Assembly (NCBI GenBank): GCA_024742875.1
Contig: JANSXP010000002.1
Coordinates: forward strand, 62,001-126,000
Source: Planctomycetaceae bacterium
GTDB taxonomy: Bacteria > Planctomycetota > Planctomycetia > Planctomycetales > Planctomycetaceae
DNA length: 64,000 nucleotides
Direction of reading: 5' to 3'
Of the stretch, positions 1 to 64,000 are shown in pieces (within the stretch, counting starts at the first letter, position 1; every line of letters starts with the position of its first letter). A model generated the notes under the pieces. That model was given only the letters and a program-made list of their open reading frames with translations, was not told the origin of the DNA and searched no databases. A program made the translations under genes and the position numbers.

Positions 1-396
1 GACACGACCTGCTTGTACAACTGGCAATTCGCGATTTCAAGCACCCGGTGAAACGCGTCTACAATGTTGACCGAATCACATGCCACCCTGACCAAAGGCC
101 TGATTTAAAGCTCCACAACCAGTCGCCGACTGCCAAAATGCCACTCAGCATGGAAGTGTCATTTTGGCACCAGTGGCGACATGCGACAGTCGGAAAGGGC
201 CTGCCAGATTGGCCCGCACGCGTCACGGCGTGACCGCACAGCTCCCCACAAACCTTTGTTGTTAAACCACTTAGAGAACCCACTGAGTTTTGGCGCGCGT
301 TGTGCTAACCCTTCACCCGACAATTAGTTTTCCAGGTGTCGAGCACACTTCCCCATAAGCCTATCGAAATCACATCCGCGAACAGGAGTTCCTATC
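1..396 (+). other. dnaK upstream region, no gene seen
   Basis: This stretch precedes dnaK and holds no convincing coding frame; the two overlapping short frames here resemble no family. It contains a long imperfect inverted repeat (listed separately at 122-180). A TACAAT hexamer lies at 60-65, which could be a -10 box, but no good -35 box stands 16-18 bp before it. I looked for a CIRCE element (TTAGCACTC-N9-GAGTGCTAA) and did not find one. The dnaK ribosome binding site AGGAG is at 384-388. Confidence 0.6.
122..180. promoter_or_regulatory. Long imperfect inverted repeat upstream of dnaK
   Basis: The core arms TGCCAAAATG (131-140) and CATTTTGGCA (160-169) are exact inverted repeats. They extend inward by CACT/AGTG after one mismatch. 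They extend outward by ACTG/CAGT and GTCGCC/GGCGAC with small bulges, so nearly the whole 59 bases can fold or bind a dimeric protein. Each core arm is also a near-palindrome of the form TGNCA-TTT-TGNCA. It lies about 220 bases before the dnaK start. A stress-regulator operator is inferred from position and symmetry only; a hairpin in a long leader is the alternative. Confidence 0.5.
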
Positions 397-2304
397 ATGG
401 CCGTTTCAGGTGAAAAAATTATCGGTATCGACCTCGGTACCACCAACTCTGTCGTCTCCGTCATGGAAGGCGGCGAGCCCAAAGTGATTGCCAATCAGGA
501 AGGCAGTCGCACCACCCCCAGCGTCATCGCCTTCACGGACAAGGGCGAAACGCTGGTTGGCGATCCGGCCAAACGACAGGCCGTCACCAACCCCACCAAC
601 ACGATTTACTCCATCAAACGATTCATGGGGCGACGGCACAGCGAAGTGCAGTCTGAAGAAAAAATCGTGCCCTATGACGTGGTAGGGGCCGACAGTGACT
701 ATGTCAAAGTGAATGTGAACGGCAAAGAGTATACGCCGCCGGAGATTTCTGCGCTCGTGCTGCGAAAGCTCAAGGAAGCCTCCGAAAGCTATCTGGGCCA
801 CACGGTCAACAAAGCGGTCATCACGGTCCCCGCATACTTCAACGACGCACAGCGCCAGGCCACCAAAGACGCCGGACAGATTGCCGGTCTGGAAGTCTCT
901 CGCATCATCAATGAGCCGACGGCCGCTGCTCTGGCTTACGGGCTGGACAAAAAGCAGGAAGAGAAGATCGTGGTCTTTGACCTGGGCGGCGGTACCTTCG
1001 ACGTTTCCATCCTGGAAGTCGGCGATGAACTCGTGGAAGTGCTGAGCACCAATGGTGACACGCACCTTGGTGGTGACGACTTTGACGAAGTCCTGATCGA
1101 TCACATCGCCGACGAATTCAAAAAGAGCGACGGCATCGATCTGCGCAGCGACCCCATGGCACTGCAGCGTCTTCGTGAGGCTGCTGAGAAAGCCAAGAAA
1201 GAACTGTCAACTGCGCAGACTTCCGACATCAACCTGCCGTTCATTACGGCTGACGCCAGCGGTGCCAAACACCTGCAGATGTCAATTTCCCGCGGTGACT
1301 TTGAGCGCCTGATCGACCCACTGGTTGAGCGCTGCCGCGGCCCTGTTGAGAACGCACTGAAGGACGCCAAACTGTCTTCAGGCGAGATCAGTGAAGTAGT
1401 GCTCGTGGGTGGCTCAACGCGAGTCCCCAAAGTGCAGGCCTTCGTCAAAGAGATGTTTGGCAAAGAGCCTCATCAGGGTGTGAATCCTGATGAAGTCGTC
1501 TCACTGGGTGCCGCCATTCAGGGTGGTATTATCGCCGGCGACGTCAAAGACGTGGTTCTGCTGGACGTGACTCCGCTGTCGCTGGGCATTGAGACCGAAG
1601 GCGGCATCATGACAAACCTGGTGGAGCGCAACACGACGATTCCAACCACGAAGTCAGAGACGTTCTCCACAGCAGCCGACAATCAGCCGGCAGTGACTGT
1701 TCGCGTGTTCCAGGGGGAACGCCGCATGGCCACAGACAACCGCCTGCTGGATCAGTTCGACCTGTCCGACATTCCGCCCGCACCGCGCGGTGTGCCGCAG
1801 ATTGAAGTGACGTTCGATATCGATGTGAACGGCATCCTCAATGTGTCGGCCAAAGACAAAGCCACGGGCAAAGAGCACAGCGTTCAAATCAAGCAGTCCA
1901 GTGGACTGTCAGATGACGAGATCGAACGCATGCGAAAAGACGGTGAAGCGCACGCTGAGGAAGACAAGAAGAAAGAAGAGCTGGCCAAAGCCCGCAATGA
2001 AGCTTCCACGCTGGTGCACCAGACCGAAAAAACGATGAAGGAACACGAGGACAAACTGGACGATGCCTCCAAAGAGGCCATCACGGCTTCGTGTGAAAAG
2101 GTGAAGAAAGCGGCCGAAGGCGAAGATCCCGCGGCCATCACCTCGGCACTGGAAGAGCTGGCTCAGGCCAGCCAGGGGCTGTACCAGCACATGCAGGCGG
2201 CCGCTGAGGCAGCCGGCGGTGACGAAAGTGCAGAGCCCGCCGGTGCCACCGCCGGCGCTGGTGATGATGACATCATCGACGCCGACTTCGAGAAGAAAGA
2301 GTAG
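397..2304 (+). CDS. dnaK: Chaperone protein DnaK (Hsp70)
   Basis: This is the ATP-dependent Hsp70 chaperone that binds exposed hydrophobic peptide segments in the cytoplasm, working with DnaJ and GrpE. The 635-residue length is normal. The N-terminal ATPase domain carries the phosphate-binding [10 protein letters not shown] signature (residues 10-19), the second Hsp70 signature around [12 protein letters not shown] and the third around [13 protein letters not shown]. The substrate-binding beta domain follows, then a helical lid, and the protein ends in an acidic [13 protein letters not shown] tail typical of bacterial DnaK. The start is set by AGGAG eight bases before ATG. No grpE, hrcA or dnaJ is adjacent; clpB follows after 298 bases. 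Regulation may involve the inverted repeat at 122-180. Confidence 0.98.
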
Positions 2305-2504
2305 ACCGCGACCGGTTTCGCGTCCGGTTGTCAGCCTCGCCAATCAGGACTCGGCGGTCACCCCACGTGACTGCCGGGCAGCCTGCGGCCCTCCTCACAG
2401 AGTCATCTCTGCGAGGTCTGCTGCGCGCCGCTGAACCTTAACGAACATCCCCTCCTTCAGGCGACATCTCAGCCTGACCCTCATCCGTGACAGCCCACGC
2501 CCTG

Positions 2505-2552
2505 GCGCAAACCCGATCGGGCGTAAACCTGACCGGGCGTAAACCTGACCGG
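2505..2552. repeat. Three tandem copies of a 16-bp unit between dnaK and clpB
   Basis: Two identical units GCGTAAACCTGACCGG occupy 2521-2536 and 2537-2552. A diverged copy that matches at 13 of 16 positions precedes them at 2505-2520. The array ends about 50 bases before clpB, inside its likely leader. There is no dyad symmetry good enough for a terminator. The function is unknown; similar short arrays lie in other gaps of this window. Confidence 0.85.
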
Positions 2553-2602
2553 GCGGCGGCATACAGCAGCAAGGACCCATCCCCCAGAAAGGAGCCTCTC
2601 TC

Positions 2603-5218
2603 ATGGCATTCCATCCCGAAAAACTGACCGTGAAGGCCCGCCAGGCCATCAGCAACGCAAAAGAAATCGCCGAACGGAAAAAGCATCGCTTCATCCGTCC
2701 GCTGCATCTGCTGCAGGCCCTGCTGGAGGAAGATCAGGGAATCATGAAGCCGCTCCTGCAGCGTATCGGCGTCAACCTGGGCCAACTGGCCTCCATGGTC
2801 GAAGGGGAACTGGAGCGGCAGCCCACGACATCCGGTCAGGACACTGTGGACGCGGCTCCGGAAACTGTCAAAGTGCTGGATACCGCCGCCCGCAAGTCTC
2901 GCGACATGGGCGATGAGTACACCTCCACCGAACACCTGTTGATTGCTCTGACCGAAGTGGACGATCAGGCACAACGTCTGCTCCAGCTGAATGCTGTCAA
3001 CTCTGACGACATCAATCAGGCGCTGCAGGAGATTCGCGGCGGCCAGAGCGTCACCGACGATAACCCGGAGGAGAAGTATCAGGCACTCGAAAAATACGGC
3101 ATCGATCTGGTACAGGCAGCGCGGGATGGAAAAATCGACCCGGTCATCGGCCGCGATACGGAAATTCGCCGCGTCATCCAGGTGCTGTCACGTCGTCGCA
3201 AGAACAACCCGGTGCTGATCGGGGAACCGGGAGTGGGCAAGACGGCCATTGTGGAAGGACTGGCGCATCGCATCGTGCTGGGGGACGTGCCACAAAACCT
3301 GAAAGACAAACAGGTGTTTGCGCTCGACCTTGGCGCCCTCGTGGCCGGTGCCAAGTATCGCGGAGAATTTGAAGATCGCCTCAAAGCCGTGCTGAAAGAA
3401 GTCCAGCGATCAGACGGCCAGATCATCATGTTCATTGATGAGTTGCACACGGTCGTGGGTGCCGGAAACAGCGAAGGCGCCATGGATGCCTCCAATCTGC
3501 TGAAACCTGCGCTGGCCCGTGGTGAACTGCACTGCGTGGGCGCCACTACGCTGGATGAATATCGCAAGCACATTGAAAAGGATCCAGCGCTGGAACGTCG
3601 CTTCCAGCCGGTCACCGTCCAGGAGCCCAACGTCGAGGACACCATTTCAATTCTGCGTGGCCTGAAGGATCGTTATGAGAGCCATCACGGCGTGCGGATT
3701 ACCGACGACTCTCTGATTGCCGCCGCCACACTGTCGGATCGCTACATCAGTGATCGCTTCCTGCCGGACAAGGCCATCGATCTGGTTGACGAAGCGGCCA
3801 GTCGACTGCGGATGGAGATTGACTCCATGCCGGCGGAAATTGACGAGGCCACCCGCACACTCACCCGCATGCAGATTGAAGCGGCCGCGCTGGAAAAAGA
3901 AACCAGCGACGACAGCAAAGAGCGACTGGCCGAGCTGCGACGGCAAATTGCCGAAAACGAAGAATCCACCAATCAGCTGAAGGCCAAATGGGAAGTCGAA
4001 AAAGCGGCCATCTCCGGTCTGAAACCTCTCAAGGAGGACATCGAGCGGCTGCGCACCAACTACACTCAGGCGTTCAGCAGGGCCCAAAAGACCAACAGCA
4101 ACGAAGACTATCAGGAAGCCTTCGTTGCCGAACAGGCGCTCCGAACGGCCGAACAACAGCTGGCAGAAATGGAAAGCCGTTCGGCTCAGCTTAATGAGAA
4201 CGCCGAGGACCGACTGCTGCGCGAAGAGGTGACAGAAGAAGATGTGGCCCGCGTGGTGAGCCTGTGGACGGGCGTTCCGGTGGCCCGCATGATGCAGGGC
4301 GAGCGGGAAAAGCTGCTGCGGATGGAGGAGGAAATCCACAAGAGAATGATCAACCAGCACGAAGCCGTGGAGGCGGTCTCCAATGCCGTGCGTCGTTCAC
4401 GCTCGGGCATGCAGGATCCCAATCGCCCAATCGGCTCGTTCATGTTTCTGGGGCCCACGGGCGTCGGCAAGACAGAGCTGTGCAAAGCGCTGGCCGAGTT
4501 TCTGTTTGACGACGAACGCAGCATGGTGCGGATCGACATGAGTGAGTTCATGGAACGGCACTCGGTCGCCCGGCTGATCGGTGCGCCTCCAGGCTACGTC
4601 GGCTACGAAGAAGGAGGTCGCCTGACGGAGGCCGTACGTCGCAATCCGTACTGCGTGATTCTGCTGGATGAAATCGAGAAGGCGCATCGCGATGTATTCA
4701 ATGTGCTGCTGCAGCTGCTGGACGATGGTCGCCTGACAGACAGCCAGGGACGGACGGTCGACTTCAGCAACTGCCTGATCGTGATGACTTCGAACATCGG
4801 CAGTCAGGCCATTATGGAGCTGGCCACCGATGATGCCGATCCCAAAGAGATTCATAACCGCTGCATGGATGCGCTGCAGGCTCACTTTCTGCCGGAATTT
4901 CTCAACCGAGTGGACGAGGTGATCGTCTTTCACCCGCTGGGCCGGGAAGAAATCCGCGAAATCGTCGACCTGCAGATCGGACAGCTGGATCGGCAGCTGC
5001 AGGCCAACGGCTACCGACTGGAAGTCACAGATGACGCCAGGCAGTTGCTGGCCAATGAGGGCTATGATCAGAAGTACGGAGCCAGGCCTCTGAAACGTGT
5101 GATTCAGCAGCGACTGCAGAACGCACTGGCCAATGAAATCCTGGCGGGGCGTTTTGCGGAAGGCGCCACGATCCACATCGATGCCGCGGCTGACGGATTT
5201 ATCTTTCAGACGCAGTAA
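2603..5218 (+). CDS. clpB: ATP-dependent disaggregase ClpB
   Basis: ClpB is the hexameric AAA+ disaggregase that pulls proteins out of aggregates together with DnaK. At 871 residues it is full length. The order is an N-terminal Clp repeat domain (1-145), NBD1 with Walker A GEPGVGKT (207-214) and Walker [10 protein letters not shown] (274-282), a coiled-coil middle domain (about 400-530) which distinguishes ClpB from ClpC/ClpA, and NBD2 with Walker A GPTGVGKT (617-624) and the [11 protein letters not shown] Walker B. No ClpP-docking loop is expected in this family. AAAGGAG at 2588-2594 sits eight bases before the ATG. It follows dnaK on the same strand, but the 298-base gap with a tandem repeat leaves open whether they share a transcript. 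Confidence 0.98.
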
Positions 5219-5234
5219 TTGTTACGGATGTTCT

Positions 5235-5263
5235 CACGGCCGCAGGGAGGCGGCCGTGTTTCT
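5235..5263 (+). terminator. Rho-independent terminator after clpB
   Basis: A perfect 9-bp stem, CACGGCCGC (5235-5243) and GCGGCCGTG (5250-5258), closes a six-base AGGGAG loop. It is followed by TTTCTGT, a short U-rich tail. It starts 17 bases after the clpB stop and also separates it from the convergent gene on the minus strand. Confidence 0.75.
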
Positions 5264-5290
5264 GTGCACCGTCCATCGAGGTTGCGACGT

Positions 5291-8200
5291 CTAATAATTG
5301 ACCGGCTGTGAGGATCTCAGATAAGCAAACAGATCCCGCAGCTGCTGCGGGCTGAGTGACCGCAGCGTGCCTTCGGGCATGATGGAAACAGGACTCACGC
5401 TCATGTTGTCAATTTCATCACGCGGCAGCGTCACACTGGAACCATCCACGCTGCGCAGCAGCACCACGCGGTCATCCTGATCCGTCAGAAAGCCGTTGAA
5501 CAGCCGACCGTTGACCGTCACGACCTGATGATTCTCATAGCCTTCGCGAATTTCCAGACTCGGATTGATGATGTTGGGCAGCATCCGCGACAGGTCCGTG
5601 CGCTGGAATGATGTCAGATCAGGCCCCACGTCCCCCCCTTCTTCAAACAGGCGATGACAGCGTCCGCAGTTTTTCACGAACAGCCGTTTGCCGGTCCTGG
5701 GATTGCCTGAGCCCTCCGCCAGCGTGGCCGTGACGGCCAGGGTCTCGGCTTTCATTTGTGCGGTTGTCGCTCCCTGAACGGTCCCCCAGATTGTGGCCAC
5801 CGTCTCATGGATCATGGGTCGATCGTGCAGCAGCATGCGACGAACGGCCGCCGCGCTGATTTGGTCACGTGCAACCTGTCCCGCACTCACCGCCTTCAGC
5901 AGGCTCAGTGACCAGTCAGCACGGGAACTGAGCACCGTTTCTGCCACCACGCCTGTTTCCGACGACCAACCAGGCAGACGTTGCAGAATCTCGCGTGCGA
6001 CCTGAGGCTCATTGTAGTGCCCCAAAGCGGTAAGTGTCGCAGCCAGCAGCCGTTCGTCCGAATCATCCAGTGCCGCAAGCAGGATCTGTTTTGCCTGTGC
6101 TGTGCCCAGCTCTCCAAATGTTTCCAGATACAGGCTGCGCTGCGATACCGTGCCGCGTTTTTGCCGAACATCCTGCTGGGCCTCGTCGATGGCAGCCTGA
6201 TCTCCGGTTCGCATCCGCAAAACGGAAGAGGCATGTCCGGTCGCCACGACAGCCGTCATCAGTTCCGCGGGTATCGTATTCAAAGAACGACCCTGCACGG
6301 CCGTCTCAAACCCGACGGCCAGCTGACGGCGAATAACTTCGTCCCCGGATGTCTGCAGCAGCCGAGTGGCGGCCAGCAGTTCGGCTCGTGTGCCGGACTG
6401 CACATAGCGGCGGATCAGCCGCTGCGCGATGTGCTCCGCGTACAGTCGTCCTGACACCACGTCAGCGTCCGAGGCGAGCAGGCTCTGGACCAGCGTGCGA
6501 CCGACATCTGCTGACAGATGACGCTCAATGGCCCACCACAGCATCAGCGGCTGATGGACGTCGTTGGCGTCTTCGTCGTAACTGAGCAGCTGACGAACAA
6601 TGGGAATCGCGTCGGCCGCCGGCAGACGTCGGGAGGATGCGGCCAGTTGTCTTCGCACGAACGGGTACGCCTCATCGGCCGCCAGCTGTCGCAGCGCCGC
6701 AACGGTCGCTGCCCCAACGTGTTTCCGATTGCCCAGCAGCTGCACCACCCAGCCGCGCACAAATGGGTCAACGTGAGCGAGAAGACGAGTGGCTCTGGTT
6801 TCGGACAGTCCGCCCGACTGGTGCAGGGCCCACAGATATTCGCGGGCCAGCTGGCCGGTGGCCTCAAACACCATCTGATCCAGCCGGTCCGTGAGTGAGC
6901 CATCGCGCCGATCACCCAGTACCCGAAGCGCCGTCTGACGCTGGGTGCGTGTTCCGCCGGCCAGCACGCCCATCAGAGCTTCGGACGACATCCTCTGCTG
7001 ATCGCCGACGTCAGCCACCAGCGGCTGTCTGCCCCGCAGCCGATAGATGCGGCCATTCCTACGATCAATGCGTCCCGCATAGTGACTGCTGTGATCAATC
7101 CGCTGTTCATACATATCCGCCACATAAACGGCGCCATCCGGACCGGTCTTGATGTCGACAGGCCGAAACCAGGGATCATCGGTTTTCAGCACACGGCTGA
7201 CATCTTTGGTCTGAAACGAAGTCCCATCGGCCCACACATCGCTAAGCACAATCTGTCCCTGCAGAGGCTCTATGCCAAACAGCCGACCACGGTAAGCGGG
7301 CGGCAGCTGTCGGTCTTCGTAAATGATAAAGTTGTGCGTGAACCGCGCGACCTTGTGATGCTTCATAGCACTGAAGTAGCCAAAGGCATAAGGATTGGAC
7401 AGCGGGCCGTGCTTACCGAACCCCTTGCGCGAGTATCCTCCCTGCACGTAATGAAAGCCGCGCGTGTCGCCGCCGTTGTGCCCGGAAAAGATGTTGCCGA
7501 CCGAATCAATCTCACAGCCGAACGTATTGCCACCACCTTCCGCGAAGACTTCAAACGTTCTGCGCTCCGGATGGTATCGCCAGATCTGCTGCCCCATAGT
7601 CTGCACGGCAGGCCTGCGGGAACCGGGTTGCCGCACAGCCGCGGACACCGTGCTGCCCTGAGCGCCGTACAGCCAGCCATCCGGCCCAAACCGCAGGCTG
7701 TTGATGACCGAATGGGAGTCCTCCAGCCCAAATCCTTCCAGCAGCACCTGCGGATCGCCATCAGGAACATCATCGCCGTCCAGATCAGGATAGAACAGCA
7801 GATACGGCGGATTGGTGACGAACACACCTCCACGACCGATGGCAAAAGACGTGGCGATGTTCAGACCGTCCACGAACGTCGTATGCGAATCGAGTCGACC
7901 GTCGCCGGTGGTGTCCTCATGAATGGAAATGCGGTCCCGCCCAGCTGCACCAAACGGCGGTGGTTCGGGCACACGGTCGTAGACGCTGCGCAGGTACACG
8001 TCCCGGCTGACCATGCTGACACCAGCCACGTCAGGATACTGCCGATACTCCATCACCCACAGTCGGCCACGGGCGTCCCATGCCATAAACAGCGGCTGGC
8101 TGATCTCCGGCTCTGACAGCACCAGTTCCAGCTGCAGATCATCGGCCAGCTCAAACGAATCCAGGGCCGCCTGTGGCGACAGGGCAGCGCGGTCACCCGC

Positions 8201-8794
8201 TCTTTGTGCAATAAACCGCTCGACATCCGGGACTGCTTCCACGGTCTCAAAAGTGGGCGCGTCAGCTGTCGCTTGCGTGGCCCAGGCGGGATCGTCCCCC
8301 GGTCGATACAGCCATTCCCCGGACAGACGAATGCCCTCCTGCCGCTTTCTGTGCACCAGCACAGGCGGGGCGACACTGAAGTTGGGTCGGGGGTCATCCT
8401 GAAACACGCGAATCGCCAGCGTGTTGACTTTGCCCGGGCGCAGCAGCTTTTCCACAGAAAATCGCCCGGTCGCTCCCAGACCACTGCGATAAACGGGCGG
8501 CAGACTGCCGATGGCTCCCGCCGTGGTTCCGTTGATCAAAATCACACGAGCATCATCCAGCGCCTCGACAGAAAGCTGGATTGTTCCGTCTGTCCAGTCC
8601 GGTGGAATCCGTACGTCACAGCGATACCAGCTATAGCCGTCAACAGGCTTTCGCGGTCCGGCAGGCACACGTCGCCATGCATCCGGAATCTGCAGGCGGT
8701 GCCACTCGGCGGCGGACGTGGGTGCCCCGATCTTTACCTCATCCGCAGTCGCCAGCGAACACACCGCCGCGGCTGTCACCAGCCATCTGATCAT
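5291..8794 (-). CDS. PVC-type haem-binding membrane-bound dehydrogenase
   Basis: This large exported protein (1167 residues from this start) has the planctomycete/verrucomicrobial layout seen in TIGR02604/TIGR02603 proteins. After a signal peptide (MIRWLVTAAAVCSLATA) comes a beta-sandwich of glycoside-hydrolase-2 sugar-binding type, then a glucose/sorbosone-dehydrogenase-like propeller (from about residue 220, beginning ELADDLQLELVLSEPEI), then HEAT-like helical repeats, then a C-terminal cytochrome c domain with CGRCH about 120 residues from the end. A periplasmic redox role on sugars is usually assumed but rarely proven. I chose the ATG at 8794 over one nine codons earlier because it begins the signal peptide directly and has GAGAAGG upstream. 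It lies downstream of the AAA/PspA cluster on the same strand, 116 bases away. Confidence 0.88.
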   Translation of the reverse strand: MIRWLVTAAAVCSLATADEVKIGAPTSAAEWHRLQIPDAWRRVPAGPRKPVDGYSWYRCDVRIPPDWTDGTIQLSVEALDDARVILINGTTAGAIGSLPPVYRSGLGATGRFSVEKLLRPGKVNTLAIRVFQDDPRPNFSVAPPVLVHRKRQEGIRLSGEWLYRPGDDPAWATQATADAPTFETVEAVPDVERFIAQRAGDRAALSPQAALDSFELADDLQLELVLSEPEISQPLFMAWDARGRLWVMEYRQYPDVAGVSMVSRDVYLRSVYDRVPEPPPFGAAGRDRISIHEDTTGDGRLDSHTTFVDGLNIATSFAIGRGGVFVTNPPYLLFYPDLDGDDVPDGDPQVLLEGFGLEDSHSVINSLRFGPDGWLYGAQGSTVSAAVRQPGSRRPAVQTMGQQIWRYHPERRTFEVFAEGGGNTFGCEIDSVGNIFSGHNGGDTRGFHYVQGGYSRKGFGKHGPLSNPYAFGYFSAMKHHKVARFTHNFIIYEDRQLPPAYRGRLFGIEPLQGQIVLSDVWADGTSFQTKDVSRVLKTDDPWFRPVDIKTGPDGAVYVADMYEQRIDHSSHYAGRIDRRNGRIYRLRGRQPLVADVGDQQRMSSEALMGVLAGGTRTQRQTALRVLGDRRDGSLTDRLDQMVFEATGQLAREYLWALHQSGGLSETRATRLLAHVDPFVRGWVVQLLGNRKHVGAATVAALRQLAADEAYPFVRRQLAASSRRLPAADAIPIVRQLLSYDEDANDVHQPLMLWWAIERHLSADVGRTLVQSLLASDADVVSGRLYAEHIAQRLIRRYVQSGTRAELLAATRLLQTSGDEVIRRQLAVGFETAVQGRSLNTIPAELMTAVVATGHASSVLRMRTGDQAAIDEAQQDVRQKRGTVSQRSLYLETFGELGTAQAKQILLAALDDSDERLLAATLTALGHYNEPQVAREILQRLPGWSSETGVVAETVLSSRADWSLSLLKAVSAGQVARDQISAAAVRRMLLHDRPMIHETVATIWGTVQGATTAQMKAETLAVTATLAEGSGNPRTGKRLFVKNCGRCHRLFEEGGDVGPDLTSFQRTDLSRMLPNIINPSLEIREGYENHQVVTVNGRLFNGFLTDQDDRVVLLRSVDGSSVTLPRDEIDNMSVSPVSIMPEGTLRSLSPQQLRDLFAYLRSSQPVNY

Positions 8795-8910
8795 ATCCCG
8801 ACCCTTCTCGGAAACTCCCAACCGCAGATCGCTGCGACGGCCGTTCGAGGTTGCCGATTATCGCCGCGACGATCGAATTCTAACAGCAACGCGTTCCTGT
8901 CTGTATGTGA

Positions 8911-9198
8911 TCAGCCGCGGAACATGGACGCCCGCATCTTCTGCATCTCATAGGTGAACTGCATGATATCGTAAGCATTCAGCTCACACAGCAGCCGCGT
9001 GACTTTGGCGTGCGTCTCGTCATCGAGCCCCTCTTCCACGTCCTTCATCACTTCAACCAGACGAGCTTCCTGATCACTGATTTCTTTATCCGAAATCACG
9101 CCATCCTGAAACGCGCGGACAAAACTGTCCAGCTGCTTGGCATATTCGTCGATCAGTGGTTCGTTGGTATCCGGGTCAATCCAGCTCTTGCGTGTCAT
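8911..9198 (-). CDS. Small conserved-looking helical protein, third gene of PspA-AAA cluster
   Basis: I do not recognise a family. The 95-residue protein is soluble, acidic and predicted to be almost wholly helical. It begins MTRKSWIDPDTNEPLIDEYA and ends with a Met-rich helix (EMQKMRASMFRG). There is no signal peptide or membrane segment. It starts 47 bases after the AAA ATPase stop, with GGAAAG in front of the ATG, so it probably belongs to the same transcript as the ATPase and PspA. Context suggests an accessory or adaptor of the ATPase; this is inference. Confidence 0.7.
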   Translation of the reverse strand: MTRKSWIDPDTNEPLIDEYAKQLDSFVRAFQDGVISDKEISDQEARLVEVMKDVEEGLDDETHAKVTRLLCELNAYDIMQFTYEMQKMRASMFRG

Positions 9199-9245
9199 GA
9201 GACGTTCTTTCCAAAGCGTGGACCGTCAGCGTCCACAGGGTTGAG

Positions 9246-11018
9246 TTAAAGTTGTTCCACGAGGTTGCGCATTTTTGTCAGCTGCTGCTGCAGTGAAGCG
9301 CGGCCGCCGTCCGCTTGCAGAGCTTCACGCCACTGCTCATTCAGAAAATCCATCTGTGTGCATTCCAGGACGGCCGCGACTTCCTGCATGTCCTTCTCCA
9401 GCCCCTGGGCAGACGGAATGAACTCGCGCAGCGCCTGATCGATGTCTTCAGACCGCACGTCTGTGCGACCATCCACCAGCGCAATGCGTCTCGCGGTCAG
9501 CACCACACTTTCAATATCCGCACCGCTGAGTTCCTGATGACGGTCGTCCAGGCGGATGGCGTCCTCGGCAATCGTCACATCATTTTTGCGGCCCATCACC
9601 TGAAACATCTGCCGGATTTCCGGCTCACTGTCAGGATAGAACAGGGGAATGTGTACCTCCGCGCGTCCCTGTCGCTTCAGGTCGATTGGCAGCAGGTCAG
9701 GCCGACAGGTCAGCAGCATCCAGATAATACGGCCGCGGTACCGCGTGTCGCCCATCTGCTGAGCGATCATCGAAAAGATGCGGCCGCTGGTTCCCGAGTC
9801 TCCACCCTGATTGCGGTCTCCCAGCGAGGCGTCGGCCTCGTCAATAATCACAATCACGGGCCCCAGACTGCGCAGCACCGTCAGCACACGCTGCAGGTTG
9901 CCTTCTGTCTCTCCCACATACTTGCTGCGAAAATTCTTCAGTTTGACACACGGGATCCCAATCGAACCCGCGTAACATTCCGCCAGAAACGTCTTGCCGG
10001 TTCCCACCGGACCGCACACCAGGTATCCCATCGGCGCCGCGTCCGAATGACCTTCGGCAATCAGCTGTGCGTCCTGTCGCAGCCGGCGGCAGCCCGCTTC
10101 ATGCCCCACCACAAGGTCCAGTGTGTGCCGCGGTTCCACAAACTCCAGAAAGCCGCCGCACTGGCGTTCGATGGCCACTTTTTTGAGGCTGCGAAACTGC
10201 TGGCTGGATACTCCACTGGTGCGGGCCGCCTGGGAAAGCAGCTGCTCCAGACTGACCAGACTGAGCCCGTTGGAATTGCTGATCAGCTGCTCAGCCGTGA
10301 GCACATCGGGCGTGGAACCATCACCCACACTCTTCGCCTCGGCGGTGACAAACCGCTCCCGCGCGGCGCGATCAGGCATGCCCACTTCGACAGTCGACAC
10401 ATAGGGGCTTTGGGTCAGCCGTTCATTGACCTCTGACAGGCTTTCGCACACCAGAAAAAAGGCCATGTTGACACGACGGATGTACGGGTTGCGGGCCCAG
10501 TCCAGAAATCGCACCACACGTGACGCGATGGCGCCGGAAATCTGCACAGGATCACCGGGAGGCACCAGATAATTGCCGTAGTCAAATACGACCGCCAGGC
10601 GGCTGCGTTTTTCCGGATCATCCTCGACCAGGTAGCGTTCGATCATCTGGTCCAGTGTGAGCAGGATGTCGTCCGTTTTACGCGACCAGTTGCGATAGTG
10701 ACCAAACAGGCCGGTCAGCTGCCGCATCATCTCCTGATGACGCTCTGAGTTGCGGCCGGCCAGCGCCTGCAGTCCTTTACTGAGATTATGCTGCAGCACA
10801 TTCTCCCAGCGACCAAACAGATACTCGCCCAAAAACGCGGGCACACTGAGAAACTCCCAGCCGCCGGGAGTCTGGCAGGGCACAAGGTCATTCACGTTGC
10901 CGTGCAGCACGAAGAAGCTGGACGTTCCGGAAAAGAACGACGTGGCCACTTCGCGAGCCCATTCGGGATACCAGTCAGGAAGTTCCGGCTGCACAGTGGG
11001 TTGGCTGACATCAGACAT
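9246..11018 (-). CDS. AAA ATPase, Ycf46-like, beside PspA
   Basis: This is a 590-residue cytoplasmic AAA-family ATPase. The C-terminal half is a complete classic AAA module: Walker A GPVGTGKT (336-343), Walker B VIVIIDEAD (388-396), a candidate arginine finger in KRQGR (448-452), and a helical lid with SGADIESVVLTARR like CDC48/FtsH/Vps4-type ATPases. The N-terminal half (about 20-230) looks like a degenerate ATPase domain without a P-loop, which is the layout of Ycf46-type proteins. It sits 68 bases after the pspA-like gene and 47 before a small helical protein, all on one strand. A role in remodelling PspA assemblies at the membrane is inferred from the neighbourhood. No clear Shine-Dalgarno sequence precedes the ATG. 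Confidence 0.85.
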   Translation of the reverse strand: MSDVSQPTVQPELPDWYPEWAREVATSFFSGTSSFFVLHGNVNDLVPCQTPGGWEFLSVPAFLGEYLFGRWENVLQHNLSKGLQALAGRNSERHQEMMRQLTGLFGHYRNWSRKTDDILLTLDQMIERYLVEDDPEKRSRLAVVFDYGNYLVPPGDPVQISGAIASRVVRFLDWARNPYIRRVNMAFFLVCESLSEVNERLTQSPYVSTVEVGMPDRAARERFVTAEAKSVGDGSTPDVLTAEQLISNSNGLSLVSLEQLLSQAARTSGVSSQQFRSLKKVAIERQCGGFLEFVEPRHTLDLVVGHEAGCRRLRQDAQLIAEGHSDAAPMGYLVCGPVGTGKTFLAECYAGSIGIPCVKLKNFRSKYVGETEGNLQRVLTVLRSLGPVIVIIDEADASLGDRNQGGDSGTSGRIFSMIAQQMGDTRYRGRIIWMLLTCRPDLLPIDLKRQGRAEVHIPLFYPDSEPEIRQMFQVMGRKNDVTIAEDAIRLDDRHQELSGADIESVVLTARRIALVDGRTDVRSEDIDQALREFIPSAQGLEKDMQEVAAVLECTQMDFLNEQWREALQADGGRASLQQQLTKMRNLVEQL

Positions 11019-11086
11019 AGGGCAGCATCCGGCGGACCAGAAAAAACGAAACCGGCACAGCGACCGGCAGGATCACGCACGAACGA

Positions 11087-11836
11087 CTAGTTGGTTTCCG
11101 TCTGTCGCTGCGCCGGGCCGAGGTCTTTGGCCTCCTCACTCACGTTGGCGGTCTGCGGCGTAATGAGACCCAGGTCCATTTCGAACTGCTTCAGTGCACT
11201 TTCGGCCATAGCCGCTTCAGCGGCCGCTTCGCGTTCAATTTCTTCCATCCCTTCTTCTGACAGATCAGACGCCACGCGAGCCTTAGCGCGATTCGTGTCA
11301 ATCTGGTCCTGCAGAATCGACTCGATCTGCCCCATGTCCGTGGTGACATCAAAATTGAACGTGCCAGCCAGCTCGGCAAGTTCCGCTTCGGCGCGGCTCA
11401 TTTTGATTTCCGCGTCATACTTTTTGATCTTGTCCTTAATCTCGCTGACCTTGGACGTAGCGCGTTTGATTTTGGCCACATTGTTGTCGTACGCCTTCTC
11501 GTGCATCTCGAGCTGGGCCACGTTTTCGGCCATCTCATCTTTGGCCTTCTGCAGTTCCAGGGCAAATTTCGCGGCCGTTTCGCGATCGCCGGCCTGCAGG
11601 TACGACTTCACTTTGCCTTCCAGCTGAGCGACGTGCTTTTTGTCGCCATCCACCTGACGAGACACTCGCTCCACCAGGGCCCGATACTGCGCCAACCCCT
11701 CGCGTCCGGTCTTCAGCTGCTCCACCGCCTGGTCATATTCGTACTGCATCTGTGCGATGGGGTCGGCCGTCCAGAAGAAGTTGGCCAGTTTGTTCAGTTG
11801 TGCCTTAAACGAACGCCAGAGCTTGCCAATGATCAT
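11087..11836 (-). CDS. PspA/IM30 family membrane-stress protein
   Basis: PspA/IM30 (Vipp1) proteins are peripheral membrane proteins that form rods or rings and protect or reshape the inner membrane; they belong to the ESCRT-III superfamily. The 249-residue sequence is almost all charged helix, with an amphipathic N-terminus (KLWRSFKAQLNKLANFF), long coiled-coil helices (about 35-160) and a less conserved C-terminal tail ending in GPAQRQTETN. The tail makes it slightly longer than the usual 220-230 residues. AGAAAG lies before the ATG. It is first in the cluster with the AAA ATPase and the 95-residue protein. No pspF, pspB or pspC is nearby. Confidence 0.88.
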   Translation of the reverse strand: MIIGKLWRSFKAQLNKLANFFWTADPIAQMQYEYDQAVEQLKTGREGLAQYRALVERVSRQVDGDKKHVAQLEGKVKSYLQAGDRETAAKFALELQKAKDEMAENVAQLEMHEKAYDNNVAKIKRATSKVSEIKDKIKKYDAEIKMSRAEAELAELAGTFNFDVTTDMGQIESILQDQIDTNRAKARVASDLSEEGMEEIEREAAAEAAMAESALKQFEMDLGLITPQTANVSEEAKDLGPAQRQTETN

Positions 11837-12036
11837 GTGTCTGCTTTCTGAAACTGTCTGTGACCGGCTGAGGAGTGACTAAAGAACTGGCCCTGAAAAC
11901 CGGCCCCCCGCTGAAACGGAAACTGCCGGGGCCTGGATCACACAACTTCCGCAGACCGCATGGTAACGCCAGACGATCTGTGTTCAATCGCACGTCAGGC
12001 GGTGCTGGACGGCGGAACGAAGGACCGATCACCAAC

Positions 12037-12072
12037 CAAAAAACGGCAGCAACCCGCACAGGTTGCTGCCGT
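12037..12072 (-). terminator. Strong Rho-independent terminator after the Gly/Arg repeat protein gene
   Basis: Read on the minus strand, a perfect 12-bp stem pairs ACGGCAGCAACC (12061-12072) with GGTTGCTGCCGT (12043-12054) around a six-base loop, and a run of T follows (12038-12042 on the plus strand is all A). It lies 38 bases past the stop of the minus-strand gene at 12110 and insulates it from pspA. Confidence 0.9.
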
Positions 12073-12109
12073 CTGAATGCTCGTCCAGCCAGTAAACTCA
12101 AATCACGGC

Positions 12110-13306
12110 TTAGAAGATGTCGTCATCATCCAGTGACGGACGCTGACGCTCGCCACCGTCTCCACCGCGACCTCCACGATCTCCGCCGCGGCCACGACCA
12201 CCACCGGGTCCGCCCGGTCCGCCACCCTGACCACCGGGACCCCCAAAGCCACCACGACCGCCGCCGGGGCCGCCCTGACCGCGACCACCGCCTGGGCCAC
12301 CCTGACCGCCGCCCGGGCCACCGAAGCCGCCGCGGCCTCGACCACCAAAGTTTCGACTCAGAGCACGCATGTCCAGCTCAAAGGGCTCGCCCTTCATTTT
12401 CTCCATAGTGGCTTTCTGAGCGTCGGTCAGAACGGCCATCAGCTTCTCTTCGCCCTCTTTACGAATGGCTTCCATCTTCTTTCGGACTTCATCAAAGTCA
12501 GGCCGCTCGCCGCCCTGACTGAACATCTCCTGCATTTCTTTACGCAGATTGTTGGATGCCTCCTGGCCAGCCTCAGCCGCTTCTTCCATTTTGGCAAGCT
12601 GATCCTCACTGACGGACAGATCCTTGCGCATCTTCTCATCTGACTTCAGAACAGTCAGAATGTTGCCACGTGTCTTCAGCTGAAACACGATCTGATCCAG
12701 TCGCTCTACCTGCTCCGGCTCCAGCAGTGCATTCAGCGTGGCATCGGTTTTTTCCACGAGTGCTTCGCGATCTTTGGTCATCTTCTCAAAGAATTCGCGA
12801 CGTTCTTCATCGCTCATGCTGCGAATCTCGTCGAAGTTGGTGGGACGCGCTTCGCTCTGCTCTTCACGGAAGGCATCAATCGCGGCGTCAATCAAAGCGG
12901 CCTGACCGTCATCCACTTTCAGCTCATCGCGAACGTCGTCCAGCCCCAGCAGAGTTGCTCGAGCAATGGTGGTCGATCGTGTTCCGCCAAAGCCGCCGCG
13001 CTGTGTACCACCACCAAAACCACCTCGCTGGCCGCCACCAAATCCTCCACGCTGGCCACCACCAAATCCTCCACGCTGGCCACCGCGATCACCCCGGTCA
13101 CCCCGGTCACCCCGGTCACCCCGGTCACCCCGGTCACCCCGGTCACCCCGGTCACCACCACGCTGGCCTCCTCGCTGGCCACCGCGCTGTCGTCCGCCTT
13201 CCTCTCCACCTCGCCCTCCGGGCGGTTGTGCCTGCACGGCAGCGCTCAGCGCCATCGCCATGCAGCAGGCAAATGCGGATAACCTCAGAAATCGGGTCGT
13301 TGTCAT
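12110..13306 (-). CDS. Secreted Gly/Arg/Asp-repeat protein with Spy/LTxxQ-like core
   Basis: This 398-residue exported protein has a signal peptide (MTTTRFLRLSAFACCMAMALS..., cleavage near VQAQ) and three parts. Residues about 25-110 are low-complexity RGG/GDR/GFGGGQRG repeats, including eight successive GDR triplets. Residues about 115-310 are charged helix with periodic motifs (MSDEERREFFEKM, LLEPEQVERLDQI, LTDAQKATMEKM) resembling the LTxxQ/Spy-CpxP-type periplasmic helical proteins. The C-terminus is again Gly/Arg-rich and ends DDDDIF. The function is unknown; in planctomycetes such proteins are common but uncharacterised. GGGAG precedes the ATG by six bases. A strong terminator follows. 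Confidence 0.75.
   Translation of the reverse strand: MTTTRFLRLSAFACCMAMALSAAVQAQPPGGRGGEEGGRQRGGQRGGQRGGDRGDRGDRGDRGDRGDRGDRGDRGGQRGGFGGGQRGGFGGGQRGGFGGGTQRGGFGGTRSTTIARATLLGLDDVRDELKVDDGQAALIDAAIDAFREEQSEARPTNFDEIRSMSDEERREFFEKMTKDREALVEKTDATLNALLEPEQVERLDQIVFQLKTRGNILTVLKSDEKMRKDLSVSEDQLAKMEEAAEAGQEASNNLRKEMQEMFSQGGERPDFDEVRKKMEAIRKEGEEKLMAVLTDAQKATMEKMKGEPFELDMRALSRNFGGRGRGGFGGPGGGQGGPGGGRGQGGPGGGRGGFGGPGGQGGGPGGPGGGRGRGGDRGGRGGDGGERQRPSLDDDDIF
13006..13080. repeat. 24-bp in-frame repeats coding GGFGGGQR
   Basis: Within the minus-strand secreted protein gene, about three imperfect tandem copies of a 24-base unit (containing CACCACCAAATCCTCCACGC) encode the repeated peptide RGGFGGGQ. They lie next to the 9-bp array and extend the low-complexity domain. 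Confidence 0.75.
13082..13153. repeat. 9-bp perfect tandem repeat encoding GDR
   Basis: Seven identical copies of ACCCCGGTC run from 13091 to 13153, with one diverged copy (ACCGCGATC) at 13082-13090. On the minus strand this encodes eight GDR triplets. The nucleotide identity, without synonymous drift, points to recent expansion by slippage. Copy-number changes would stay in frame. Confidence 0.95.
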
Positions 13307-13420
13307 CAGATGCTCCCAGAAAATGCGAATGCATTGGTTGAATAGACCATTGAACGGTCTCTGTTAAACACACGCCTCGGGAACCGGTTTCGGTCAATCG
13401 TCCAATCTTTTGATTTTCCG

Positions 13421-14548
13421 CTAATATTCGCCGGATTCCGTGTCCCCGACAGCTGTGGCGATGCGATGCGTGGGGACCGGACGCCCCGGTTTAAAGCTCT
13501 GCGTCCGCCGAAATTCGGCCGTGGCCCCCGCAGCCGAAATGGCCTGCTGGACCTGAGCCTGGACCATTTTTTCAAGGATTTCCGGGGCGCAGGCCACTCG
13601 GGCGTTCACAATCAGATCAATGGTTTTCACCTGACATCCGGACTTCAGCGAAAGTTCTGCCTCGTTTTCGCTGCTCACCAGATTTGCCACACCGAAAAAT
13701 CCTTCCCAAAGCCCAATCGTCTTCAGGTGGGCTGCCTCGATGTTTTCACTCGCAAGTGCCGACCTCAACCGCTGCACGATATCGAGCAACAGTTCGTCCA
13801 GATCAAACTCCTCCTCACTGCTGACACGTGCACTGCTGTTCAGCCAGCCCAGCTCAGCCTCGCCGTCAGCATAGGTGTCGTAGTCAATCTCCAGTATCCG
13901 GCGGCCGTAGTCACCGTCCTGAGCCAGCCAGTCGGTCAACTGATCAAAGCCGGCTCCCGTTTTCGCTGAGACTCTCAAAACCGGGCGTTCCGGCAGATGG
14001 GCGTGGATCAGAGATTCGAGTTCTCCAGCCGCTTCATCGCTGAGTTCATCACAGCGATTGATCAGCACCAGGTCGGCTTCTTCGATCTGCTTTTTCAGGA
14101 TGTAGGCCGCCTTGGGAGAAAAACCAGTGCCTGGCTCATCACGCAGCACACGACGTCCATGAGACGGTTTGAGAATAACGGCGTAGGGAGCAATCACGAA
14201 CTCCGCATCAAACAGCTGACGAATGGGCTGAATCACGGTGGCGACCAGATCCGTACAACTGCCGACAGGTTCCGCGAGGATCACATCCGGCCGCTGTTTC
14301 TGACCAATGCGTTCGACAGTGGACATCAGCTCATCAAAGTTGCAGCAAAAACATGCGCCTGCCACTTCGCCCACATCGAATCCCAGAGATCTGAGCATGT
14401 TGGTGTCGACAAGATCCTCGGCCTGATCATTGGTCACGATCCCAACGTTGAGCCCCTGCGCGGTGTAATGCGCGGCGAGTCGTGCCAGTGTGGTCGTCTT
14501 GCCGGCTCCCAGAAAACCGCCAACCATGATGTAGCGAATCTGATGCAT
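13421..14548 (-). CDS. CobW/COG0523-family GTPase
   Basis: COG0523 GTPases deliver or help insert metal ions (Zn, Co, Ni) into client proteins. The 375-residue protein has the Walker [11 protein letters not shown] (11-20), the family's metal-binding Cys motif as CFCC (Cys66, Cys68, Cys69), a Walker-B-like ILAEPVGSC segment and an NRCD nucleotide-specificity motif in LINRCDEL. The C-terminal part is not clearly the usual CobW_C domain and contains no His-rich tract. AGAAAG lies before the start. Which metal it handles cannot be told; there is no Zur box or metal enzyme next to it. It lies between the esterase fusion and the repeat protein on the same strand. Confidence 0.87.
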
Positions 14549-14709
14549 GTGTGTCTTTCTGTCAGCAGGCGGGTAAAGGCAACGGCACCGCAGCGAGCAG
14601 TTCGCGGGGTTCGTGCTTCGGCGGGCCGGTCAGAGCACGACTGCAAGATGACCAGATCCCGTTCACACTGCAAACGAATTCAGCGGGAAAGAAATCGGAT
14701 TGCCACTCG

Positions 14710-16425
14710 TTACAGACGCGGCCTGGGTGGCTTCACGGCTGGCGCCCATGGACAAAGACCGGTGGCGTTGAGCCGTCTTGCGTAGAGCCGGCCACCGGCA
14801 CAGACAAACAGATGACTGCCGTCTGCTCCGCCAAATGTGAGATCGTTCACACGCGAGGCCGATGGGGAATTGATGATCAGGTGCACGCGACCCAGCTGAT
14901 CCAGAACCTGTATGCCCAGCGCTGTGCTGATGTAGGTGAAGCCGGCCACATCCACGGACGCCGCAGTCGCCGCAGATTTCAGCCGATCAGTAACATGCAG
15001 CCAGCCATACTCCTGACGGTGCGTGACACCACCATCTTTGGTCACACGATAGGAGTGACAGAAACGTCCGTTCTGACCAGCCACCGTCAGAGTGGACCGA
15101 TCCGGCGAAATGGCCAGCGCGGTGGGACGGAACAGTTCGTCAACCTGCTGCACGCTCCCGGAAGACGTGAAGCTCTGCAACTGACCATTCTTCGTATCGG
15201 TGGCAAACCCGTTGCCGCCTGGCAGCACCAGCAGGGAGTCAGCCGTCGAGGCAGCGAACCTGTCGACGACTCCATTCGCCGTCACTTTGAAAATCGCCCC
15301 AGCCTCCGGACAGCAGGCCAGTGAGTGTCCGCCTGGCGTCATGGCCAGCCTGGTCACGGGATGCTCCAGCGTGGCAATCTCCGTCACCGTTTCGTCCGGA
15401 CCCAGACGACGAATCCGAACGCCACTGCGGTCCGCAAACCAGACACTGCCATCGGGCGCCGCCGCGCAGCTGACGACCGGACCGCCACCGGAAGCAACCA
15501 TCTGCCAGGGATGACCACCAGCCAGCACATTGGTGCGACGAGGCTTGCCAGGCACATTCGTCACTGGCTGTGGATAATCCCGCCACAGCCACTTCAAGCC
15601 CTCCGGCAGAACGGCCGCGCCATGCTTGTTGTTATGGCCGCCTTCGCCCCAGACATGTTTGACGTCGTAGCCGGAAAACTGCATCGCCGACAGCATGGTC
15701 TGATTGGCGTTCCACCAGCTGCCCGCGTAGATATCCAGATCGTTGCTGCCATCCTGCAGGAAGATCCGAATGGGCCGCCGTTCACACTTTCGAACCAGCA
15801 CAGGATACTCGTTGCCGCCCCGCAGCCCCACGAAAGTGCCCACCGTACAGAACACCCGACGGAACTGATCCGGACGTTCCCAGGCGGCCGTAAAGGCGCA
15901 GATGCCCCCCGAACTACTGCCGGCGATACAGCGGTCATTCGGGTCGTCGCTGAACGTCCAGGTCTTCGCCACTTCCGGCAATAGTTCCTCGACGAGAAAC
16001 CGAGCGTAGCGATCCCCCATTGAGTCGTACTCAAAGCTGCGATTGAATCGCGGCTGCGACTGTTCGCCGGCCGCAGGCACCACACCGGGGCTGACGAAAA
16101 CACCCAGCTGTCGGGGAATCTGTTTGTCATGAATCATATTGTCCAGCACAGTCGGCAGCTTCCAGCCGCGTGCTTTGTTGATGCCGTCCTGGACGACCAT
16201 CAGACACGGCGGTGACTGTGGATCGTATCCGGCCGGAACATACACCCAGTACTCCCGAACGGTGCCAGGAAACAGTGTGCTGCGAAATTCGTGCGGGCCA
16301 TCGAGTGTTCCTTTGGGGACATCGCCGCGTTCCACAGCCTCAACCGGTGTGGGGTATTCTTCAGTCTGACCGGCAGCATTTGCCGAAACACACAGCATTG
16401 CCAAAGCGAAGCGGAGCATCGTCAT
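14710..16425 (-). CDS. Exported esterase fused to SMP-30/gluconolactonase-like propeller
   Basis: This 571-residue protein has a signal peptide (MTMLRFALAMLCVSANAAG) and two enzyme-like modules. Residues about 40-290 form an alpha/beta hydrolase of the enterochelin-esterase (Fes/IroE) type, with the nucleophile elbow GSSSGG (Ser171) and a late His in WGEGGHNNKHG. Residues about 300-571 look like an SMP-30/gluconolactonase-type six-bladed propeller (LAGGHPWQMVASGGGPVVSCAAAPDGSVWFAD). Such pairs occur as separate genes in planctomycete sugar-ester degradation; here they are one chain. The substrate is unknown, perhaps an acyl- or feruloyl-sugar ester. It is divergent from the lipoprotein gene at 16570. 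Confidence 0.82.
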   Translation of the reverse strand: MTMLRFALAMLCVSANAAGQTEEYPTPVEAVERGDVPKGTLDGPHEFRSTLFPGTVREYWVYVPAGYDPQSPPCLMVVQDGINKARGWKLPTVLDNMIHDKQIPRQLGVFVSPGVVPAAGEQSQPRFNRSFEYDSMGDRYARFLVEELLPEVAKTWTFSDDPNDRCIAGSSSGGICAFTAAWERPDQFRRVFCTVGTFVGLRGGNEYPVLVRKCERRPIRIFLQDGSNDLDIYAGSWWNANQTMLSAMQFSGYDVKHVWGEGGHNNKHGAAVLPEGLKWLWRDYPQPVTNVPGKPRRTNVLAGGHPWQMVASGGGPVVSCAAAPDGSVWFADRSGVRIRRLGPDETVTEIATLEHPVTRLAMTPGGHSLACCPEAGAIFKVTANGVVDRFAASTADSLLVLPGGNGFATDTKNGQLQSFTSSGSVQQVDELFRPTALAISPDRSTLTVAGQNGRFCHSYRVTKDGGVTHRQEYGWLHVTDRLKSAATAASVDVAGFTYISTALGIQVLDQLGRVHLIINSPSASRVNDLTFGGADGSHLFVCAGGRLYARRLNATGLCPWAPAVKPPRPRL

Positions 16426-16569
16426 CGTTAAGCTTTTCCGATTGCGCGGTTTGCCGCACGAACGCAGGTCAAATCACAAATAACGCTCGGCGCAGATGCG
16501 GCATCTTGTTGAATCTGGCCGATAGTGCGAGAATACCAGAGTCGGAACCAGATACCACGCAAGCGAGCA

Positions 16570-17493
16570 ATGACGCCACGGATGGCCAGATATCTTCTCA
16601 GCGGGCTGCTGATCCTTTCCTCACTCACCGGCTGTCAGTATTTCCGCCCGCAGACGGCACAGGTTGCCGCGACACGTCCGGCCGAAGATGCGCCGGCCTT
16701 TGGGCTTTCCGTTGAAGGAAAGCCGGTCATCTCCACCGTGTCTCACCGCCTGGAACCTGGCATCGAAATCGTGGACAGTCGCGATGAGGCACAGAAGTGG
16801 TACTACCCCGGTGAATCGGCCCCGCAGCGGTATCGCGATGCGGTGTCCGTCCTGCCGATGGAATCTTTCCAGCCCGGTTTTGATCGACAGTTACGTCGCA
16901 GTGTTGTGACCGCCATGGCGGACCCCCTGCGTTACACAAACGCGCAGATCAAGTTGAAGTCCTTTTTCGTCACACTGGACACCCGGGAACAAACGCACGA
17001 AAAGCTGCTGTATGAATACAAGCAGTGGGACGACGGCGTGGACGAGCGGGAGCAGCGACGCGAAGAACAGCGGCGTCTGAACGAACTGGCCGAAGACGAA
17101 GCGGCCGCCTTTCGTCAGTCGCTGAATCTGCCCGAACGTGACAATGAGCAGGGCAATGGCCTGAGCGCAAAGGTCGGACGCTTTCTCTGGGATCAGGGAG
17201 TTGTGGCCCCGATTCGCAAATCTCTGCGACGACGCGAACAGCGCAAGCGTCTGGAGGCAACGCCGCAATCCATCCCCGAGATGTTCACCACCAATCGCAC
17301 GGAAGGCTGGAACTGCCACATCGAATTCGACGTGACTGTCGTGGCGGCGGACGGCACACCGCAAACCGTCACGCTTATGCATGACACACGCGCGCCGCAT
17401 GCCGACTCCCGGTCCACAACAGAGCAGGGCAAGGCGATTGTGATTCGCACGCTTTCGGAGATGACGGATCTGCTGCGGGCGAAGGGTCTGTAG
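16570..17493 (+). CDS. Putative lipoprotein of unknown function
   Basis: I do not recognise the family. From this start the protein has 307 residues, with a lipoprotein signal ending LSSLTGCQYF (Cys22 as lipidation site). The body is soluble and highly charged, with a Glu/Arg-rich helical stretch (about 130-200) and a C-terminal region beginning around RTEGWNCHIEFDVTVV that looks like a beta domain. I chose the ATG at 16570 because the earlier in-frame ATG at 16525 adds residues that would bury the signal peptide; ATG at 16582 is also possible. It is divergent from the esterase fusion, with 144 bases between, so both promoters must lie there. Confidence 0.7.
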   Translation: MTPRMARYLLSGLLILSSLTGCQYFRPQTAQVAATRPAEDAPAFGLSVEGKPVISTVSHRLEPGIEIVDSRDEAQKWYYPGESAPQRYRDAVSVLPMESFQPGFDRQLRRSVVTAMADPLRYTNAQIKLKSFFVTLDTREQTHEKLLYEYKQWDDGVDEREQRREEQRRLNELAEDEAAAFRQSLNLPERDNEQGNGLSAKVGRFLWDQGVVAPIRKSLRRREQRKRLEATPQSIPEMFTTNRTEGWNCHIEFDVTVVAADGTPQTVTLMHDTRAPHADSRSTTEQGKAIVIRTLSEMTDLLRAKGL

Positions 17494-17553
17494 TCGCACC
17501 CACGACCCCCATAAAGTGGTCTGGTCCACGGCACGAACTGGCCCACGTTTATG

Positions 17554-17640
17554 CAAACTCGTCGGGCAAAACTCGTCGGGCAAAACTCGTCGGGCAAAAC
17601 TCGTCGGGCAAACTCGTCGGGCAAACTTCGTCGGGCAAAA
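17554..17640. repeat. Six-copy 14-bp tandem array between convergent genes
   Basis: The motif CTCGTCGGGCAAAA recurs six times; successive GTCGGG cores start at 17561, 17575, 17589, 17603, 17616 and 17630. The first four spacings are exactly 14, with one 13-base unit and one C-to-T change (ACTTCGTCGGG). The period is not a multiple of three and the array sits 60 bases past the lipoprotein stop and before the end of the convergent LOG gene, so it is non-coding. Function unknown. Confidence 0.92.
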
Positions 17641-17722
17641 CTTCCACCGGTGAGCAGCGCACGTCCAGCACGGCAGCGACTGATTGTCCTGCCGGACAGC
17701 CAGCCACCGCAGCATCGAAGCG

Positions 17723-18760
17723 TTATTCGCCGCTGAGTTCTGTATTCAGAACGTCCACCATTTCCCGCAGGCGGCCAACGGCCCGGCGGTTGAATTTGAA
17801 CGCCAGACGCGGCAGTTCCAGCAGGTGGGTATCATCCGCCTCCAGCTTGTGGGCTTCCGCCTTTTCGATTTTCCCGGACGCCACGGCATCCGGAAACTCG
17901 TCGTTCAGGCGTTCGACCAGCTGGGCATCGGGCTCTCGATGCAGCCGCAGCACCAGTTTGTCTCTGACAAACCGCATGCTGTTGTAGACGCTGTAAAAAT
18001 CGAGCACCTCATCAACCGCCTCTTCCGCGTCGTCAGTCACCTTGAACAGCGACATATCGCCAGGCGAAATCATGCCCTTTTCCAGCAGCTCTGTTTTGAT
18101 GTAGTCCAGCCAGCCGGACCAGTAGGTGCCACCTGGCTTATCCAGAAACACCATCGGCATCAGGTCGCGTTTTCCGGTCTGCACCAGCGTTAGAGTCTCA
18201 AAAGCTTCGTCCTGTGTGCCGAATCCTCCGGGACACGACACGACGGCGTGAACCTCTTTCACGAACAGCAGCTTGCGTGTAAAGAAGTACTTCAGGTTAA
18301 CCAGCTTCTCATCACCGTTGATGATCGGGTTAGCTTCCTGCTCAAAGGGCAGCAGGATGTTCAGGCCCATCGCCATCTCGCGTCCTGATCCGGCGTGCGC
18401 GGCCTCCATGATGCCGCCTCCGGCACCTGTCACCACCATCCAGCCTTCTTCGGCCATGCGGCGACCGTACAGCTCGGCCTGCTGCCACTCCGGATCCTCC
18501 GGCTTTGTTCGCGCCGATCCAAACACGGTCACTTTGCGGTTGCGACGGTAAGGCGTAAACACCTTGAAGGCATACCGCAGTTCACGCAGGGCCCGGCTGA
18601 GAATTTTCAGATCACCGCGGGTCGCCCCGTCCGCCGCCAGTTTGTCGGCCGTCTCCTTGATCTCATCGATCAGCTCCGAATGCTTGTGCAGTTCCGAGAG
18701 ATGTTCGATGACCTCCCCCTCGGAGTCTTTGGGGTGCGTCAGATGCTTTTTGCGAGCCAT
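17723..18760 (-). CDS. LOG-family / TIGR00730 Rossmann-fold protein
   Basis: LOG-family proteins are nucleotide 5'-monophosphate phosphoribohydrolases (cytokinin-activating in plants) or related nucleotide-binding proteins. The 345-residue chain has an N-terminal helical extension of about 80 residues, then the Rossmann core with [24 protein letters not shown] and the diagnostic PGGFGTQDE motif containing catalytic Arg/Glu neighbours. This longer form, with an extra C-terminal helical region, is closer to the PpnN-like or hypothetical Rossmann-fold subgroup than to short LOGs. I moved the start to 18760 ([10 protein letters not shown]) since the upstream 18 residues read like non-coding sequence. 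The convergent gene ends 229 bases away, with the tandem array in between. Confidence 0.85.
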
Positions 18761-19024
18761 AGTGATCCCGAGCGCGGCGTCACCGCTGCTGTTACGAAAG
18801 TATGCGCGCGGCACGCGCTAAAATGTCTGGAAGGGCACAGTCCACACACGACATGTCTTCGTGGGCGGAAGGGAAAACGGGCCCGACGACGTCCGGCCGT
18901 TAATAATTGGTCGCTGGACTCCCGCCTATCACGCCCCCTCACGGGCCCAGGGTCTCGGGCCCACGTCAAAGCCGCAGTCAGGACTGGGATGTCGGAAAAA
19001 AGAACGGCGCGACGCTGAGCGACA

Positions 19025-19390
19025 CTAGCCGTCAATGGCCTGCATGGCCTCTTTCCGCGTATCGTAAATCGCCCAGATGGTGTCAAGGGCGGTAATCTTC
19101 AGCAGCTCCCGCGCCATCTCGTTGGCCCCACACAGAACCAGTTCGCCACCACGACGCTTCAGAAACTTGTGACAGCGAAGCAGCAGGGCCAGAAAGACGG
19201 AGCCAAAATAGCCCACGTCTTTCAGGTCAACAATGACCAGCGGAACTTCCTGGGTGACCAGTGGTTCCATGATGACGTCAGCCGCCTGTTCGACCAGATC
19301 CCAGTTCAGCGATTCCACGCTTTTGGCCGGCACAACGACAACCACGTTGCCGTGCCATTCAATTTCAAAACTGTCAAGTACTTCAGACAC
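19025..19390 (-). CDS. STAS-domain protein (anti-sigma factor antagonist type)
   Basis: The 121-residue protein is a single STAS domain, the fold of SpoIIAA/RsbV anti-anti-sigma factors, which switch sigma factors through Ser phosphorylation. The phospho-acceptor loop reads [18 protein letters not shown], with Ser64 at the usual phosphorylation position but Gly63 where the canonical Asp-Ser would be. No anti-sigma kinase, phosphatase or sigma factor is adjacent, as is common in planctomycetes, where these proteins are scattered. It lies between the LOG gene and the DUF11-repeat protein, all on the minus strand. Confidence 0.88.
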
Positions 19391-19535
19391 GAAATCGGCT
19401 CCACCTGCAGGGTTGATTCCCCGGGAACATAGCAGACTGCGACAGGCGGAGCCAGCGTCGAGTGGCCGCTCACAACCTGGTGATTCCGGTCACAGATGCA
19501 GTCCGGGAACCGGGACGGTCGCCTGCAGATGGTGC

Positions 19536-22500
19536 TTACAGGTCATCGCGATACACGGTCACAGATTCTGACACCACCAGCGGCTCTTCCATCTGACGAT
19601 ACTGCACACTGGCTTTCACCAACCCATTCTCGATGGGCTGCTGACCGGTCAGCTTCAATTCAAAGACCGACTGCTGATTGGGTTCGATGCGTTTGACAAT
19701 CTGATACTGCACCTGGTTGGTGGTGGGATCCAGAGTGGCACTCAAAGTGCGGCTGCCCGCACGATCCACTTTGATCTGCCGTGGGACATCAATCACCAGT
19801 CGCACGTCAGTCGCGTCCGCCGTGCCACGGTTATCGATGGTGATGGCAAATCCGAATGACTCGCCGACAGCCACTGGTCCGTCCAGCTGCGACATACGGG
19901 CACCCACATTGTGCAGATCCTGCACAACCGTTGTGGACACGTAATCGTCGCTTTGAATGCCCGCATTTTCAAACACGGTGACAACGCTTTCGAGGTTGCC
20001 GGCTGTTTCCGGCCGCAGTTCAATCTGCAGCAGCTCCTGTCGGTCCGGTGCCAGTCGATTGATACGCCAGACCACAGTGCGGGTGGCGGGATCATACTGC
20101 CCCCCCTTGTTGGCGCTGACGAATTTCATGCCTTCGGGCACAAACTCGGACACCTGAGCGTCGACCGCGTCAAAATTGGTTTCGTTGCTGACGATGTTTT
20201 CGTAGGTCGCCGTGCGTCCCACAAAGCGTCTTTTGGGGCCGCGACGAATGATCTGCAGCTGGGCTCCAATGATATTGGTTCGCCACGCCGCCTGATCTTT
20301 GGCGCCGCCGGAGCCTGTGACTTCCGCCTGTGCCGTGTAATCACCAGCTTCTGACGCCACGACCGCCAGGACAATCTCTCGCTGCTGGCCCGCCGGAAGC
20401 GTGCCAATCTCGTACTCCAGATCGCGACCGGCCGGGTGTTTCAAACCGCCTTCCTGCGGCAGCAGAGTGCGAATGAAGACGTTCTGCGCATCGCCCGAGC
20501 CTTCGTTGGTCACGATGTAGCGATACGCAACCTGCTGTCCCATTTTGGTCTCTTCGGGGCCCGCCATTTCCAGCCGCAGTTTGGGAGCTGTGATTACGGT
20601 TGTCGCTTTGACGCGAGATTTGAATCGCACGGTCGCCACACCATCCAGCGTACCTTCGCCCGTTGGAACGAGGCGAACGACAATCTCTTTGGTCTCATTG
20701 GGCAGCACTTCGGCAAATTTCCAGATGAGATTGTTGGTGCTGCGATCACGCACAGACTGAGGGCTGGCCCCCTCCACGCGTGCACCGGTCGGAATTTCAT
20801 CTTCCACCACCACATCATGCGCTGTGGCGTCTCCCTCGTTGCGAATGAAGATCTTGTAATCCAGAGGAACGCCAACAGTGGCGTTTTCCGGAGCCGATTT
20901 CTGCAGCACCAGATTCGGTCGCATCACGCCCGCAACGTTACGTACGCCGCCCTGACGATCGTCCGCCCCAAAATCTGCCGGTCGCGTTCGGGAGTCTGAG
21001 CCGAACTCCCGCTCGCCGGGTCGCACAGGCAGAGACAGGCGATCATCAATCGGACGGGGAGGCGTATCAAAATCACGGGGACGGATTTCAATTTCTGAGG
21101 GGCGGCCAAATCCACGGTCTTCACTGAAGTCCGGGATGGGCGCCAGATCACGTCGCTCCGAACCCGGACGCGGCGTGATTTCGATGCCCGGGTCTGTGTC
21201 AAATCGAGGCTCTGGCTGTGGAAGGGGATCGAACGTTCGCGGCGCCGGGATGATGTCTTCACGAGCGGCGGGAGAACGCGGAGCAGGGTCGGGATTGAAG
21301 TCCGGAATGGACATTCGCCCCGGATCGTCGAGCGGCTGTCGCCCCTCTTCCGGAATGTCTTCGGTGAACGGCAGTAGATCGCCATCGGGGTTTTCCGCGG
21401 GAGCGGGCGCTGTCCCCGTATTGAAGTCAGGTACCGTGACCGCACCGCCGGTATCGAGATCACGTGGTACGGGAACCGAACCGCGTTCATCACGGAATGT
21501 GTCCAGTGGCAGTCGCCCAGCCGGGTCAGCCGGTGGCGTCGCAGCTGGCCGATCATCGCCGCGTGTGAACGGTTGGGGGGTCGTCGGTCCGCGATCAAAT
21601 GACTCCGGCTGAAACGGCTCTGCCGTGAATGGTTCTGTTGTGTCGGTCACGGGAGGGAAAGGTTCCGGATCAGTTCCACCGCCGAAATCGAGCAGCGGCT
21701 GGACAGGCTCACTGGTCGCGGGGACGTCTTCCACCAGCGGAGTGTTACCACCGCCAAATGACTCAAATTCCGGTTCGGGCGGAAACGTGGCCGCCGCCGG
21801 ACGAGTGCCCGCGTCCGGTGTGGGTTGCAGCGTGTTTTCGTCTTCTCGATAGAACGGCCCGGGATCCGTCGTGCCCGTTGAACGTGCGGCAGGCACGTCA
21901 TTTTCACCATTCACAAACAGCAGAGGGTCTGTGCTTCCGGCAGGCACGGCGGCTGTGGCAGCGGTGCCTGTGTCGGCGGCAGCGGCCGGATCGAACAACG
22001 GAGCGTCGTCAGCCTGAAACGAGGGAAAATCTTCAAAGTCTGGTGGGTCACCGGCGGCGGCGGTGTCCGCCATGACGGGCGTGTCGGTGCCTGACTGAAA
22101 CGGCTCAAATCGTCCGCCGCTCAGGTCGGATGCCCTTGTGCCGGAACCTGTGTCGCCAATAAATGCCGTTGGCTCAACGGTGTTGGATTGGGAGACCGTC
22201 TGAGCGGGCGTGCCGGATGGCCCCGCCGCACCGCCCTGATAGTTGGCCGCCACGGCTGTCACATCATCTGTTCCCGCGGTGTCGGCAAGGAACGGATTCG
22301 GACCTTCCACCAGGTCGTTTAACTGCACATTGGTGTCCACAGGAGCGGCCGCAAGCGGTTCTTCCTGTCCGTCGAAAAACGGCAGGGCGGGTTCATCGCT
22401 GCCCGGCTCGGAACCACCAAAATCGGGACTCTGCCCTGCAAGCAGACGATCAAAGTCGGACTCCGCCTGAGGGGTCACTGTTTGGTCGCCCGCCTGCGCG

Positions 22501-22649
22501 CCAGCCACCAGTGATTCCAGATCCGCATCCGGCGGATTCTGTGTTTCGGTCGTCTGCTGCCGGAGATTGTTCCCGACTTCGACAATGACCAAAGTGCCGA
22601 TGCCAATCACACCGACGACAGCAACTGTTTTCCAGAATGAGCCTTGCAT
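19536..22649 (-). CDS. Large DUF11-repeat protein with Pro-rich linker and N-terminal anchor
   Basis: This 1037-residue protein starts with a single hydrophobic helix (KTVAVVGVIGIGTLVIVEV) that should anchor it in the membrane with the rest outside the cytoplasm. Residues about 35-590 are low-complexity, rich in Pro, Asp, Gly, Thr and Phe. The C-terminal 440 residues contain about four DUF11/CARDB-like beta domains (first one LVLQKSAPENATVGVPLDYKIFI, others from LRLEMAGPEETKMGQQVAYRY, LQIIRRGPKRRFVGRTATYEN and a last one before the C-terminus). Such proteins are envelope or surface structural components. The ATG at 22649 places the helix directly after the start; the earlier ATG at 22679 adds ten unlikely residues. 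A perfect inverted repeat lies 106 bases upstream. Confidence 0.82.
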   Translation of the reverse strand: MQGSFWKTVAVVGVIGIGTLVIVEVGNNLRQQTTETQNPPDADLESLVAGAQAGDQTVTPQAESDFDRLLAGQSPDFGGSEPGSDEPALPFFDGQEEPLAAAPVDTNVQLNDLVEGPNPFLADTAGTDDVTAVAANYQGGAAGPSGTPAQTVSQSNTVEPTAFIGDTGSGTRASDLSGGRFEPFQSGTDTPVMADTAAAGDPPDFEDFPSFQADDAPLFDPAAAADTGTAATAAVPAGSTDPLLFVNGENDVPAARSTGTTDPGPFYREDENTLQPTPDAGTRPAAATFPPEPEFESFGGGNTPLVEDVPATSEPVQPLLDFGGGTDPEPFPPVTDTTEPFTAEPFQPESFDRGPTTPQPFTRGDDRPAATPPADPAGRLPLDTFRDERGSVPVPRDLDTGGAVTVPDFNTGTAPAPAENPDGDLLPFTEDIPEEGRQPLDDPGRMSIPDFNPDPAPRSPAAREDIIPAPRTFDPLPQPEPRFDTDPGIEITPRPGSERRDLAPIPDFSEDRGFGRPSEIEIRPRDFDTPPRPIDDRLSLPVRPGEREFGSDSRTRPADFGADDRQGGVRNVAGVMRPNLVLQKSAPENATVGVPLDYKIFIRNEGDATAHDVVVEDEIPTGARVEGASPQSVRDRSTNNLIWKFAEVLPNETKEIVVRLVPTGEGTLDGVATVRFKSRVKATTVITAPKLRLEMAGPEETKMGQQVAYRYIVTNEGSGDAQNVFIRTLLPQEGGLKHPAGRDLEYEIGTLPAGQQREIVLAVVASEAGDYTAQAEVTGSGGAKDQAAWRTNIIGAQLQIIRRGPKRRFVGRTATYENIVSNETNFDAVDAQVSEFVPEGMKFVSANKGGQYDPATRTVVWRINRLAPDRQELLQIELRPETAGNLESVVTVFENAGIQSDDYVSTTVVQDLHNVGARMSQLDGPVAVGESFGFAITIDNRGTADATDVRLVIDVPRQIKVDRAGSRTLSATLDPTTNQVQYQIVKRIEPNQQSVFELKLTGQQPIENGLVKASVQYRQMEEPLVVSESVTVYRDDL

Positions 22650-22754
22650 GGGAATCCTTCCCCGGCCAGTTAAACACACGCAGCCCGTTCCCCCGGCTGC
22701 GCAAAACTTCCATGGACGCCGGAGTTCTACCAGAACCCCTTTTTTTCAGGAAGA

Positions 22755-22777
22755 CGTGTTTCCCCCGAGGAAACACG
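22755..22777. promoter_or_regulatory. Perfect 9-bp inverted repeat in divergent intergenic region
   Basis: CGTGTTTCC (22755-22763) and GGAAACACG (22769-22777) are exact inverted repeats around CCCGA. A run of seven T (22740-22746) precedes it on the plus strand, so neither strand has the stem followed by T that an intrinsic terminator needs. It lies between the start of the minus-strand DUF11 protein (22649) and the plus-strand small protein (22944), as expected for an operator. The half-sites resemble those of a parS site (TGTTTC/GAAACA), but the spacing is wrong. Confidence 0.5.
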
Positions 22778-22943
22778 CGGATTTCGGTAAAAATTGCCGC
22801 AGCGATGTCTCGGAGGGGTGTGAGGAGTGAGTATCCTCCGCAAGGGTGGTCGAGTGTCGAGAGCTGTCGCCATCGTCCTCACCAGCCGGGGGTGGGACCA
22901 GTTTCAGGTGCCTGCGAAAACCGGAGATCTCTGCGAGCGTGTT

Positions 22944-23312
22944 ATGGCCAAATGTGATCAGGGCTATTTGTGTGATGTGTGCGGCGAAGAAGTGGACAAC
23001 ATCAGCGAAAGCGACCTGTATCTGCGGTTCGTGACCGGCCAGATCACGTCACAGGCGCTGCTGGCCAGCCCGGAGCGTCATCTGAAATGCAATCCCATCG
23101 TGGCGCAGTTTATTGTGGCCGAACAGTTCGAGACGCCGACAGCCGACGGGCCGTTTGCCAAATCGGAAATGGATCCCCCGTATGTGGCCGAACAGGAAGA
23201 CTTAATGACCCGTGGCTGGCAGCGGCTGCAGGAGCTCTACGAGATCAGCGACCAGACTCCGCTGACTGACTACCCACTGCCCGAATTTCGCAGATCGACC
23301 TCCGATCGCTGA
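22944..23312 (+). CDS. Small CxxC protein, function unknown
   Basis: I do not recognise a family. The 122-residue protein opens MAKCDQGYLCDVCGEEVDNI, with Cys residues in a CX5CX2C pattern and a further Cys in HLKCNPIVAQF, which suggests a zinc-binding or treble-clef-like site. The rest is acidic and helical, with no signal or membrane segment. A longer frame begins at 22827, but its first 39 residues do not look like protein, so I use the ATG at 22944. It is followed by the hydroxyproline genes after 144 bases, with no evidence that they are linked. Confidence 0.68.
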   Translation: MAKCDQGYLCDVCGEEVDNISESDLYLRFVTGQITSQALLASPERHLKCNPIVAQFIVAEQFETPTADGPFAKSEMDPPYVAEQEDLMTRGWQRLQELYEISDQTPLTDYPLPEFRRSTSDR

Positions 23313-23456
23313 ACGCCGCAGGGCGAATCGGGCAACATCGCCCATCATTGGCCACAAACGGAAAATTTCCCGGCAGAGCATGTGGCCGCAGGGGGAGGTG
23401 CGAAACACAATGCGTGCCTGCCAGGCAGTCCGTTTTTCTTCCGTGACGGCAATGAC

Positions 23457-24425
23457 ATGACGCAAATCCGAGTGATCGATTCTCATACCGGCGGCGAGCC
23501 CACACGAGTGATCGTGGAGGGTGGTCCCAACCTGGGCGGGGGGCCGCTGTCGGAGCGACTCAATCGTTTTCGAGACGAGTATGACGACATTCGCACGGCC
23601 GTGATTCTCGAACCGCGAGGATCGGATGTGCTGGTCGGCGCGTTGCTGTGCGAACCGGAAGATCCCACATGCGCTTCCGGCGTGATCTTTTTCAACAACG
23701 CCGGGTATCTGCATATGTGCGGTCACGGCACGATCGGCTTTGTCGTCACGCTGGCGCACATGGGCCAGATCGGTCCGGGACTGCACAAGATTGAAACGCC
23801 CGTCGGAATCGTGACGGCCGAGCTGCTGGACGATCATCGGGTGCGCATTCACAACGTTCCCTCCTATCGTTACCGCACCGAAGTGTCTGTTGACGTGCCA
23901 GGTTACGGCGACGTGGTGGGAGACATTGCGTGGGGCGGCAACTGGTTCTTTCTGGCCTCGCAGCATGGACGGCAGCTGGCGCTGGAGCGGACGGGGGAAC
24001 TGACGCAGTTTGCCCTCGCGCTGCGCGATGAGCTGCACGCCCGTGAAATCACGGGGCATGACGGCGGCGAGATCGATCACATTGAACTGTTCGGCCCGGC
24101 TTCTGACCCAACCCGTGCCGACAGCCGCAATTTCGTCCTGTGCCCAGGCGCCGCCTATGACCGATCTCCCTGTGGCACAGGAACGAGTGCGAAGCTCGCC
24201 TGTCTGGCGGCTGCCGGTCGGCTGGAAGCAGGCCAGACATGGCGACAGGAAAGTATTGTGGGCACCTGCTTTGAAGGTGTCTGGCGGCCGGCAGAAAATG
24301 TGGCCGTGCCGGACGGAGCAGCGGCTGCTGTGATCCCCTCCATCACAGGCTCGGCCTGGGTCACCGCCGAATCAAATCTCATTCTTTCTGACAGTGACCC
24401 GTTTCGTGCGGGAATTCAGTTATGA
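23457..24425 (+). CDS. 4-hydroxyproline 2-epimerase (proline racemase family)
   Basis: Enzymes of this family interconvert trans-4-hydroxy-L-proline and cis-4-hydroxy-D-proline, or racemise proline, without a cofactor, using two Cys residues. The 322-residue protein has both: Cys88 in MCGHGTIGF and Cys239 in [10 protein letters not shown], which are the pair of the true epimerases (trans-3-hydroxyproline dehydratases have Thr/Ser at the second). The N-terminal [12 protein letters not shown] motif is typical. The next gene overlaps by four bases (ATGA) and encodes a D-amino-acid-type dehydrogenase, so a hydroxyproline breakdown pair is well supported. No dehydratase/deaminase or semialdehyde dehydrogenase for later steps is in the window. 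Start chosen at 23457; an upstream frame has no family similarity. Confidence 0.9.
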
Positions 24426-25678
24426 GCAAGCACACCATCATCGTTGGCGGCGGCGTGATTGGCGCGTTCTGCGGCTACTACCTGGCCCGATCAGGTCGCC
24501 GCGTCACGATCATCGACAAAGGCGAATTTGGTGCCGGCTGCTCCCACGGCAACTGTGGCTATGTGTCCCCCAGTCATGTGCTGCCGCTGCCCGGTCCCGG
24601 CCAGCTGGCATATGGACTGAAGGGCCTGCTGGCTCGCTCGGGGCCGCTGCGGATCCGTCCAGGCAGGAATCTGTCGTTGTGGTCGTGGCTGCTGAAATTC
24701 GGCCGTCGCTGCAATCGCCGCGACCAGCTGCAGGCCGGAGCCGCCCGTACGGCCCTGCTGGAATCTTCCAGAAAGTTGTATGCCGATGTCGTGGAATCCG
24801 AAGACCTCGATGTGGAATTCACGACGGACGGCCTGCTGTTCGTGTTTCGCGACCCGCAGCACTTTGACCACTTCGCACAGACCGACGCGCTGCTGCGGGA
24901 CAAATTTCAGGTGGCCGCCGAACCCGTTGATGGCACCGCTTTAGTCGAAATGGAACCCGCTCTGAAACCCGGCCTGGCTGGCGCCTGGCACTACAAAAAC
25001 GACGCTCATCTGCGTCCTGACCGCCTGATGTCGGAAATGAGACGACTGCTGCTGCAGCAGGGCGTCGAAATTCTCAGCGGCCACACGATGACCGCCATTT
25101 TGCCCGGCAAAGGAGCCGCCACGGGCGTCAAAACACAAACCGCCGCCGGCTATGCCGATTTCTCAGCGGACGAAATCGTGGTCGCCACCGGTCCGCTCAC
25201 GCCCATGCTCAACGAGACGCTCGGCTGTCGCATCCCCATCCAGCCGGGCAAAGGCTACTCGATCACCATGGCCCGGCCGAACGTGTGCCCACGCTACCCC
25301 ATGCTGCTGGAGGAAGCACATGTCGGCATCACTCCGTTTGAACGCGGGTATCGAATCGGCAGTACGATGGAGCTGTCCGGCTACAACGACACGCTGGATC
25401 GCGGTCGGCTGAATTACCTCCGCGAAGGCGCTGCCGAGTATTTGGTGGAACCCACGGCCGATCCGGTGGAAGAAGAGTGGTTCGGCTGGCGACCGATGAC
25501 CTGGGACGGGCTGCCCTATATCGATCGCACGCCGCGCTACTCCAACGTCTGGGTGGCGGCCGGTCACAATATGCTGGGTTTAAGTATGGGCACTGCCACC
25601 GGAAAGCTGATGGCCGAACTGATGAACGAACAACGGCCGCACATCGACCCGCAGCCCTTCCGCATCGGCCGCCGGTAA
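24422..25678 (+). CDS. FAD-dependent D-amino-acid (D-hydroxyproline) dehydrogenase
   Basis: The 418-residue protein belongs to the DadA/DAO family of FAD enzymes that oxidise D-amino acids. It has the dinucleotide-binding [15 protein letters not shown] motif (8-22), the ERDKGEF-like second strand as [15 protein letters not shown], and the C-terminal [17 protein letters not shown] and [17 protein letters not shown] segments seen in DadA-type enzymes. Its ATG overlaps the epimerase stop as ATGA, so the two are translationally coupled. By that context the likely substrate is cis-4-hydroxy-D-proline, giving pyrroline-4-hydroxy-2-carboxylate. A broad D-amino acid dehydrogenase is the alternative. 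Confidence 0.88.
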
Positions 25679-25795
25679 AGCGGCGCCAGACCTGGAATCG
25701 GGGCAGCGGCAGTCGTGCATTCCACGACAGAACTGCTTACGATCGGAGTTGCACCATTTTTTCCCGAATGAATTCGGCATCAACAGGTCGCCGCC

Positions 25796-26455
25796 ATGAT
25801 CAGCCCCAAGCTGTATAAGAGCAGCCGGTTCTACGATTTCTTTATCAAAGCGCTGGGTTACGAAAGCAGCATCGATCGCTTCCTGCGCAGCCTGACTCTG
25901 GAATGCGGCGATGAGTGCCGCGTGCTGGATGCCGGGTGCGGGACGGGCCTTTTGGGACTGCATTTTCTGCAGCGGTTCCCCAACAGTCGGCTGCACGCCA
26001 CCGACCTGGAACCCAACTTCCTGCAGGCAACGCTCACCAATGCAGAATCTCAGGGGGTGGATCGTGAGCGCATCTCGGTGGGTGTGGCCAACATTTCTCA
26101 GCCGCACATCACCACCTGCCTGGAAGGCAACACGACACAGCTGGAAGAAGGCTCATTTGACGTCATTTGCATTGGAGCCGTTGTGGGTTACGCAGACGAT
26201 ATCGAAGTGGCGCTGCAGCAACTGGTACGACTGCTGGCTCCCGGTGGCTATCTGATCAACATTGAGATGAACGAAAGCCCGTCCGGTCAGTACGTATCAC
26301 GCCGCTTTCACTATCAGAACATCAAGCTGCATCGCATGTGCGAAGTGCTGACCGAAGCCGGCTGCCAGGTCGAAGCCCGCCGATTCAAAGCCCGACATCT
26401 GCCCGCCAAACTGACCCGCACGGGAATCGTGGCACGAAGGACGGCGGCATCCTGA
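25796..26455 (+). CDS. Class I SAM-dependent methyltransferase
   Basis: The 219-residue protein has the Rossmann methyltransferase motifs: VLDAGCGTGLLGL (motif I, 43-55), an acidic LHATDLEPNFL (motif II) and FDVICIGAVVGYADD (motif IV region). It is soluble. The start MISPKLYKSSRFYDFF resembles other small-molecule or ubiquinone/sterol-type methyltransferases (Methyltransf_11/25), but the substrate cannot be told. It follows the hydroxyproline pair after 117 bases on the same strand and converges on the deacetylase gene. Confidence 0.82.
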   Translation: MISPKLYKSSRFYDFFIKALGYESSIDRFLRSLTLECGDECRVLDAGCGTGLLGLHFLQRFPNSRLHATDLEPNFLQATLTNAESQGVDRERISVGVANISQPHITTCLEGNTTQLEEGSFDVICIGAVVGYADDIEVALQQLVRLLAPGGYLINIEMNESPSGQYVSRRFHYQNIKLHRMCEVLTEAGCQVEARRFKARHLPAKLTRTGIVARRTAAS

Positions 26456-26522
26456 CGACGGATCACGCCAGCGCTCTGCCTTGAGCCGTTTGCTGAGCGG
26501 CCTCTGCTTCGGCGGCCGTTGC

Positions 26523-27467
26523 CTACTTCGCCTTGACGGCCGTTGTTCCATCCGCCTGGTCTCGGACACCATTTTTCGGAGCAGCTCTCTCATGGGCAGC
26601 GTTGTTTCGAACGGCCGTTTGTCGTTCCCGAATGATCTTCTGAGGGTCGGCAGGATCGTCTTCGATCGACACGTACTTTCTCAGGTCACGCAGCGCGATC
26701 ACCGTGTAGTCGTTCAGCGACAGGTATTTCATGTACGCTTCAAACTGCTGCTGTGGTGAATTGACCCAACTGTGGGCTGTATCCGGCACGCCATGAAACT
26801 GCAGCACGGCCACTCGTCCGTCCTTTGCCTGGGAGACCGCGCGGATAAGATCCTGCATCGTCCAGTCGGGTCTTGCGTCACCCGCAGAAGGCACGAGCAG
26901 CGAATGATCGCGTCCCGGCTCATAAGCAAACCCTCGACCTTTGTCATACGGATACTCGGGCGTTCCTCCGCGGCGGGCAAACACAATGCCTTTTTGCCGC
27001 AGCCCGGCGAAGGCCTTCTCCGAGGTCGCGTTCGCCGGCCAGGCAAATGTCACCGGCTGGGGGATCCCGTGTTTGCGGCACTGCTCATTGATACCGTCCA
27101 GCTGTTCAGCCAGCCGCGGCACGGCCGCATCGTTGATACCCACGTGATCACGCGTGTGATTGCCGATTTCAAATCCCATGCGGTGCAGTTCCGCAATCTG
27201 CTCCCACGTCATGTAGTCCTGCTTGTTGGTGCGAAAATCGAACCCTTCCGTGATGAAGAACGTCGCGCCAAACCCGTAGTCGCGCAGCAAGGGGGCAGCG
27301 ACCGTGTAATGAGACAGAGCCGAATCATCAAACGTGAGCACCACAAGGCGATCGGGAATCGGGTCCGCCGGACGCGCCGAGGAGCCGACGAAAAGAAACA
27401 CGGACGAAACCAGGGCCAGACGGCAGACAAAGATCTCAGGTGCGAACAATCGTCGTCTCACGGTCAC
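26523..27467 (-). CDS. Exported polysaccharide deacetylase (CE4/NodB)
   Basis: The 314-residue protein has a signal peptide (MTVRRRLFAPEIFVCRLALVSSVFLF) and a NodB homology domain that removes N- or O-acetyl groups from polysaccharides. The metal and catalytic residues are visible: TFDD (Asp47, Asp48) and the NHTRDH pair (His104, His108). It ends in a Gln/Lys/Arg-rich tail. It begins 37 bases after the sulfatase stop, so the two probably share a transcript. Context suggests deacetylation of a sulfated or amino-sugar polysaccharide. Confidence 0.85.
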   Translation of the reverse strand: MTVRRRLFAPEIFVCRLALVSSVFLFVGSSARPADPIPDRLVVLTFDDSALSHYTVAAPLLRDYGFGATFFITEGFDFRTNKQDYMTWEQIAELHRMGFEIGNHTRDHVGINDAAVPRLAEQLDGINEQCRKHGIPQPVTFAWPANATSEKAFAGLRQKGIVFARRGGTPEYPYDKGRGFAYEPGRDHSLLVPSAGDARPDWTMQDLIRAVSQAKDGRVAVLQFHGVPDTAHSWVNSPQQQFEAYMKYLSLNDYTVIALRDLRKYVSIEDDPADPQKIIRERQTAVRNNAAHERAAPKNGVRDQADGTTAVKAK

Positions 27468-27504
27468 CTCCCCGTCGTCGCCCGTAATCGTCCGTCGAAC
27501 TTCC

Positions 27505-29163
27505 CTATTTCAGTTTGCCCGCTTTGCGGAGAGCCCCTTCACGCCGTGCTCGAAACTCGGCCGACAAACGAACGGCCTTCTGGCGATCTGCGTCGTCATA
27601 GTCCCAGAATTCCTGCACCACTTTTTCGCAGTCCGGGTAGTGAGAGCCATCGTCTTTCACCTGCTGACGCAGTTCGGCGAACTGCTGTTTCAACTGGTCA
27701 CGCACATCCGCATAGGCCGGATCGTCGTAGACGTTATTCAGTTCCTGCGGATCTTTGGACAGATCATACAGCTCCCAGGCAGGCGGCGTCTGATCGCCCC
27801 CTTTGTAGTTGCAGCCGTAAAAATAGATCAGCTTGTGTGACTTGGTGCGGATCGCCATCTCGCCTGGATTGTCATGGTGTGCCATGTGCATCCAGTAGCG
27901 GTAGTAGGCAGCCTGCTTCCAGTCGGCCGGCTCTTTGCCTGTTTCGCAGATCGAGCGGAAAGAGCGTCCCTGGACCGACGCGGGAATCTCAGCGCCAGCA
28001 TAGTCCAGCATCAGCGCGGGAAAGTCCACGTTTTCAATCATCGCATCACTGCGCTGACCGGCCGGGATGGCGGCCGGATAACGCACAATCAGCGGCATCC
28101 GCTGAGACGGATCATAGGCCCAGCGTTTGTCCTGGTAGTCGCGTTCACCAAGCCAGAATCCCTGATCGCCCGTGTAAACGATCAGCGTATTGTCATACAG
28201 GCCTTCGGCCTTCAGGTAGTCAAACAGGCGCTTCAGATTGTCGTCCACGCCCTTCACACAGCGGAGGTACTTTTTCAGATACGCCTGATAGGCCATACGT
28301 TTGATGTCGTAGTCTGACAGATCTTTGTCGCCGTAGTCCCACTGAAACTCTTTGGGAAACTTCTTCGGCAGATCAAACGCGTAGGAACGACGAGGATTGC
28401 GACGGCCGATCGACGTGCCAATGTGCGGCACCAACTCATCGTTGTGGCCCCGGGTGGCCAGTGATCCCCAGGTATCCGGCATGTCCCACAGTGTGGCTGG
28501 CTCTGGAATCTGCACGTCGGCCAGATACGAATCGTAGCGGGGCGCACTTTCAAAGTAATCGTGTGGTGCCTTGTACTGATGACACAAAAAGAAGGGCTTG
28601 TCAGGATCGCGTGTTTCTTTAAACCACGCCAGCGTGGCGTCCGTGATCGCATCTGACGAATGCATGCCTTTGTTCACCACAACGTTCTTCGGCCAGGGCT
28701 TTTCTCCCTGCACGCGAAACTCCGTGTTGAAGTACTTGCCCTGGCCGGGCAGCACCTTGTAGTAGTCGAAGTTGGGTTCCACTTTCAGATGCCACTTACC
28801 AACAATCGCCGTCTGATAGCCGGCTTTGCGCATCTGCACAGCCAGCATCTGTTTTGCCGGCTCAATTCGCCCACCCAGATCAAACACACCGTTCACATGG
28901 TCATACTGCCCCGTGATGATGCAGGCGCGAGAGGGTGTGCAGATGGAGTTGGTGCAGAACGCGTTGTCAAAACAGATCCCTTCCGCGGCCAGCGAGTCAA
29001 TCGTCGGGGTGGGGTCCAGCCCCTTGAGCAGCGTGGCATAAGCGCCAATCGCCTGCGTCGTGTGATCGTCCGACATGATAAACAGAATGTTGGGTCGATC
29101 GGCCGCAGTGCTGCGTGATCCGGTTAGCCCGGCCAGCAGGCAGAAAACAAGGGTGGCGCGCAT
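27505..29163 (-). CDS. Secreted sulfatase (type I)
   Basis: Type I sulfatases cleave sulfate esters using a formylglycine made from Cys (or Ser). The 552-residue protein has a signal peptide (MRATLVFCLLAGLTGSRSTAA) and the N-terminal signature DRPNILFIMSDDH with metal-binding Asp residues. Its activation motif is CTPSRA (Cys75 is the formylglycine precursor). The C-terminal segments GDQGFWLGERDYQDKR and YRYWMHMAHHDNPG are typical of mucin/glycosaminoglycan-type planctomycete sulfatases. The start at 29163 puts the signal peptide at the N-terminus and has GAAGAA in front. It is followed by the polysaccharide deacetylase 37 bases downstream and preceded by the DUF1080 gene. Confidence 0.92.
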   Translation of the reverse strand: MRATLVFCLLAGLTGSRSTAADRPNILFIMSDDHTTQAIGAYATLLKGLDPTPTIDSLAAEGICFDNAFCTNSICTPSRACIITGQYDHVNGVFDLGGRIEPAKQMLAVQMRKAGYQTAIVGKWHLKVEPNFDYYKVLPGQGKYFNTEFRVQGEKPWPKNVVVNKGMHSSDAITDATLAWFKETRDPDKPFFLCHQYKAPHDYFESAPRYDSYLADVQIPEPATLWDMPDTWGSLATRGHNDELVPHIGTSIGRRNPRRSYAFDLPKKFPKEFQWDYGDKDLSDYDIKRMAYQAYLKKYLRCVKGVDDNLKRLFDYLKAEGLYDNTLIVYTGDQGFWLGERDYQDKRWAYDPSQRMPLIVRYPAAIPAGQRSDAMIENVDFPALMLDYAGAEIPASVQGRSFRSICETGKEPADWKQAAYYRYWMHMAHHDNPGEMAIRTKSHKLIYFYGCNYKGGDQTPPAWELYDLSKDPQELNNVYDDPAYADVRDQLKQQFAELRQQVKDDGSHYPDCEKVVQEFWDYDDADRQKAVRLSAEFRARREGALRKAGKLK

Positions 29164-29280
29164 GGCGAGTTCTTCGTGCAGGTGTTGTGTGAAGTTGTGA
29201 TGGAAAAAACGCCCGGTGCACTCACACCGGGCTCGCTGCGTTCGTTCAAATGTCAAATGCGACCGATCCGGGAAATCGAA

Positions 29281-30606
29281 TCAGCGTGCGGCCGTCTTCT
29301 CCGGCGTTGCGGGCAGCTGTCTGATGGCCACGTAGCGGAATTCAACCGGATCGTTGTGGCCGGCGAATCCAAAGAATCCACTGCGGCGGTCTTTGCCCGG
29401 GTGTGGACGTTCGGCCATGAACTCAGTCACCTGAGACAAATCGGTCCTGAGAATCACGTTGCCGTTCAGCTCCACGGTAATGGTGCTGCCATCGACAGTG
29501 ACCTGCTGGAAATTCCACTCTCCGGTCGGACGCAGATAGCCTCGGTAAGCGGGCGACATGCCGTAGGCGGATCCGTGGTACTGGCGGTCATCCAGCTTTG
29601 CGTATTTGGGGTGTTCGGAGTCCAGAATCTGCAGCTCGCACATGCCCGCATAGGCAACATCACCCTGACCGGGCGAACGAATGGCCAGTCCATTGTTGCC
29701 GCCGGGCGGCAGCTTGAATTCGATTCTGGCAACAAAGTTCGCGTACTCTTTGTTGTGCAGCAGCAGACCGCCATGCTTTTCCTTGCAGCGAATCGCGCCA
29801 TTGCGAACTTCGTAGTTATCAACGGCCCCTTTCCAGCCCGTCAGGTCTTCTCCATTGAACAGGCTGGCAAACGCCTGGCCTTCATGGGCACGCAGTCGCT
29901 CGTTGGCTTCTTCGGCCGATATGTTTCGGACAAACACATTCCGCCAGCGAATTTCACCACCGTGTGTCTGCAGCTGAATGGGGCCGGTGGCCGCCAGCGG
30001 AGCCTTGCGATCCCAGTAGTTTTCCATAATCGCATGGTTCACGACGAGCTGATCATTCAGGTAAACCGTTGTGCGTGCGCCCAGCTGAATGATGCGAAAC
30101 GTGTTCCACTCACCGAAGGGGCGATCTGCCAGAACGAAGGGATTCTTCCCTGGGGCTCCGGCCGAGTTGTTCCACAGTCCGCCGCTGCCCATGTCGGCAT
30201 CGATGCGGTACTTACCGGGATCCGTGTAATCCCAGATCTGCACCTGAGGAGTCCCCTTCAGGTAAATGCCGCTGTCTGCTCGTGCCACCGTCTTGTAGTC
30301 AATCAGCAGTTCGTAATCGGCAAAGTGTTCTTTGGTGGTCAGGTAAGGCCCTTTGCCGTCATTGACCAGTTCGCCGTCCTGTACTGTCCAGTGCGTGGCA
30401 GCATCCTTCATCCACTCTGCCAGTTTATCGCCGCGAGCACCGTCCTCCATGGCGGCCAGTTTGCCGGGGTCAAAATGAGGCCGGGCTTCCCAGCCATTCA
30501 AGTCTCGACCATTAAACAGCGGACGGAATCCCTCGGGGGCATTCTGCGCCATGCCCGGGACAGTCATGGAAAGAGTAATGGAGAACAACAGGAGAAGGCG
30601 TCGCAT
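29281..30606 (-). CDS. Exported double-DUF1080 (3-keto-disaccharide hydrolase type) protein
   Basis: The 441-residue protein has a signal peptide (MRRLLLLFSITLSMTVPGMAQ) and two concanavalin-like DUF1080 domains. The first runs from about 27 to 225, opening FRPLFNGRDLNGWEA. The second runs from about 245 to 435, opening FASLFNGEDLTGWKG. The family includes 3-ketoglycoside hydrolases and binds sugars. A start at 30606 is chosen because the upstream 64 residues of the longer frame have no signal-peptide character. It is the first gene of a minus-strand run with sulfatase (118 bases away) and deacetylase; together they suggest a small polysaccharide-use cluster. Confidence 0.87.
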   Translation of the reverse strand: MRRLLLLFSITLSMTVPGMAQNAPEGFRPLFNGRDLNGWEARPHFDPGKLAAMEDGARGDKLAEWMKDAATHWTVQDGELVNDGKGPYLTTKEHFADYELLIDYKTVARADSGIYLKGTPQVQIWDYTDPGKYRIDADMGSGGLWNNSAGAPGKNPFVLADRPFGEWNTFRIIQLGARTTVYLNDQLVVNHAIMENYWDRKAPLAATGPIQLQTHGGEIRWRNVFVRNISAEEANERLRAHEGQAFASLFNGEDLTGWKGAVDNYEVRNGAIRCKEKHGGLLLHNKEYANFVARIEFKLPPGGNNGLAIRSPGQGDVAYAGMCELQILDSEHPKYAKLDDRQYHGSAYGMSPAYRGYLRPTGEWNFQQVTVDGSTITVELNGNVILRTDLSQVTEFMAERPHPGKDRRSGFFGFAGHNDPVEFRYVAIRQLPATPEKTAAR

Positions 30607-30823
30607 AAGGAAGGGTCCTGAACAGAAGTCAATGGGTGGGAATGCCAAGTTAACCAAAACCCGCAGCGATGCAAACCGTCGTGACGGGTCGTCCGAGCGT
30701 TGCTCGCATTCTGTATGCAGGGCCCCGAACAGTCGCACCTCAGTTGCTGACAGCCCCCCTGGTGCTGCGAAATTTCGGCTGGTTCCCACTGGCGCCACCG
30801 CCGTGTTCTGCTATTGTGATGTC

Positions 30824-31687
30824 ATGATTGAAGGAGCAATGCACCATTTTCGGGGGATCGGCCCGGTTCGGCTGGGGCAGCTGCATGAAGCGGGCATCCG
30901 CACATGGCAGGACGTGCTGCAACAGCAGGCCTCCATTAGCGAGACCCTCAGGGCCGAAGTGGTGCAGGAGGCCGAACGCTGCCTGGAAGCTTTGGAGCAG
31001 GACGACATCCCGTTTTTCGTGGAGCGGCTGTTTCCCCACGATCGCTGGCGGATTCTGAATCGCTACATCGATCGCTGTTCCTTCTTCGACATCGAGACAA
31101 CAGGTCTGGAATACGACGACACCATCACCATGGTGGTGTGCTGGCACAAAGATCGGCTGCACACATTTATCGAACACGAAAACCTGGACGATTTTCTGGA
31201 TCTGCTGGACGACGTGGATCTGCTGGTGTCGTTCAATGGTTCCACGTTTGACGTGCCACGCGTTCTGGATGGATTTCACATTCCAGAACTGCCGTGCCCC
31301 CACTTTGATCTGCGGTGGCCGTGCTACCACAAGAATCTGTCCGGGGGGTTAAAACAGGTGACCGCACGGCTGGGCATCGACCGACCGGACGACCTGCAGG
31401 ATGTCGACGGCAGTCTGGCTGTCGTGCTGTGGAATCGCTGGCTCCAGCAGCGGGATGAAGCCGCCAGGCAGCAGCTGATTCGTTACTGCGGCGCCGACGT
31501 GATGCTGCTCAAACCCCTGTCACAGGTCATTGGCGGGCATCGCATTCAGCTGGCTGAAGATTTTTGGGACCAGCTGCCGGCTTCTGTTGAGGCGCCCGCA
31601 GCACCGTCTCTGGATGACCGTCGACGGCAGTTTCTGACCAATGTGTTTGGTACGGCCAGCCCCACTCGACTGCGAACCCGCCGCTGA
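30824..31687 (+). CDS. HhH plus RNase H-like 3'-5' exonuclease domain protein (YprB-like)
   Basis: The 287-residue protein combines a helix-hairpin-helix motif at the N-terminus (FRGIGPVRLGQLHEAGIRTW, 9-28) with a DnaQ/RNase H-like exonuclease domain. The DxE motif is FFDIETTGL (Asp89, Glu91), and a later YCGADVMLLKPL supplies the last acidic residue. This matches the YprB-type ribonuclease H-like family, seen across Gram-positives and planctomycetes. The substrate is not known. The start is uncertain: ATG at 30824 has no clear ribosome site, while the ATG at 30839 has AAGGAG only two bases before it. It is followed by rnpA after 166 bases. Confidence 0.78.
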   Translation: MIEGAMHHFRGIGPVRLGQLHEAGIRTWQDVLQQQASISETLRAEVVQEAERCLEALEQDDIPFFVERLFPHDRWRILNRYIDRCSFFDIETTGLEYDDTITMVVCWHKDRLHTFIEHENLDDFLDLLDDVDLLVSFNGSTFDVPRVLDGFHIPELPCPHFDLRWPCYHKNLSGGLKQVTARLGIDRPDDLQDVDGSLAVVLWNRWLQQRDEAARQQLIRYCGADVMLLKPLSQVIGGHRIQLAEDFWDQLPASVEAPAAPSLDDRRRQFLTNVFGTASPTRLRTRR

Positions 31688-31853
31688 ACGGTGGGTCCCG
31701 CGTCGGGCGGCTTTCGTCCGGGCAGACCACGTCCTTCAGAACGCACCGAATTGCCGACAGGAGGCCCAATCCGGCGACAGCTCGCGCGCGTTGCCGGTAC
31801 ACTGTGGCCGGCGACCAGCCTTTGTGTTTCCTGAAGCGCCACGCACAACCGAC

Positions 31854-32228
31854 ATGCCGGATTCCACATTTCCCAAAACCTGCCGCCTGCGTAACACGAC
31901 GGAATTCCGTCGCTGTTATGACGGCGTCCGCGCGGGTGACGATCACCTGCTGCTGTTTGCCGTTTGCAATACAGTCGGTGTGGCGCGGGCAGGCGTGAGT
32001 GTGTCCAAAAAACACGGCAACGCGGTGGCTCGCAATCGTCGCAAAAGGCTGTTGCGGGAAGCCTTCCGGCAACATCGCCTGAGCGTGTCTCAGAACGTGG
32101 ATTTTGTGCTGGTCCCCCGACAGAGAAAAGATTCCACTCTGCGCGATTATGCGGCCTCTTTTCGTCGGCTGTCGGCAAGGCTGCTGAAGAAGATAGAAAA
32201 GCAGAATTCCGCGGACTCCAAATCATGA
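31854..32228 (+). CDS. rnpA: Ribonuclease P protein component
   Basis: RnpA is the protein subunit of RNase P, which trims 5' leaders of tRNA precursors. The 124-residue product has the family's conserved KKHGNAVARNRRKRLLREAFR stretch (about residues 46-66), which is the RNR motif region. It lies in its usual place directly before yidD, with a 4-base ATGA overlap. The usual upstream rpmH (L34) and dnaA genes are absent; instead an exonuclease-like gene precedes it. The start at 31854 gives a normal length; the longer frame to 31641 reads as non-coding. Confidence 0.93.
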   Translation: MPDSTFPKTCRLRNTTEFRRCYDGVRAGDDHLLLFAVCNTVGVARAGVSVSKKHGNAVARNRRKRLLREAFRQHRLSVSQNVDFVLVPRQRKDSTLRDYAASFRRLSARLLKKIEKQNSADSKS

Positions 32229-32461
32229 AGTGGCTCCGACAGCTGGTGAAGCTTCCCGGCGAGCTGGCTATACTGTGCGTTCGCGGCTACCAAAAGCTGC
32301 TCAGCCCGCTTCTGGGACAAACGTGTCGATTTCAACCCACATGCAGCCAATACTTTGTTCTTGCCGTTCGCAAGTACGGCCTGATCACAGGACTCTGGAA
32401 AGGAACGTGGCGAATCTGCCGCTGCCATCCATGGAACCCCGGAGGACATGATCCCCCCTGA
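32225..32461 (+). CDS. yidD: Membrane protein insertion efficiency factor YidD
   Basis: YidD is a small membrane-associated protein that helps YidC/Sec insert inner-membrane proteins. The 78-residue chain shows the family hallmark CRFQPTCSQYFVLAVRKYG, then ICRCHPWNPGGHDPP, with all conserved Cys and Pro residues. The ATG overlaps the rnpA stop by four bases, so they are translated together. YidC is not the next gene here, which breaks the common rpmH-rnpA-yidD-yidC order. Confidence 0.94.
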   Translation: MKWLRQLVKLPGELAILCVRGYQKLLSPLLGQTCRFQPTCSQYFVLAVRKYGLITGLWKGTWRICRCHPWNPGGHDPP

Positions 32462-32671
32462 CGCCCCGGCCACCGCCATCTGCTCCTCTGGCATGCTGTG
32501 CCCGGACGGTCGGCGACCGCCACGAAGATCGATGGCCACAGTGGCTTGAGATCGTGACTGACTTTCACGATGTTTGGGAAACATCGTCCACTCGCGAACT
32601 GACAGGCCCGATACCGGCCCACCCAGGCTCGCCTCACCGAAACATTCGGACACTCAGGAAATCACAACCGC

Positions 32672-34408
32672 ATGGAAAGCAAGGCAATGGAAGGTACTGC
32701 CCGATTGACTCGCATGCGCCGCGGCAAGTCGGCTCCCAACCAGCGGGAGTTATTCCTGCACGATGTTTATGGGCCGGAAGACGAACTGCCCGAGTCACTG
32801 GAGCTCGATCTGGATGTCCGCGACCCGGATACCATTTCCGAGCTGTGCCGTCAGTCGCCCGAAGCGCGGGATGACTTTGCGCTGCAGGCTCTGCGAATTG
32901 GCGTGCTGGCTCTGCGGCAGGCGCGGGGCGTTGTGGATGGAGATGCGGTCCGCAAGGAAAGTGACCGGCTGCTGAAAAGCATGCACGACCGCATGAATCA
33001 GCATGCGGAGGCCGTGCAGACACGTCTGAGCGATGTGCTGCGGCAGTATTTTGATCCGCAGGATGGTCGCTTTCATGAACGTCTGGACCGCCTGATCCGC
33101 CGCGATGGAGAGCTGGAAGAAATCATGCGGCGACAGGTGGGCGAAGAAGACTCAACCCTGCGACGCACGCTGATCACTCATCTGGGGGAGGAAAGCAAGC
33201 TGATGAAGCTGCTCAGTCCCGATGAGAGTCGTGGGCTGCTGTCGGCCATGAAAGAAACACTGGAGATGCAGCTGAACGCTCAGCGTGACCACGTGCTGCA
33301 GCAGTTCTCTCTGGACAACCGCGACGGCGCTCTGTGCCGCTTTCTGGGTGAACTGGCGGACCGCCAGGGGGACATGTCCGACAAACTGGAGAAACGCATC
33401 GACGATGTGGTGCGAGAATTTTCGCTGGACGACGAACAGTCGGCCCTGAGCCGACTGGTGCAAAATGTCGATCGCGCCCAGCGGACCATTACCAGTGAGT
33501 TTTCACTCGATCAGGAAGAGTCGGCGCTGTCACGTCTGAAGCAACTGCTGGAAAAGACAAACACGACCATCCACCAGCAGCTGTCTTTGGACGATGACGA
33601 ATCGCCACTGGCGCGATTGAAGCGCGAAATGAGCAAGCTGCTGGAAGAGCAGAATAAGTCATCGCAGGAGTTTCAGCAGGAAGTTCGAGTGGCCCTGGAA
33701 AGCATGCAGGTCCGCAAAGACGAAGCGAATCGGTCCACCCGTCACGGCAGCATTTTTGAAGAGGCGGTGGACGCCTTTGTGAAACGCGAATCCACCCATG
33801 TCGGTGACGTGGCCTCGGCCACTGGCAGCAAAACGGGGCTGATCCGCAACTCCAAAGTGGGCGACATCGTGATCGAGATGGGACCGGAAACAGCGGCGCC
33901 GGAAGCAAGGATCGTCATTGAAGCCAAGGAAGACCGCAGCTACACGATTGCCAACGCCCGCGCCGAAATTGAAGTCGCCCGCAAGAATCGAGACTCGCAG
34001 GTGGGCATCTTTGTGTTCTCTGCCCGCACGGCGGCGGCGGATATCGAATCGTTCGCACGCTACGGCGATGACATGATTGTCGTGTGGGATGCTGAGGATC
34101 CGTCGACCGACGCTTATCTCAAAGCTGCCATCAGTGTCGCCCGTGCCCTGTGCGTGCGGCGGAATCGATCCCGGGAGGCCTCAGCCGCCGACTTCGAGCA
34201 GGTTGATCGCGCGATTCTGGAGATCGAAAAACAGGCGACCAAATTTGATGACATCGAACGATTGACGGGCACAATCCGCAGCAATGCTGACAAAGTGCTG
34301 CAGAAACTGGCCACCTGTCGCAAATCGTTTGATCGCCAGACGCAGATCCTCGTGGAGCAAACAGACATTCTCAAAGATGTGCTCGATCGGCGTGAGCGGT
34401 TGTATTGA
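32672..34408 (+). CDS. Coiled-coil protein with SLD repeats and candidate PD-(D/E)xK domain
   Basis: I do not recognise a named family. The 578-residue protein is soluble and mostly helical. Residues about 150-330 contain a repeated motif of the form FSLDxxxSALSRL at 212, 250, 277 and 304, joined by coiled-coil helices. Residues about 355-460 form a mixed alpha/beta domain with IFEEAV, GDIVIE (Asp398) and IVIEAKED (Glu417, Lys419), which is the D-(x)n-ExK pattern of restriction-endonuclease-fold nucleases and RmuC-like proteins. A C-terminal coiled coil ends the chain. A DNA-repair or recombination nuclease is an inference. It follows yidD after 210 bases; no operon partner is evident. The ATG at 32687 is a possible alternative start. 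Confidence 0.7.
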   Translation: MESKAMEGTARLTRMRRGKSAPNQRELFLHDVYGPEDELPESLELDLDVRDPDTISELCRQSPEARDDFALQALRIGVLALRQARGVVDGDAVRKESDRLLKSMHDRMNQHAEAVQTRLSDVLRQYFDPQDGRFHERLDRLIRRDGELEEIMRRQVGEEDSTLRRTLITHLGEESKLMKLLSPDESRGLLSAMKETLEMQLNAQRDHVLQQFSLDNRDGALCRFLGELADRQGDMSDKLEKRIDDVVREFSLDDEQSALSRLVQNVDRAQRTITSEFSLDQEESALSRLKQLLEKTNTTIHQQLSLDDDESPLARLKREMSKLLEEQNKSSQEFQQEVRVALESMQVRKDEANRSTRHGSIFEEAVDAFVKRESTHVGDVASATGSKTGLIRNSKVGDIVIEMGPETAAPEARIVIEAKEDRSYTIANARAEIEVARKNRDSQVGIFVFSARTAAADIESFARYGDDMIVVWDAEDPSTDAYLKAAISVARALCVRRNRSREASAADFEQVDRAILEIEKQATKFDDIERLTGTIRSNADKVLQKLATCRKSFDRQTQILVEQTDILKDVLDRRERLY

Positions 34409-34723
34409 CCCTCATCATCAGCTGCCAGATGCCTGGCCAGGTGCTGTCGCCAGGCGACAGCCCCGCCCGCCGTCCCGCCCCGCCCGTCGTGCCCGCCCCA
34501 CCCGTCGCGATTCCGTAAACCGTACCGCTGTGGCTGATGGCCGTGAGTCGCGTGGAAATTCGGGCGTGCGGACAAATTTGACCGACAACCCGCCGGCCAT
34601 CACACACAGTGTTGTTCGCCCGACAATGACCGGCTGACAGCGAAGTGTGGCGATCTACGGGTTCGATCCGGCAGTCCGTTGTAAACACGCGGGATTCTGC
34701 GTATTTTCGCCAAACAACCCATT
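34409..34723 (+). other. Intergenic region with hairpin, C-rich tract and promoter
   Basis: No gene is seen. Just past the coiled-coil gene a hairpin GCTGTCGCC-A-GGCGACAGC lies at 34443-34461. It is followed by a C-rich, G-poorer tract (34461-34510) made of short CCCGCC/CCCGT units, which could serve as a Rho loading site. A candidate promoter at 34679-34707 precedes the giant surface protein gene. Confidence 0.55.
34679..34707 (+). promoter_or_regulatory. Candidate sigma-70 type promoter for the 757-residue surface protein
   Basis: TTGTAA (34679-34684) and TATTTT (34702-34707) match the -35 and -10 consensus at four of six positions each, with an exact 17-base spacer. Transcription would begin near 34714, about ten bases before the ATG at 34724, so the ATG at 34763 may be the one used. 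Confidence 0.45.
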
Positions 34724-36997
34724 ATGGCGTTTCGCCCGCAACCCTATGTGAAAGACCGAGGCATGGCTGTATCCGGCATTGTTGAGCGACTTTTTCGATC
34801 CTCTCGTTCGCGTCTTCGGCAACGAGGTCCAGGTCAGCACCGTCATGTCAGTGTGGAATCGCTCGAGCAACGGGCCCTGTTGACGCTGCTCGGCAGTGAG
34901 TTCACGGTCCGTAATACTTTTCAGTCCAACCTGGGAACGGGGGGGACGGAAGTGGACAACGGCGATCCGGTCACGGCGACCGCCAGCGATGCGGATCCGG
35001 AACTCACGTCTTTCGCCGGTCAGTACGACATCAATGTCACCGCGAACAGCATCGAACTGGAGTTCAATCATGATCCGGCTTCCGGCGCAGATCCTTCCGG
35101 CACTCAGGCCGACGGAACGTTTGATCGCTATTACTTCGACTTCGTTCTCCCGACGAATCACTTCCTGACGGCTGTGGCCGTGTCACCCACCTCTGTTCTG
35201 CAGCCGACGGTCACCGTGCTGGATGATGACTCACTGGTGGTGGAAATCGGCCCCGGCAGCGTCATCGGGAACGGACAGGATGTGCTTATTGATGTTGGCA
35301 CCAGTGTTCGCGGGTCGGATGTCAGCGGCCGCATCTGGCAGGACATTAACAACGACGGCATTCGCAATCCCAATGAGGGCTGGCTCAACGGGTTCGAAGT
35401 CGAACTGCAGACACCCACCGGCGAATTCCTCGAACGCACCGTGTCACAGGACATCGACCTGAACAGCGATGGCCAGATCGATCCTGCCACCGAACGCGGC
35501 GTGTATCTGTTCCAAAGCGTGCAGACCGGCAGCTATCGCGTCGCACAGACGCCTCGCGCCCAGTGGGTGCAGACCAGTCCGGTCGAATCCGGAGGCAGCG
35601 ATCCGGCTCTGATTCAGCTGCGCAACGATCTGGGGCTGGTTCCGTCTGACAATGAGTTTTTCAACTACGCCGGACTGCAGGAAAAGTGGCTGCCGAGTGA
35701 ATCCGGCACGTGGTACTACATCACGCCGGACGGCGTACTGACCGAATGGGATGGCACCAGCACCATCGCCAACCTGATGGGCACAGCTGTGACGACACTG
35801 CCCGTTGAAGTTTACAACGATCCCTCGCTGCTGACCGCAGCCGCGCCACCGGCCACGCAGACCATCGACGTGGTCAACTTTGATCCGGCCGCGGGACCGG
35901 ACTTTGGCAACTACATCGCCCCGCCGGAGTCCTGGGGAATCGGCAGCCTGAATTTCGAAACCAACACCGTGGACTTCATTTGGCACCCGGCCGAAATCCT
36001 GCCGGTGGGCAGCATTCAGATCTGGATTTCTGACCTGGGCGCGAATCAGCAGCTGGATCTGGTCAGCGGACTCACAGGAGAAGCGTACACCCGCTCAGGA
36101 TTTGCCGATGGCCGCTATCGTGCGTGGGCCCGCATTGAATACGAGGCCGGGGTTTTCTCAGCGTGGACGCGGGCGGTCGACTTTGAGTTTCAGCGGGACG
36201 CTTTGGTGCTGCCGTTTAACTCGGGACTGAATGCCGGGATCGATGGCACCCCCACGGTAGGCTGGGCGGCTGTGCCCGGCGCTGTGAGCTACGACCTGGC
36301 AATCGAAGAAATTCGCGACAGTGAAGGCAACATCATTTCCCCCGCCTACAGCGCGTATGGCGTCACGGGAACATCGCATCGTATCGCCGCACAGCGAATC
36401 CTGGGCGTGCACCAGATCCGCTTGCGAGCCAACTTCGCCGACGGCAGCAGGACGCCATTCAGCGCGACCCAGCCACTGATCGTCAGCGGTCGCCCCACCG
36501 TGTCCGTGAGTGGCAACGTGATCAGCTGGGATGCCGTGCAGGCAGCAACACAGTACGAAGTGTGGGTCGACAGCATCGATGCCGCCGGCCAGCGGATCAC
36601 TCGTCAGTTCTACTATGAGCCGGATGTGCATAGCTTGAGCTACACGCTGCCCGGCACGCCGCCGCGCGGTCGCTACTCCGTCTGGGTACGAGCGATTCGC
36701 GCTGAAGACGGCCTGCGGATGCCGTCTTACTGGAGTGCACCGGTTGTGTTTCAGGTCGCCAGTCACACAGACGAACAGATCGAACTGCTGCCCGAAGCTC
36801 TGCTCACCCGGTTCGAAACGGACGATGCCATTGCTGATCGCCAGGACGTGCTCCCGGCCGGTCGACCGACTCCGACTCGGCCGGAAACTCCAGCAGGCGA
36901 GCACACGCCGGCCGCAACCGCCAGCACAGATGAGCGTGAACTGCTGCAGGTGATGCAGGAAATCGCCGCCGGTGAACTGCTCGACGCGGCCAGCTAA
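34724..36997 (+). CDS. Exported surface protein with LEQRALLT motif, SdrD-B-like and FN3-like domains
   Basis: This 757-residue protein begins with a basic stretch (RLFRSSRSRLRQRG) and then VSVESLEQRALLT, a variant of the LEPRxLLS motif found at the start of many very large planctomycete exported proteins. After a beta-rich region (about 60-200) comes an SdrD-B/Cna-B-like domain (SGRIWQDINNDGIRNPNEGWLNG..., about 205-300). Three FN3-like repeats follow from about 400 to 690, each with a Tyr/Trp pattern ending like RYRAWARIEY or RYSVWVRAIR. It ends in a Pro/Thr-rich tail. It is probably an adhesin or envelope protein. The same type of repeats recurs in the next gene, so the two look related. 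The start could also be at 34763. Confidence 0.8.
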   Translation: MAFRPQPYVKDRGMAVSGIVERLFRSSRSRLRQRGPGQHRHVSVESLEQRALLTLLGSEFTVRNTFQSNLGTGGTEVDNGDPVTATASDADPELTSFAGQYDINVTANSIELEFNHDPASGADPSGTQADGTFDRYYFDFVLPTNHFLTAVAVSPTSVLQPTVTVLDDDSLVVEIGPGSVIGNGQDVLIDVGTSVRGSDVSGRIWQDINNDGIRNPNEGWLNGFEVELQTPTGEFLERTVSQDIDLNSDGQIDPATERGVYLFQSVQTGSYRVAQTPRAQWVQTSPVESGGSDPALIQLRNDLGLVPSDNEFFNYAGLQEKWLPSESGTWYYITPDGVLTEWDGTSTIANLMGTAVTTLPVEVYNDPSLLTAAAPPATQTIDVVNFDPAAGPDFGNYIAPPESWGIGSLNFETNTVDFIWHPAEILPVGSIQIWISDLGANQQLDLVSGLTGEAYTRSGFADGRYRAWARIEYEAGVFSAWTRAVDFEFQRDALVLPFNSGLNAGIDGTPTVGWAAVPGAVSYDLAIEEIRDSEGNIISPAYSAYGVTGTSHRIAAQRILGVHQIRLRANFADGSRTPFSATQPLIVSGRPTVSVSGNVISWDAVQAATQYEVWVDSIDAAGQRITRQFYYEPDVHSLSYTLPGTPPRGRYSVWVRAIRAEDGLRMPSYWSAPVVFQVASHTDEQIELLPEALLTRFETDDAIADRQDVLPAGRPTPTRPETPAGEHTPAATASTDERELLQVMQEIAAGELLDAAS

Positions 36998-37365
36998 CCG
37001 ACGCGCTCAGATGGAGACTTCAACGGCTTCTGTCAGTCATGGCAGGAGCCGTTTTTTTTTGGCGACCGAATCAAATGGCGGCGAACGCGGCGAGGGTAGC
37101 AACAACACGTAGTTCTCTGTGTGGAACGGGGCACGGACGCCTCAAAGTCTCGCTGACTTCACCCGTTTCAAGGGCAGTCGGCATGAACAGTCACCCGAAG
37201 CGGCAGAATCTGCCGGTGGCCCGCCTCTTCAATACTTCCCTCATTCGGCAGTTTGCCGGGGATTTTGGCGTTCGTCAGTCCCCCTGACTTTCAGACCTAC
37301 CCTCAAAGGGGGCGTGTTGCAATATACTCCGCCCACCTCACTCACCTCTTCGTACAGGCCTGGAT
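36998..37365 (+). other. Gap between the two giant surface protein genes
   Basis: The first part holds a strong terminator (37022-37060). The rest has no convincing gene; short frames on both strands do not resemble proteins. A TATACT hexamer at 37323-37328 may be the -10 box of the next gene, but I see no matching -35 box. Confidence 0.6.
37022..37060 (+). terminator. Rho-independent terminator after the 757-residue surface protein gene
   Basis: AACGGCTTCTG (37022-37032) pairs with CAGGAGCCGTT (37043-37053) to make an 11-bp stem with one G-U pair and a ten-base loop. Nine T residues follow (37052-37060). It lies 25 bases after the stop codon. Confidence 0.93.
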
Positions 37366-40300
37366 ATGCCCACTCGACGTTCTCACCGGTCACGAATGCA
37401 GTCTTTGCCAGGTCAGTCTCTGTCATCGTTCCCAGTCTGCGCCATCGAATCGCTGGAGCCGCGGCAATTGCTCAGCGCCACAGGAACCGGTGATCAAACC
37501 GACGGCACTCTGCGCACCATTGAAGTGTCGGACTACGTCGCTTCCAAGAATCAGTATCTGTCCATTGAAGAGGCGCATCTGGCCGGAAGTGAAATCCACA
37601 TCCTGACGACGGTTCTGGATTATCCGTTCAGCCACACTTTGAGTGCATCAACGGCAGACGAGCCGCATCCTGCCAGCATCCGTCTGGACGTGGCGGCCGA
37701 TCTTCCGATCCGCGTATTCCGCATTGATGCCCCCGAACAAAGCACGGCAGAATCTGTCGACAGCTACGCAACCTTCCACCGGTTGCTGGCCGAACAGGAC
37801 ACCGAACAGCTGTATGCCCGCGTGGATCCGGCACTTAGTGAATGGCGAGAATCAGTGCTCAATGATCTCCTCGCGGCTGCGCAGCGGGAGTATGGGGATC
37901 AGTTTGGACAGGAGTCGGAACGCCCGAGTTATGGCTACGTGGAAGTGATGCCCATCGCGGAGGAGAATCCGGACCGCGTGATTCGCTTTCTCGACAGCGC
38001 GGCAACTGTGGTGAATTCGTTCTCAGAAACCAATAACCAGATCACCGGTGTCGATGAGGCGGACATCGTGGAAACAGATGGTCGGTATCTGTATTCAGTA
38101 TCCGGCAGCGAGCTGATCATCACTTCCGCAGCAGGGGAAAACGAGCCGGCGGCAGTGGTCTCGCGAACCCAGCTGGCCTCGAATCGTCACCACGGAATGT
38201 TTCTGCATGACGGACGCCTGACGATCATCTCTCAGGAATCCGCCATACAATCCATCAGTCGCGCGCTCACCTACTGGGGAGTTCGGCCGCAGACTGTCCG
38301 CACCGTCGTCAGCGTGATGGATGTCAGCGATCCCACCTCTCCCACACTGCAGCAGGAAACCGTGATTGACGGCTATGTGCAGACGGCGCGGGCGGTTGAT
38401 AACAACGTGTATGTGCTGGTTTCCAACAGCGCGGGCGTACCCCGGCTGCCGATGCCCTGGTCGGTGTTTGACTCGGAGTCCTCCACCAGCTACCGCACGG
38501 AGAATTTTCACGACTACGCACAACGGCTGCGAATCGAAGTCCAATCTCTCACGCCGCCGTCGGTTTATCAGCGAACCGTCGTGGACGACACGGTGACGCT
38601 GCAGCAGACCGGCTGGCTGAACACCGCCACAGAACAGATCGAGACGGGCTATGCCCAGCTGAACAGCATCGTGCAGTTTGACATGCGGTCTGACGAATCG
38701 ACTCCTGTCGACTCGGTCAGTTTTCGCACCACGCGTTCCGGGACGTCTCACGTGTTTGCCACGGCAGACACAATCTATGTGGCCACCACACAGTATCCGG
38801 AACAGGAGTTTGCCGGTCTGTTCTTCCGGGGAAGCTCAGAGGCGATCACGCTGATCCGCAAAGTGGACCTTTCCGGCGAGCGCATGCAGCTGGCCGGCAC
38901 AGGACAGGTCGAGGGTGTCCTCGAAAGTCAGTTTTCTGTGGATGAACACAACGGCTACCTGCGGGTGGCGACCACCACCAGTCCGTGGTCATCATCGCGG
39001 GCGGAAAATCATCTGTTCGTGCTGGAAGATATCGGGGACGAGCTCGTCGTCGTCGGCAGCCTGACGGGACTGGCCCCGGGCGAACGCATTTACTCAGCAC
39101 GATTTGACGGTGATCGGGCGTGGATCGTCACGTTTCGTCGCATCGATCCGGTCTTTGCATTTGATCTGTCAGACCCGGCGAATCCCCGTCTTGTGGGGGA
39201 ACTTAAGATTCCCGGGTTCTCAGAGCACCTGCAACTGATCGACGACAACCATCTGCTGGCCATTGGCCGGGAAGCCACCGAAGAGGGTTTCCAGCTGGGG
39301 CTGCAGGTGTCGCTGTTTGATGTGTCCACGCTTTCCGACCCACAGCTGCTGTTTCAGCGAACGCTGAACGAAGACGAAAACTTCTGGGGATATTCTGAAG
39401 CCCTGCATGAACATCATGCCTTTCACTACATCGCCGATCAGGGTCTGCTCGTGGTCCCCTACCATGATCGGCACTCCCACAGCGGTCTGATGACCCTGCG
39501 AATCGATCTGGAAAACGGGATCGATATCGTGGGACACATCAGTGCGGACGACAGTTACCAGGTCCGCCGCAGTGTGCGCATTGACGACCATCTTTACGGA
39601 ATCGGCAACAACTCGATCATCGTCGCCGCACTCGATGCCCCCGACACGAGGCTGCACGAAGTCACGTTCCCCACAGGCCTGCGGGAGGATCGTCACTCGG
39701 TGCTGACTCGCTTTTTCGAAACTCTCACGGAACGCATCAGCATTCGCGAGTACATCGACAACACGGGAGAACGCTTTTCGCAGGTCGAACTGGGCGAATT
39801 CACTGGACAGATCGGGCCGCCGTCTGAGCAGTTCGACTTTGAGTTTGTCGTGAACAACGTGCAGACCGGCGTGGAGGCACTGCGGGAACGAACCGATCGG
39901 CCCGCGCTGCGACTGGACGAACTCGAAGAGCGACTGCCGGAAGGCACGTGGGAAATTCTGGTGCGAACCAGAAATCGACTGCTGGAGAATGCTCAGTGGG
40001 GCGACTGGATTCCCAGCGACGTGTTCAACGTGGGCCGCGATGAACCCGTGATGGTGTCCGACGGTCGGCTGTCGGAACTGTCGCCCGTATTGCAGTGGTC
40101 TGATATTCCCGATTTGGTGAACTCAGCCATCGTCGACGGAACGACCGAAACGCAATTCAATCCCGTTGATCACTTTGAAGTGTGGATCAGCGACGTGGCG
40201 GCCGGCCACATGGTGATCTACGACCGCGACGTGCCGGACACACAACTCAACCTCGATGCTCTGAAACCAGGCGATTACTACGCGTGGTTCCGGGGCATTT

Positions 40301-41532
40301 ACGAGGATGGCACAGCCGCCGACTGGAGCCCGCGAACCGATTTTCAGATCCTCGGCAAGCCTTTGGAAATCGCAGCAGAAATCTTCTCCACGGCAGACCG
40401 CCTGCCTTCGTTCACCTGGGAGGCCGTGACAGAGGCGGTCAGCTATGAAATCCAGATCGTCCGTCCGGATGGCACCACAACAGTCTACATGGCCGACAGT
40501 CTGGCAGATGCCGAGCACGATCTGACCAGCCACCTGGCACCCGGCGAATACACGCTGCGTGTCCGCGCGATGCTGCTCTCTGGTCAGACGGAATGGGCCG
40601 AGCACACATTCACAATTGTTGATCGTCCGGCGCTAAATATTCAGGGCGGGCGAATTGACCTGATCGGCGTGGATGGCGCTTTACGGCCGGACGCTCAGGA
40701 GGCCGTGGAACTGTGGATTGGCAACGCGGCCACGAAAGAACGCGTGTTTCACAGTACACAGTGGACAGAATCCACGATTCGTGATTTCGTCAGTCAGTTC
40801 GGCCTCCACAACCAGGTGGGCGAGTACGAAGCGTGGGTTCGTCTGGTGGGCGAAGAGAATTCCAAATGGTCACACCGCCACTCTTTTGAAGTCTTCCATG
40901 ACGCCATCAGTGTGGTGACTGCGGGTGACATAGCCGGAGGCGAGCAGCAGATTCTGTCCTGGCTGCCGGAAAACACGGTGGAAAGCTACGAAGTATTCAT
41001 CCAGCGACATGGCCAGCCCGGTGCCTACTATCACCGATCCGGCCTGACGGGGTCGTCGCACGAGCTGGAAAAGCCACTGCCGGACGGCAGTTATCAGTAC
41101 TGGATGCGGGGCAAACTGCCAAACGGACTGGGCTACACTCGCTGGACGCCCGCGATTGATCTGAACGTGCTGCAGACCGCCGCCCCGACTTTGACGTTTG
41201 GCAATGATGTGCTCACGTGGGACGCACCATCGGCCGCCGGTCACCATCACCTGTGGATCAACCGTGTTGACGAAGTCGGCAATCTGATGGAAGCTCGCAT
41301 TGCCCACTTCCGCGAACTGACCGGACTGGAATTTCGCACCGAGTTTCTGCCAGACGGCCACTATCAGGGCTGGGTGCAGAGTTTCGTCGACACTCAGTCG
41401 GGAGTCCGACAAACCATCTGGAGCGACCGTCTCGATTTTGAAGTCACCACCATCGGCGACTTCATCGACCAGATTGATGATCAGATCGACGACGTGGTGG
41501 ACGATGTGGTCGATCTGCTCAACGGTTTTTAG
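37366..41532 (+). CDS. Giant exported protein with beta-propeller domain and FN3-like repeats
   Basis: The 1388-residue protein starts with a basic leader and the LEPRQLLSA surface-protein motif (IESLEPRQLLSATG, about residues 27-40). Residues about 180-800 match the secreted beta-propeller family (Pfam PF09826 type): NNQITGVDEADIVETDGRYLYSVSG is its hallmark, followed by repeated blades (LTIISQESAIQSISRAL, VDVIVMDVSDPTSPTLQQE-like) and IPGFSEHLQLIDDNHLLAIG. The remaining C-terminal 500 residues hold about five FN3-like repeats with YEVWISDV, YYAWFRGIYEDG, YTLRVRAM, YQYWMRGK and YQGWVQSF signatures. These resemble the repeats of the preceding protein. It ends in an acidic IDDQIDDVVDDVVDLL tail. 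It is likely on the cell surface; no enzymatic residues are apparent. Confidence 0.85.
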   Translation: MPTRRSHRSRMQSLPGQSLSSFPVCAIESLEPRQLLSATGTGDQTDGTLRTIEVSDYVASKNQYLSIEEAHLAGSEIHILTTVLDYPFSHTLSASTADEPHPASIRLDVAADLPIRVFRIDAPEQSTAESVDSYATFHRLLAEQDTEQLYARVDPALSEWRESVLNDLLAAAQREYGDQFGQESERPSYGYVEVMPIAEENPDRVIRFLDSAATVVNSFSETNNQITGVDEADIVETDGRYLYSVSGSELIITSAAGENEPAAVVSRTQLASNRHHGMFLHDGRLTIISQESAIQSISRALTYWGVRPQTVRTVVSVMDVSDPTSPTLQQETVIDGYVQTARAVDNNVYVLVSNSAGVPRLPMPWSVFDSESSTSYRTENFHDYAQRLRIEVQSLTPPSVYQRTVVDDTVTLQQTGWLNTATEQIETGYAQLNSIVQFDMRSDESTPVDSVSFRTTRSGTSHVFATADTIYVATTQYPEQEFAGLFFRGSSEAITLIRKVDLSGERMQLAGTGQVEGVLESQFSVDEHNGYLRVATTTSPWSSSRAENHLFVLEDIGDELVVVGSLTGLAPGERIYSARFDGDRAWIVTFRRIDPVFAFDLSDPANPRLVGELKIPGFSEHLQLIDDNHLLAIGREATEEGFQLGLQVSLFDVSTLSDPQLLFQRTLNEDENFWGYSEALHEHHAFHYIADQGLLVVPYHDRHSHSGLMTLRIDLENGIDIVGHISADDSYQVRRSVRIDDHLYGIGNNSIIVAALDAPDTRLHEVTFPTGLREDRHSVLTRFFETLTERISIREYIDNTGERFSQVELGEFTGQIGPPSEQFDFEFVVNNVQTGVEALRERTDRPALRLDELEERLPEGTWEILVRTRNRLLENAQWGDWIPSDVFNVGRDEPVMVSDGRLSELSPVLQWSDIPDLVNSAIVDGTTETQFNPVDHFEVWISDVAAGHMVIYDRDVPDTQLNLDALKPGDYYAWFRGIYEDGTAADWSPRTDFQILGKPLEIAAEIFSTADRLPSFTWEAVTEAVSYEIQIVRPDGTTTVYMADSLADAEHDLTSHLAPGEYTLRVRAMLLSGQTEWAEHTFTIVDRPALNIQGGRIDLIGVDGALRPDAQEAVELWIGNAATKERVFHSTQWTESTIRDFVSQFGLHNQVGEYEAWVRLVGEENSKWSHRHSFEVFHDAISVVTAGDIAGGEQQILSWLPENTVESYEVFIQRHGQPGAYYHRSGLTGSSHELEKPLPDGSYQYWMRGKLPNGLGYTRWTPAIDLNVLQTAAPTLTFGNDVLTWDAPSAAGHHHLWINRVDEVGNLMEARIAHFRELTGLEFRTEFLPDGHYQGWVQSFVDTQSGVRQTIWSDRLDFEVTTIGDFIDQIDDQIDDVVDDVVDLLNGF

Positions 41533-41686
41533 CCACGCGATGTCGACCGTCGGCAACGCCGGACGAAAACGATCTGCGTGAGTACGAGCCGCACAGCACC
41601 CGCACACTTTGGTCTGTGTCCCTGGCCCGCTAGACTTAGGTCACCTGATGTTGGAGACCATTTCCTTTGCGCCGGCGAGAATCTTG

Positions 41687-43333
41687 ATGCGACTGCTTCC
41701 GGGTGTGACACGTCTGACGGGCCTGATGGTCCTGTTGCTGCTTTCGACCTCTGTGTTGCGGGCCGCTGATCGCCCCAACGTGGTATTTGCCTTTGCCGAC
41801 GACTGGGGCCGCTACGCCAGCGCCTACGCGGCCATCGAGAAGGGAGGCCCCAGTGACGTTGTGCACACGCCCAACTTTGATCGCATTGCCAAAGAAGGCG
41901 TGCTGTTTACCAACGCGTACGTAAACGCGCCGTCCTGCACTCCGTGTCGCAGTTCGCTGCTCAGTGGACAGTACTTCTGGCGGACCGGTCGCGGCGCCAT
42001 TTTGCAGGGCGCTCACTGGGACACCAGCATCCCCACCTATCCGACCATGCTGGAAGCGGCCGGATATCACATCGGCTATTCGAACAAGGTGTGGAGTCCA
42101 GGTGACAATCCTGATGCGCCGTTCGGCGGCAGTCGCAACCGCTACAACAAACAGGGCGGCCGCCACAACGCATTCAGTCAGTTTCTGGCCCGCAACCGAA
42201 ACGATGTGGAGGGCGCCAAACAAACTCTGCTGAACGAAGTTCGAGGCAACTTTCAGGACTTTCTGAACGATCGTGAAAACGACGAGCCGCTGTGTTACTG
42301 GTGGGGCCCCACTAACTGCCATCGCAAATGGATTCAGGGATCCGGCAATGACTTCTGGGGGATCAATCCGGATGAACTGCAGGGACGCATGCCCGACTTT
42401 CTGCCCGATGTGCCCATCGTTCGCGAAGACTTTGCCGATTACCTGGGCGAAGCACAGGCGTTTGACGCGGGTCTGGGTGTGCTGATTGCCGAGCTGGAAC
42501 GCATTGGAGAACTGGACAACACCATCATCATTGTCAGTGGCGACCACGGAGCGCCCGGTTTCCCTAACGGCAAATGCAATCTGTACGACTTTGGCACGCA
42601 GGTGCCGCTGGCCATTCGCTGGCCAAAACAAGTGCCCGCCAATCGCGTGGTGCACGACTTTGTCTGCCTGCCGGATCTGACCCCCACCATTCTGGAGGCA
42701 GCCGGTGAAGACGTGCCCGATGTCATGACCGGTCGCAGCCTGATGCCCGTTCTGACGTCTGACAAATCGGGCGTCGTGGATCCGCTGCGCGATGCCGTCA
42801 TCGTGGGTCGCGAACGCCACGTGGCGGCCGCCCGCACAGACAATCTGCCCTATCCGCAGCGAGCGATTCGTACAAAGAACTTTCTGTACATTCGCAACTT
42901 CCGGCCGCAGCGCTGGCCGATGGGCACAGGACCTGGCTACGGGGCCGAAGGCACGATGCCGAGCTTTGAGCTGCTGCGTGAAAACACGTTCGTCGCTTTT
43001 GGTGACCTGGACGCCAGCCCCACCAAGGCCTGGATTGCGCTCAACTGTGAAAAGCGGGAAGAACAACGAAAGTACTTCGATTTTGCCTTTGGTCTGCGAC
43101 CGGAAGAAGAGCTGTACGATCTGCGCAGTGACTTCGACCAGGTCTACAACGTGGCAGACGAACCACGTTACGCGGAAGCCAAGACCGATTTGGCCGCACG
43201 CCTGATGAAAGTACTGACGGAAACCGGCGATCCCCGCGTCACCGGCGCGGGTGACACGTTTGAAAAGCCTCCGTTCACGGTCCCTTTTCGACGTCCCGCG
43301 CGCAAGCCAGCTCGCCCTGCGGCAGGCAGGTAA
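41687..43333 (+). CDS. Secreted sulfatase with CTPCR activation motif
   Basis: This is a second type I sulfatase (548 residues), with a signal peptide ([27 protein letters not shown]) and [14 protein letters not shown] at the N-terminus. The activation motif is [11 protein letters not shown]: Cys84 is the predicted formylglycine precursor, and an additional Cys87 takes the place of the more usual Ser or Ala. The metal and substrate motifs [14 protein letters not shown] and the C-terminal [22 protein letters not shown] are present. The start at 41687 has GAGAA before it and begins the signal peptide; upstream in-frame ATGs at 41609 and 41648 are less likely. Its stop lies three bases before the PhyH gene, so the two form an operon. 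Confidence 0.92.
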
Positions 43334-43336
43334 GCC

Positions 43337-44077
43337 ATGCTCAGCAGTGAACAGATTGATGCCGTCGCACAGCACGGCTTCTGTGTGGTGTCCGACGTAC
43401 TGTCACAAGCCACCGTCAGCCGCTACATCGCACTGACCGAAATCGCGCGTTCGCAGTCGCAGGCCGAGAATGTCTCCAACAACAGCGGCACCTATGGCCT
43501 GCGCAATCTGGTGGACGTGATCCCTGATGTGGCTGAACTGGCCGGCAGTGCCGAAGTTCGCCAGCTGGTCGAACCGATTCTGGGTGCGGACGCCTTTATG
43601 GTCCGAGCCACTTTGTTTGACAAAACTCAGGGAGCCAATTGGGGCGTCTTCTGGCACCAGGACCTGTCAATCGCCGTAACGCAGCGACACGAAGTGGATG
43701 GCTATGGGGCGTGGACAAAAAAAGCGGGGGTACCCTGTGTGCAGCCACCCACAGAAGTCATGGCCGATATGCTGGCGGTGCGGCTGCATCTGGACGACTG
43801 TCACGCGGGCAGCGGGGCACTGAAAGTGCTGCCGGGCACCCATCGTCATGACCGCCTGGCCAGTGCTGACGTTGATCGCCTGGAAGGGGCGACAGAACAC
43901 GTGTTGTGTGAAGTAGGGGCTGGTGGGGCCGTGCTCATGCGGCCGCTGCTGCTGCACGCGTCTTCGCCCATGGAAACGGCTTCCTCACGGCGCGTGATTC
44001 ACCTGGAATACGCGAACTGCCGTCTGCCCGCCCCGTTGCAGTGGGCGTGGCAAATTGGCCCCACATCAGTCTCCTGA
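43337..44077 (+). CDS. Phytanoyl-CoA dioxygenase (PhyH) family protein
   Basis: PhyH-family proteins are Fe(II)/2-oxoglutarate-dependent dioxygenases that hydroxylate lipids, amino acids or small molecules. The 246-residue protein has the HxD iron ligands in WHQDLSIAV (His107, Asp109), the distal His in RPLLLHASSP (His207) and an Arg (RRVIHLEY) that would bind 2-oxoglutarate. Its ATG lies three bases after the sulfatase stop, so the genes are translated in tandem. Its substrate is unknown. The last 12 bases overlap the end of the convergent membrane protein gene. Confidence 0.87.
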   Translation: MLSSEQIDAVAQHGFCVVSDVLSQATVSRYIALTEIARSQSQAENVSNNSGTYGLRNLVDVIPDVAELAGSAEVRQLVEPILGADAFMVRATLFDKTQGANWGVFWHQDLSIAVTQRHEVDGYGAWTKKAGVPCVQPPTEVMADMLAVRLHLDDCHAGSGALKVLPGTHRHDRLASADVDRLEGATEHVLCEVGAGGAVLMRPLLLHASSPMETASSRRVIHLEYANCRLPAPLQWAWQIGPTSVS

Positions 44078-45862
44078 CGCGACGTCCCGTCTGCGTGTCC
44101 ACAAACACCAGGCGGCGTTGCGATCCGGCATCCGCTCCCACGTGGCCGTCAGTTCGCTCATGTCCGTGAATCGACGAACCACCAGTATACCGACATCCGC
44201 CGGAATACTGTCGACATGCACCCGACCATCCGCAAAGCACTTCTGCCAGACCGCTTTGCGATCGGGATAGTCGGGCGTGTTGAAATGATGCCCCAGCCAG
44301 GGACGCACGGGCGCGTATGTGGGCAGCAGATAGTTTACGGTTTGAGACTGCGTGAGGACCACGCGGCCGGTGGCCCGAACACTGAGCGACCGCATGAGCG
44401 CACGATCGTCGCTGTCCAGATGAAACCCGTCCTGCTGTAGCCACTGTCGCTGCATGTGCACGGTGCAGAACGCCATGTTGTCCATCCAAAAAACCACTGC
44501 AACAACCACCATAATCACCGGACCGGCAGCACGCTGCAGCCGACCAGACCATTCGAGCAGCACGGGCAAACCCAGCAGAAACAGGGGCATCCAGACGTAG
44601 CCGCGGGTGAAGTGCAGCGGCTGAACGGGGGAGATGACGCGATCATGCAGCGCCAGTCCCAGCGAAACCACCAGCGCTGTGACAAAAAAACGGGTTGAAC
44701 GACTCCAGGCACGCGGCGCCCATCCGCGTTTGATCATCAGGATGGCAGGTACGGCGACGAGACACCAGGCGAGCACAGCCGAAAGCGTGGGCAGGCTCCA
44801 GTCCAGTCGCCACACATTTTCCAGACGGGCGTGTGACGCAAAAGAGGGCAGCCACCACTTGTAGTAGGTCAGGAACAGGACAAGGATGCTGCCGGACGTC
44901 AGCAACTGAACCCTGCTGTCGCGAACGCAACCGGGCCGGCCGTCTGCGTGCCCGCCGATGGCGTGCTCTGATTCGGCAGCAGGAATCCGCTCGGCAGGAT
45001 GGGAACGATCACTGATCAGTGGACCTTGAGGTCGCAGCTCTGCTGTCACCCAGCAGCAGAATCGCCAGCCGCAGACTGTCAGCAAAAGCTGCAGGCCGGA
45101 CCACGGATGAGTGGTGGCCAGCAGCAGCAGACACGCATTAGACGCAAGCTTGCGTCCGCGAATTTCGGCCGTCCAGCAGACAGCGACCAGTGCGTGATAA
45201 ATGGCCTCGGTCGGAAACAGGGCGTTGCGGCCCCAGCTGAGAAACCACATACCTCGTCCCGGATCGAACTGCAGCGCATGCTCGGCGACCCCGTCAAGAC
45301 CGCGGGACGGGAACAAAACCCCGGCGATGACCAGCAGGCCACCTCCCCACATCGCGAACAGGAAGGGCCACGACACAGACTCCCTGCGACGGCAATCCGC
45401 CAGACGACAGCTGACCAGGTGATAGGTGGCGGCAGAGAACGCAAGGGAGACAACCACTCCGATCGCCAGCAGCGTATCACCGGGCTCCCACCCAATAACA
45501 GACGTCAGCAACCCAAGTGTCCAGGGGAACCAGTGAGCGTAAATGGCGGGCGCTGCGGCATCCGGATCATAGGGATTCGGGTAGGTAACGCCGTTGCCAC
45601 GCTCGAACGCACTGCGTCCGTTCGCGATGTAATAGGGCAGCTCATATTGATACAGCCCCGTGGCCGTCGTCGGTTCACTGCCAATGTGCGCCAGGGGTAT
45701 CGACCAGAAGGGCAGGGCGGCCAGAAAGATCACGGCCAGAGTACGCAGCCTCAGGCGTCCCCACATGTCTGCTGGGGGCACCGCATCTGCTGGCTGAGAA
45801 GACGCATCCGGGGCCAGCGATTCAGCCGTGGACAGCGTCTCCGGTTGTTCGACAAGTGACAT
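44066..45862 (-). CDS. Polytopic membrane protein, glycosyltransferase-like
   Basis: The 598-residue protein has about ten membrane helices, beginning with LAVIFLAALPFWSIPLAHIG. The N-terminal loop contains the signature YELPYYIANGRSAFERGNGVTYPNPYDPDAAAPAIYAHW, which suggests a GT-C-type membrane glycosyltransferase or a related dolichyl-like enzyme, though no DxD/ExD is conclusive. The C-terminal portion is soluble. The function is not established. The gene starts 52 bases after the stop of the thioredoxin-protease gene on the same strand and ends in a 12-base convergent overlap with PhyH. Confidence 0.65.
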   Translation of the reverse strand: MSLVEQPETLSTAESLAPDASSQPADAVPPADMWGRLRLRTLAVIFLAALPFWSIPLAHIGSEPTTATGLYQYELPYYIANGRSAFERGNGVTYPNPYDPDAAAPAIYAHWFPWTLGLLTSVIGWEPGDTLLAIGVVVSLAFSAATYHLVSCRLADCRRRESVSWPFLFAMWGGGLLVIAGVLFPSRGLDGVAEHALQFDPGRGMWFLSWGRNALFPTEAIYHALVAVCWTAEIRGRKLASNACLLLLATTHPWSGLQLLLTVCGWRFCCWVTAELRPQGPLISDRSHPAERIPAAESEHAIGGHADGRPGCVRDSRVQLLTSGSILVLFLTYYKWWLPSFASHARLENVWRLDWSLPTLSAVLAWCLVAVPAILMIKRGWAPRAWSRSTRFFVTALVVSLGLALHDRVISPVQPLHFTRGYVWMPLFLLGLPVLLEWSGRLQRAAGPVIMVVVAVVFWMDNMAFCTVHMQRQWLQQDGFHLDSDDRALMRSLSVRATGRVVLTQSQTVNYLLPTYAPVRPWLGHHFNTPDYPDRKAVWQKCFADGRVHVDSIPADVGILVVRRFTDMSELTATWERMPDRNAAWCLWTRRRDVASGD

Positions 45863-45914
45863 CGTCGTCGCCTGATCAGATCATGAGCTTTCGACGGAAA
45901 ACGCTTCCCTCAAA

Positions 45915-47537
45915 TCAGCGAACCTGAAAATGGTAGACGGGTCGTGACAACTGACGGGAGGGCCGGGGTGTCGGACGGACCGTGTGGCGGGCGCTGGTGG
46001 CCGTCACTGCCCGGCGTCCTGATGGCTGCCCTGAGTTCGGTTCGCCCGTCAGCAGTTCCAGCAGCCATGGACTGGGACGAGGGATGACAATCACCCGTTT
46101 GCCCTTAGCGGGATCTTTGGAATCAATAATGACGGTGACTTCCGTCGGCTGGGTGGTCGCAATCGACGGCAGCGCGGCGGTGGCAAACGGATCCGGCAGT
46201 CCGCCAACTGTCGTGTCGGCCGGCCCCGCTGTGGGAACGGCGGGATCAGCGTTGCCCAGTCCACCAAACGAGGGAGCCGCACTGTTGTCAAAGTCCGTGA
46301 ACCCTGGAGTCGCTTCAGCCATCATCTCTTCAAGCATGGCATCATCTTCAGCGAACGGATTGGTGGGATCAGCGGCGATCAGGCTGTCAGCGGCCGGTTG
46401 CGAAAATGACTCCGTCGGCCGCTTGATCAGATAGTCCAGCCCGCTGCGATCAGCCAGCTGCAGCACGGGCTGCACGCCGGAATACAATCCCTGTTTCTCT
46501 TTTCGAAACGCACCACTGCAAACCCCCACCAGTTCGCCGGACGTGTTGAACAAACCACCACCGGAACGCCCCTGCACAGGATCCAGTGTGCAGACAACAT
46601 TTTCCGGGCCTTCGTAGCGATTGATCTCCACCACATTCATGTTCAGCCGTGTTGGCAGATCGCCATTGTTGCAGCCAATACTGAAAACCGGATCATTGGG
46701 ACGCAGCACCAGCTGCTGAGCAATGGGCGATGTCGGCAGTGGACTGGCATTCTGAATCGTCAGGAAGGCCACATCAGAATTGTGATCGCCTCCCACCACG
46801 GTAGCCGGATACTTCAGGACTTCACCGTCACGGAACACGTCCACAACGACGGCCGCTTTTCCACTGACGCCTTTGAAGATATGAGCACATGTGAGAATGG
46901 TCGACTGCCCTTTGTCACTGTGGACAATGGTGCCTGTGCCGAAATCCCGCATATTGCCGTCAATCAGCCGCACTCGAACGGTGGATTCCATGGCAGCGTC
47001 AGCAGTGGACAGCGCGTTCAATTCCGGACTCTGACCACGGTAGTCGGGGTCTGACGAAGGTGTCTGGCCACCCAGACCTCGCTTCATACGGTCGATCAAT
47101 CCACGAAAGCCTCCCGGCTCTTCTTCGGCACTCGCTGCGGCCGACGCCACATCCGCCGGCTCCGGACGCGGTTCACGAACGACCGCGTCTCGCCGCTGAT
47201 CAGCGCGCCGCGCCTGCAGTTGCTGTCGGGCGTCATTCATTGCCGCCCGCAACTGGTCTTCGCTGGTCAGCCCGGTGAAGCGTTTGGCCTCACGCCCTTC
47301 GACCAGAATAATGAGCGTGGGAATTCTCGTCACCTTGAAGCGACGGCTCAGCTCAGGCTGATGCTCGATGTCCACTTTGCGAATCGGATACTGATCTTTG
47401 GCCATCCGCTGCAGCACAGGCACCATGTCCCGACATGGCTGGCAGTAGCTGGCATAGAAATCCAGCAGAAGAACGTCTGGCGGCGCCTGCTCCTGCACGG
47501 GTGCAGCGGCCAGCATCAGCATGGCAATCAAATTCAT
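45915..47537 (-). CDS. Thioredoxin domain fused to trypsin-like serine protease
   Basis: The 540-residue protein starts with a short hydrophobic signal (MNLIAMLMLAAAPVQ), then a thioredoxin domain with the redox motif CQPC (32-35) in FYASYCQPCRDMVP and the cis-Pro in RIPTLIILVEG. A linker (about 125-185) follows, then a trypsin-like protease domain with catalytic His in ILTCAHIFKG, Asp in NSDVAFLTIQ and Ser in GRSGGGLFNTSGELVG. The last 150 residues are low-complexity and basic at the end. A periplasmic or surface protein combining disulfide exchange and proteolysis is inferred. The start at 47537 has GGGAAG before it; a longer frame to 47669 looks non-coding. The next gene on this strand begins 52 bases later. 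Confidence 0.84.
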   Translation of the reverse strand: MNLIAMLMLAAAPVQEQAPPDVLLLDFYASYCQPCRDMVPVLQRMAKDQYPIRKVDIEHQPELSRRFKVTRIPTLIILVEGREAKRFTGLTSEDQLRAAMNDARQQLQARRADQRRDAVVREPRPEPADVASAAASAEEEPGGFRGLIDRMKRGLGGQTPSSDPDYRGQSPELNALSTADAAMESTVRVRLIDGNMRDFGTGTIVHSDKGQSTILTCAHIFKGVSGKAAVVVDVFRDGEVLKYPATVVGGDHNSDVAFLTIQNASPLPTSPIAQQLVLRPNDPVFSIGCNNGDLPTRLNMNVVEINRYEGPENVVCTLDPVQGRSGGGLFNTSGELVGVCSGAFRKEKQGLYSGVQPVLQLADRSGLDYLIKRPTESFSQPAADSLIAADPTNPFAEDDAMLEEMMAEATPGFTDFDNSAAPSFGGLGNADPAVPTAGPADTTVGGLPDPFATAALPSIATTQPTEVTVIIDSKDPAKGKRVIVIPRPSPWLLELLTGEPNSGQPSGRRAVTATSARHTVRPTPRPSRQLSRPVYHFQVR

Positions 47538-48026
47538 ATTGGCTTCCCTGCCCGAAATTTGTTGATCAACGTCGTCGTGGGCCGACGGACGCTTGTCGAG
47601 AGCTGTGGACTGGATCCTTCCGTCCGCTGGGCTCTTCTGCCGTTTCCTGTCCGCGAAACTGTACGGCACTGCCGTCTTTCAATGGCCGCCTGTCCCAAAA
47701 GCAGTCTGCCCCAAAAAGGCGGCCGCCGTTCCGCAGGACAAATTGTAATTCTTACTCAGTTCGTGATGTAAATAGTTCAAGTGACCGCATGCTGACGGAC
47801 AGAGTGCCCGTGAGTAACCGCCGCCTGTCGGCGACTCCATCCCACAGAAAACACGGTTCTCCGTCTGCTATGGGCAATCGAGAATCCCGTTCTGTGACGA
47901 AAGGGGGAACGCTCCGGCGCGCTCCAAACATTCCCGAGGAGGCCATTGGAAGCAAGCAGTGTGCCAGGAAACAGGCCGGTGTGCGAAAATGCCGCGCCGA
48001 GTACGGCACTGGCGCTGCGATACAGA
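47538..48026 (-). other. Gap between the protease fusion and smpB, no gene seen
   Basis: Nearly 490 bases without a believable coding frame. I looked for a tmRNA gene, which is often near smpB, but there is no tRNA-like end pair or GGGGCT start. A weak GGCGCT/AGCGCC hairpin at 48010-48034 overlaps the smpB stop and has no T tail. Confidence 0.55.
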
Positions 48027-48518
48027 TCAGCGCCGCTTGAGGGCGACTTCCATCTCACGCCGGTCGGTCTGCTTTTTGAGCTTCTCACGTTTGTCGTGCA
48101 ACTGCCGACCACGACACAAACCCAGCTTAATTTTGACGAAGCCACGATGGAGAAACACGGCCAGCGGGACCAGGGTGAGCCCCTTCTGTTCGCCCGCTTC
48201 AGCAAACTTGCGGATCTCTCGCTTGTGCAGCAGCAGCTTTCTCTTGCGCCGACGTTCATGATTGAACACTGAGGCCTGCGGGTATTCCGCGATGTCAGAA
48301 TTCACCAGCCAGACTTCCCCATCCAGCACGCGGGCAAATGATTCCTCGATACTGATCTTGCTGTTGCGAATGCTTTTGACTTCGCTGCCATACAGCTGAA
48401 CGCCGCAGTCGACCTCGTCCAGGACCTCGTACTCGTGCCGCGCTTTGCGATTACGGGTGACGGTCCGCGAATTGGGATCTTCGGTCTTTGATTCTTTCTT
48501 TTTTTTGCTGCGAGCCAT
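48027..48518 (-). CDS. smpB: SsrA-binding protein SmpB
   Basis: SmpB binds tmRNA (SsrA) and takes it to stalled ribosomes during trans-translation. The 163-residue protein has the core RKARHEYEVLDEVDCGVQLYGSEVKSIRN, the SFARVLDGEVWLVN segment and RKRKLLLHKREI, all diagnostic of the family. The C-terminal tail is basic (LKKQTDRREMEVALKRR), as required for ribosome binding. An extra basic, Ser-rich stretch of about 20 residues (MARSKKKKESKTEDPNS) precedes the core, which is typical of planctomycete forms. It is minus-strand and divergent from rpoD, with 817 bases between. Confidence 0.96.
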   Translation of the reverse strand: MARSKKKKESKTEDPNSRTVTRNRKARHEYEVLDEVDCGVQLYGSEVKSIRNSKISIEESFARVLDGEVWLVNSDIAEYPQASVFNHERRRKRKLLLHKREIRKFAEAGEQKGLTLVPLAVFLHRGFVKIKLGLCRGRQLHDKREKLKKQTDRREMEVALKRR

Positions 48519-49335
48519 GTCGGTGATTCAGTGAAAACCGCGATGAAGGAGAGTCACGGAGGTGTTTGCAGCCTCACGCACACAGTGGAATCAGTACGGG
48601 AGCGGGACAACGAGAGTCCACACTCCGGCAGCCTGCAGACACAGTATCGCAAATCAGGTTCGAAGTCTCATTAGCGTTTTTCCACGTCGGGAATTCATCG
48701 ACATTGGCAGCGAATCTGCGGTCCGGTGAAGTCACACAGGCAGGGCGGCTGGTGCCGCGTTACCCGGATCGAGCAATCACCGCAATAGCGATTTCAGACG
48801 GCGTCGTGTTCGGCGGACGATTTTAAGAAAGAATAAAAACGGGCCAGGTGGCAAGTTGACGATCGCACGCACAGGCGCGAATAATCATCGTCATCGCGGC
48901 CTGAGCTGGCGAATGACATCGACCATACTCAGGAATTCGAAGCGTAGTTCAGTCGTCCCGTGCGTTGGAGTTGAAGGAGTAGTTTGCGGCAGGATCGCCG
49001 CCTCGCCCACGAGGCCACACCGTGCCGCCAACCTCTCTGTCATGGTCTGTTCGTGACATCGCCTGGCCAAAACGAGCATTCTGCGGAATCGCGATTTTCC
49101 GGCGTCCCACGATTGATTTTCCTGACACGCGGGTATGCTGACAGCTTACGGAAATTTCGGCAGGCGATTGATTCGTTTTTCCAAAACACGATTCTTTGGC
49201 CGTTGGGTTCGGACGTGAAATACGTGTGTCTCACATGGAGGCACGGACACTCGTGTTAAATGCAGGGGCAATGCTCCTCACTAAAGACGGCGGATGAGCC
49301 GCAGTCGATAGCGAAACAAGAAGAAGGGGATTCGC
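48519..49335 (+). other. Long non-coding region between smpB and rpoD
   Basis: The 817 bases hold no convincing gene; short frames such as 48566-48826 show no family similarity. Both smpB and rpoD promoters must lie here. A TATGCT hexamer at 49134-49139 with TTGATT at 49113-49118 (15-base spacer) is a weak promoter candidate for rpoD, which would leave a leader of about 190 bases. I see no tRNA, tmRNA or 6S-like RNA, but a structured leader is possible. Confidence 0.5.
49324..49330 (+). promoter_or_regulatory. Ribosome binding site deciding the GTG start of rpoD
   Basis: AAGGGGA, part of the purine-rich run AAGAAGAAGGGGA, lies five bases before GTG at 49336. No ATG in the frame nearby has a comparable site, so GTG is the most likely start. 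Confidence 0.7.
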
Positions 49336-51048
49336 GTGTATCGTCTGGATGCAGGATTGAAGGCGATCATTGAGAAAGCCAGGGAACGAGGCTTCGTCAC
49401 CGTCCAGCAGGCCCACGACTGGCTGCCCGATGAAGGCGGCGATCCCGCCATGGTGGACAACCTGATTCGAGCAATGGATGCTCACGGATTCGATTTCGTC
49501 GAAGACCCCGACATCCCCCTCGAACCAGAACCCATTGAAGAAGAAGTTCGGGAAGAACAGGCAGAGAAAGCGGCCCGCGCGCTGCTCGGTGCGGAAACAT
49601 CGGCGCTGTCATCTCGAGACCCCATTCGCATGTACCTGAGTCAGATGGGCAACATCCCACTGCTCAGCCGCGACCGAGAGATCTTTCTGGCCAAGCAGAT
49701 CGAAATCACCCGCAAGCGCATGCGTCGGCATGTGATTGAATCGGACTTCGCTTTGCGGATTGCCGTCGACATCATCGAGAAGGTCAATCGCCAGGAGCTG
49801 CCCTTCGAACGCACACTGCGAACATCCGAAACAGAAGATGTCCGCAAGGAGCAGATCGAAGGTCGCATGGAGGCTAACCTGGCCTCCCTGCGGTACCTGA
49901 TGGCCACCAACGAAGAAGACTTCCGCAACTGGCGGGTCATGGAAGACGGGCCCGCTCGGGAAGAACTCAGCCGCACGATTCAGGCGCGTCGCGTCAAGAT
50001 GTGCACACTGTGCGAAGAATTGAGTGTGCGGACACACCGCATGCAGCCGGTCATGAAACGCATGCTGCAGATTGGCGAACGCATCGAGCAGCTGCGGGAA
50101 GAGATCGCCTGCCTGAAAGGTCTGCGTTCGGCTGAGTCGGAGCGGGACTCACTGGAGCGGGAACTGGAAGAGTATGTCGAAATGGTTCTGGAGACTCCGG
50201 AGCAGTTTCTGACGCGCTGCCAGGAGATCCGCAGCCGCATGGATGGCTGGACGGACGCCAAGCAGAAACTGTCGGGCGGCAACCTGCGCCTGGTGGTTTC
50301 CATCGCCAAGAAATACCGCAACCGCGGTCTGAGCTTCCTGGACCTGATCCAGGAAGGTAACGCGGGGCTGATGCGTGGTGTCGAGAAGTACGAATACCGT
50401 CGCGGCTATAAGTTCTCCACTTACGCGACGTGGTGGATTCGTCAGGCGATCACCCGCGCCGTTGCCGATCATGCCCGCACCATCCGCATTCCGGTGCACA
50501 TGTTCCAGAACATCTCAATGCTGAAAGCCAAGGCGGAGGAAATCCGTCAGGCCACCGGCCGTGAACCCAGCAACGAAGAGCTGGCGGAAGCGGTCGGCAT
50601 GAGCATTGAGGAAACCGAACGCATCATGAAGACGTGGAAGCATCCGATCAGTCTGGATACTCCCGTCGGTGAAAGCGAAGACAGCAGCTTCGGTGAATTC
50701 CTCGAAGACTCACACGAGCAGAGCCCGGCGGAATCAGCCGCCAAGCAGATGCTGCGTGACAAGATTGATCACGTGCTGAAGAGCCTGACCTATCGCGAAC
50801 GCGAAATCGTCAAACTGCGGTACGGTCTGGGTGACGGCTACAGCTACACGCTGGAAGAGACGGGTCGCATCTTCAAGGTCACTCGGGAACGTATTCGACA
50901 GATCGAGAGCAAGGCGCTGAAGAAGCTGCAGCACCACACGCGTGCCGTTCACCTGAGAGGCTTTGTGGATCACATTTCCGACGAAGACGATGAACCTCGT
51001 GACGGTGATAACAACCAGGACTCCACAGACGTGGTGAACGTGGCTTAG
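49336..51048 (+). CDS. rpoD: Primary RNA polymerase sigma factor (RpoD/SigA)
   Basis: This is the housekeeping sigma-70 factor (570 residues). Region 1.1-like N-terminal segment (1-80), region 1.2 ([29 protein letters not shown], about 95-123), a non-conserved spacer, region 2 ([42 protein letters not shown], then [16 protein letters not shown]), region 3 and region 4 ([25 protein letters not shown] with the helix-turn-helix [18 protein letters not shown]) are all present. It starts with GTG, using AAGGGGA. A strong terminator follows. Confidence 0.96.
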
Positions 51049-51083
51049 TCCCGCGGACCACCCTCGTCTCCAACGATTTTCCG

Positions 51084-51114
51084 ACGGACGGCTGCTGCAG
51101 CCGTCCGTTTTTTT
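51084..51114 (+). terminator. Rho-independent terminator after rpoD
   Basis: ACGGACGGCTG (51084-51094) and CAGCCGTCCGT (51098-51108) form an 11-bp stem with a three-base loop (possibly five if the top pair opens), followed by seven T (51108-51114). It lies 36 bases after the rpoD stop. Confidence 0.93.
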
Positions 51115-51262
51115 GTGCGCGGCAATTGGTCTCGTTCGTCCAGTCGCCAGCGGCGAATCTCGTGCTACACTCTGGAGCCGGCAGGAGCGAAACAGCGCCT
51201 GCTGGTGCCGCCTGGAAACTGCAGGCGTGCCTTTCCCAACAGCATTGAACGTCGGACCAGTC

Positions 51263-51811
51263 ATGCATATCGTTGTTGTCTGCGGTACGAACCGCAAAGG
51301 CGCTCTTTCACGCCAGCTCGCCACCGAAGTGGTGGAATCTTATCGCCGGCGTGACGCTCATGTGGACCTTCTGGATATGGCCGAACTGCCAGTCAGCGCC
51401 CTCCACGAAGATGCTTACAAGGAACCGGCGGCGGAAGTCACCGCGCTGGTGGAACGATTTCTAAAATCAGATGGCGTCGTGTTCATCGTTCCCGAATACA
51501 ACGGCAGCTACCCAGGCGTCCTGAAGCTCTTCACCGACATGCTGCCATACCCAGAAGGATTCGACTCACGGCCTTGCGCGTTCATCGGGCTGGCAGCCGG
51601 GCAGTTTCACGGGCTGCGTGCGGTCGAGCACTATCAGGGTGTGGCCGGCTATCGCAATGCGCACGTTTATCCCCGCCGACTGTTCATCGGCAACAGCTAC
51701 TCACAGTTTGTGGACGGCAAACTGGGGGACGATGAACTCACCAAACGACTGCATGGCCAGGCCGAAGGGTTCCTGAAGTTTGTCGAAGCGGTCAAAGCCG
51801 ATCCCGCCTGA
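51263..51811 (+). CDS. NADPH-dependent FMN reductase family protein
   Basis: The 182-residue protein is a flavodoxin-like quinone or FMN/azo reductase. The phosphate-binding loop is GTNRKGALSRQLA (8-20), and VVFIVPEYNGSYPGVLKLFTDML is the conserved FMN-contact motif of this family. The C-terminal HGLRAVEHYQGVAGYRNAHVYPRR segment is typical. It is soluble. The start at 51263 is used because the longer frame has no flavodoxin similarity. It ends 11 bases before a convergent gene. Confidence 0.87.
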   Translation: MHIVVVCGTNRKGALSRQLATEVVESYRRRDAHVDLLDMAELPVSALHEDAYKEPAAEVTALVERFLKSDGVVFIVPEYNGSYPGVLKLFTDMLPYPEGFDSRPCAFIGLAAGQFHGLRAVEHYQGVAGYRNAHVYPRRLFIGNSYSQFVDGKLGDDELTKRLHGQAEGFLKFVEAVKADPA

Positions 51812-51821
51812 CGGCCGCCGT

Positions 51822-53540
51822 TCAGAAGCCGGCCGGGATGCGGTCGCGGAATTCCTCTTTCAGCTGCCGCACCTGCTCGTCTGTCCAGCCGACGGGCTGC
51901 GTGACTTCCCGCCAGGCGTCAATGTAATGAGCCGGGGCGTAATTGTGACCAAAGCCGATCGGTACGCTGGTCGCCAGCGGCAGGTCGAAGGCGATCTGCA
52001 GGAAGGTCACCACTGGGTACCACCGCAGTTCGGGTGAGACATCCGGGCCACGCGGTGACTTCATCCAGTCTGGCTCTCGCAGCAGCAGATCTTCCGAAAA
52101 GAACACCATCGGATCACTGGCGTACTGCAGATACACGCTGCGAATGGGGCCCCACCGCTGGCCGCTCGCCAGCGCATTCTTTTGCCCGGTGAAGCGGACC
52201 ATGGCGGAGTCTCGGAAGACGGGACGCCACTGCGGTGAATCCGGCTGTCGACTGGCCGTCAGTTCGGCCCACTGGGTGCTGGGAAACGGCGGTCCACTGC
52301 GCACAGCGCCGTGAATGGGGTCTTCGAAAATCGTGAACAGATCATCGCACGCTTCGGAGCCCAGTGATCCCAGACTGAGCCCGTGCAGAAAGAATCGCGG
52401 ACGAGCGTCTTTCGGCAGTGACTTCCAGTGCCCGTAGACCGCATCGAACAGAGCCCGCGCCGATCGTCGCGATGACTGGGGATCACCGATGATGGTCAGC
52501 CAGCTGGGCAGATAGGAATACTGAGTGCTGACGATGGCCGTGTCACCGTGGTGCAGATATTCCACCGTGTCGACAGCGCTGGGATCCAGCCAGCCGGTGC
52601 CGGTGGGCGTGGCGACAATGAGTACGGAACGTTCAAACGCGCCGACGCGTTTCATTTCCTCCAGCGCCAGCTGAGCGCGGTCTTCCTCGGTTTCTGCCGT
52701 TCGATAGCCGACATAAATCCGCAGTGGTTCCATCGCATCGCGGCCGGTGAATTCAGCAATCTGCTGCTGCCGTGGTCCCTCGACAATAAACAGCTTGCCC
52801 CGGCGACCAATGGAGGACCACTCAATCAATGATTCGGCAGATCCGGAGGCGGCTGGGCGATCCGGCTGCTGCACGCCGGCGTCGATCCGTTCGTCGATTT
52901 CGGCAAACGATTCATCGGCGGCATCCAGCAAAGACCGCAGCAGTACGCCGTTGACCAGCGAGCTGAGCACAGAAAACATGATGAATGCGCTGCAGACCCA
53001 TGCAACGCGTGGGGGCAGGAATCGTTTCAGTCGCGCGGACACATGTCCGGACAGCCACAGAATGAAGCGGGCGAGCAGAATGAGCAGCAGACTGAACGCG
53101 ACCGCGATCAGGAGCGTTCGATAAGGATAAGCAGACTCCAGCGGTTCCATTTCCATCAGCTGGCGAATCGAATTCTGCCAGGTCACCATCTTACGAACGA
53201 CGGACAGAATCATAACGACGACCGGCACACCCAGCGACAATTGTATTCGCCGGCACCACACTGGCGGGATGTCGCGAAACTGCAGAAACCGCCAGCCCCA
53301 CAGGCTCGCCACACCAATGCCGTAACCGGCAGCTATGGCAAACCCGGAAAGAATCCCCTGCACAAAGTAGGGTCGCGGCAACAGGGAGGGCGTGAGCGAG
53401 GCCGCCAGAAACAGGCCAGCCAGCAGCAGCCCTACAGCTGACAGTTTGCGAAGCTGGCGCTGCATAAAGCCAAACAGCCGTGCCGCCACAGAAGACTGGG
53501 GTACGGCGGAAGTCAGCGTGGGTTCCCTGTCATCATTCAT
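51822..53540 (-). CDS. Membrane-anchored alpha/beta hydrolase (Abhydrolase_9 type)
   Basis: The 572-residue protein begins with four membrane helices (about 30-180, LLLAGLFLAASLTPSLLPRPYFVQGILSGFAIAAGYGIGV and following) and then a cytoplasmic or periplasmic alpha/beta hydrolase domain. The nucleophile elbow is GLSLGSLGSE in FFLHGLSLGSLGSEACDD, and the C-terminal GFGHNYAPAHYIDAW carries the catalytic His region. This combination matches the Abhydrolase_9 family (Pfam PF10081/PF15420), whose members occur in actinobacteria and elsewhere. The substrate is unknown. It is divergent from pyruvate kinase. Confidence 0.82.
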   Translation of the reverse strand: MNDDREPTLTSAVPQSSVAARLFGFMQRQLRKLSAVGLLLAGLFLAASLTPSLLPRPYFVQGILSGFAIAAGYGIGVASLWGWRFLQFRDIPPVWCRRIQLSLGVPVVVMILSVVRKMVTWQNSIRQLMEMEPLESAYPYRTLLIAVAFSLLLILLARFILWLSGHVSARLKRFLPPRVAWVCSAFIMFSVLSSLVNGVLLRSLLDAADESFAEIDERIDAGVQQPDRPAASGSAESLIEWSSIGRRGKLFIVEGPRQQQIAEFTGRDAMEPLRIYVGYRTAETEEDRAQLALEEMKRVGAFERSVLIVATPTGTGWLDPSAVDTVEYLHHGDTAIVSTQYSYLPSWLTIIGDPQSSRRSARALFDAVYGHWKSLPKDARPRFFLHGLSLGSLGSEACDDLFTIFEDPIHGAVRSGPPFPSTQWAELTASRQPDSPQWRPVFRDSAMVRFTGQKNALASGQRWGPIRSVYLQYASDPMVFFSEDLLLREPDWMKSPRGPDVSPELRWYPVVTFLQIAFDLPLATSVPIGFGHNYAPAHYIDAWREVTQPVGWTDEQVRQLKEEFRDRIPAGF

Positions 53541-53697
53541 GGTGGCGGTCGTGTGTGGGGGCAGCCTGGGGAGGCCTCAGGTCACCGTCCGGGAATCTGA
53601 AATTTCGGTGCTAACCAATCTGCCGCCAAGGGTAACGTAACTGCAGTGCCCGGGAATACAGCCACGTGCTGTGGAAAGCTGTGAAATCTCGTTTAAG

Positions 53698-53713
53698 ACG
53701 TGGAACTCCACGT
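53698..53713. promoter_or_regulatory. Palindrome upstream of pyruvate kinase
   Basis: ACGTGGA-AC-TCCACGT is an exact 7-bp inverted repeat with a two-base centre, 84 bases before the pyk ATG at 53797. TTGAGA at 53713-53718 overlaps its right end, so a bound protein could block a promoter. It is a candidate operator only; no regulator is identified. Confidence 0.4.
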
Positions 53714-53796
53714 TGAGACGCATCACTGCAATCGCCATAGATTCTGTTAACATCCGGCCCGTCACGATGACGCCTTTTCAGTTGAAAGAAAGCAGC

Positions 53797-55260
53797 ATGT
53801 CCACGCCTGGGGATTCTTCACATCGCAAACTGGTCAAGACGCGAATTATCGCAACCATGGGGCCCGCCTGTGAAGACACCGACACCATTCGCAACCTCAT
53901 CGTCGAAGGTGTCGATATTTTCCGATTCAATTTTGCGCACGGTCAGCACGAATGGCTGGGCGACATTCTGGAGCGGATTCGAGAAGTCAGCGCAGAACTG
54001 AAAACACCGGTCGCCGTACTGGGAGATTTGTCCGGACCGAAAATCCGTCTGGGCGAAATACCGGGCGGCGAAGTGATGTGTACCGAAGGCACGACGGTGC
54101 AGTTCGTCCGCCAGCCGTTTGACGACAATCCGGCCAACCTGACATGCACCTATGAAAAACTGATCGACGATGTGGACCTGGGAGACCGGATCCTGCTGGC
54201 CGACGGGACCGTTGGCCTGCTGGTGACCGGTAAGGCAGACGACAACAACTCCGTCTCCTGCCTGGTTGTGGAGCCTGGCGTGATCCGCAGTCGTCAGGGG
54301 GTCAACCTGCCGGGCGTGAAACTGAGCACCCCCAGCATCACAGACAAAGACAAGGCGGACCTGAGCTGGGCGCTGGACAACGGTCTGAATTTTATTGGCC
54401 TGAGCTTTGTTCGCAGTGCCGGCGATATCACCGAACTGAAGGAACTGATTACCGCCCACAACCCTGAGGTGGTGCCCGTGGTGGTCGCCAAGATTGAAAA
54501 GACGGAAGCCATTGCGGAACTGGAGAGCATTCTGGAAGTCACCGACGCCGTGATGGTGGCCCGCGGTGATCTGGGAGTTGAAGCAGAAATCAGTCGCGTA
54601 CCCATTCTGCAAAAGGAAATCATCACACGGTGCAACGCCGCACGCATCCCCGTCATCACAGCCACCCAGATGCTGGACAGTATGACGCAGAACGATCTGC
54701 CCACACGTGCAGAAGTGAGTGACGTGGCCAACGCCGTCATTGACGGAACTGACGCGGTAATGCTCTCCGGAGAAACGGCCATCGGCGAGCACCCGGCTTC
54801 GGTCGTGCGAATGATGCAGAAGATTGCCGATGAAGCGGAGCCGTTTGTGTCGACGCTCAAGGGCCGAAGATCACACGAGTTTCGCCGTGCGAATCCGGTC
54901 ACGGAAGCGGTCACACTGGGAGCCACAGTGATCGCCGAGGAACTGGATGCGGATCTGATTGTCATCCCCACAGAAACCGGCCGCACAGCACTGGCCCTCT
55001 CGGGGCTGCGTGGCAAAGTGCCCATTCTGGCGGTCACTCACGATCAGGCGCTCGCCCGCAAGCTGTGCCTGTACTGGGGTGTGACGTGCGTGGAAAGCAA
55101 ACTGGTCCGTCAGTCGGCGGACGCGCTGCTGCAGTTTGTCGTTCAGTGGGGACTGGACAATGGCATTCTGAAAACCGGCAACAAGATTGTGGTGGTGGGA
55201 CACGCCAACTGGATTGGCGGCGGTGGACACGACCTGTTGATGGTGCACGAGGTGCCGTAG
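53797..55260 (+). CDS. pyk: Pyruvate kinase
   Basis: Pyruvate kinase transfers phosphate from phosphoenolpyruvate to ADP in the last step of glycolysis. The 487-residue protein has the N-terminal TRIIATMGPACEDTDTIRNLIVEGVDIFRFNFAHG, where Arg and Asn bind substrate, and the family Lys signature VVAKIEKTEAIAELE. The divalent-cation site VMVARGDLGVE and the GTDAVMLSGETAIGEHP motif follow, with a C-terminal effector domain. The N-terminal FNFAHG (with Ala rather than the common Ser) is a minor variation. Start chosen at 53797, which has GAAAGAA upstream; ATG at 53767 is possible. The stop codon lies inside the first copy of an 18-bp tandem repeat. Confidence 0.95.
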   Translation: MSTPGDSSHRKLVKTRIIATMGPACEDTDTIRNLIVEGVDIFRFNFAHGQHEWLGDILERIREVSAELKTPVAVLGDLSGPKIRLGEIPGGEVMCTEGTTVQFVRQPFDDNPANLTCTYEKLIDDVDLGDRILLADGTVGLLVTGKADDNNSVSCLVVEPGVIRSRQGVNLPGVKLSTPSITDKDKADLSWALDNGLNFIGLSFVRSAGDITELKELITAHNPEVVPVVVAKIEKTEAIAELESILEVTDAVMVARGDLGVEAEISRVPILQKEIITRCNAARIPVITATQMLDSMTQNDLPTRAEVSDVANAVIDGTDAVMLSGETAIGEHPASVVRMMQKIADEAEPFVSTLKGRRSHEFRRANPVTEAVTLGATVIAEELDADLIVIPTETGRTALALSGLRGKVPILAVTHDQALARKLCLYWGVTCVESKLVRQSADALLQFVVQWGLDNGILKTGNKIVVVGHANWIGGGGHDLLMVHEVP

Positions 55261-55294
55261 GTGCACGAGGTGCCGTAGGTGCACGAGGTGCCGT
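55243..55294. repeat. 18-bp tandem repeat overlapping the end of pyk
   Basis: GTGCACGAGGTGCCGTAG occurs at 55243-55260 and 55261-55278, and a third copy at 55279-55294 lacks the last two bases of the match. The first copy encodes the final residues VHEVP and the pyk stop, so each full copy repeats VHEVP-stop in the same frame. It probably arose by duplication of the gene's 3' end. Confidence 0.95.
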
Positions 55295-55564
55295 CCGTCG
55301 ACGACTGCGGGGACGGCCTGTGTCGGTACGACCCCGTTTTTCGTCACCCCGTTTTTCGTCACCTTGTTTTTGCGTCACCCCGTACGGCCCAGCGGAAGCT
55401 GGAGACAGTGCGCGTCTGATGCCAACGAGCGTTCTGAGCCACGCGGATCCAGCCGTTGGCAGTGGGGCGCTCGAAATCCGAATTGACAATTGCTTCGCAG
55501 GTCGATGAGATGGGGGTCCCTCCCTCATCTGTCCTGGGCACAATGTGCCTCACGGAACCTGCCG
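55261..55564 (+). other. Gap after pyk with two tandem arrays
   Basis: The gap of 304 bases contains the rest of the 18-bp array and the 15-bp array at 55331-55383. A small CCAGC-GGAA-GCTGG hairpin follows. No gene is seen; in-frame readthrough of the pyk stop would run into the repeats and end soon after. Confidence 0.6.
55331..55383. repeat. 15-bp tandem repeat with T5 blocks
   Basis: ACCCCGTTTTTCGTC is repeated exactly at 55331-55345 and 55346-55360, followed by a diverged 16-base copy (55361-55376) and a partial copy (55377-55383). It lies about 37 bases after the 18-bp array. The T5 runs could aid pausing, but no stem precedes them. Confidence 0.9.
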
Positions 55565-57706
55565 ATGCGAACTGCCCCCTCCTGCCTGCTCGTGTTCTTT
55601 GGTGTCGCTTCGCTGCTGCCCGCTGTCGTGCAGGCAGATGACAGTCCGACCAGCCAGTCGGCCGTCGATTCCGCCCGGCTGGAGTTCTTCGAATCCCGCA
55701 TTCGTCCGGTGCTGATCAAATCGTGTTACGAGTGTCACGCGGCTGATTCCAACACGGTGCAGGGCGGACTGCTGCTGGACAGCAGGGCGGCCACTCGCCG
55801 CGGTGGTGACTCGGGCGCCGCGGTCGTCCCCGGCCAGCCCGAGGAGAGTCTGCTGTTGTCTGCCATAAAGTATGACTCGTTTGAGATGCCTCCCCAGCAG
55901 CGGCTGCCTGACCATGTGATCGCCGACTTTGAGGTCTGGATCAAAAACGGGGCCGTCGATCCCCGCAGCGGCGACGCCCCCGCACTCGCGCCCGGCATCA
56001 ACCTGGAGCAGGGACGTCAGTTCTGGGCTTTTCAGCCGCCGCAACCTGCTGAACTGGACGACGAGTCTGACTATGCCCGACGGATTGATCGGCTGGTGCA
56101 GCAGTCACAGGGCAAAGCCATCCGTCCAAACCCGCCGGCCTCGCGTCGCACGCTGCTGCGACGCCTGACGTTCGATTTAACGGGGCTGCCACCGACGGCA
56201 GAACAGGTCAGACAGTTCGAACAGAGTGAAGATGAGGAAGCATGGCAGCAGCAGATTGATCGCCTGCTGAACTCACCGCGATACGGTGAGCGCTGGGCGC
56301 GTCTGTGGCTGGATGTGGCCCGCTATGCGGAAGACCAGGCCCACATCGTGGGCAACAACAAGTCGCTGTTTTTCCCCAACGCCTGGCGTTATCGCGACTG
56401 GGTCATTCAGGCGCTGAATGACGACATGCCGTACGACCGCTTTGTGTCGCTGCAGCTGGCCGCCGATCTGCTGGAGCCGGATTCAGAAGAACACACGGCC
56501 GCGCTGGGCTTCATCGGCATTGGGCCAAAGTACTATCGCCGCAACGATCCGGAAGTCATGGCAGACGAATGGGAAGACCGTGTTGACGTGGTAATGCGGG
56601 GGCTGCAGGGACTGACTGTCGCATGCGCCCGCTGCCACGATCACAAGTTTGATCCCATCGCCACCGAAGACTACTACGCACTGGCAGGCGTTTTTGCCAG
56701 TACTCAGATGTACAACCGCCCGGATGCGGAAGCCGAATCCGGCAAAGACGGGCAGGCCAAACAGCCGGAGAAGTCGCTGCACGTTATTCGCGACAAATCA
56801 CCACGCGATCTGGAAGTGATGATTCGTGGTGACGTCAACAACACGGGAGACGTCGTACCACGAGGGTTTGTGCAGGTCGTTTTTCCGGGCGATCGCCGAC
56901 ATTTCGACACCGGCAGCGGCCGGCAGGAACTGGCCGCCTGTCTGACCGAGCCTGGCAATCCACTGACGGCACGAGTGATCGTCAATCGCGTGTGGCAGCA
57001 GTTTTTTGGCACCGGAATTGTGCCGACCACCAGCAATTTTGGAGCGATTGGGGGACGACCAACGAACCAGCAACTGCTGGATGACCTGGCGGTCGGCTTC
57101 ATGAATCACGGCTGGAGCCTGAAATGGCTGCAGCGACAGATCGTTCGCTCAGACACCTACCAGCAGTCCTCGGCCGTTGCTGCGGACTGCCTGGCGGCGG
57201 ACTCCACCAACGCGTCACTGTGGCGGATGCCCCGGCGGCGACTGTCGGTGGAAGAATGGCGCGACGCCGTGCTGGCCGTCAGCGGTCGACTGGAAGAGAG
57301 CATTGGTGGTCCGTCCATTCGTGTGGATGATCCTGAGCAGACACGTCGCACGATTTATGCCCAGGTCAGTCGCTTCGAATTGAATCCACTGCTCTCGCTG
57401 TTTGACTTTCCCGACCCCAACGTGCACGCGTCGTGTCGCATGGAAACCACCACACCACTGCAGAAACTGTTCCTGATGAACAGCCCTTTTGTGCTGGCAC
57501 AGTCCAAAGCCATCGCCGCCCGCATTCCGACTGGCAGCACACCGTCACAGCAGGTCGCGGCGCTGTTTCGCTGCACACTGCAGCGTGATCCGGACGACAC
57601 CGAATTGGCCGCCATGGCAACATTTCTGGAATCTCATCCTGCCGACGGACTGCCTCAGGCGGCTCAGGTGCTGATCACTGGCAACGAATTCTGGTTTGTG
57701 GACTGA
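55565..57706 (+). CDS. DUF1549/DUF1553 protein with cytochrome c-type haem motif
   Basis: This exported 713-residue protein has a signal peptide (MRTAPSCLLVFFGVASLLPAVVQA) and an N-terminal planctomycete cytochrome C domain with CYECH (Cys54, Cys57, His58). It continues through DUF1549 (RRIDRLVQQSQGKAIRPNPPASRRTLLRRLTFDLTGLPPT, about 155-360) and DUF1553 (LTARVIVNRVWQQFFGTGIV..., about 455-690). The DHKFDPIATEDYYALAGVFASTQ segment holds a second CARCHDH motif, so two haem sites are possible. The usual partner in planctomycetes is a DUF1501 gene, but here the next gene is a convergent DUF2071. The middle insertion often seen between the two DUFs is short, hence the small size. The ATG at 55565 begins the signal peptide. 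Confidence 0.88.
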   Translation: MRTAPSCLLVFFGVASLLPAVVQADDSPTSQSAVDSARLEFFESRIRPVLIKSCYECHAADSNTVQGGLLLDSRAATRRGGDSGAAVVPGQPEESLLLSAIKYDSFEMPPQQRLPDHVIADFEVWIKNGAVDPRSGDAPALAPGINLEQGRQFWAFQPPQPAELDDESDYARRIDRLVQQSQGKAIRPNPPASRRTLLRRLTFDLTGLPPTAEQVRQFEQSEDEEAWQQQIDRLLNSPRYGERWARLWLDVARYAEDQAHIVGNNKSLFFPNAWRYRDWVIQALNDDMPYDRFVSLQLAADLLEPDSEEHTAALGFIGIGPKYYRRNDPEVMADEWEDRVDVVMRGLQGLTVACARCHDHKFDPIATEDYYALAGVFASTQMYNRPDAEAESGKDGQAKQPEKSLHVIRDKSPRDLEVMIRGDVNNTGDVVPRGFVQVVFPGDRRHFDTGSGRQELAACLTEPGNPLTARVIVNRVWQQFFGTGIVPTTSNFGAIGGRPTNQQLLDDLAVGFMNHGWSLKWLQRQIVRSDTYQQSSAVAADCLAADSTNASLWRMPRRRLSVEEWRDAVLAVSGRLEESIGGPSIRVDDPEQTRRTIYAQVSRFELNPLLSLFDFPDPNVHASCRMETTTPLQKLFLMNSPFVLAQSKAIAARIPTGSTPSQQVAALFRCTLQRDPDDTELAAMATFLESHPADGLPQAAQVLITGNEFWFVD

Positions 57707-57733
57707 CAGCAGCGACGTCGCTGACCAGTCGAC

Positions 57734-58438
57734 TCAGATCCTCACCAGCGGAGAAACGGAAACATTCACGCCCGGTGAGAAGGCCGCGTGGTCCGGCGCC
57801 CCGTCAACCGCACACCCCGCCGCATTCGTGAGCGACTGAGTCAAAGAGATGTCCTGCAGTGGCTGATACGTGTAGGGCGGGTGGTGCACCTGTCCGCACA
57901 GATAGCGGCCATCCGGCCGGCGAGCAAACAGGTGGTAACGTTCCAATAAGAAATGCTCCAGCGAATCAGGATCGGCGGTGCGCGGCGGCTGATCGGTAAT
58001 GGTGGCGGCAAACTGATAATCGCCCCGCCTGACATCTGCGCCCGACCTTTGTCCGGCGCCCACCAGTTTGTCGCCGCTGCGCTGAAACTGCAGACGGGCA
58101 TTGACGTAGTTCAAATGCCAGAATTTTTGGGCAATCCAGACGGCCAGTCGCTGGTCGGCATCAAGACTGAAAAACCACACGCCCGTTTGTCCGTTTTCGT
58201 GCCGGACATACGTCCTTACGTTGGTTTCCAGAAACCACGAAATCCCCGGCACAGGCACAGCCCACCAGGGGCGAATGCCTTCCATCTGAAACGGCACCAG
58301 GGCAATCCAGGCGGACCCGTCGAAGGCATCCACGGTCAAACCGGGCGGTAACAGTGCCTGGATTTCCGCAATTTCCACGCGCCAATGAAAGAACGCCAGA
58401 TTGCTCCAACGCTGGTATCCGACGATTCGCTCGGACAT
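57734..58438 (-). CDS. DUF2071 (YqjF-like) protein
   Basis: The 234-residue protein matches the DUF2071/YqjF family: W-x-x-L-x-F-x-H-W opening as RWSNLAFFHWRVEIAEIQALLPPGLTVD, then DGSAWIALVPFQMEG and FLETNVRTYVRHENGQTGVWFFSLDADQRLAVWIA. These proteins have an acetoacetate-decarboxylase-like fold; their substrate is unknown. No signal peptide or membrane helix. It converges on the DUF1549/DUF1553 gene. Confidence 0.87.
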   Translation of the reverse strand: MSERIVGYQRWSNLAFFHWRVEIAEIQALLPPGLTVDAFDGSAWIALVPFQMEGIRPWWAVPVPGISWFLETNVRTYVRHENGQTGVWFFSLDADQRLAVWIAQKFWHLNYVNARLQFQRSGDKLVGAGQRSGADVRRGDYQFAATITDQPPRTADPDSLEHFLLERYHLFARRPDGRYLCGQVHHPPYTYQPLQDISLTQSLTNAAGCAVDGAPDHAAFSPGVNVSVSPLVRI

Positions 58439-58558
58439 GTCGTGTCCTCTCCATTTGCATTCTCAGCCTGCGGATTTGCGCAAAACTGACCTCCCGATGC
58501 TACCCGCAGAACGTCGTGCGTCTTAATCTGTGCCGGTTCTCAGGCAGAAGGTAGACAC

Positions 58559-58948
58559 ATGGCAAACGATGATTACAGCGATGACGCCCAGGTGCTGTCG
58601 ACACTTGCGGACAGCGGGCACGATCTGACGCAGCCGATGCTGGTCGAATTTGAGGTTCTCACAGACTCCGAAACATCAGCGGACGCCATCGCGGACGCCG
58701 CCGAACAGGCGGGATTTGCCGCGCACGTTTACTCGGGTCAGGCGGCAGACGAATCGACAGAGGTCTCTGATCCAAAGACGTCGGCCGCCCAAATCGTCTG
58801 GGTGTGCGTCTGCTCCACAAAGATGGTGGTTGATGCGGACAGCCTCGCCGCCGCCCGCCAGCGCCTAACTGCAATGGCCGAAAAACAGGGGGGCCGAGTG
58901 GAAAGTTGGGGGACGTTTGGCAACGCGGACGATTCACCGGGGCGCTGA
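58559..58948 (+). CDS. RraB-like (RNase E inhibitor domain) protein
   Basis: The 129-residue acidic protein resembles the RraB/DUF695-type fold: an N-terminal DAQVLSTLADSGHDLTQPMLVEFEVL segment, the ADAIADAAEQAGF helix and a final YGGSVESWGTF-like strand (GGRVESWGTFGNAD). In E. coli RraB binds RNase E and modulates RNA decay. Whether this protein does so is unknown. It is divergent from DUF2071 and is followed by 436 bases without a gene. Confidence 0.68.
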   Translation: MANDDYSDDAQVLSTLADSGHDLTQPMLVEFEVLTDSETSADAIADAAEQAGFAAHVYSGQAADESTEVSDPKTSAAQIVWVCVCSTKMVVDADSLAAARQRLTAMAEKQGGRVESWGTFGNADDSPGR

Positions 58949-59384
58949 TCGACGAGCCAACCAGGAAGAATCACTCGTCTCTTGCCAGCCGGGCGGCCCG
59001 CTGGCTGGCACAACAACCGCATGGCCGCTGTATCCGACACATAGTTCGTGCCGTCACGCCACCGAAAAACGCGTTTGACGTGGCAAAAAATGTCCCGCCG
59101 CGCGTTTCAGCAGAGTGGGCGAAGCGGTGAATCCTGCCGTTGCGGCCTCATAAGGGCTACCGAAATGGCAGCAAACCCCGCAGTTTACCGCTGCCCCCCT
59201 GCCGCCGCGGCGACCACTCGAAACAGGTATAGCGGCCAATTTCGCTTCTGCCTATAACTCTCCGACCCCGTTGGAGGGATTCGAGTGCGCTTTGGGTGCA
59301 CTGCAGCCAAATCAGCCTCAGGGATTGAGTGTCTGGTTTGCGGGGTCCGAATCCTGTTTCGCTAGTCTCATCGGAAGGAGTCCG
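58949..59384 (+). other. Gap between RraB-like and TIGR03009 genes
   Basis: No gene is seen in these 436 bases. A GC-rich hairpin TGCCAGCC (58983-58990) / GGCTGGCA (59003-59010) lies just past the RraB-like gene but has no T tail. A TATAAC hexamer at 59253-59258 is a possible -10 box of the next gene, without a clear -35 box. Confidence 0.55.
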
Positions 59385-60608
59385 ATGTACCGGTTTCCAC
59401 ATAGATTTGTCGTCGTCACCCTGGTCACCCTTACTGCAGGGACCGCACAAGGGCAGAGCCAGCCCGCGTCTCGTCAGCCGGCCGCCAAAGAGCCGGTCAC
59501 GGCCGTGACGGAACCCGTCTCCGCCGAGCTCAACAGGCTGCTCACCGACTGGTCGGCCAGCAGCGACCGCATTGAACAGCTGCACGGCAAGCATCAGCGT
59601 CGCGTCTACGACCTGGCGTTTGAGACCGAGCGAATTTCTCAGGGAGAGTTCGGTTACCAAAAGCCGGATAAAGGGCGAATCACTATGACGCCCATGAAAA
59701 TCACCAAAGAATTGCTGGCATCCCGCAATCGGCCGGATGCCCGTGTGGAACGCAAGAAGGATGGCACTCCATTCGATTTGCGGCCGGATAACCCGGAACG
59801 CTGGCTGTGTGATGGCGAACGCGTCTACGACATCGACGAAGCGGCCAAAGAAGCGCGTGTCGCTCAGCTGCCTCCCGAGCAGCGTGGCAAAAACATCATG
59901 AACACACCGCTGCCATTTCTGTTTGGCATGCCGCCCCGCCAGGCCATCAAAAGATTCCGCATCAAGATTGTCCGCGACTTCCGACCGCAGCAGCAGTACG
60001 TGGCCCTGCAGATTGAACCGCGCACTATGGCCGATCGCCGCAGCTGGATCATGGCTCAGGTCATGCTGGACACCAAGTCCTACCTGCCTCGTTCTGTCCG
60101 GCTGACAGATCCGGCCAGGACCAAAGAAACCACCTATACGTTCTATGATATGTCCACCCGGACCAATCTACTGTCCATCTGGTCAAACCCCTGGGACCCG
60201 AAGCTGAAAGGATACAAGATTCAGATTGTGCATCCGACAGAGGGACAGCCGGCCGGCAACCTGGCGGACAACGGCAACACCCGACCCGGCATCGCGGCAC
60301 CTGGACCAGGCCAGCCTCCTGGCCGGCAGGCCCCAGGACGAGCGACCACAGCGAGAGTCTTTCCCAACCTCAAACACGTGGCCCATGACAAGGCCGAGCA
60401 GGCATTGATTGCCGCCGGCATTCCCAAAGACAACATCAAAAAGAAACAGGCGGGGCCGGCCCCGCAGGCCAATCTGATCTACCGCGTCAGCGCTCAGTAT
60501 CCCGCGGCTGGCAAGCCTCTGGATACCCGCGCGGAAGTCGTACTGATGATCTACACGGCACCCTCCACGGCCCGCGGTGCAGCAAAACCTGCCGGACGCT
60601 CGCAGTAG
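59385..60608 (+). CDS. TIGR03009-type exported protein with PASTA-like C-terminus
   Basis: This 407-residue protein resembles the planctomycete-specific TIGR03009 family. A signal peptide (MYRFPHRFVVVTLVTLTAGTAQG) is followed by a domain with DWSASSDRIEQLHGKHQRRVYDLAFETERISQGEFGYQKPDKGRI, which has the outer-membrane-lipoprotein-carrier-like fold (LolA/LolB style) usual for this family. Residues about 305-400 (VFPNLKHVAHDKAEQALIAAGIPKDNI) look like a PASTA domain, a beta-lactam/peptidoglycan-binding fold. A strong AAGGAG lies four bases before the ATG. The function is unknown; cell-envelope binding is inferred. Next on the same strand is parB. Confidence 0.8.
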   Translation: MYRFPHRFVVVTLVTLTAGTAQGQSQPASRQPAAKEPVTAVTEPVSAELNRLLTDWSASSDRIEQLHGKHQRRVYDLAFETERISQGEFGYQKPDKGRITMTPMKITKELLASRNRPDARVERKKDGTPFDLRPDNPERWLCDGERVYDIDEAAKEARVAQLPPEQRGKNIMNTPLPFLFGMPPRQAIKRFRIKIVRDFRPQQQYVALQIEPRTMADRRSWIMAQVMLDTKSYLPRSVRLTDPARTKETTYTFYDMSTRTNLLSIWSNPWDPKLKGYKIQIVHPTEGQPAGNLADNGNTRPGIAAPGPGQPPGRQAPGRATTARVFPNLKHVAHDKAEQALIAAGIPKDNIKKKQAGPAPQANLIYRVSAQYPAAGKPLDTRAEVVLMIYTAPSTARGAAKPAGRSQ

Positions 60609-60769
60609 TTGGCGGCGGCGAATGCCCCACCAAACTGCCCAGACTACCGGACCCTCACTCCAGTATTCGCATTGAATCGACTATTCCGATTGTGTCGATG
60701 ATTCCCCTGCGAGACGCAGCGGAACAGGATGTCCGCCGCGTGATCCACGGGACATGCAGAGACACAATC

Positions 60770-61699
60770 ATGGAAGAGCAAAGCGTACCCTTGTCTGACA
60801 CCCAGCCAAAGATGACCCGCCGTCTGGGTCGTGGTCTGAATGCCCTGCTGGGCAGCGGTTCTGATGACGCACCTCGTCAGCCGACCATCAAACTGCACGC
60901 TCCGGAACAGGACGAAATCAGCGTCGAGCTGATTGAACGCAACCCGTTCCAGCCACGCCGGGAATTCGATCAGCGCGCAATCGACGAACTGGCAGAGAGT
61001 ATTCGCAAGCACGGCATTCTGCAGCCGCTGCTGGTGCGGTCGATGGGCGACGATGGTTATCAGCTGATCGCCGGTGAACGACGCTGGCGGGCGTGCCAGC
61101 AAATCGGCATGGAGACCGTTCCCTGCCGTGTGGTGGAACTTGAGGACCGGCAGGTTTGCGAGGCCGCCATTGAGGAAAACCTCAAACGTCAGGACCTGAA
61201 CATGATCGAGAAGGCGGTGGCCTTCAAAGAGTATCTCGAGAAGTTTGGCGGAACGATTGAAGAGCTGGCCAAACAGCTGAGCATGAATCGTTCGACCATC
61301 AGCAACATGCTGCGTTTGCTCGATCTTCCCGAAGCCGTGCAGGACGCGGTTCGCAAAGACCTGATTTCCGGCGGACATGCCCGCGCCCTGCTGCCGCTCA
61401 GCGCGGAAGCTCAGGCAGAAATGTGCCAGCAGATCCAGTCACAGAATCTGTCGGTCCGCAAAACCGAAGAAGCTGTTCGCGCCCTGGTGAAAGGCGATGC
61501 TCCGGCGGCGACCACTGCCAAAGCGGCCAAACCGGAAGTCACGCCACATGTGCTGTCACTGCAGGATGGACTGCGAGAACAGTACGCCGCGAAAGTCGAG
61601 ATCAAACTGAAAAAGAAAGACGCCGGTCAGGTGGTGATCCACTTTGACTCCAACGATGACTTTGAACGCATCGTGGGGCTGCTCCGCAAAGCCGGCTGA
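60770..61699 (+). CDS. parB: Chromosome-partitioning protein ParB
   Basis: ParB binds parS sites, spreads along DNA using CTP and helps separate chromosomes. The 309-residue protein has the N-terminal helix typical of ParB (TRRLGRGLNALLG), the CTPase/nuclease-like domain (IERNPFQPRREFDQRAIDELAESI, GHGILQPLLVR-like as KHGILQPLLVRS and GERRWRACQQIG), and a helix-turn-helix (LAKQLSMNRSTISNMLRLLDLP). The C-terminal dimerisation domain ends near IVGLLRKAG. No parA lies next to it, which is unusual. I chose the ATG at 60770; the ATG at 60812 is also consistent. Confidence 0.92.
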   Translation: MEEQSVPLSDTQPKMTRRLGRGLNALLGSGSDDAPRQPTIKLHAPEQDEISVELIERNPFQPRREFDQRAIDELAESIRKHGILQPLLVRSMGDDGYQLIAGERRWRACQQIGMETVPCRVVELEDRQVCEAAIEENLKRQDLNMIEKAVAFKEYLEKFGGTIEELAKQLSMNRSTISNMLRLLDLPEAVQDAVRKDLISGGHARALLPLSAEAQAEMCQQIQSQNLSVRKTEEAVRALVKGDAPAATTAKAAKPEVTPHVLSLQDGLREQYAAKVEIKLKKKDAGQVVIHFDSNDDFERIVGLLRKAG

Positions 61700-61746
61700 T
61701 CGCTCAACCGGCTTTCTGGCAATACACCAGCGAACACCCAACTTAC

Positions 61747-61776
61747 ACAGCGGCCGTCTGCTCAGGCGGCCGCTGT
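61747..61776. terminator. Possible bidirectional terminator between parB and bestrophin genes
   Basis: ACAGCGGCCG (61747-61756) pairs with CGGCCGCTGT (61767-61776) to give a ten-base perfect stem with a ten-base loop. It sits between two convergent genes (parB ends at 61699 and the bestrophin gene ends at 61790), but neither side has a proper T run, so termination by this hairpin is uncertain. Confidence 0.4.
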
Positions 61777-61789
61777 TGCGTTGGGCCTG

Positions 61790-62650
61790 TTACGCTGGCG
61801 CCGGTGCACGCTCCTGAATTTCGTGCACGGTGACTCGGATGGTTTCGCACAACCGCTCCAGGTCGAGGTCGTCTTCGTCGTAGCCAAATGGCTCTTCCAC
61901 GTGCTCGGCGACAATTTCCAGCCCCAGCATAAAGTAGGTGACGATAGCCGTCAGCGGGACGGTCCACAGTCGGAAAGAATCGACAATTCCCCAGGGAAAC
62001 GTGACCAGATACAGGCCGACACACTGGCGGGCGAAGCGCCGATAAGACCGCACGACAAGCGTTTTACGAATACGTTCGCAGCCTCCGCAGATATCCAGAA
62101 ACTGACGCGCTTCGGCATCCAGCACGCGCATGTCATCGCCGTCAATTTGTCCGGCAGATTTCCAGCCGCGGATCTGCCGGTAGATGCGCGTCATCAGATA
62201 GCCGGGCACGTGCTCGGGCTCGTCGGTGGCAGCCGCGAACCCTGGCAGTGACTGCAACATGGCGCCTTCCCGCAGGTGATCTTTCAGGCCAAACGAGAAC
62301 GCCACGATATTTGTGCAGAAGGACGTTTGCTCGGCCGTGTCTGTGTCGCACAGATCACACGCTTTGATGGCGAGATTGCGACTGACGTTGACGAGAGCGC
62401 CCCACAGTTTTCGTGCTTCCCACCAGCGATCGTAAGCTGTATTGGTACGAAAAACGAGCAGCCAGCCCAGCACGAGGGCGAATGCTGCGTGCAGATCTGC
62501 GGGCATCTCAATGTACAGGTGGTAGCGGGTTCTGGTCTCCACATAGACGGCAACCAGTGCGTACACCGTCATGCCGAAGACGAATCGAGAGACGCTTTGT
62601 AAAGTGCGTCGCCGAATCAGGGCGGAAAACTCGGCTCCGTTCATGGGCAC
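61790..62650 (-). CDS. Bestrophin-family (UPF0187) membrane channel
   Basis: The 286-residue protein resembles bacterial bestrophins, chloride or other ion channels with about four membrane helices. The N-terminal [25 protein letters not shown] and the conserved [27 protein letters not shown] motif are the family hallmark. The C-terminal half ends with [22 protein letters not shown], the usual YGEDDDDFE-like cytosolic segment. The gating ligand and ion selectivity are unknown. It is divergent from the dnaJ-like gene. Confidence 0.9.
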
Positions 62651-62791
62651 CGCTTTAGCTGCAGGTCAGAAAATGGGCCACCAGACCACGCCGAATTCTG
62701 CACGAGGTTCAGGCAGGCACAGGAATTCGTCCGGCGACACACGCTATACTGTGCGTTGACGCATCATAATCAGGAACCGGTTTTCCGACTC

Positions 62792-63730
62792 ATGTCACAA
62801 CGCGACTACTACGAAGTTCTGGGCCTTTCCCGTTCTGCCTCCGCTGATGAGATCAAACGCGCCTATCGCAAGCTGGCCAAACAGCATCATCCGGATGCCA
62901 ATCCTGACGACCCATCGGCCCAAAAAAAATTCGCCGAAATCACCGAGGCCTACGAGGTCCTCAGTGATCTGGAAAAGCGACAGAAGTACGACCAGTTCGG
63001 ACACAACTGGAGCCGTGTGGGTGGTGGCCCCGGTGGCGATCCGTTTGGGGGGTTCGGCGGAGGGGGCGGCGCGGGATTCGACCTGAATGACATCCTCGGC
63101 GGCATGTTTGGCGGCGCAGGGGGAGGCAGTCCCTTCGGCGGAGCAGGGGGACGGGGTGGACGTCGCCAGCCCCGCGCTCAGCAGGGGCAGAATATCGACG
63201 TGGAAATCCGAGTCCCCTTTCAGGTCGGCATCGAAGGCGGAGAACACGAACTGACGCTTCAAACCGGGGGCAAAGTGGAGAAGCTGACGGTCAAAGTGCC
63301 TGCCGGCATCTCGGATGGAGGCAAGGTGCGACTGGCGGGGCAGGGCCAGCCAGGCGCAGGAGGCGGTCCCGCTGGTGATGTGATCGTCACGGTAAAGATA
63401 GCCGGACACCCGTGGTTCTGGCGCGACGGCAACAACCTGATGGTCGAGATTCCCATTACACCGTCGGAAGCCGCGCTGGGCGCCAAAGTGGATGTCCCCA
63501 CCCTGTCTGACGGCACCGTCCTGATGACGATCCCACCGGGCACTTCCAGCGGCGCCAAGCTGCGTTTGCGAGGCAAAGGCGCTCGCGATCCCCGCACGGG
63601 AGATCGGGGAGACCAACTGGCGCAGCTGAAGATCGTGAGCCCGAAAGACCTGTCGCCTGAAGCGGAAGAGCTGTTTCGTCAGCTGCAGGAAGCAGCGCCG
63701 CAGACACCAAGAGAAGGTCTGTGGGGCTAG
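62792..63730 (+). CDS. DnaJ-family co-chaperone (type II, CbpA-like)
   Basis: The 312-residue protein starts with a J domain ([29 protein letters not shown]) with the HPD motif (33-35). A Gly/Phe-rich region follows (about 70-125), then two beta-domains of the C-terminal substrate-binding part ([44 protein letters not shown]). The Cys-rich zinc domain of DnaJ type I is missing, so it is a type II protein, as CbpA or DjlA-like forms. It stimulates the ATPase of DnaK. The ATG at 62792 is used; a longer frame adds 12 unlikely residues. It lies 61 kb from dnaK in this window. Confidence 0.92.
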
Positions 63731-63844
63731 CTCCGAAACACTCGCTCGCCCGGATCGTGTCGCATCGCCCGCTGCCTGCTGAAACGTTCTTCCCCTGAGA
63801 AGAAACCCTGTGTTCCGGGGGCACCGACTTGCGTGCGGCCGGCG

Positions 63845-63865
63845 GATCCATCATTCTCATGGATC
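63845..63865. promoter_or_regulatory. Short inverted repeat before the last gene
   Basis: GATCCAT (63845-63851) and ATGGATC (63859-63865) form a perfect 7-bp inverted repeat with a seven-base centre, 25 bases before the ATG at 63891. It may be a small hairpin or an operator; ACTTTATC follows, which is a poor T tail, so I do not call it a terminator. Confidence 0.35.
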
Positions 63866-63890
63866 ACTTTATCATCCGAAAGGCGGGCCG

Positions 63891-64000
63891 ATGAGACACA
63901 AGTTCACGTATTCTGTTCTGTTGATGATCGCCATCGATTGCTCCGTCGCCGCCGGTGACACTGGCGTGGGGGCCGCTCCACTGCCGGGGGCCGAAATGAT
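63891..64000 (+). CDS. Start of an exported protein, cut by the window edge
   Basis: Only 36 complete codons are visible. They encode a signal-like N-terminus (MRHKFTYSVLLMIAIDCSVAAGD) followed by TGVGAAPLPGAEMI. AAGGCGGG lies before the ATG. The family cannot be decided; openings of this kind (a short linker then PLPGAE) occur in planctomycete DUF1080-type proteins, but that is only a guess. Confidence 0.5.
   Translation, partial: MRHKFTYSVLLMIAIDCSVAAGDTGVGAAPLPGAEM

Follow-up and report, generated by a model that had tools for sequence, protein, structure and literature searches.

A conserved planctomycete gene trio of PspA, a tandem AAA ATPase and a small helical protein: a candidate ESCRT-III/Vps4-like module

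Gene layout at the locus

The window, by which we mean the whole 64,000-nucleotide stretch analysed, carries three adjacent minus-strand genes separated by gaps of 68 bases (pspA to the AAA gene) and 47 bases (AAA gene to the small gene). A check of the open reading frames returned the strands, lengths and gaps that a first-pass annotation, made from the sequence alone, had given. The genes and the nearest transcription signal are as follows.

11087–11836, minus strand: the AAA-linked PspA (249 residues; ESCRT-III superfamily, PF04012 match), first gene of the trio
9246–11018, minus strand: the tandem AAA protein (590 residues), with an inactive domain 1, an active domain 2 and a helical C-terminal extension
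8911–9198, minus strand: the small helical protein (95 residues; no known family), downstream of the AAA gene and hereafter called SMALL
12041–12074, minus strand: a terminator-like hairpin (15 pairs) in the stretch that separates pspA from the upstream gene, from a consensus scan only

The position of the predicted hairpin would fit a transcription unit that begins with pspA. A scan for sigma-70-like promoters found none 5′ of pspA, the sole reported site falling within the ATPase gene. An attenuator in the gap between pspA and the ATPase gene, raising the abundance of PspA, was also considered and dropped: although the window's gap holds a weak hairpin, a terminator-like one was seen in 6 of the 59 gaps compared, where 2.0 were expected, and the eight named relatives inspected have none.

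Architecture of the tandem AAA protein

The AAA protein matches PF00004 at 81 bits over residues 333–458, and the following elements can be placed on it, all on the minus strand, the residue counts referring to 71 aligned sequences.

10149–10976: degenerate first AAA domain, about residues 15–290, without a P-loop lysine; strands and helices in the model
9990–10013: Walker A GPVGTGKT, residues 336–343; G336 and V338–K342 in 71/71
9903–9935: pore loop 1 NFRSKYVGETE, residues 362–372; Y367 in 69/71, F in 2
9831–9851: Walker B VIIDEAD, residues 390–396; D393 and E394 in 71/71
9249–9422: conserved C-terminal helical extension, about residues 533–590, from alignment and model

The Walker A (GPVGTGKT) and Walker B (IIDEAD) motifs, called intact at the outset, proved to be so, with K342, D393 and E394 invariant across all 71 sequences, the window's included, as are R449 and R452. 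Pore loop 1 aligns with SKYLGETE of Afg2. In a sequence-profile search of solved structures, Afg2 and Cdc48 came out on top, and the name Ycf46-like given on first reading is left unconfirmed. Sequence comparison thus supports an intact motor domain with a pore loop of the threading type. The N-terminal half, which had looked like an inactive ATPase, is indeed a degenerate AAA domain bearing a conserved HGN-V-x-D, and no lysine, at the expected P-loop position. The C-terminal extension, modelled as helices at 539–552, 561–568 and 572–589, has ten residues invariant in the 71 sequences (Q538, Q545, E546, V550, L551, E552, C553, T554, L559 and W563).

In its tandem architecture the protein resembles Cdc48/p97, Afg2 and NVL/Rix7, its best matches in sequence and structure, and its model aligns over the full length, loosely (rmsd 8.5), on p97 D1–D2. 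It differs from them in the missing P-loop lysine of domain 1 and in having no N-terminal substrate domain; where Cdc48/p97 combines two P-loops with an N-domain, the trio protein begins with a degenerate domain. Its second AAA domain superposes, in a structure comparison of the model, on Vps4. However, Vps4 has a single AAA domain and a C-terminal beta-domain, whereas the trio protein is a tandem with a dead first domain, accompanied by an extra small subunit; it has no match at E ≤ 1 to the MIT domain or to the Vps4 C-terminal family, and its N-terminal half is modelled as an alpha/beta AAA-like domain. A role in defence, as an IteA/IetA anti-phage ATPase, was rejected, the NCBIfam match scoring 60 bits where the cut-off is 510 and covering the AAA region only; the PADLOC IetA match (67.6 bits) is likewise limited to the AAA region.

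Alternatively, and in our view improbably, the AAA protein may act on PspA as a chaperone or regulator, loading, storing or sensing it without ATP-driven disassembly of the polymer. Its precedent is the regulatory pairing of PspA with the AAA+ protein PspF, which PspA binds and holds in check, and it could draw further on sensor 1, which is S, C or A in 71/71 sequences instead of the usual N found in the Afg2 and Cdc48 alignments and which could mean an atypical ATPase activity. Unlike PspF, with its enhancer-binding architecture, the trio protein gives no significant match to a DNA-binding domain, and the invariance of Walker A, Walker B and R449/R452, with a pore loop of the threading type, also speaks against this reading.

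The PspA protein and its C-terminal tail

The assignment of the first gene product to the PspA/IM30 family, made on first reading, stands: it matches PF04012 at 45.3 bits (curated cut-off 33.9; E 1e-11) over residues 2–215. Against the PDB, its profile has Vipp1 (sll0617) as top matches over profile positions 5–211, at a non-significant E of 0.09. The N-terminal 20 residues are predicted to be amphipathic, with a mean hydrophobic moment of 0.51–0.59 (residues 1–18, 3–20 and 5–22) as computed from sequence on an assumed helix. At the other end of the protein lies a short motif.

11114–11128, minus strand: tail motif KDLGP, PspA residues 237–241, the proposed ATPase hook, conserved among variable neighbours

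Among 60 aligned PspAs the K is kept in 98%, the L in 93% and the G in 100%, while the flanking residues vary. The pattern K.[LIMV]G is present in all 75 members of the PspA clade, 50 of which have the form with P, and in 15 of 16 members of a second set of AAA-linked loci, 6 of them distant. By comparison, PspA-family genes of the same genomes that do not adjoin the ATPase gene carry it in 7 of 26 cases, and with P in 1 of 26 (a control made up of 15 genes, 3 with the motif and two proteins incomplete, and 11 genes, 4 with it). The loose motif is thus not exclusive to ATPase-linked PspAs; most of the seven non-adjacent carriers represent a single paralogue of the genus, and the one in G137 has the full form K-T-I-G-P. 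One genome (G054) keeps PspA and the AAA protein but has neither SMALL nor the motif's G, and two PspA-like proteins near distant AAA genes (in G060 and G163), picked out by profile A6 alone, are without the motif. Because the motif sequences share ancestry, shuffle tests overstate their statistics. On this pattern of conservation, the K-x-(L/I/M)-G tail may possibly be a hook for the ATPase. In ESCRT-III the tail is recognised as a MIM helix, in place of which the trio's PspA has the short motif.

Conservation and co-occurrence of the trio

SMALL is predicted to be helical, as had been proposed (model pLDDT 91.8), has no credible match in Pfam, NCBIfam or PDB, and ends in a C-terminal F-x-G in 55 of 66 complete relatives, as it does in the window's protein. 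Conservation of the three-gene order in planctomycetes, which the first-pass annotation had set as the test of its idea, was borne out: of the 80 named planctomycete loci, 75 have PspA upstream of the AAA gene and 69 have SMALL downstream of it. Among 58 relatives, 14 genomes have a close AAA orthologue, with PspA upstream in 14/14 and SMALL downstream in 12. The other flanking genes differ between the neighbourhoods compared, except for one upstream family common to three genomes of one family.

Sampling the phylum more widely, a close AAA orthologue was found in 13 of 392 genomes; the trio's PspA clade occurs in 12 of these 13 and in 0 of the other 379, and the same counts hold for SMALL. 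An unlinked gene mostly persists elsewhere in the same genome: this holds for SMALL in 8 of the 10 genomes tested and for PspA in 3 of 3. These comparisons support conservation of the trio order far beyond chance. That the three genes are adjacent by accident, or through shared regulation only, is highly improbable: such a reading could appeal to the unrelated genes past SMALL in the three genus members compared (the window, G002 and G004), and to PspA and SMALL being sometimes located elsewhere in the genome, but the order is kept at 47–60% identity, the parts persist when unlinked, and the co-occurrence across 392 genomes contradicts it. The sampling also weakens an earlier suggestion that the module is linked to the internal membranes of planctomycetes, considering that the close orthologue is carried by those 13 of 392 genomes and by 2 of 28 sampled members of other genera in the window organism's own family.

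A longer operon and a second possible client

The idea of a three-gene module needs qualification: the trio is conserved, but in many relatives it makes up only the beginning of an operon of seven genes, which continues with an OmpA-fused solute-binding protein (PBP-OmpA), a permease, an ABC ATPase and a TM-coiled-coil protein. All seven genes occur together in 24 of the 80 named stretches, and the longer form is seen, for instance, in relatives L157, L217, L223 and L122.

Considering these partners, it is possible, if unlikely, that the true client of the ATPase is the TM-coiled-coil protein or the ABC/OmpA assembly, which it would build, gate or dismantle, PspA being a membrane-protecting passenger. 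Of the 392 genomes, 41 have the TM-coiled-coil protein, and 39 of these also carry an AAA-family match at E ≤ 1e-50; in G313 the gene of this coiled-coil protein, not pspA, adjoins the AAA gene; and because G117 has the TM-coiled-coil protein, the AAA protein and SMALL without a PspA match, PspA is not the sole possible client. However, G036 and G184 have the trio but gave no hit to the TM-coiled-coil protein at E ≤ 1e-10; a search for PBP/OmpA at E ≤ 1e-20 found nothing in G036, G045, G049, G054 or G184; and the PspA tail motif occurs in 0 of 27 TM-coiled-coil proteins, which also rules it out as a signal common to all partners. Homology of the TM-coiled-coil protein to PspA is disfavoured by a profile comparison (probability 1.3), a weak negative built on only six sequences.

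Relation to known systems

Much of this architecture has been described before. PspA beside a two-domain AAA protein with an inactive N-terminal copy, longer operons with an ABC ATPase, a permease, a PBPB-OmpA protein and “Snf7 homologs with a TM segment”, and the ESCRT-III/Vps4 analogy for such pairs were all put forward by Ravi et al. (2024; PMC11237479). By their published description, the trio (two AAA domains, the first inactive, with a PspA neighbour) and the relatives' longer operon match that system, and the TM-coiled-coil protein may be their Snf7-TM protein. Section 18 of that paper names neither a small third subunit nor a tail motif, and the string “planctomycet” has 0 occurrences in its main text; what we add is the third subunit, the motif, the co-retention of split genes and the planctomycete distribution.

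A further parallel is chloroplast Hsp70/CDJ2 acting on Vipp1: chaperones appear to take part in the disassembly of a PspA/Vipp1 polymer (PMC13051332). This is an Hsp70 system, not an AAA ring, and is not known to have an operon of the trio kind. A 2023 review presents bacteria as being without an evident counterpart of Vps4 (PMC7615534), and the existence of a Vps4-like ATPase for bacterial ESCRT-III proteins is openly debated. With a defined trio, a motif that can be mutated, and minimal, split and seven-gene forms of the module in different species, the question becomes directly testable.

Proposed mechanism

Because distant relatives keep the genes side by side, or failing that somewhere in one genome, we regard the trio as a good candidate for a bacterial counterpart of the eukaryotic filament-disassembly machinery, a similar pairing having been pointed out in 2024. 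As in ESCRT-III/Vps4 (CdvB/CdvC), the gene of an ESCRT-III-superfamily polymer adjoins that of an AAA ATPase, and a C-terminal tail is the candidate recognition site. On balance we lean toward a PspA-remodelling module acting like ESCRT-III with Vps4; this part of the original proposal gains from the intact motor, the threading-type pore loop and the gene order, but by its features (no MIT, tandem AAA) the ATPase is not a Vps4.

The PspA of this clade would polymerise to coat or scaffold the inner membrane. The AAA protein would form a ring in which the dead first domain may be a scaffold or docking ring, while the second hydrolyses ATP and draws PspA subunits into the pore, the K-x-(L/I/M)-G-(P) tail being the likely recognition site. 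SMALL may be a third, soluble subunit joining PspA, the ATPase and the membrane-bound partners, plausibly as a coupling factor. More tentatively, and with less confidence than we place in PspA remodelling as such, the trio might be a true bacterial ESCRT-III/Vps4 counterpart, in which a D1-dead/D2-live ring reads a dedicated K-x-(L/I/M)-G-P hook on its own PspA paralogue and the new 95-residue subunit couples PspA turnover to a cell-wall-anchored OmpA/solute-binding ABC assembly, the whole being an envelope-spanning device that drives membrane remodelling. In many relatives the module could serve such an envelope-spanning assembly, comprising the TM-anchored solute-binding/OmpA protein, the ABC permease and ATPase and the TM-coiled-coil protein. 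In the window's genome it would probably do so through loci elsewhere, whose products may work jointly with the trio: the PBP/OmpA, ABC and TM-coiled-coil genes, at least three of the four extra partners, sit there on other contigs.

Conserved gene order

The trio spans 8911-11836 on the minus strand, with intergenic gaps of 68 and 47 bases, and encodes PspA (249 aa; PF04012, 45.3 bits against a cut-off of 33.9), an AAA protein (590 aa; PF00004, 81 bits, residues 333-458) and a 95-aa small protein for which Pfam and NCBIfam searches returned no credible family. Between pspA and the upstream gene lies a terminator-like hairpin of 15 pairs, identified by consensus scan only. The surrounding genes are:

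5291-8821, minus strand, a 1176-aa CxxCH protein of the PVC heme-binding type that has HEAT repeats (TIGR02604, TIGR02603)
12110-13306, minus strand, LTXXQ-family protein, each end of which carries long repeats rich in glycine and arginine; immediately upstream of the trio
13421-14548, minus strand, CobW-like GTPase, under the cut-offs of curated NCBIfam equivalogs

We searched 58 relatives, the window's own genome included, for close AAA orthologues (E <= 1e-180) and found them in 14: all eight members of the genus, 2 of 28 in the rest of the family and 4 of 22 in the rest of the class. PspA is encoded directly upstream in all 14 and the small gene downstream in 12, the exceptions being G023, whose contig stops after the AAA gene, and G054, where a search downstream of the AAA gene found none. 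Other flanking genes vary across the neighborhoods compared (the window plus nine loci with the AAA family, of which seven are close orthologues), the sole exception being one upstream gene family common to G036, G045 and G049. Loci L040, L041 and L042, from one planctomycete family, share a gene of ~1000-1170 codons (longest ORF picked) directly upstream of pspA.

A wider scan, one genome per species, retained the best 80 of at least 514 AAA relatives, partly overlapping the genomes of the 58-relative search; every one of these 80 is a planctomycete record, and three of the closest bear the name Fuerstiella (L076, L077, L079), which is probably the genus of the window as well. The first-pass annotation observed the trio correctly, and the cluster is genuine and conserved as a unit: on the same strand, PspA lies no more than 1.5 kb upstream at 75 of the 80 named loci (3 absent with room, 2 undecidable), and the small gene within 1 kb downstream at 69 (8 absent, 3 undecidable). 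At L163 (G112), L162 (G170), L069 and L073, from other classes, the AAA gene is followed or flanked by one for a different protein of ~200-250 aa, which sits at the small protein's expected place and is without clear family.

Co-occurrence and unlinked genes

Among 392 genomes sampled across the phylum, 54 carry the AAA family (E <= 1e-50) and 13 its close form (12 at E <= 1e-170 plus one fragment, in G387). Profile A6 detected the PspA clade (E <= 1e-40) in 12 genomes, and profile A4 detected the small protein (E <= 1e-8) in 12. All of these are among the 13, and the other 379 yielded 0 such matches; with close AAA present, A6 gave no PspA match in G117 and A4 no small-protein match in G387. 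Because the profiles derive from the linked genes and the genomes share ancestry, and so are not independent, we report counts and no probability.

The members also persist when separated. Eight of ten tested genomes in which the small gene was unseen beside the ATPase gene carry it elsewhere, the two without it being G054 and the genome of L087, where the contig stops 241 bases beyond the ATPase gene; the ten do not include L090 and L132, which are likewise cut off by a contig end. PspA is likewise encoded elsewhere in the genome for all three loci with room but no adjacent pspA (L096, L101, L142).

A candidate ATPase hook on the PspA tail

The window's own genome (8.18 Mb in 168 contigs) holds two more PF04012 genes, C22:67799-68437 and C33:148808-149203, each outscoring the window PspA against that family. 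Neither is recovered by A6 at E 0.01, and the window PspA therefore belongs to a distinct clade; both also lack the proline-containing form of the tail motif considered here.

Beyond about residue 230, PspA is variable save for K237 (98%), L239 (93%) and G240 (100%) among 60 aligned sequences, with P241 in 78% of 58. The pattern K.[LIMV]G occurs in 75 of 75 PspAs, whether within the last 45 or the last 30 residues; for the latter, 200 shuffles gave 3.1 on average and at most 10. K.[LIMV]GP occurs in 50 of 75. A further 16 AAA-linked loci, in part repeating genomes already counted, show the motif in 15 cases, six of them distant PspAs, the exception being G054. As a control we took all 26 PspA-family matches not beside the ATPase gene: the loose motif appears in 7 and the form with proline in 1. 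In six of these seven, K-x-L-G precedes S, G or D; the seventh, K-T-I-G-P, belongs to G137, which has two AAA-family members. That G137 frame (C37:132336-133001, L231; 380 aa, weak PspA match, tail E-K-T-I-G-P-V-S) has no close AAA orthologue adjacent despite the full motif. Two PspA-like proteins encoded close to distant AAA genes (G060, G163) lack the motif, which also counts against it, as does its absence from all 27 TM-coiled-coil proteins. Distant AAA-linked PspAs keep the motif where A4 finds no small protein, from which we infer that its reader is probably the ATPase and not the small protein.

The small protein is modeled from 61 sequences as two long helices (37-56 and 60-93; pLDDT 91.8). 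Its C-terminus is F-x-G in 55 of 66 complete relatives (F-R-G in 42), the remainder being W-R-P or other. The gene's partners vary: it adjoins pspA in G444 (L200), with the ATPase gene not beside them, follows the ATPase gene in L096, without PspA beside it, and heads the OmpA-permease pair, next to the PBP/OmpA gene, in G441 (L203), at least one other trio member thus being away from it in each. This association with three different partners suggests a coupling role.

Relation to the ESCRT-III/Vps4 model

A pairing of bacterial PspA with a neighboring two-domain AAA protein whose N-terminal copy is inactive has been described, together with longer operons including an ABC ATPase, a permease and a PBPB-OmpA protein, and ATP-dependent remodeling comparable to that of Snf7 and VPS4 was suggested (Ravi et al., 2024, PMC11237479). 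In the literature searched, this kind of pairing is known only as a prediction, and the ESCRT-III/Vps4 idea had already been largely published for it. The first-pass proposal of an ESCRT-III/Vps4-like module is plausible for the trio as a mode of action, not as family membership. That literature (titles, abstract openings and cited passages) yielded no experimental test of the pair, and neither the small protein nor the tail motif is mentioned in it. What we add is this motif, the putative third subunit and a scattered larger system.

A scattered seven-gene system

In G313 (L157), PspA, a solute-binding/OmpA fusion (PBP/OmpA), a permease, an ABC ATPase, a TM-coiled-coil protein, the AAA protein and the small protein are encoded on one strand; G221 (L217), G015 (L223) and strain CA13 (L122) have the order pspA-AAA-small-PBP/OmpA-permease-ABC-TM-coiled-coil. 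At 24 of the 80 named loci the fetched stretch contains all seven, order not being checked locus by locus, and at 44 it contains PBP/OmpA (20 absent with 2.5 kb of room, 16 undecidable). In the window genome, C62 encodes PBP/OmpA (59% identical to the L157 protein) and C118 the ABC ATPase (72%) and TM-coiled-coil protein (35%), with no permease seen in these two stretches. Assembly artefact does not account for the scattering, since the single-contig relative G004 likewise has the trio far from both the PBP/OmpA-permease pair and the ABC/TM-coiled-coil pair, and these pairs far from each other.

A search of 60 genomes found PBP/OmpA in 16, all of them among the 24 with a close AAA orthologue and none among the 36 without; the TM-coiled-coil protein occurs in 41 of 392, 39 of which carry the AAA family. 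Neither was matched in G036 or G184, which have the trio; the trio can therefore stand alone. The C-terminal tails of TM-coiled-coil proteins (L108, L136, L216, L218, L220 and others) share a short pattern of another kind, approximately P-x-(L/I/M)-L-(R/N), which may be a second recognition site.
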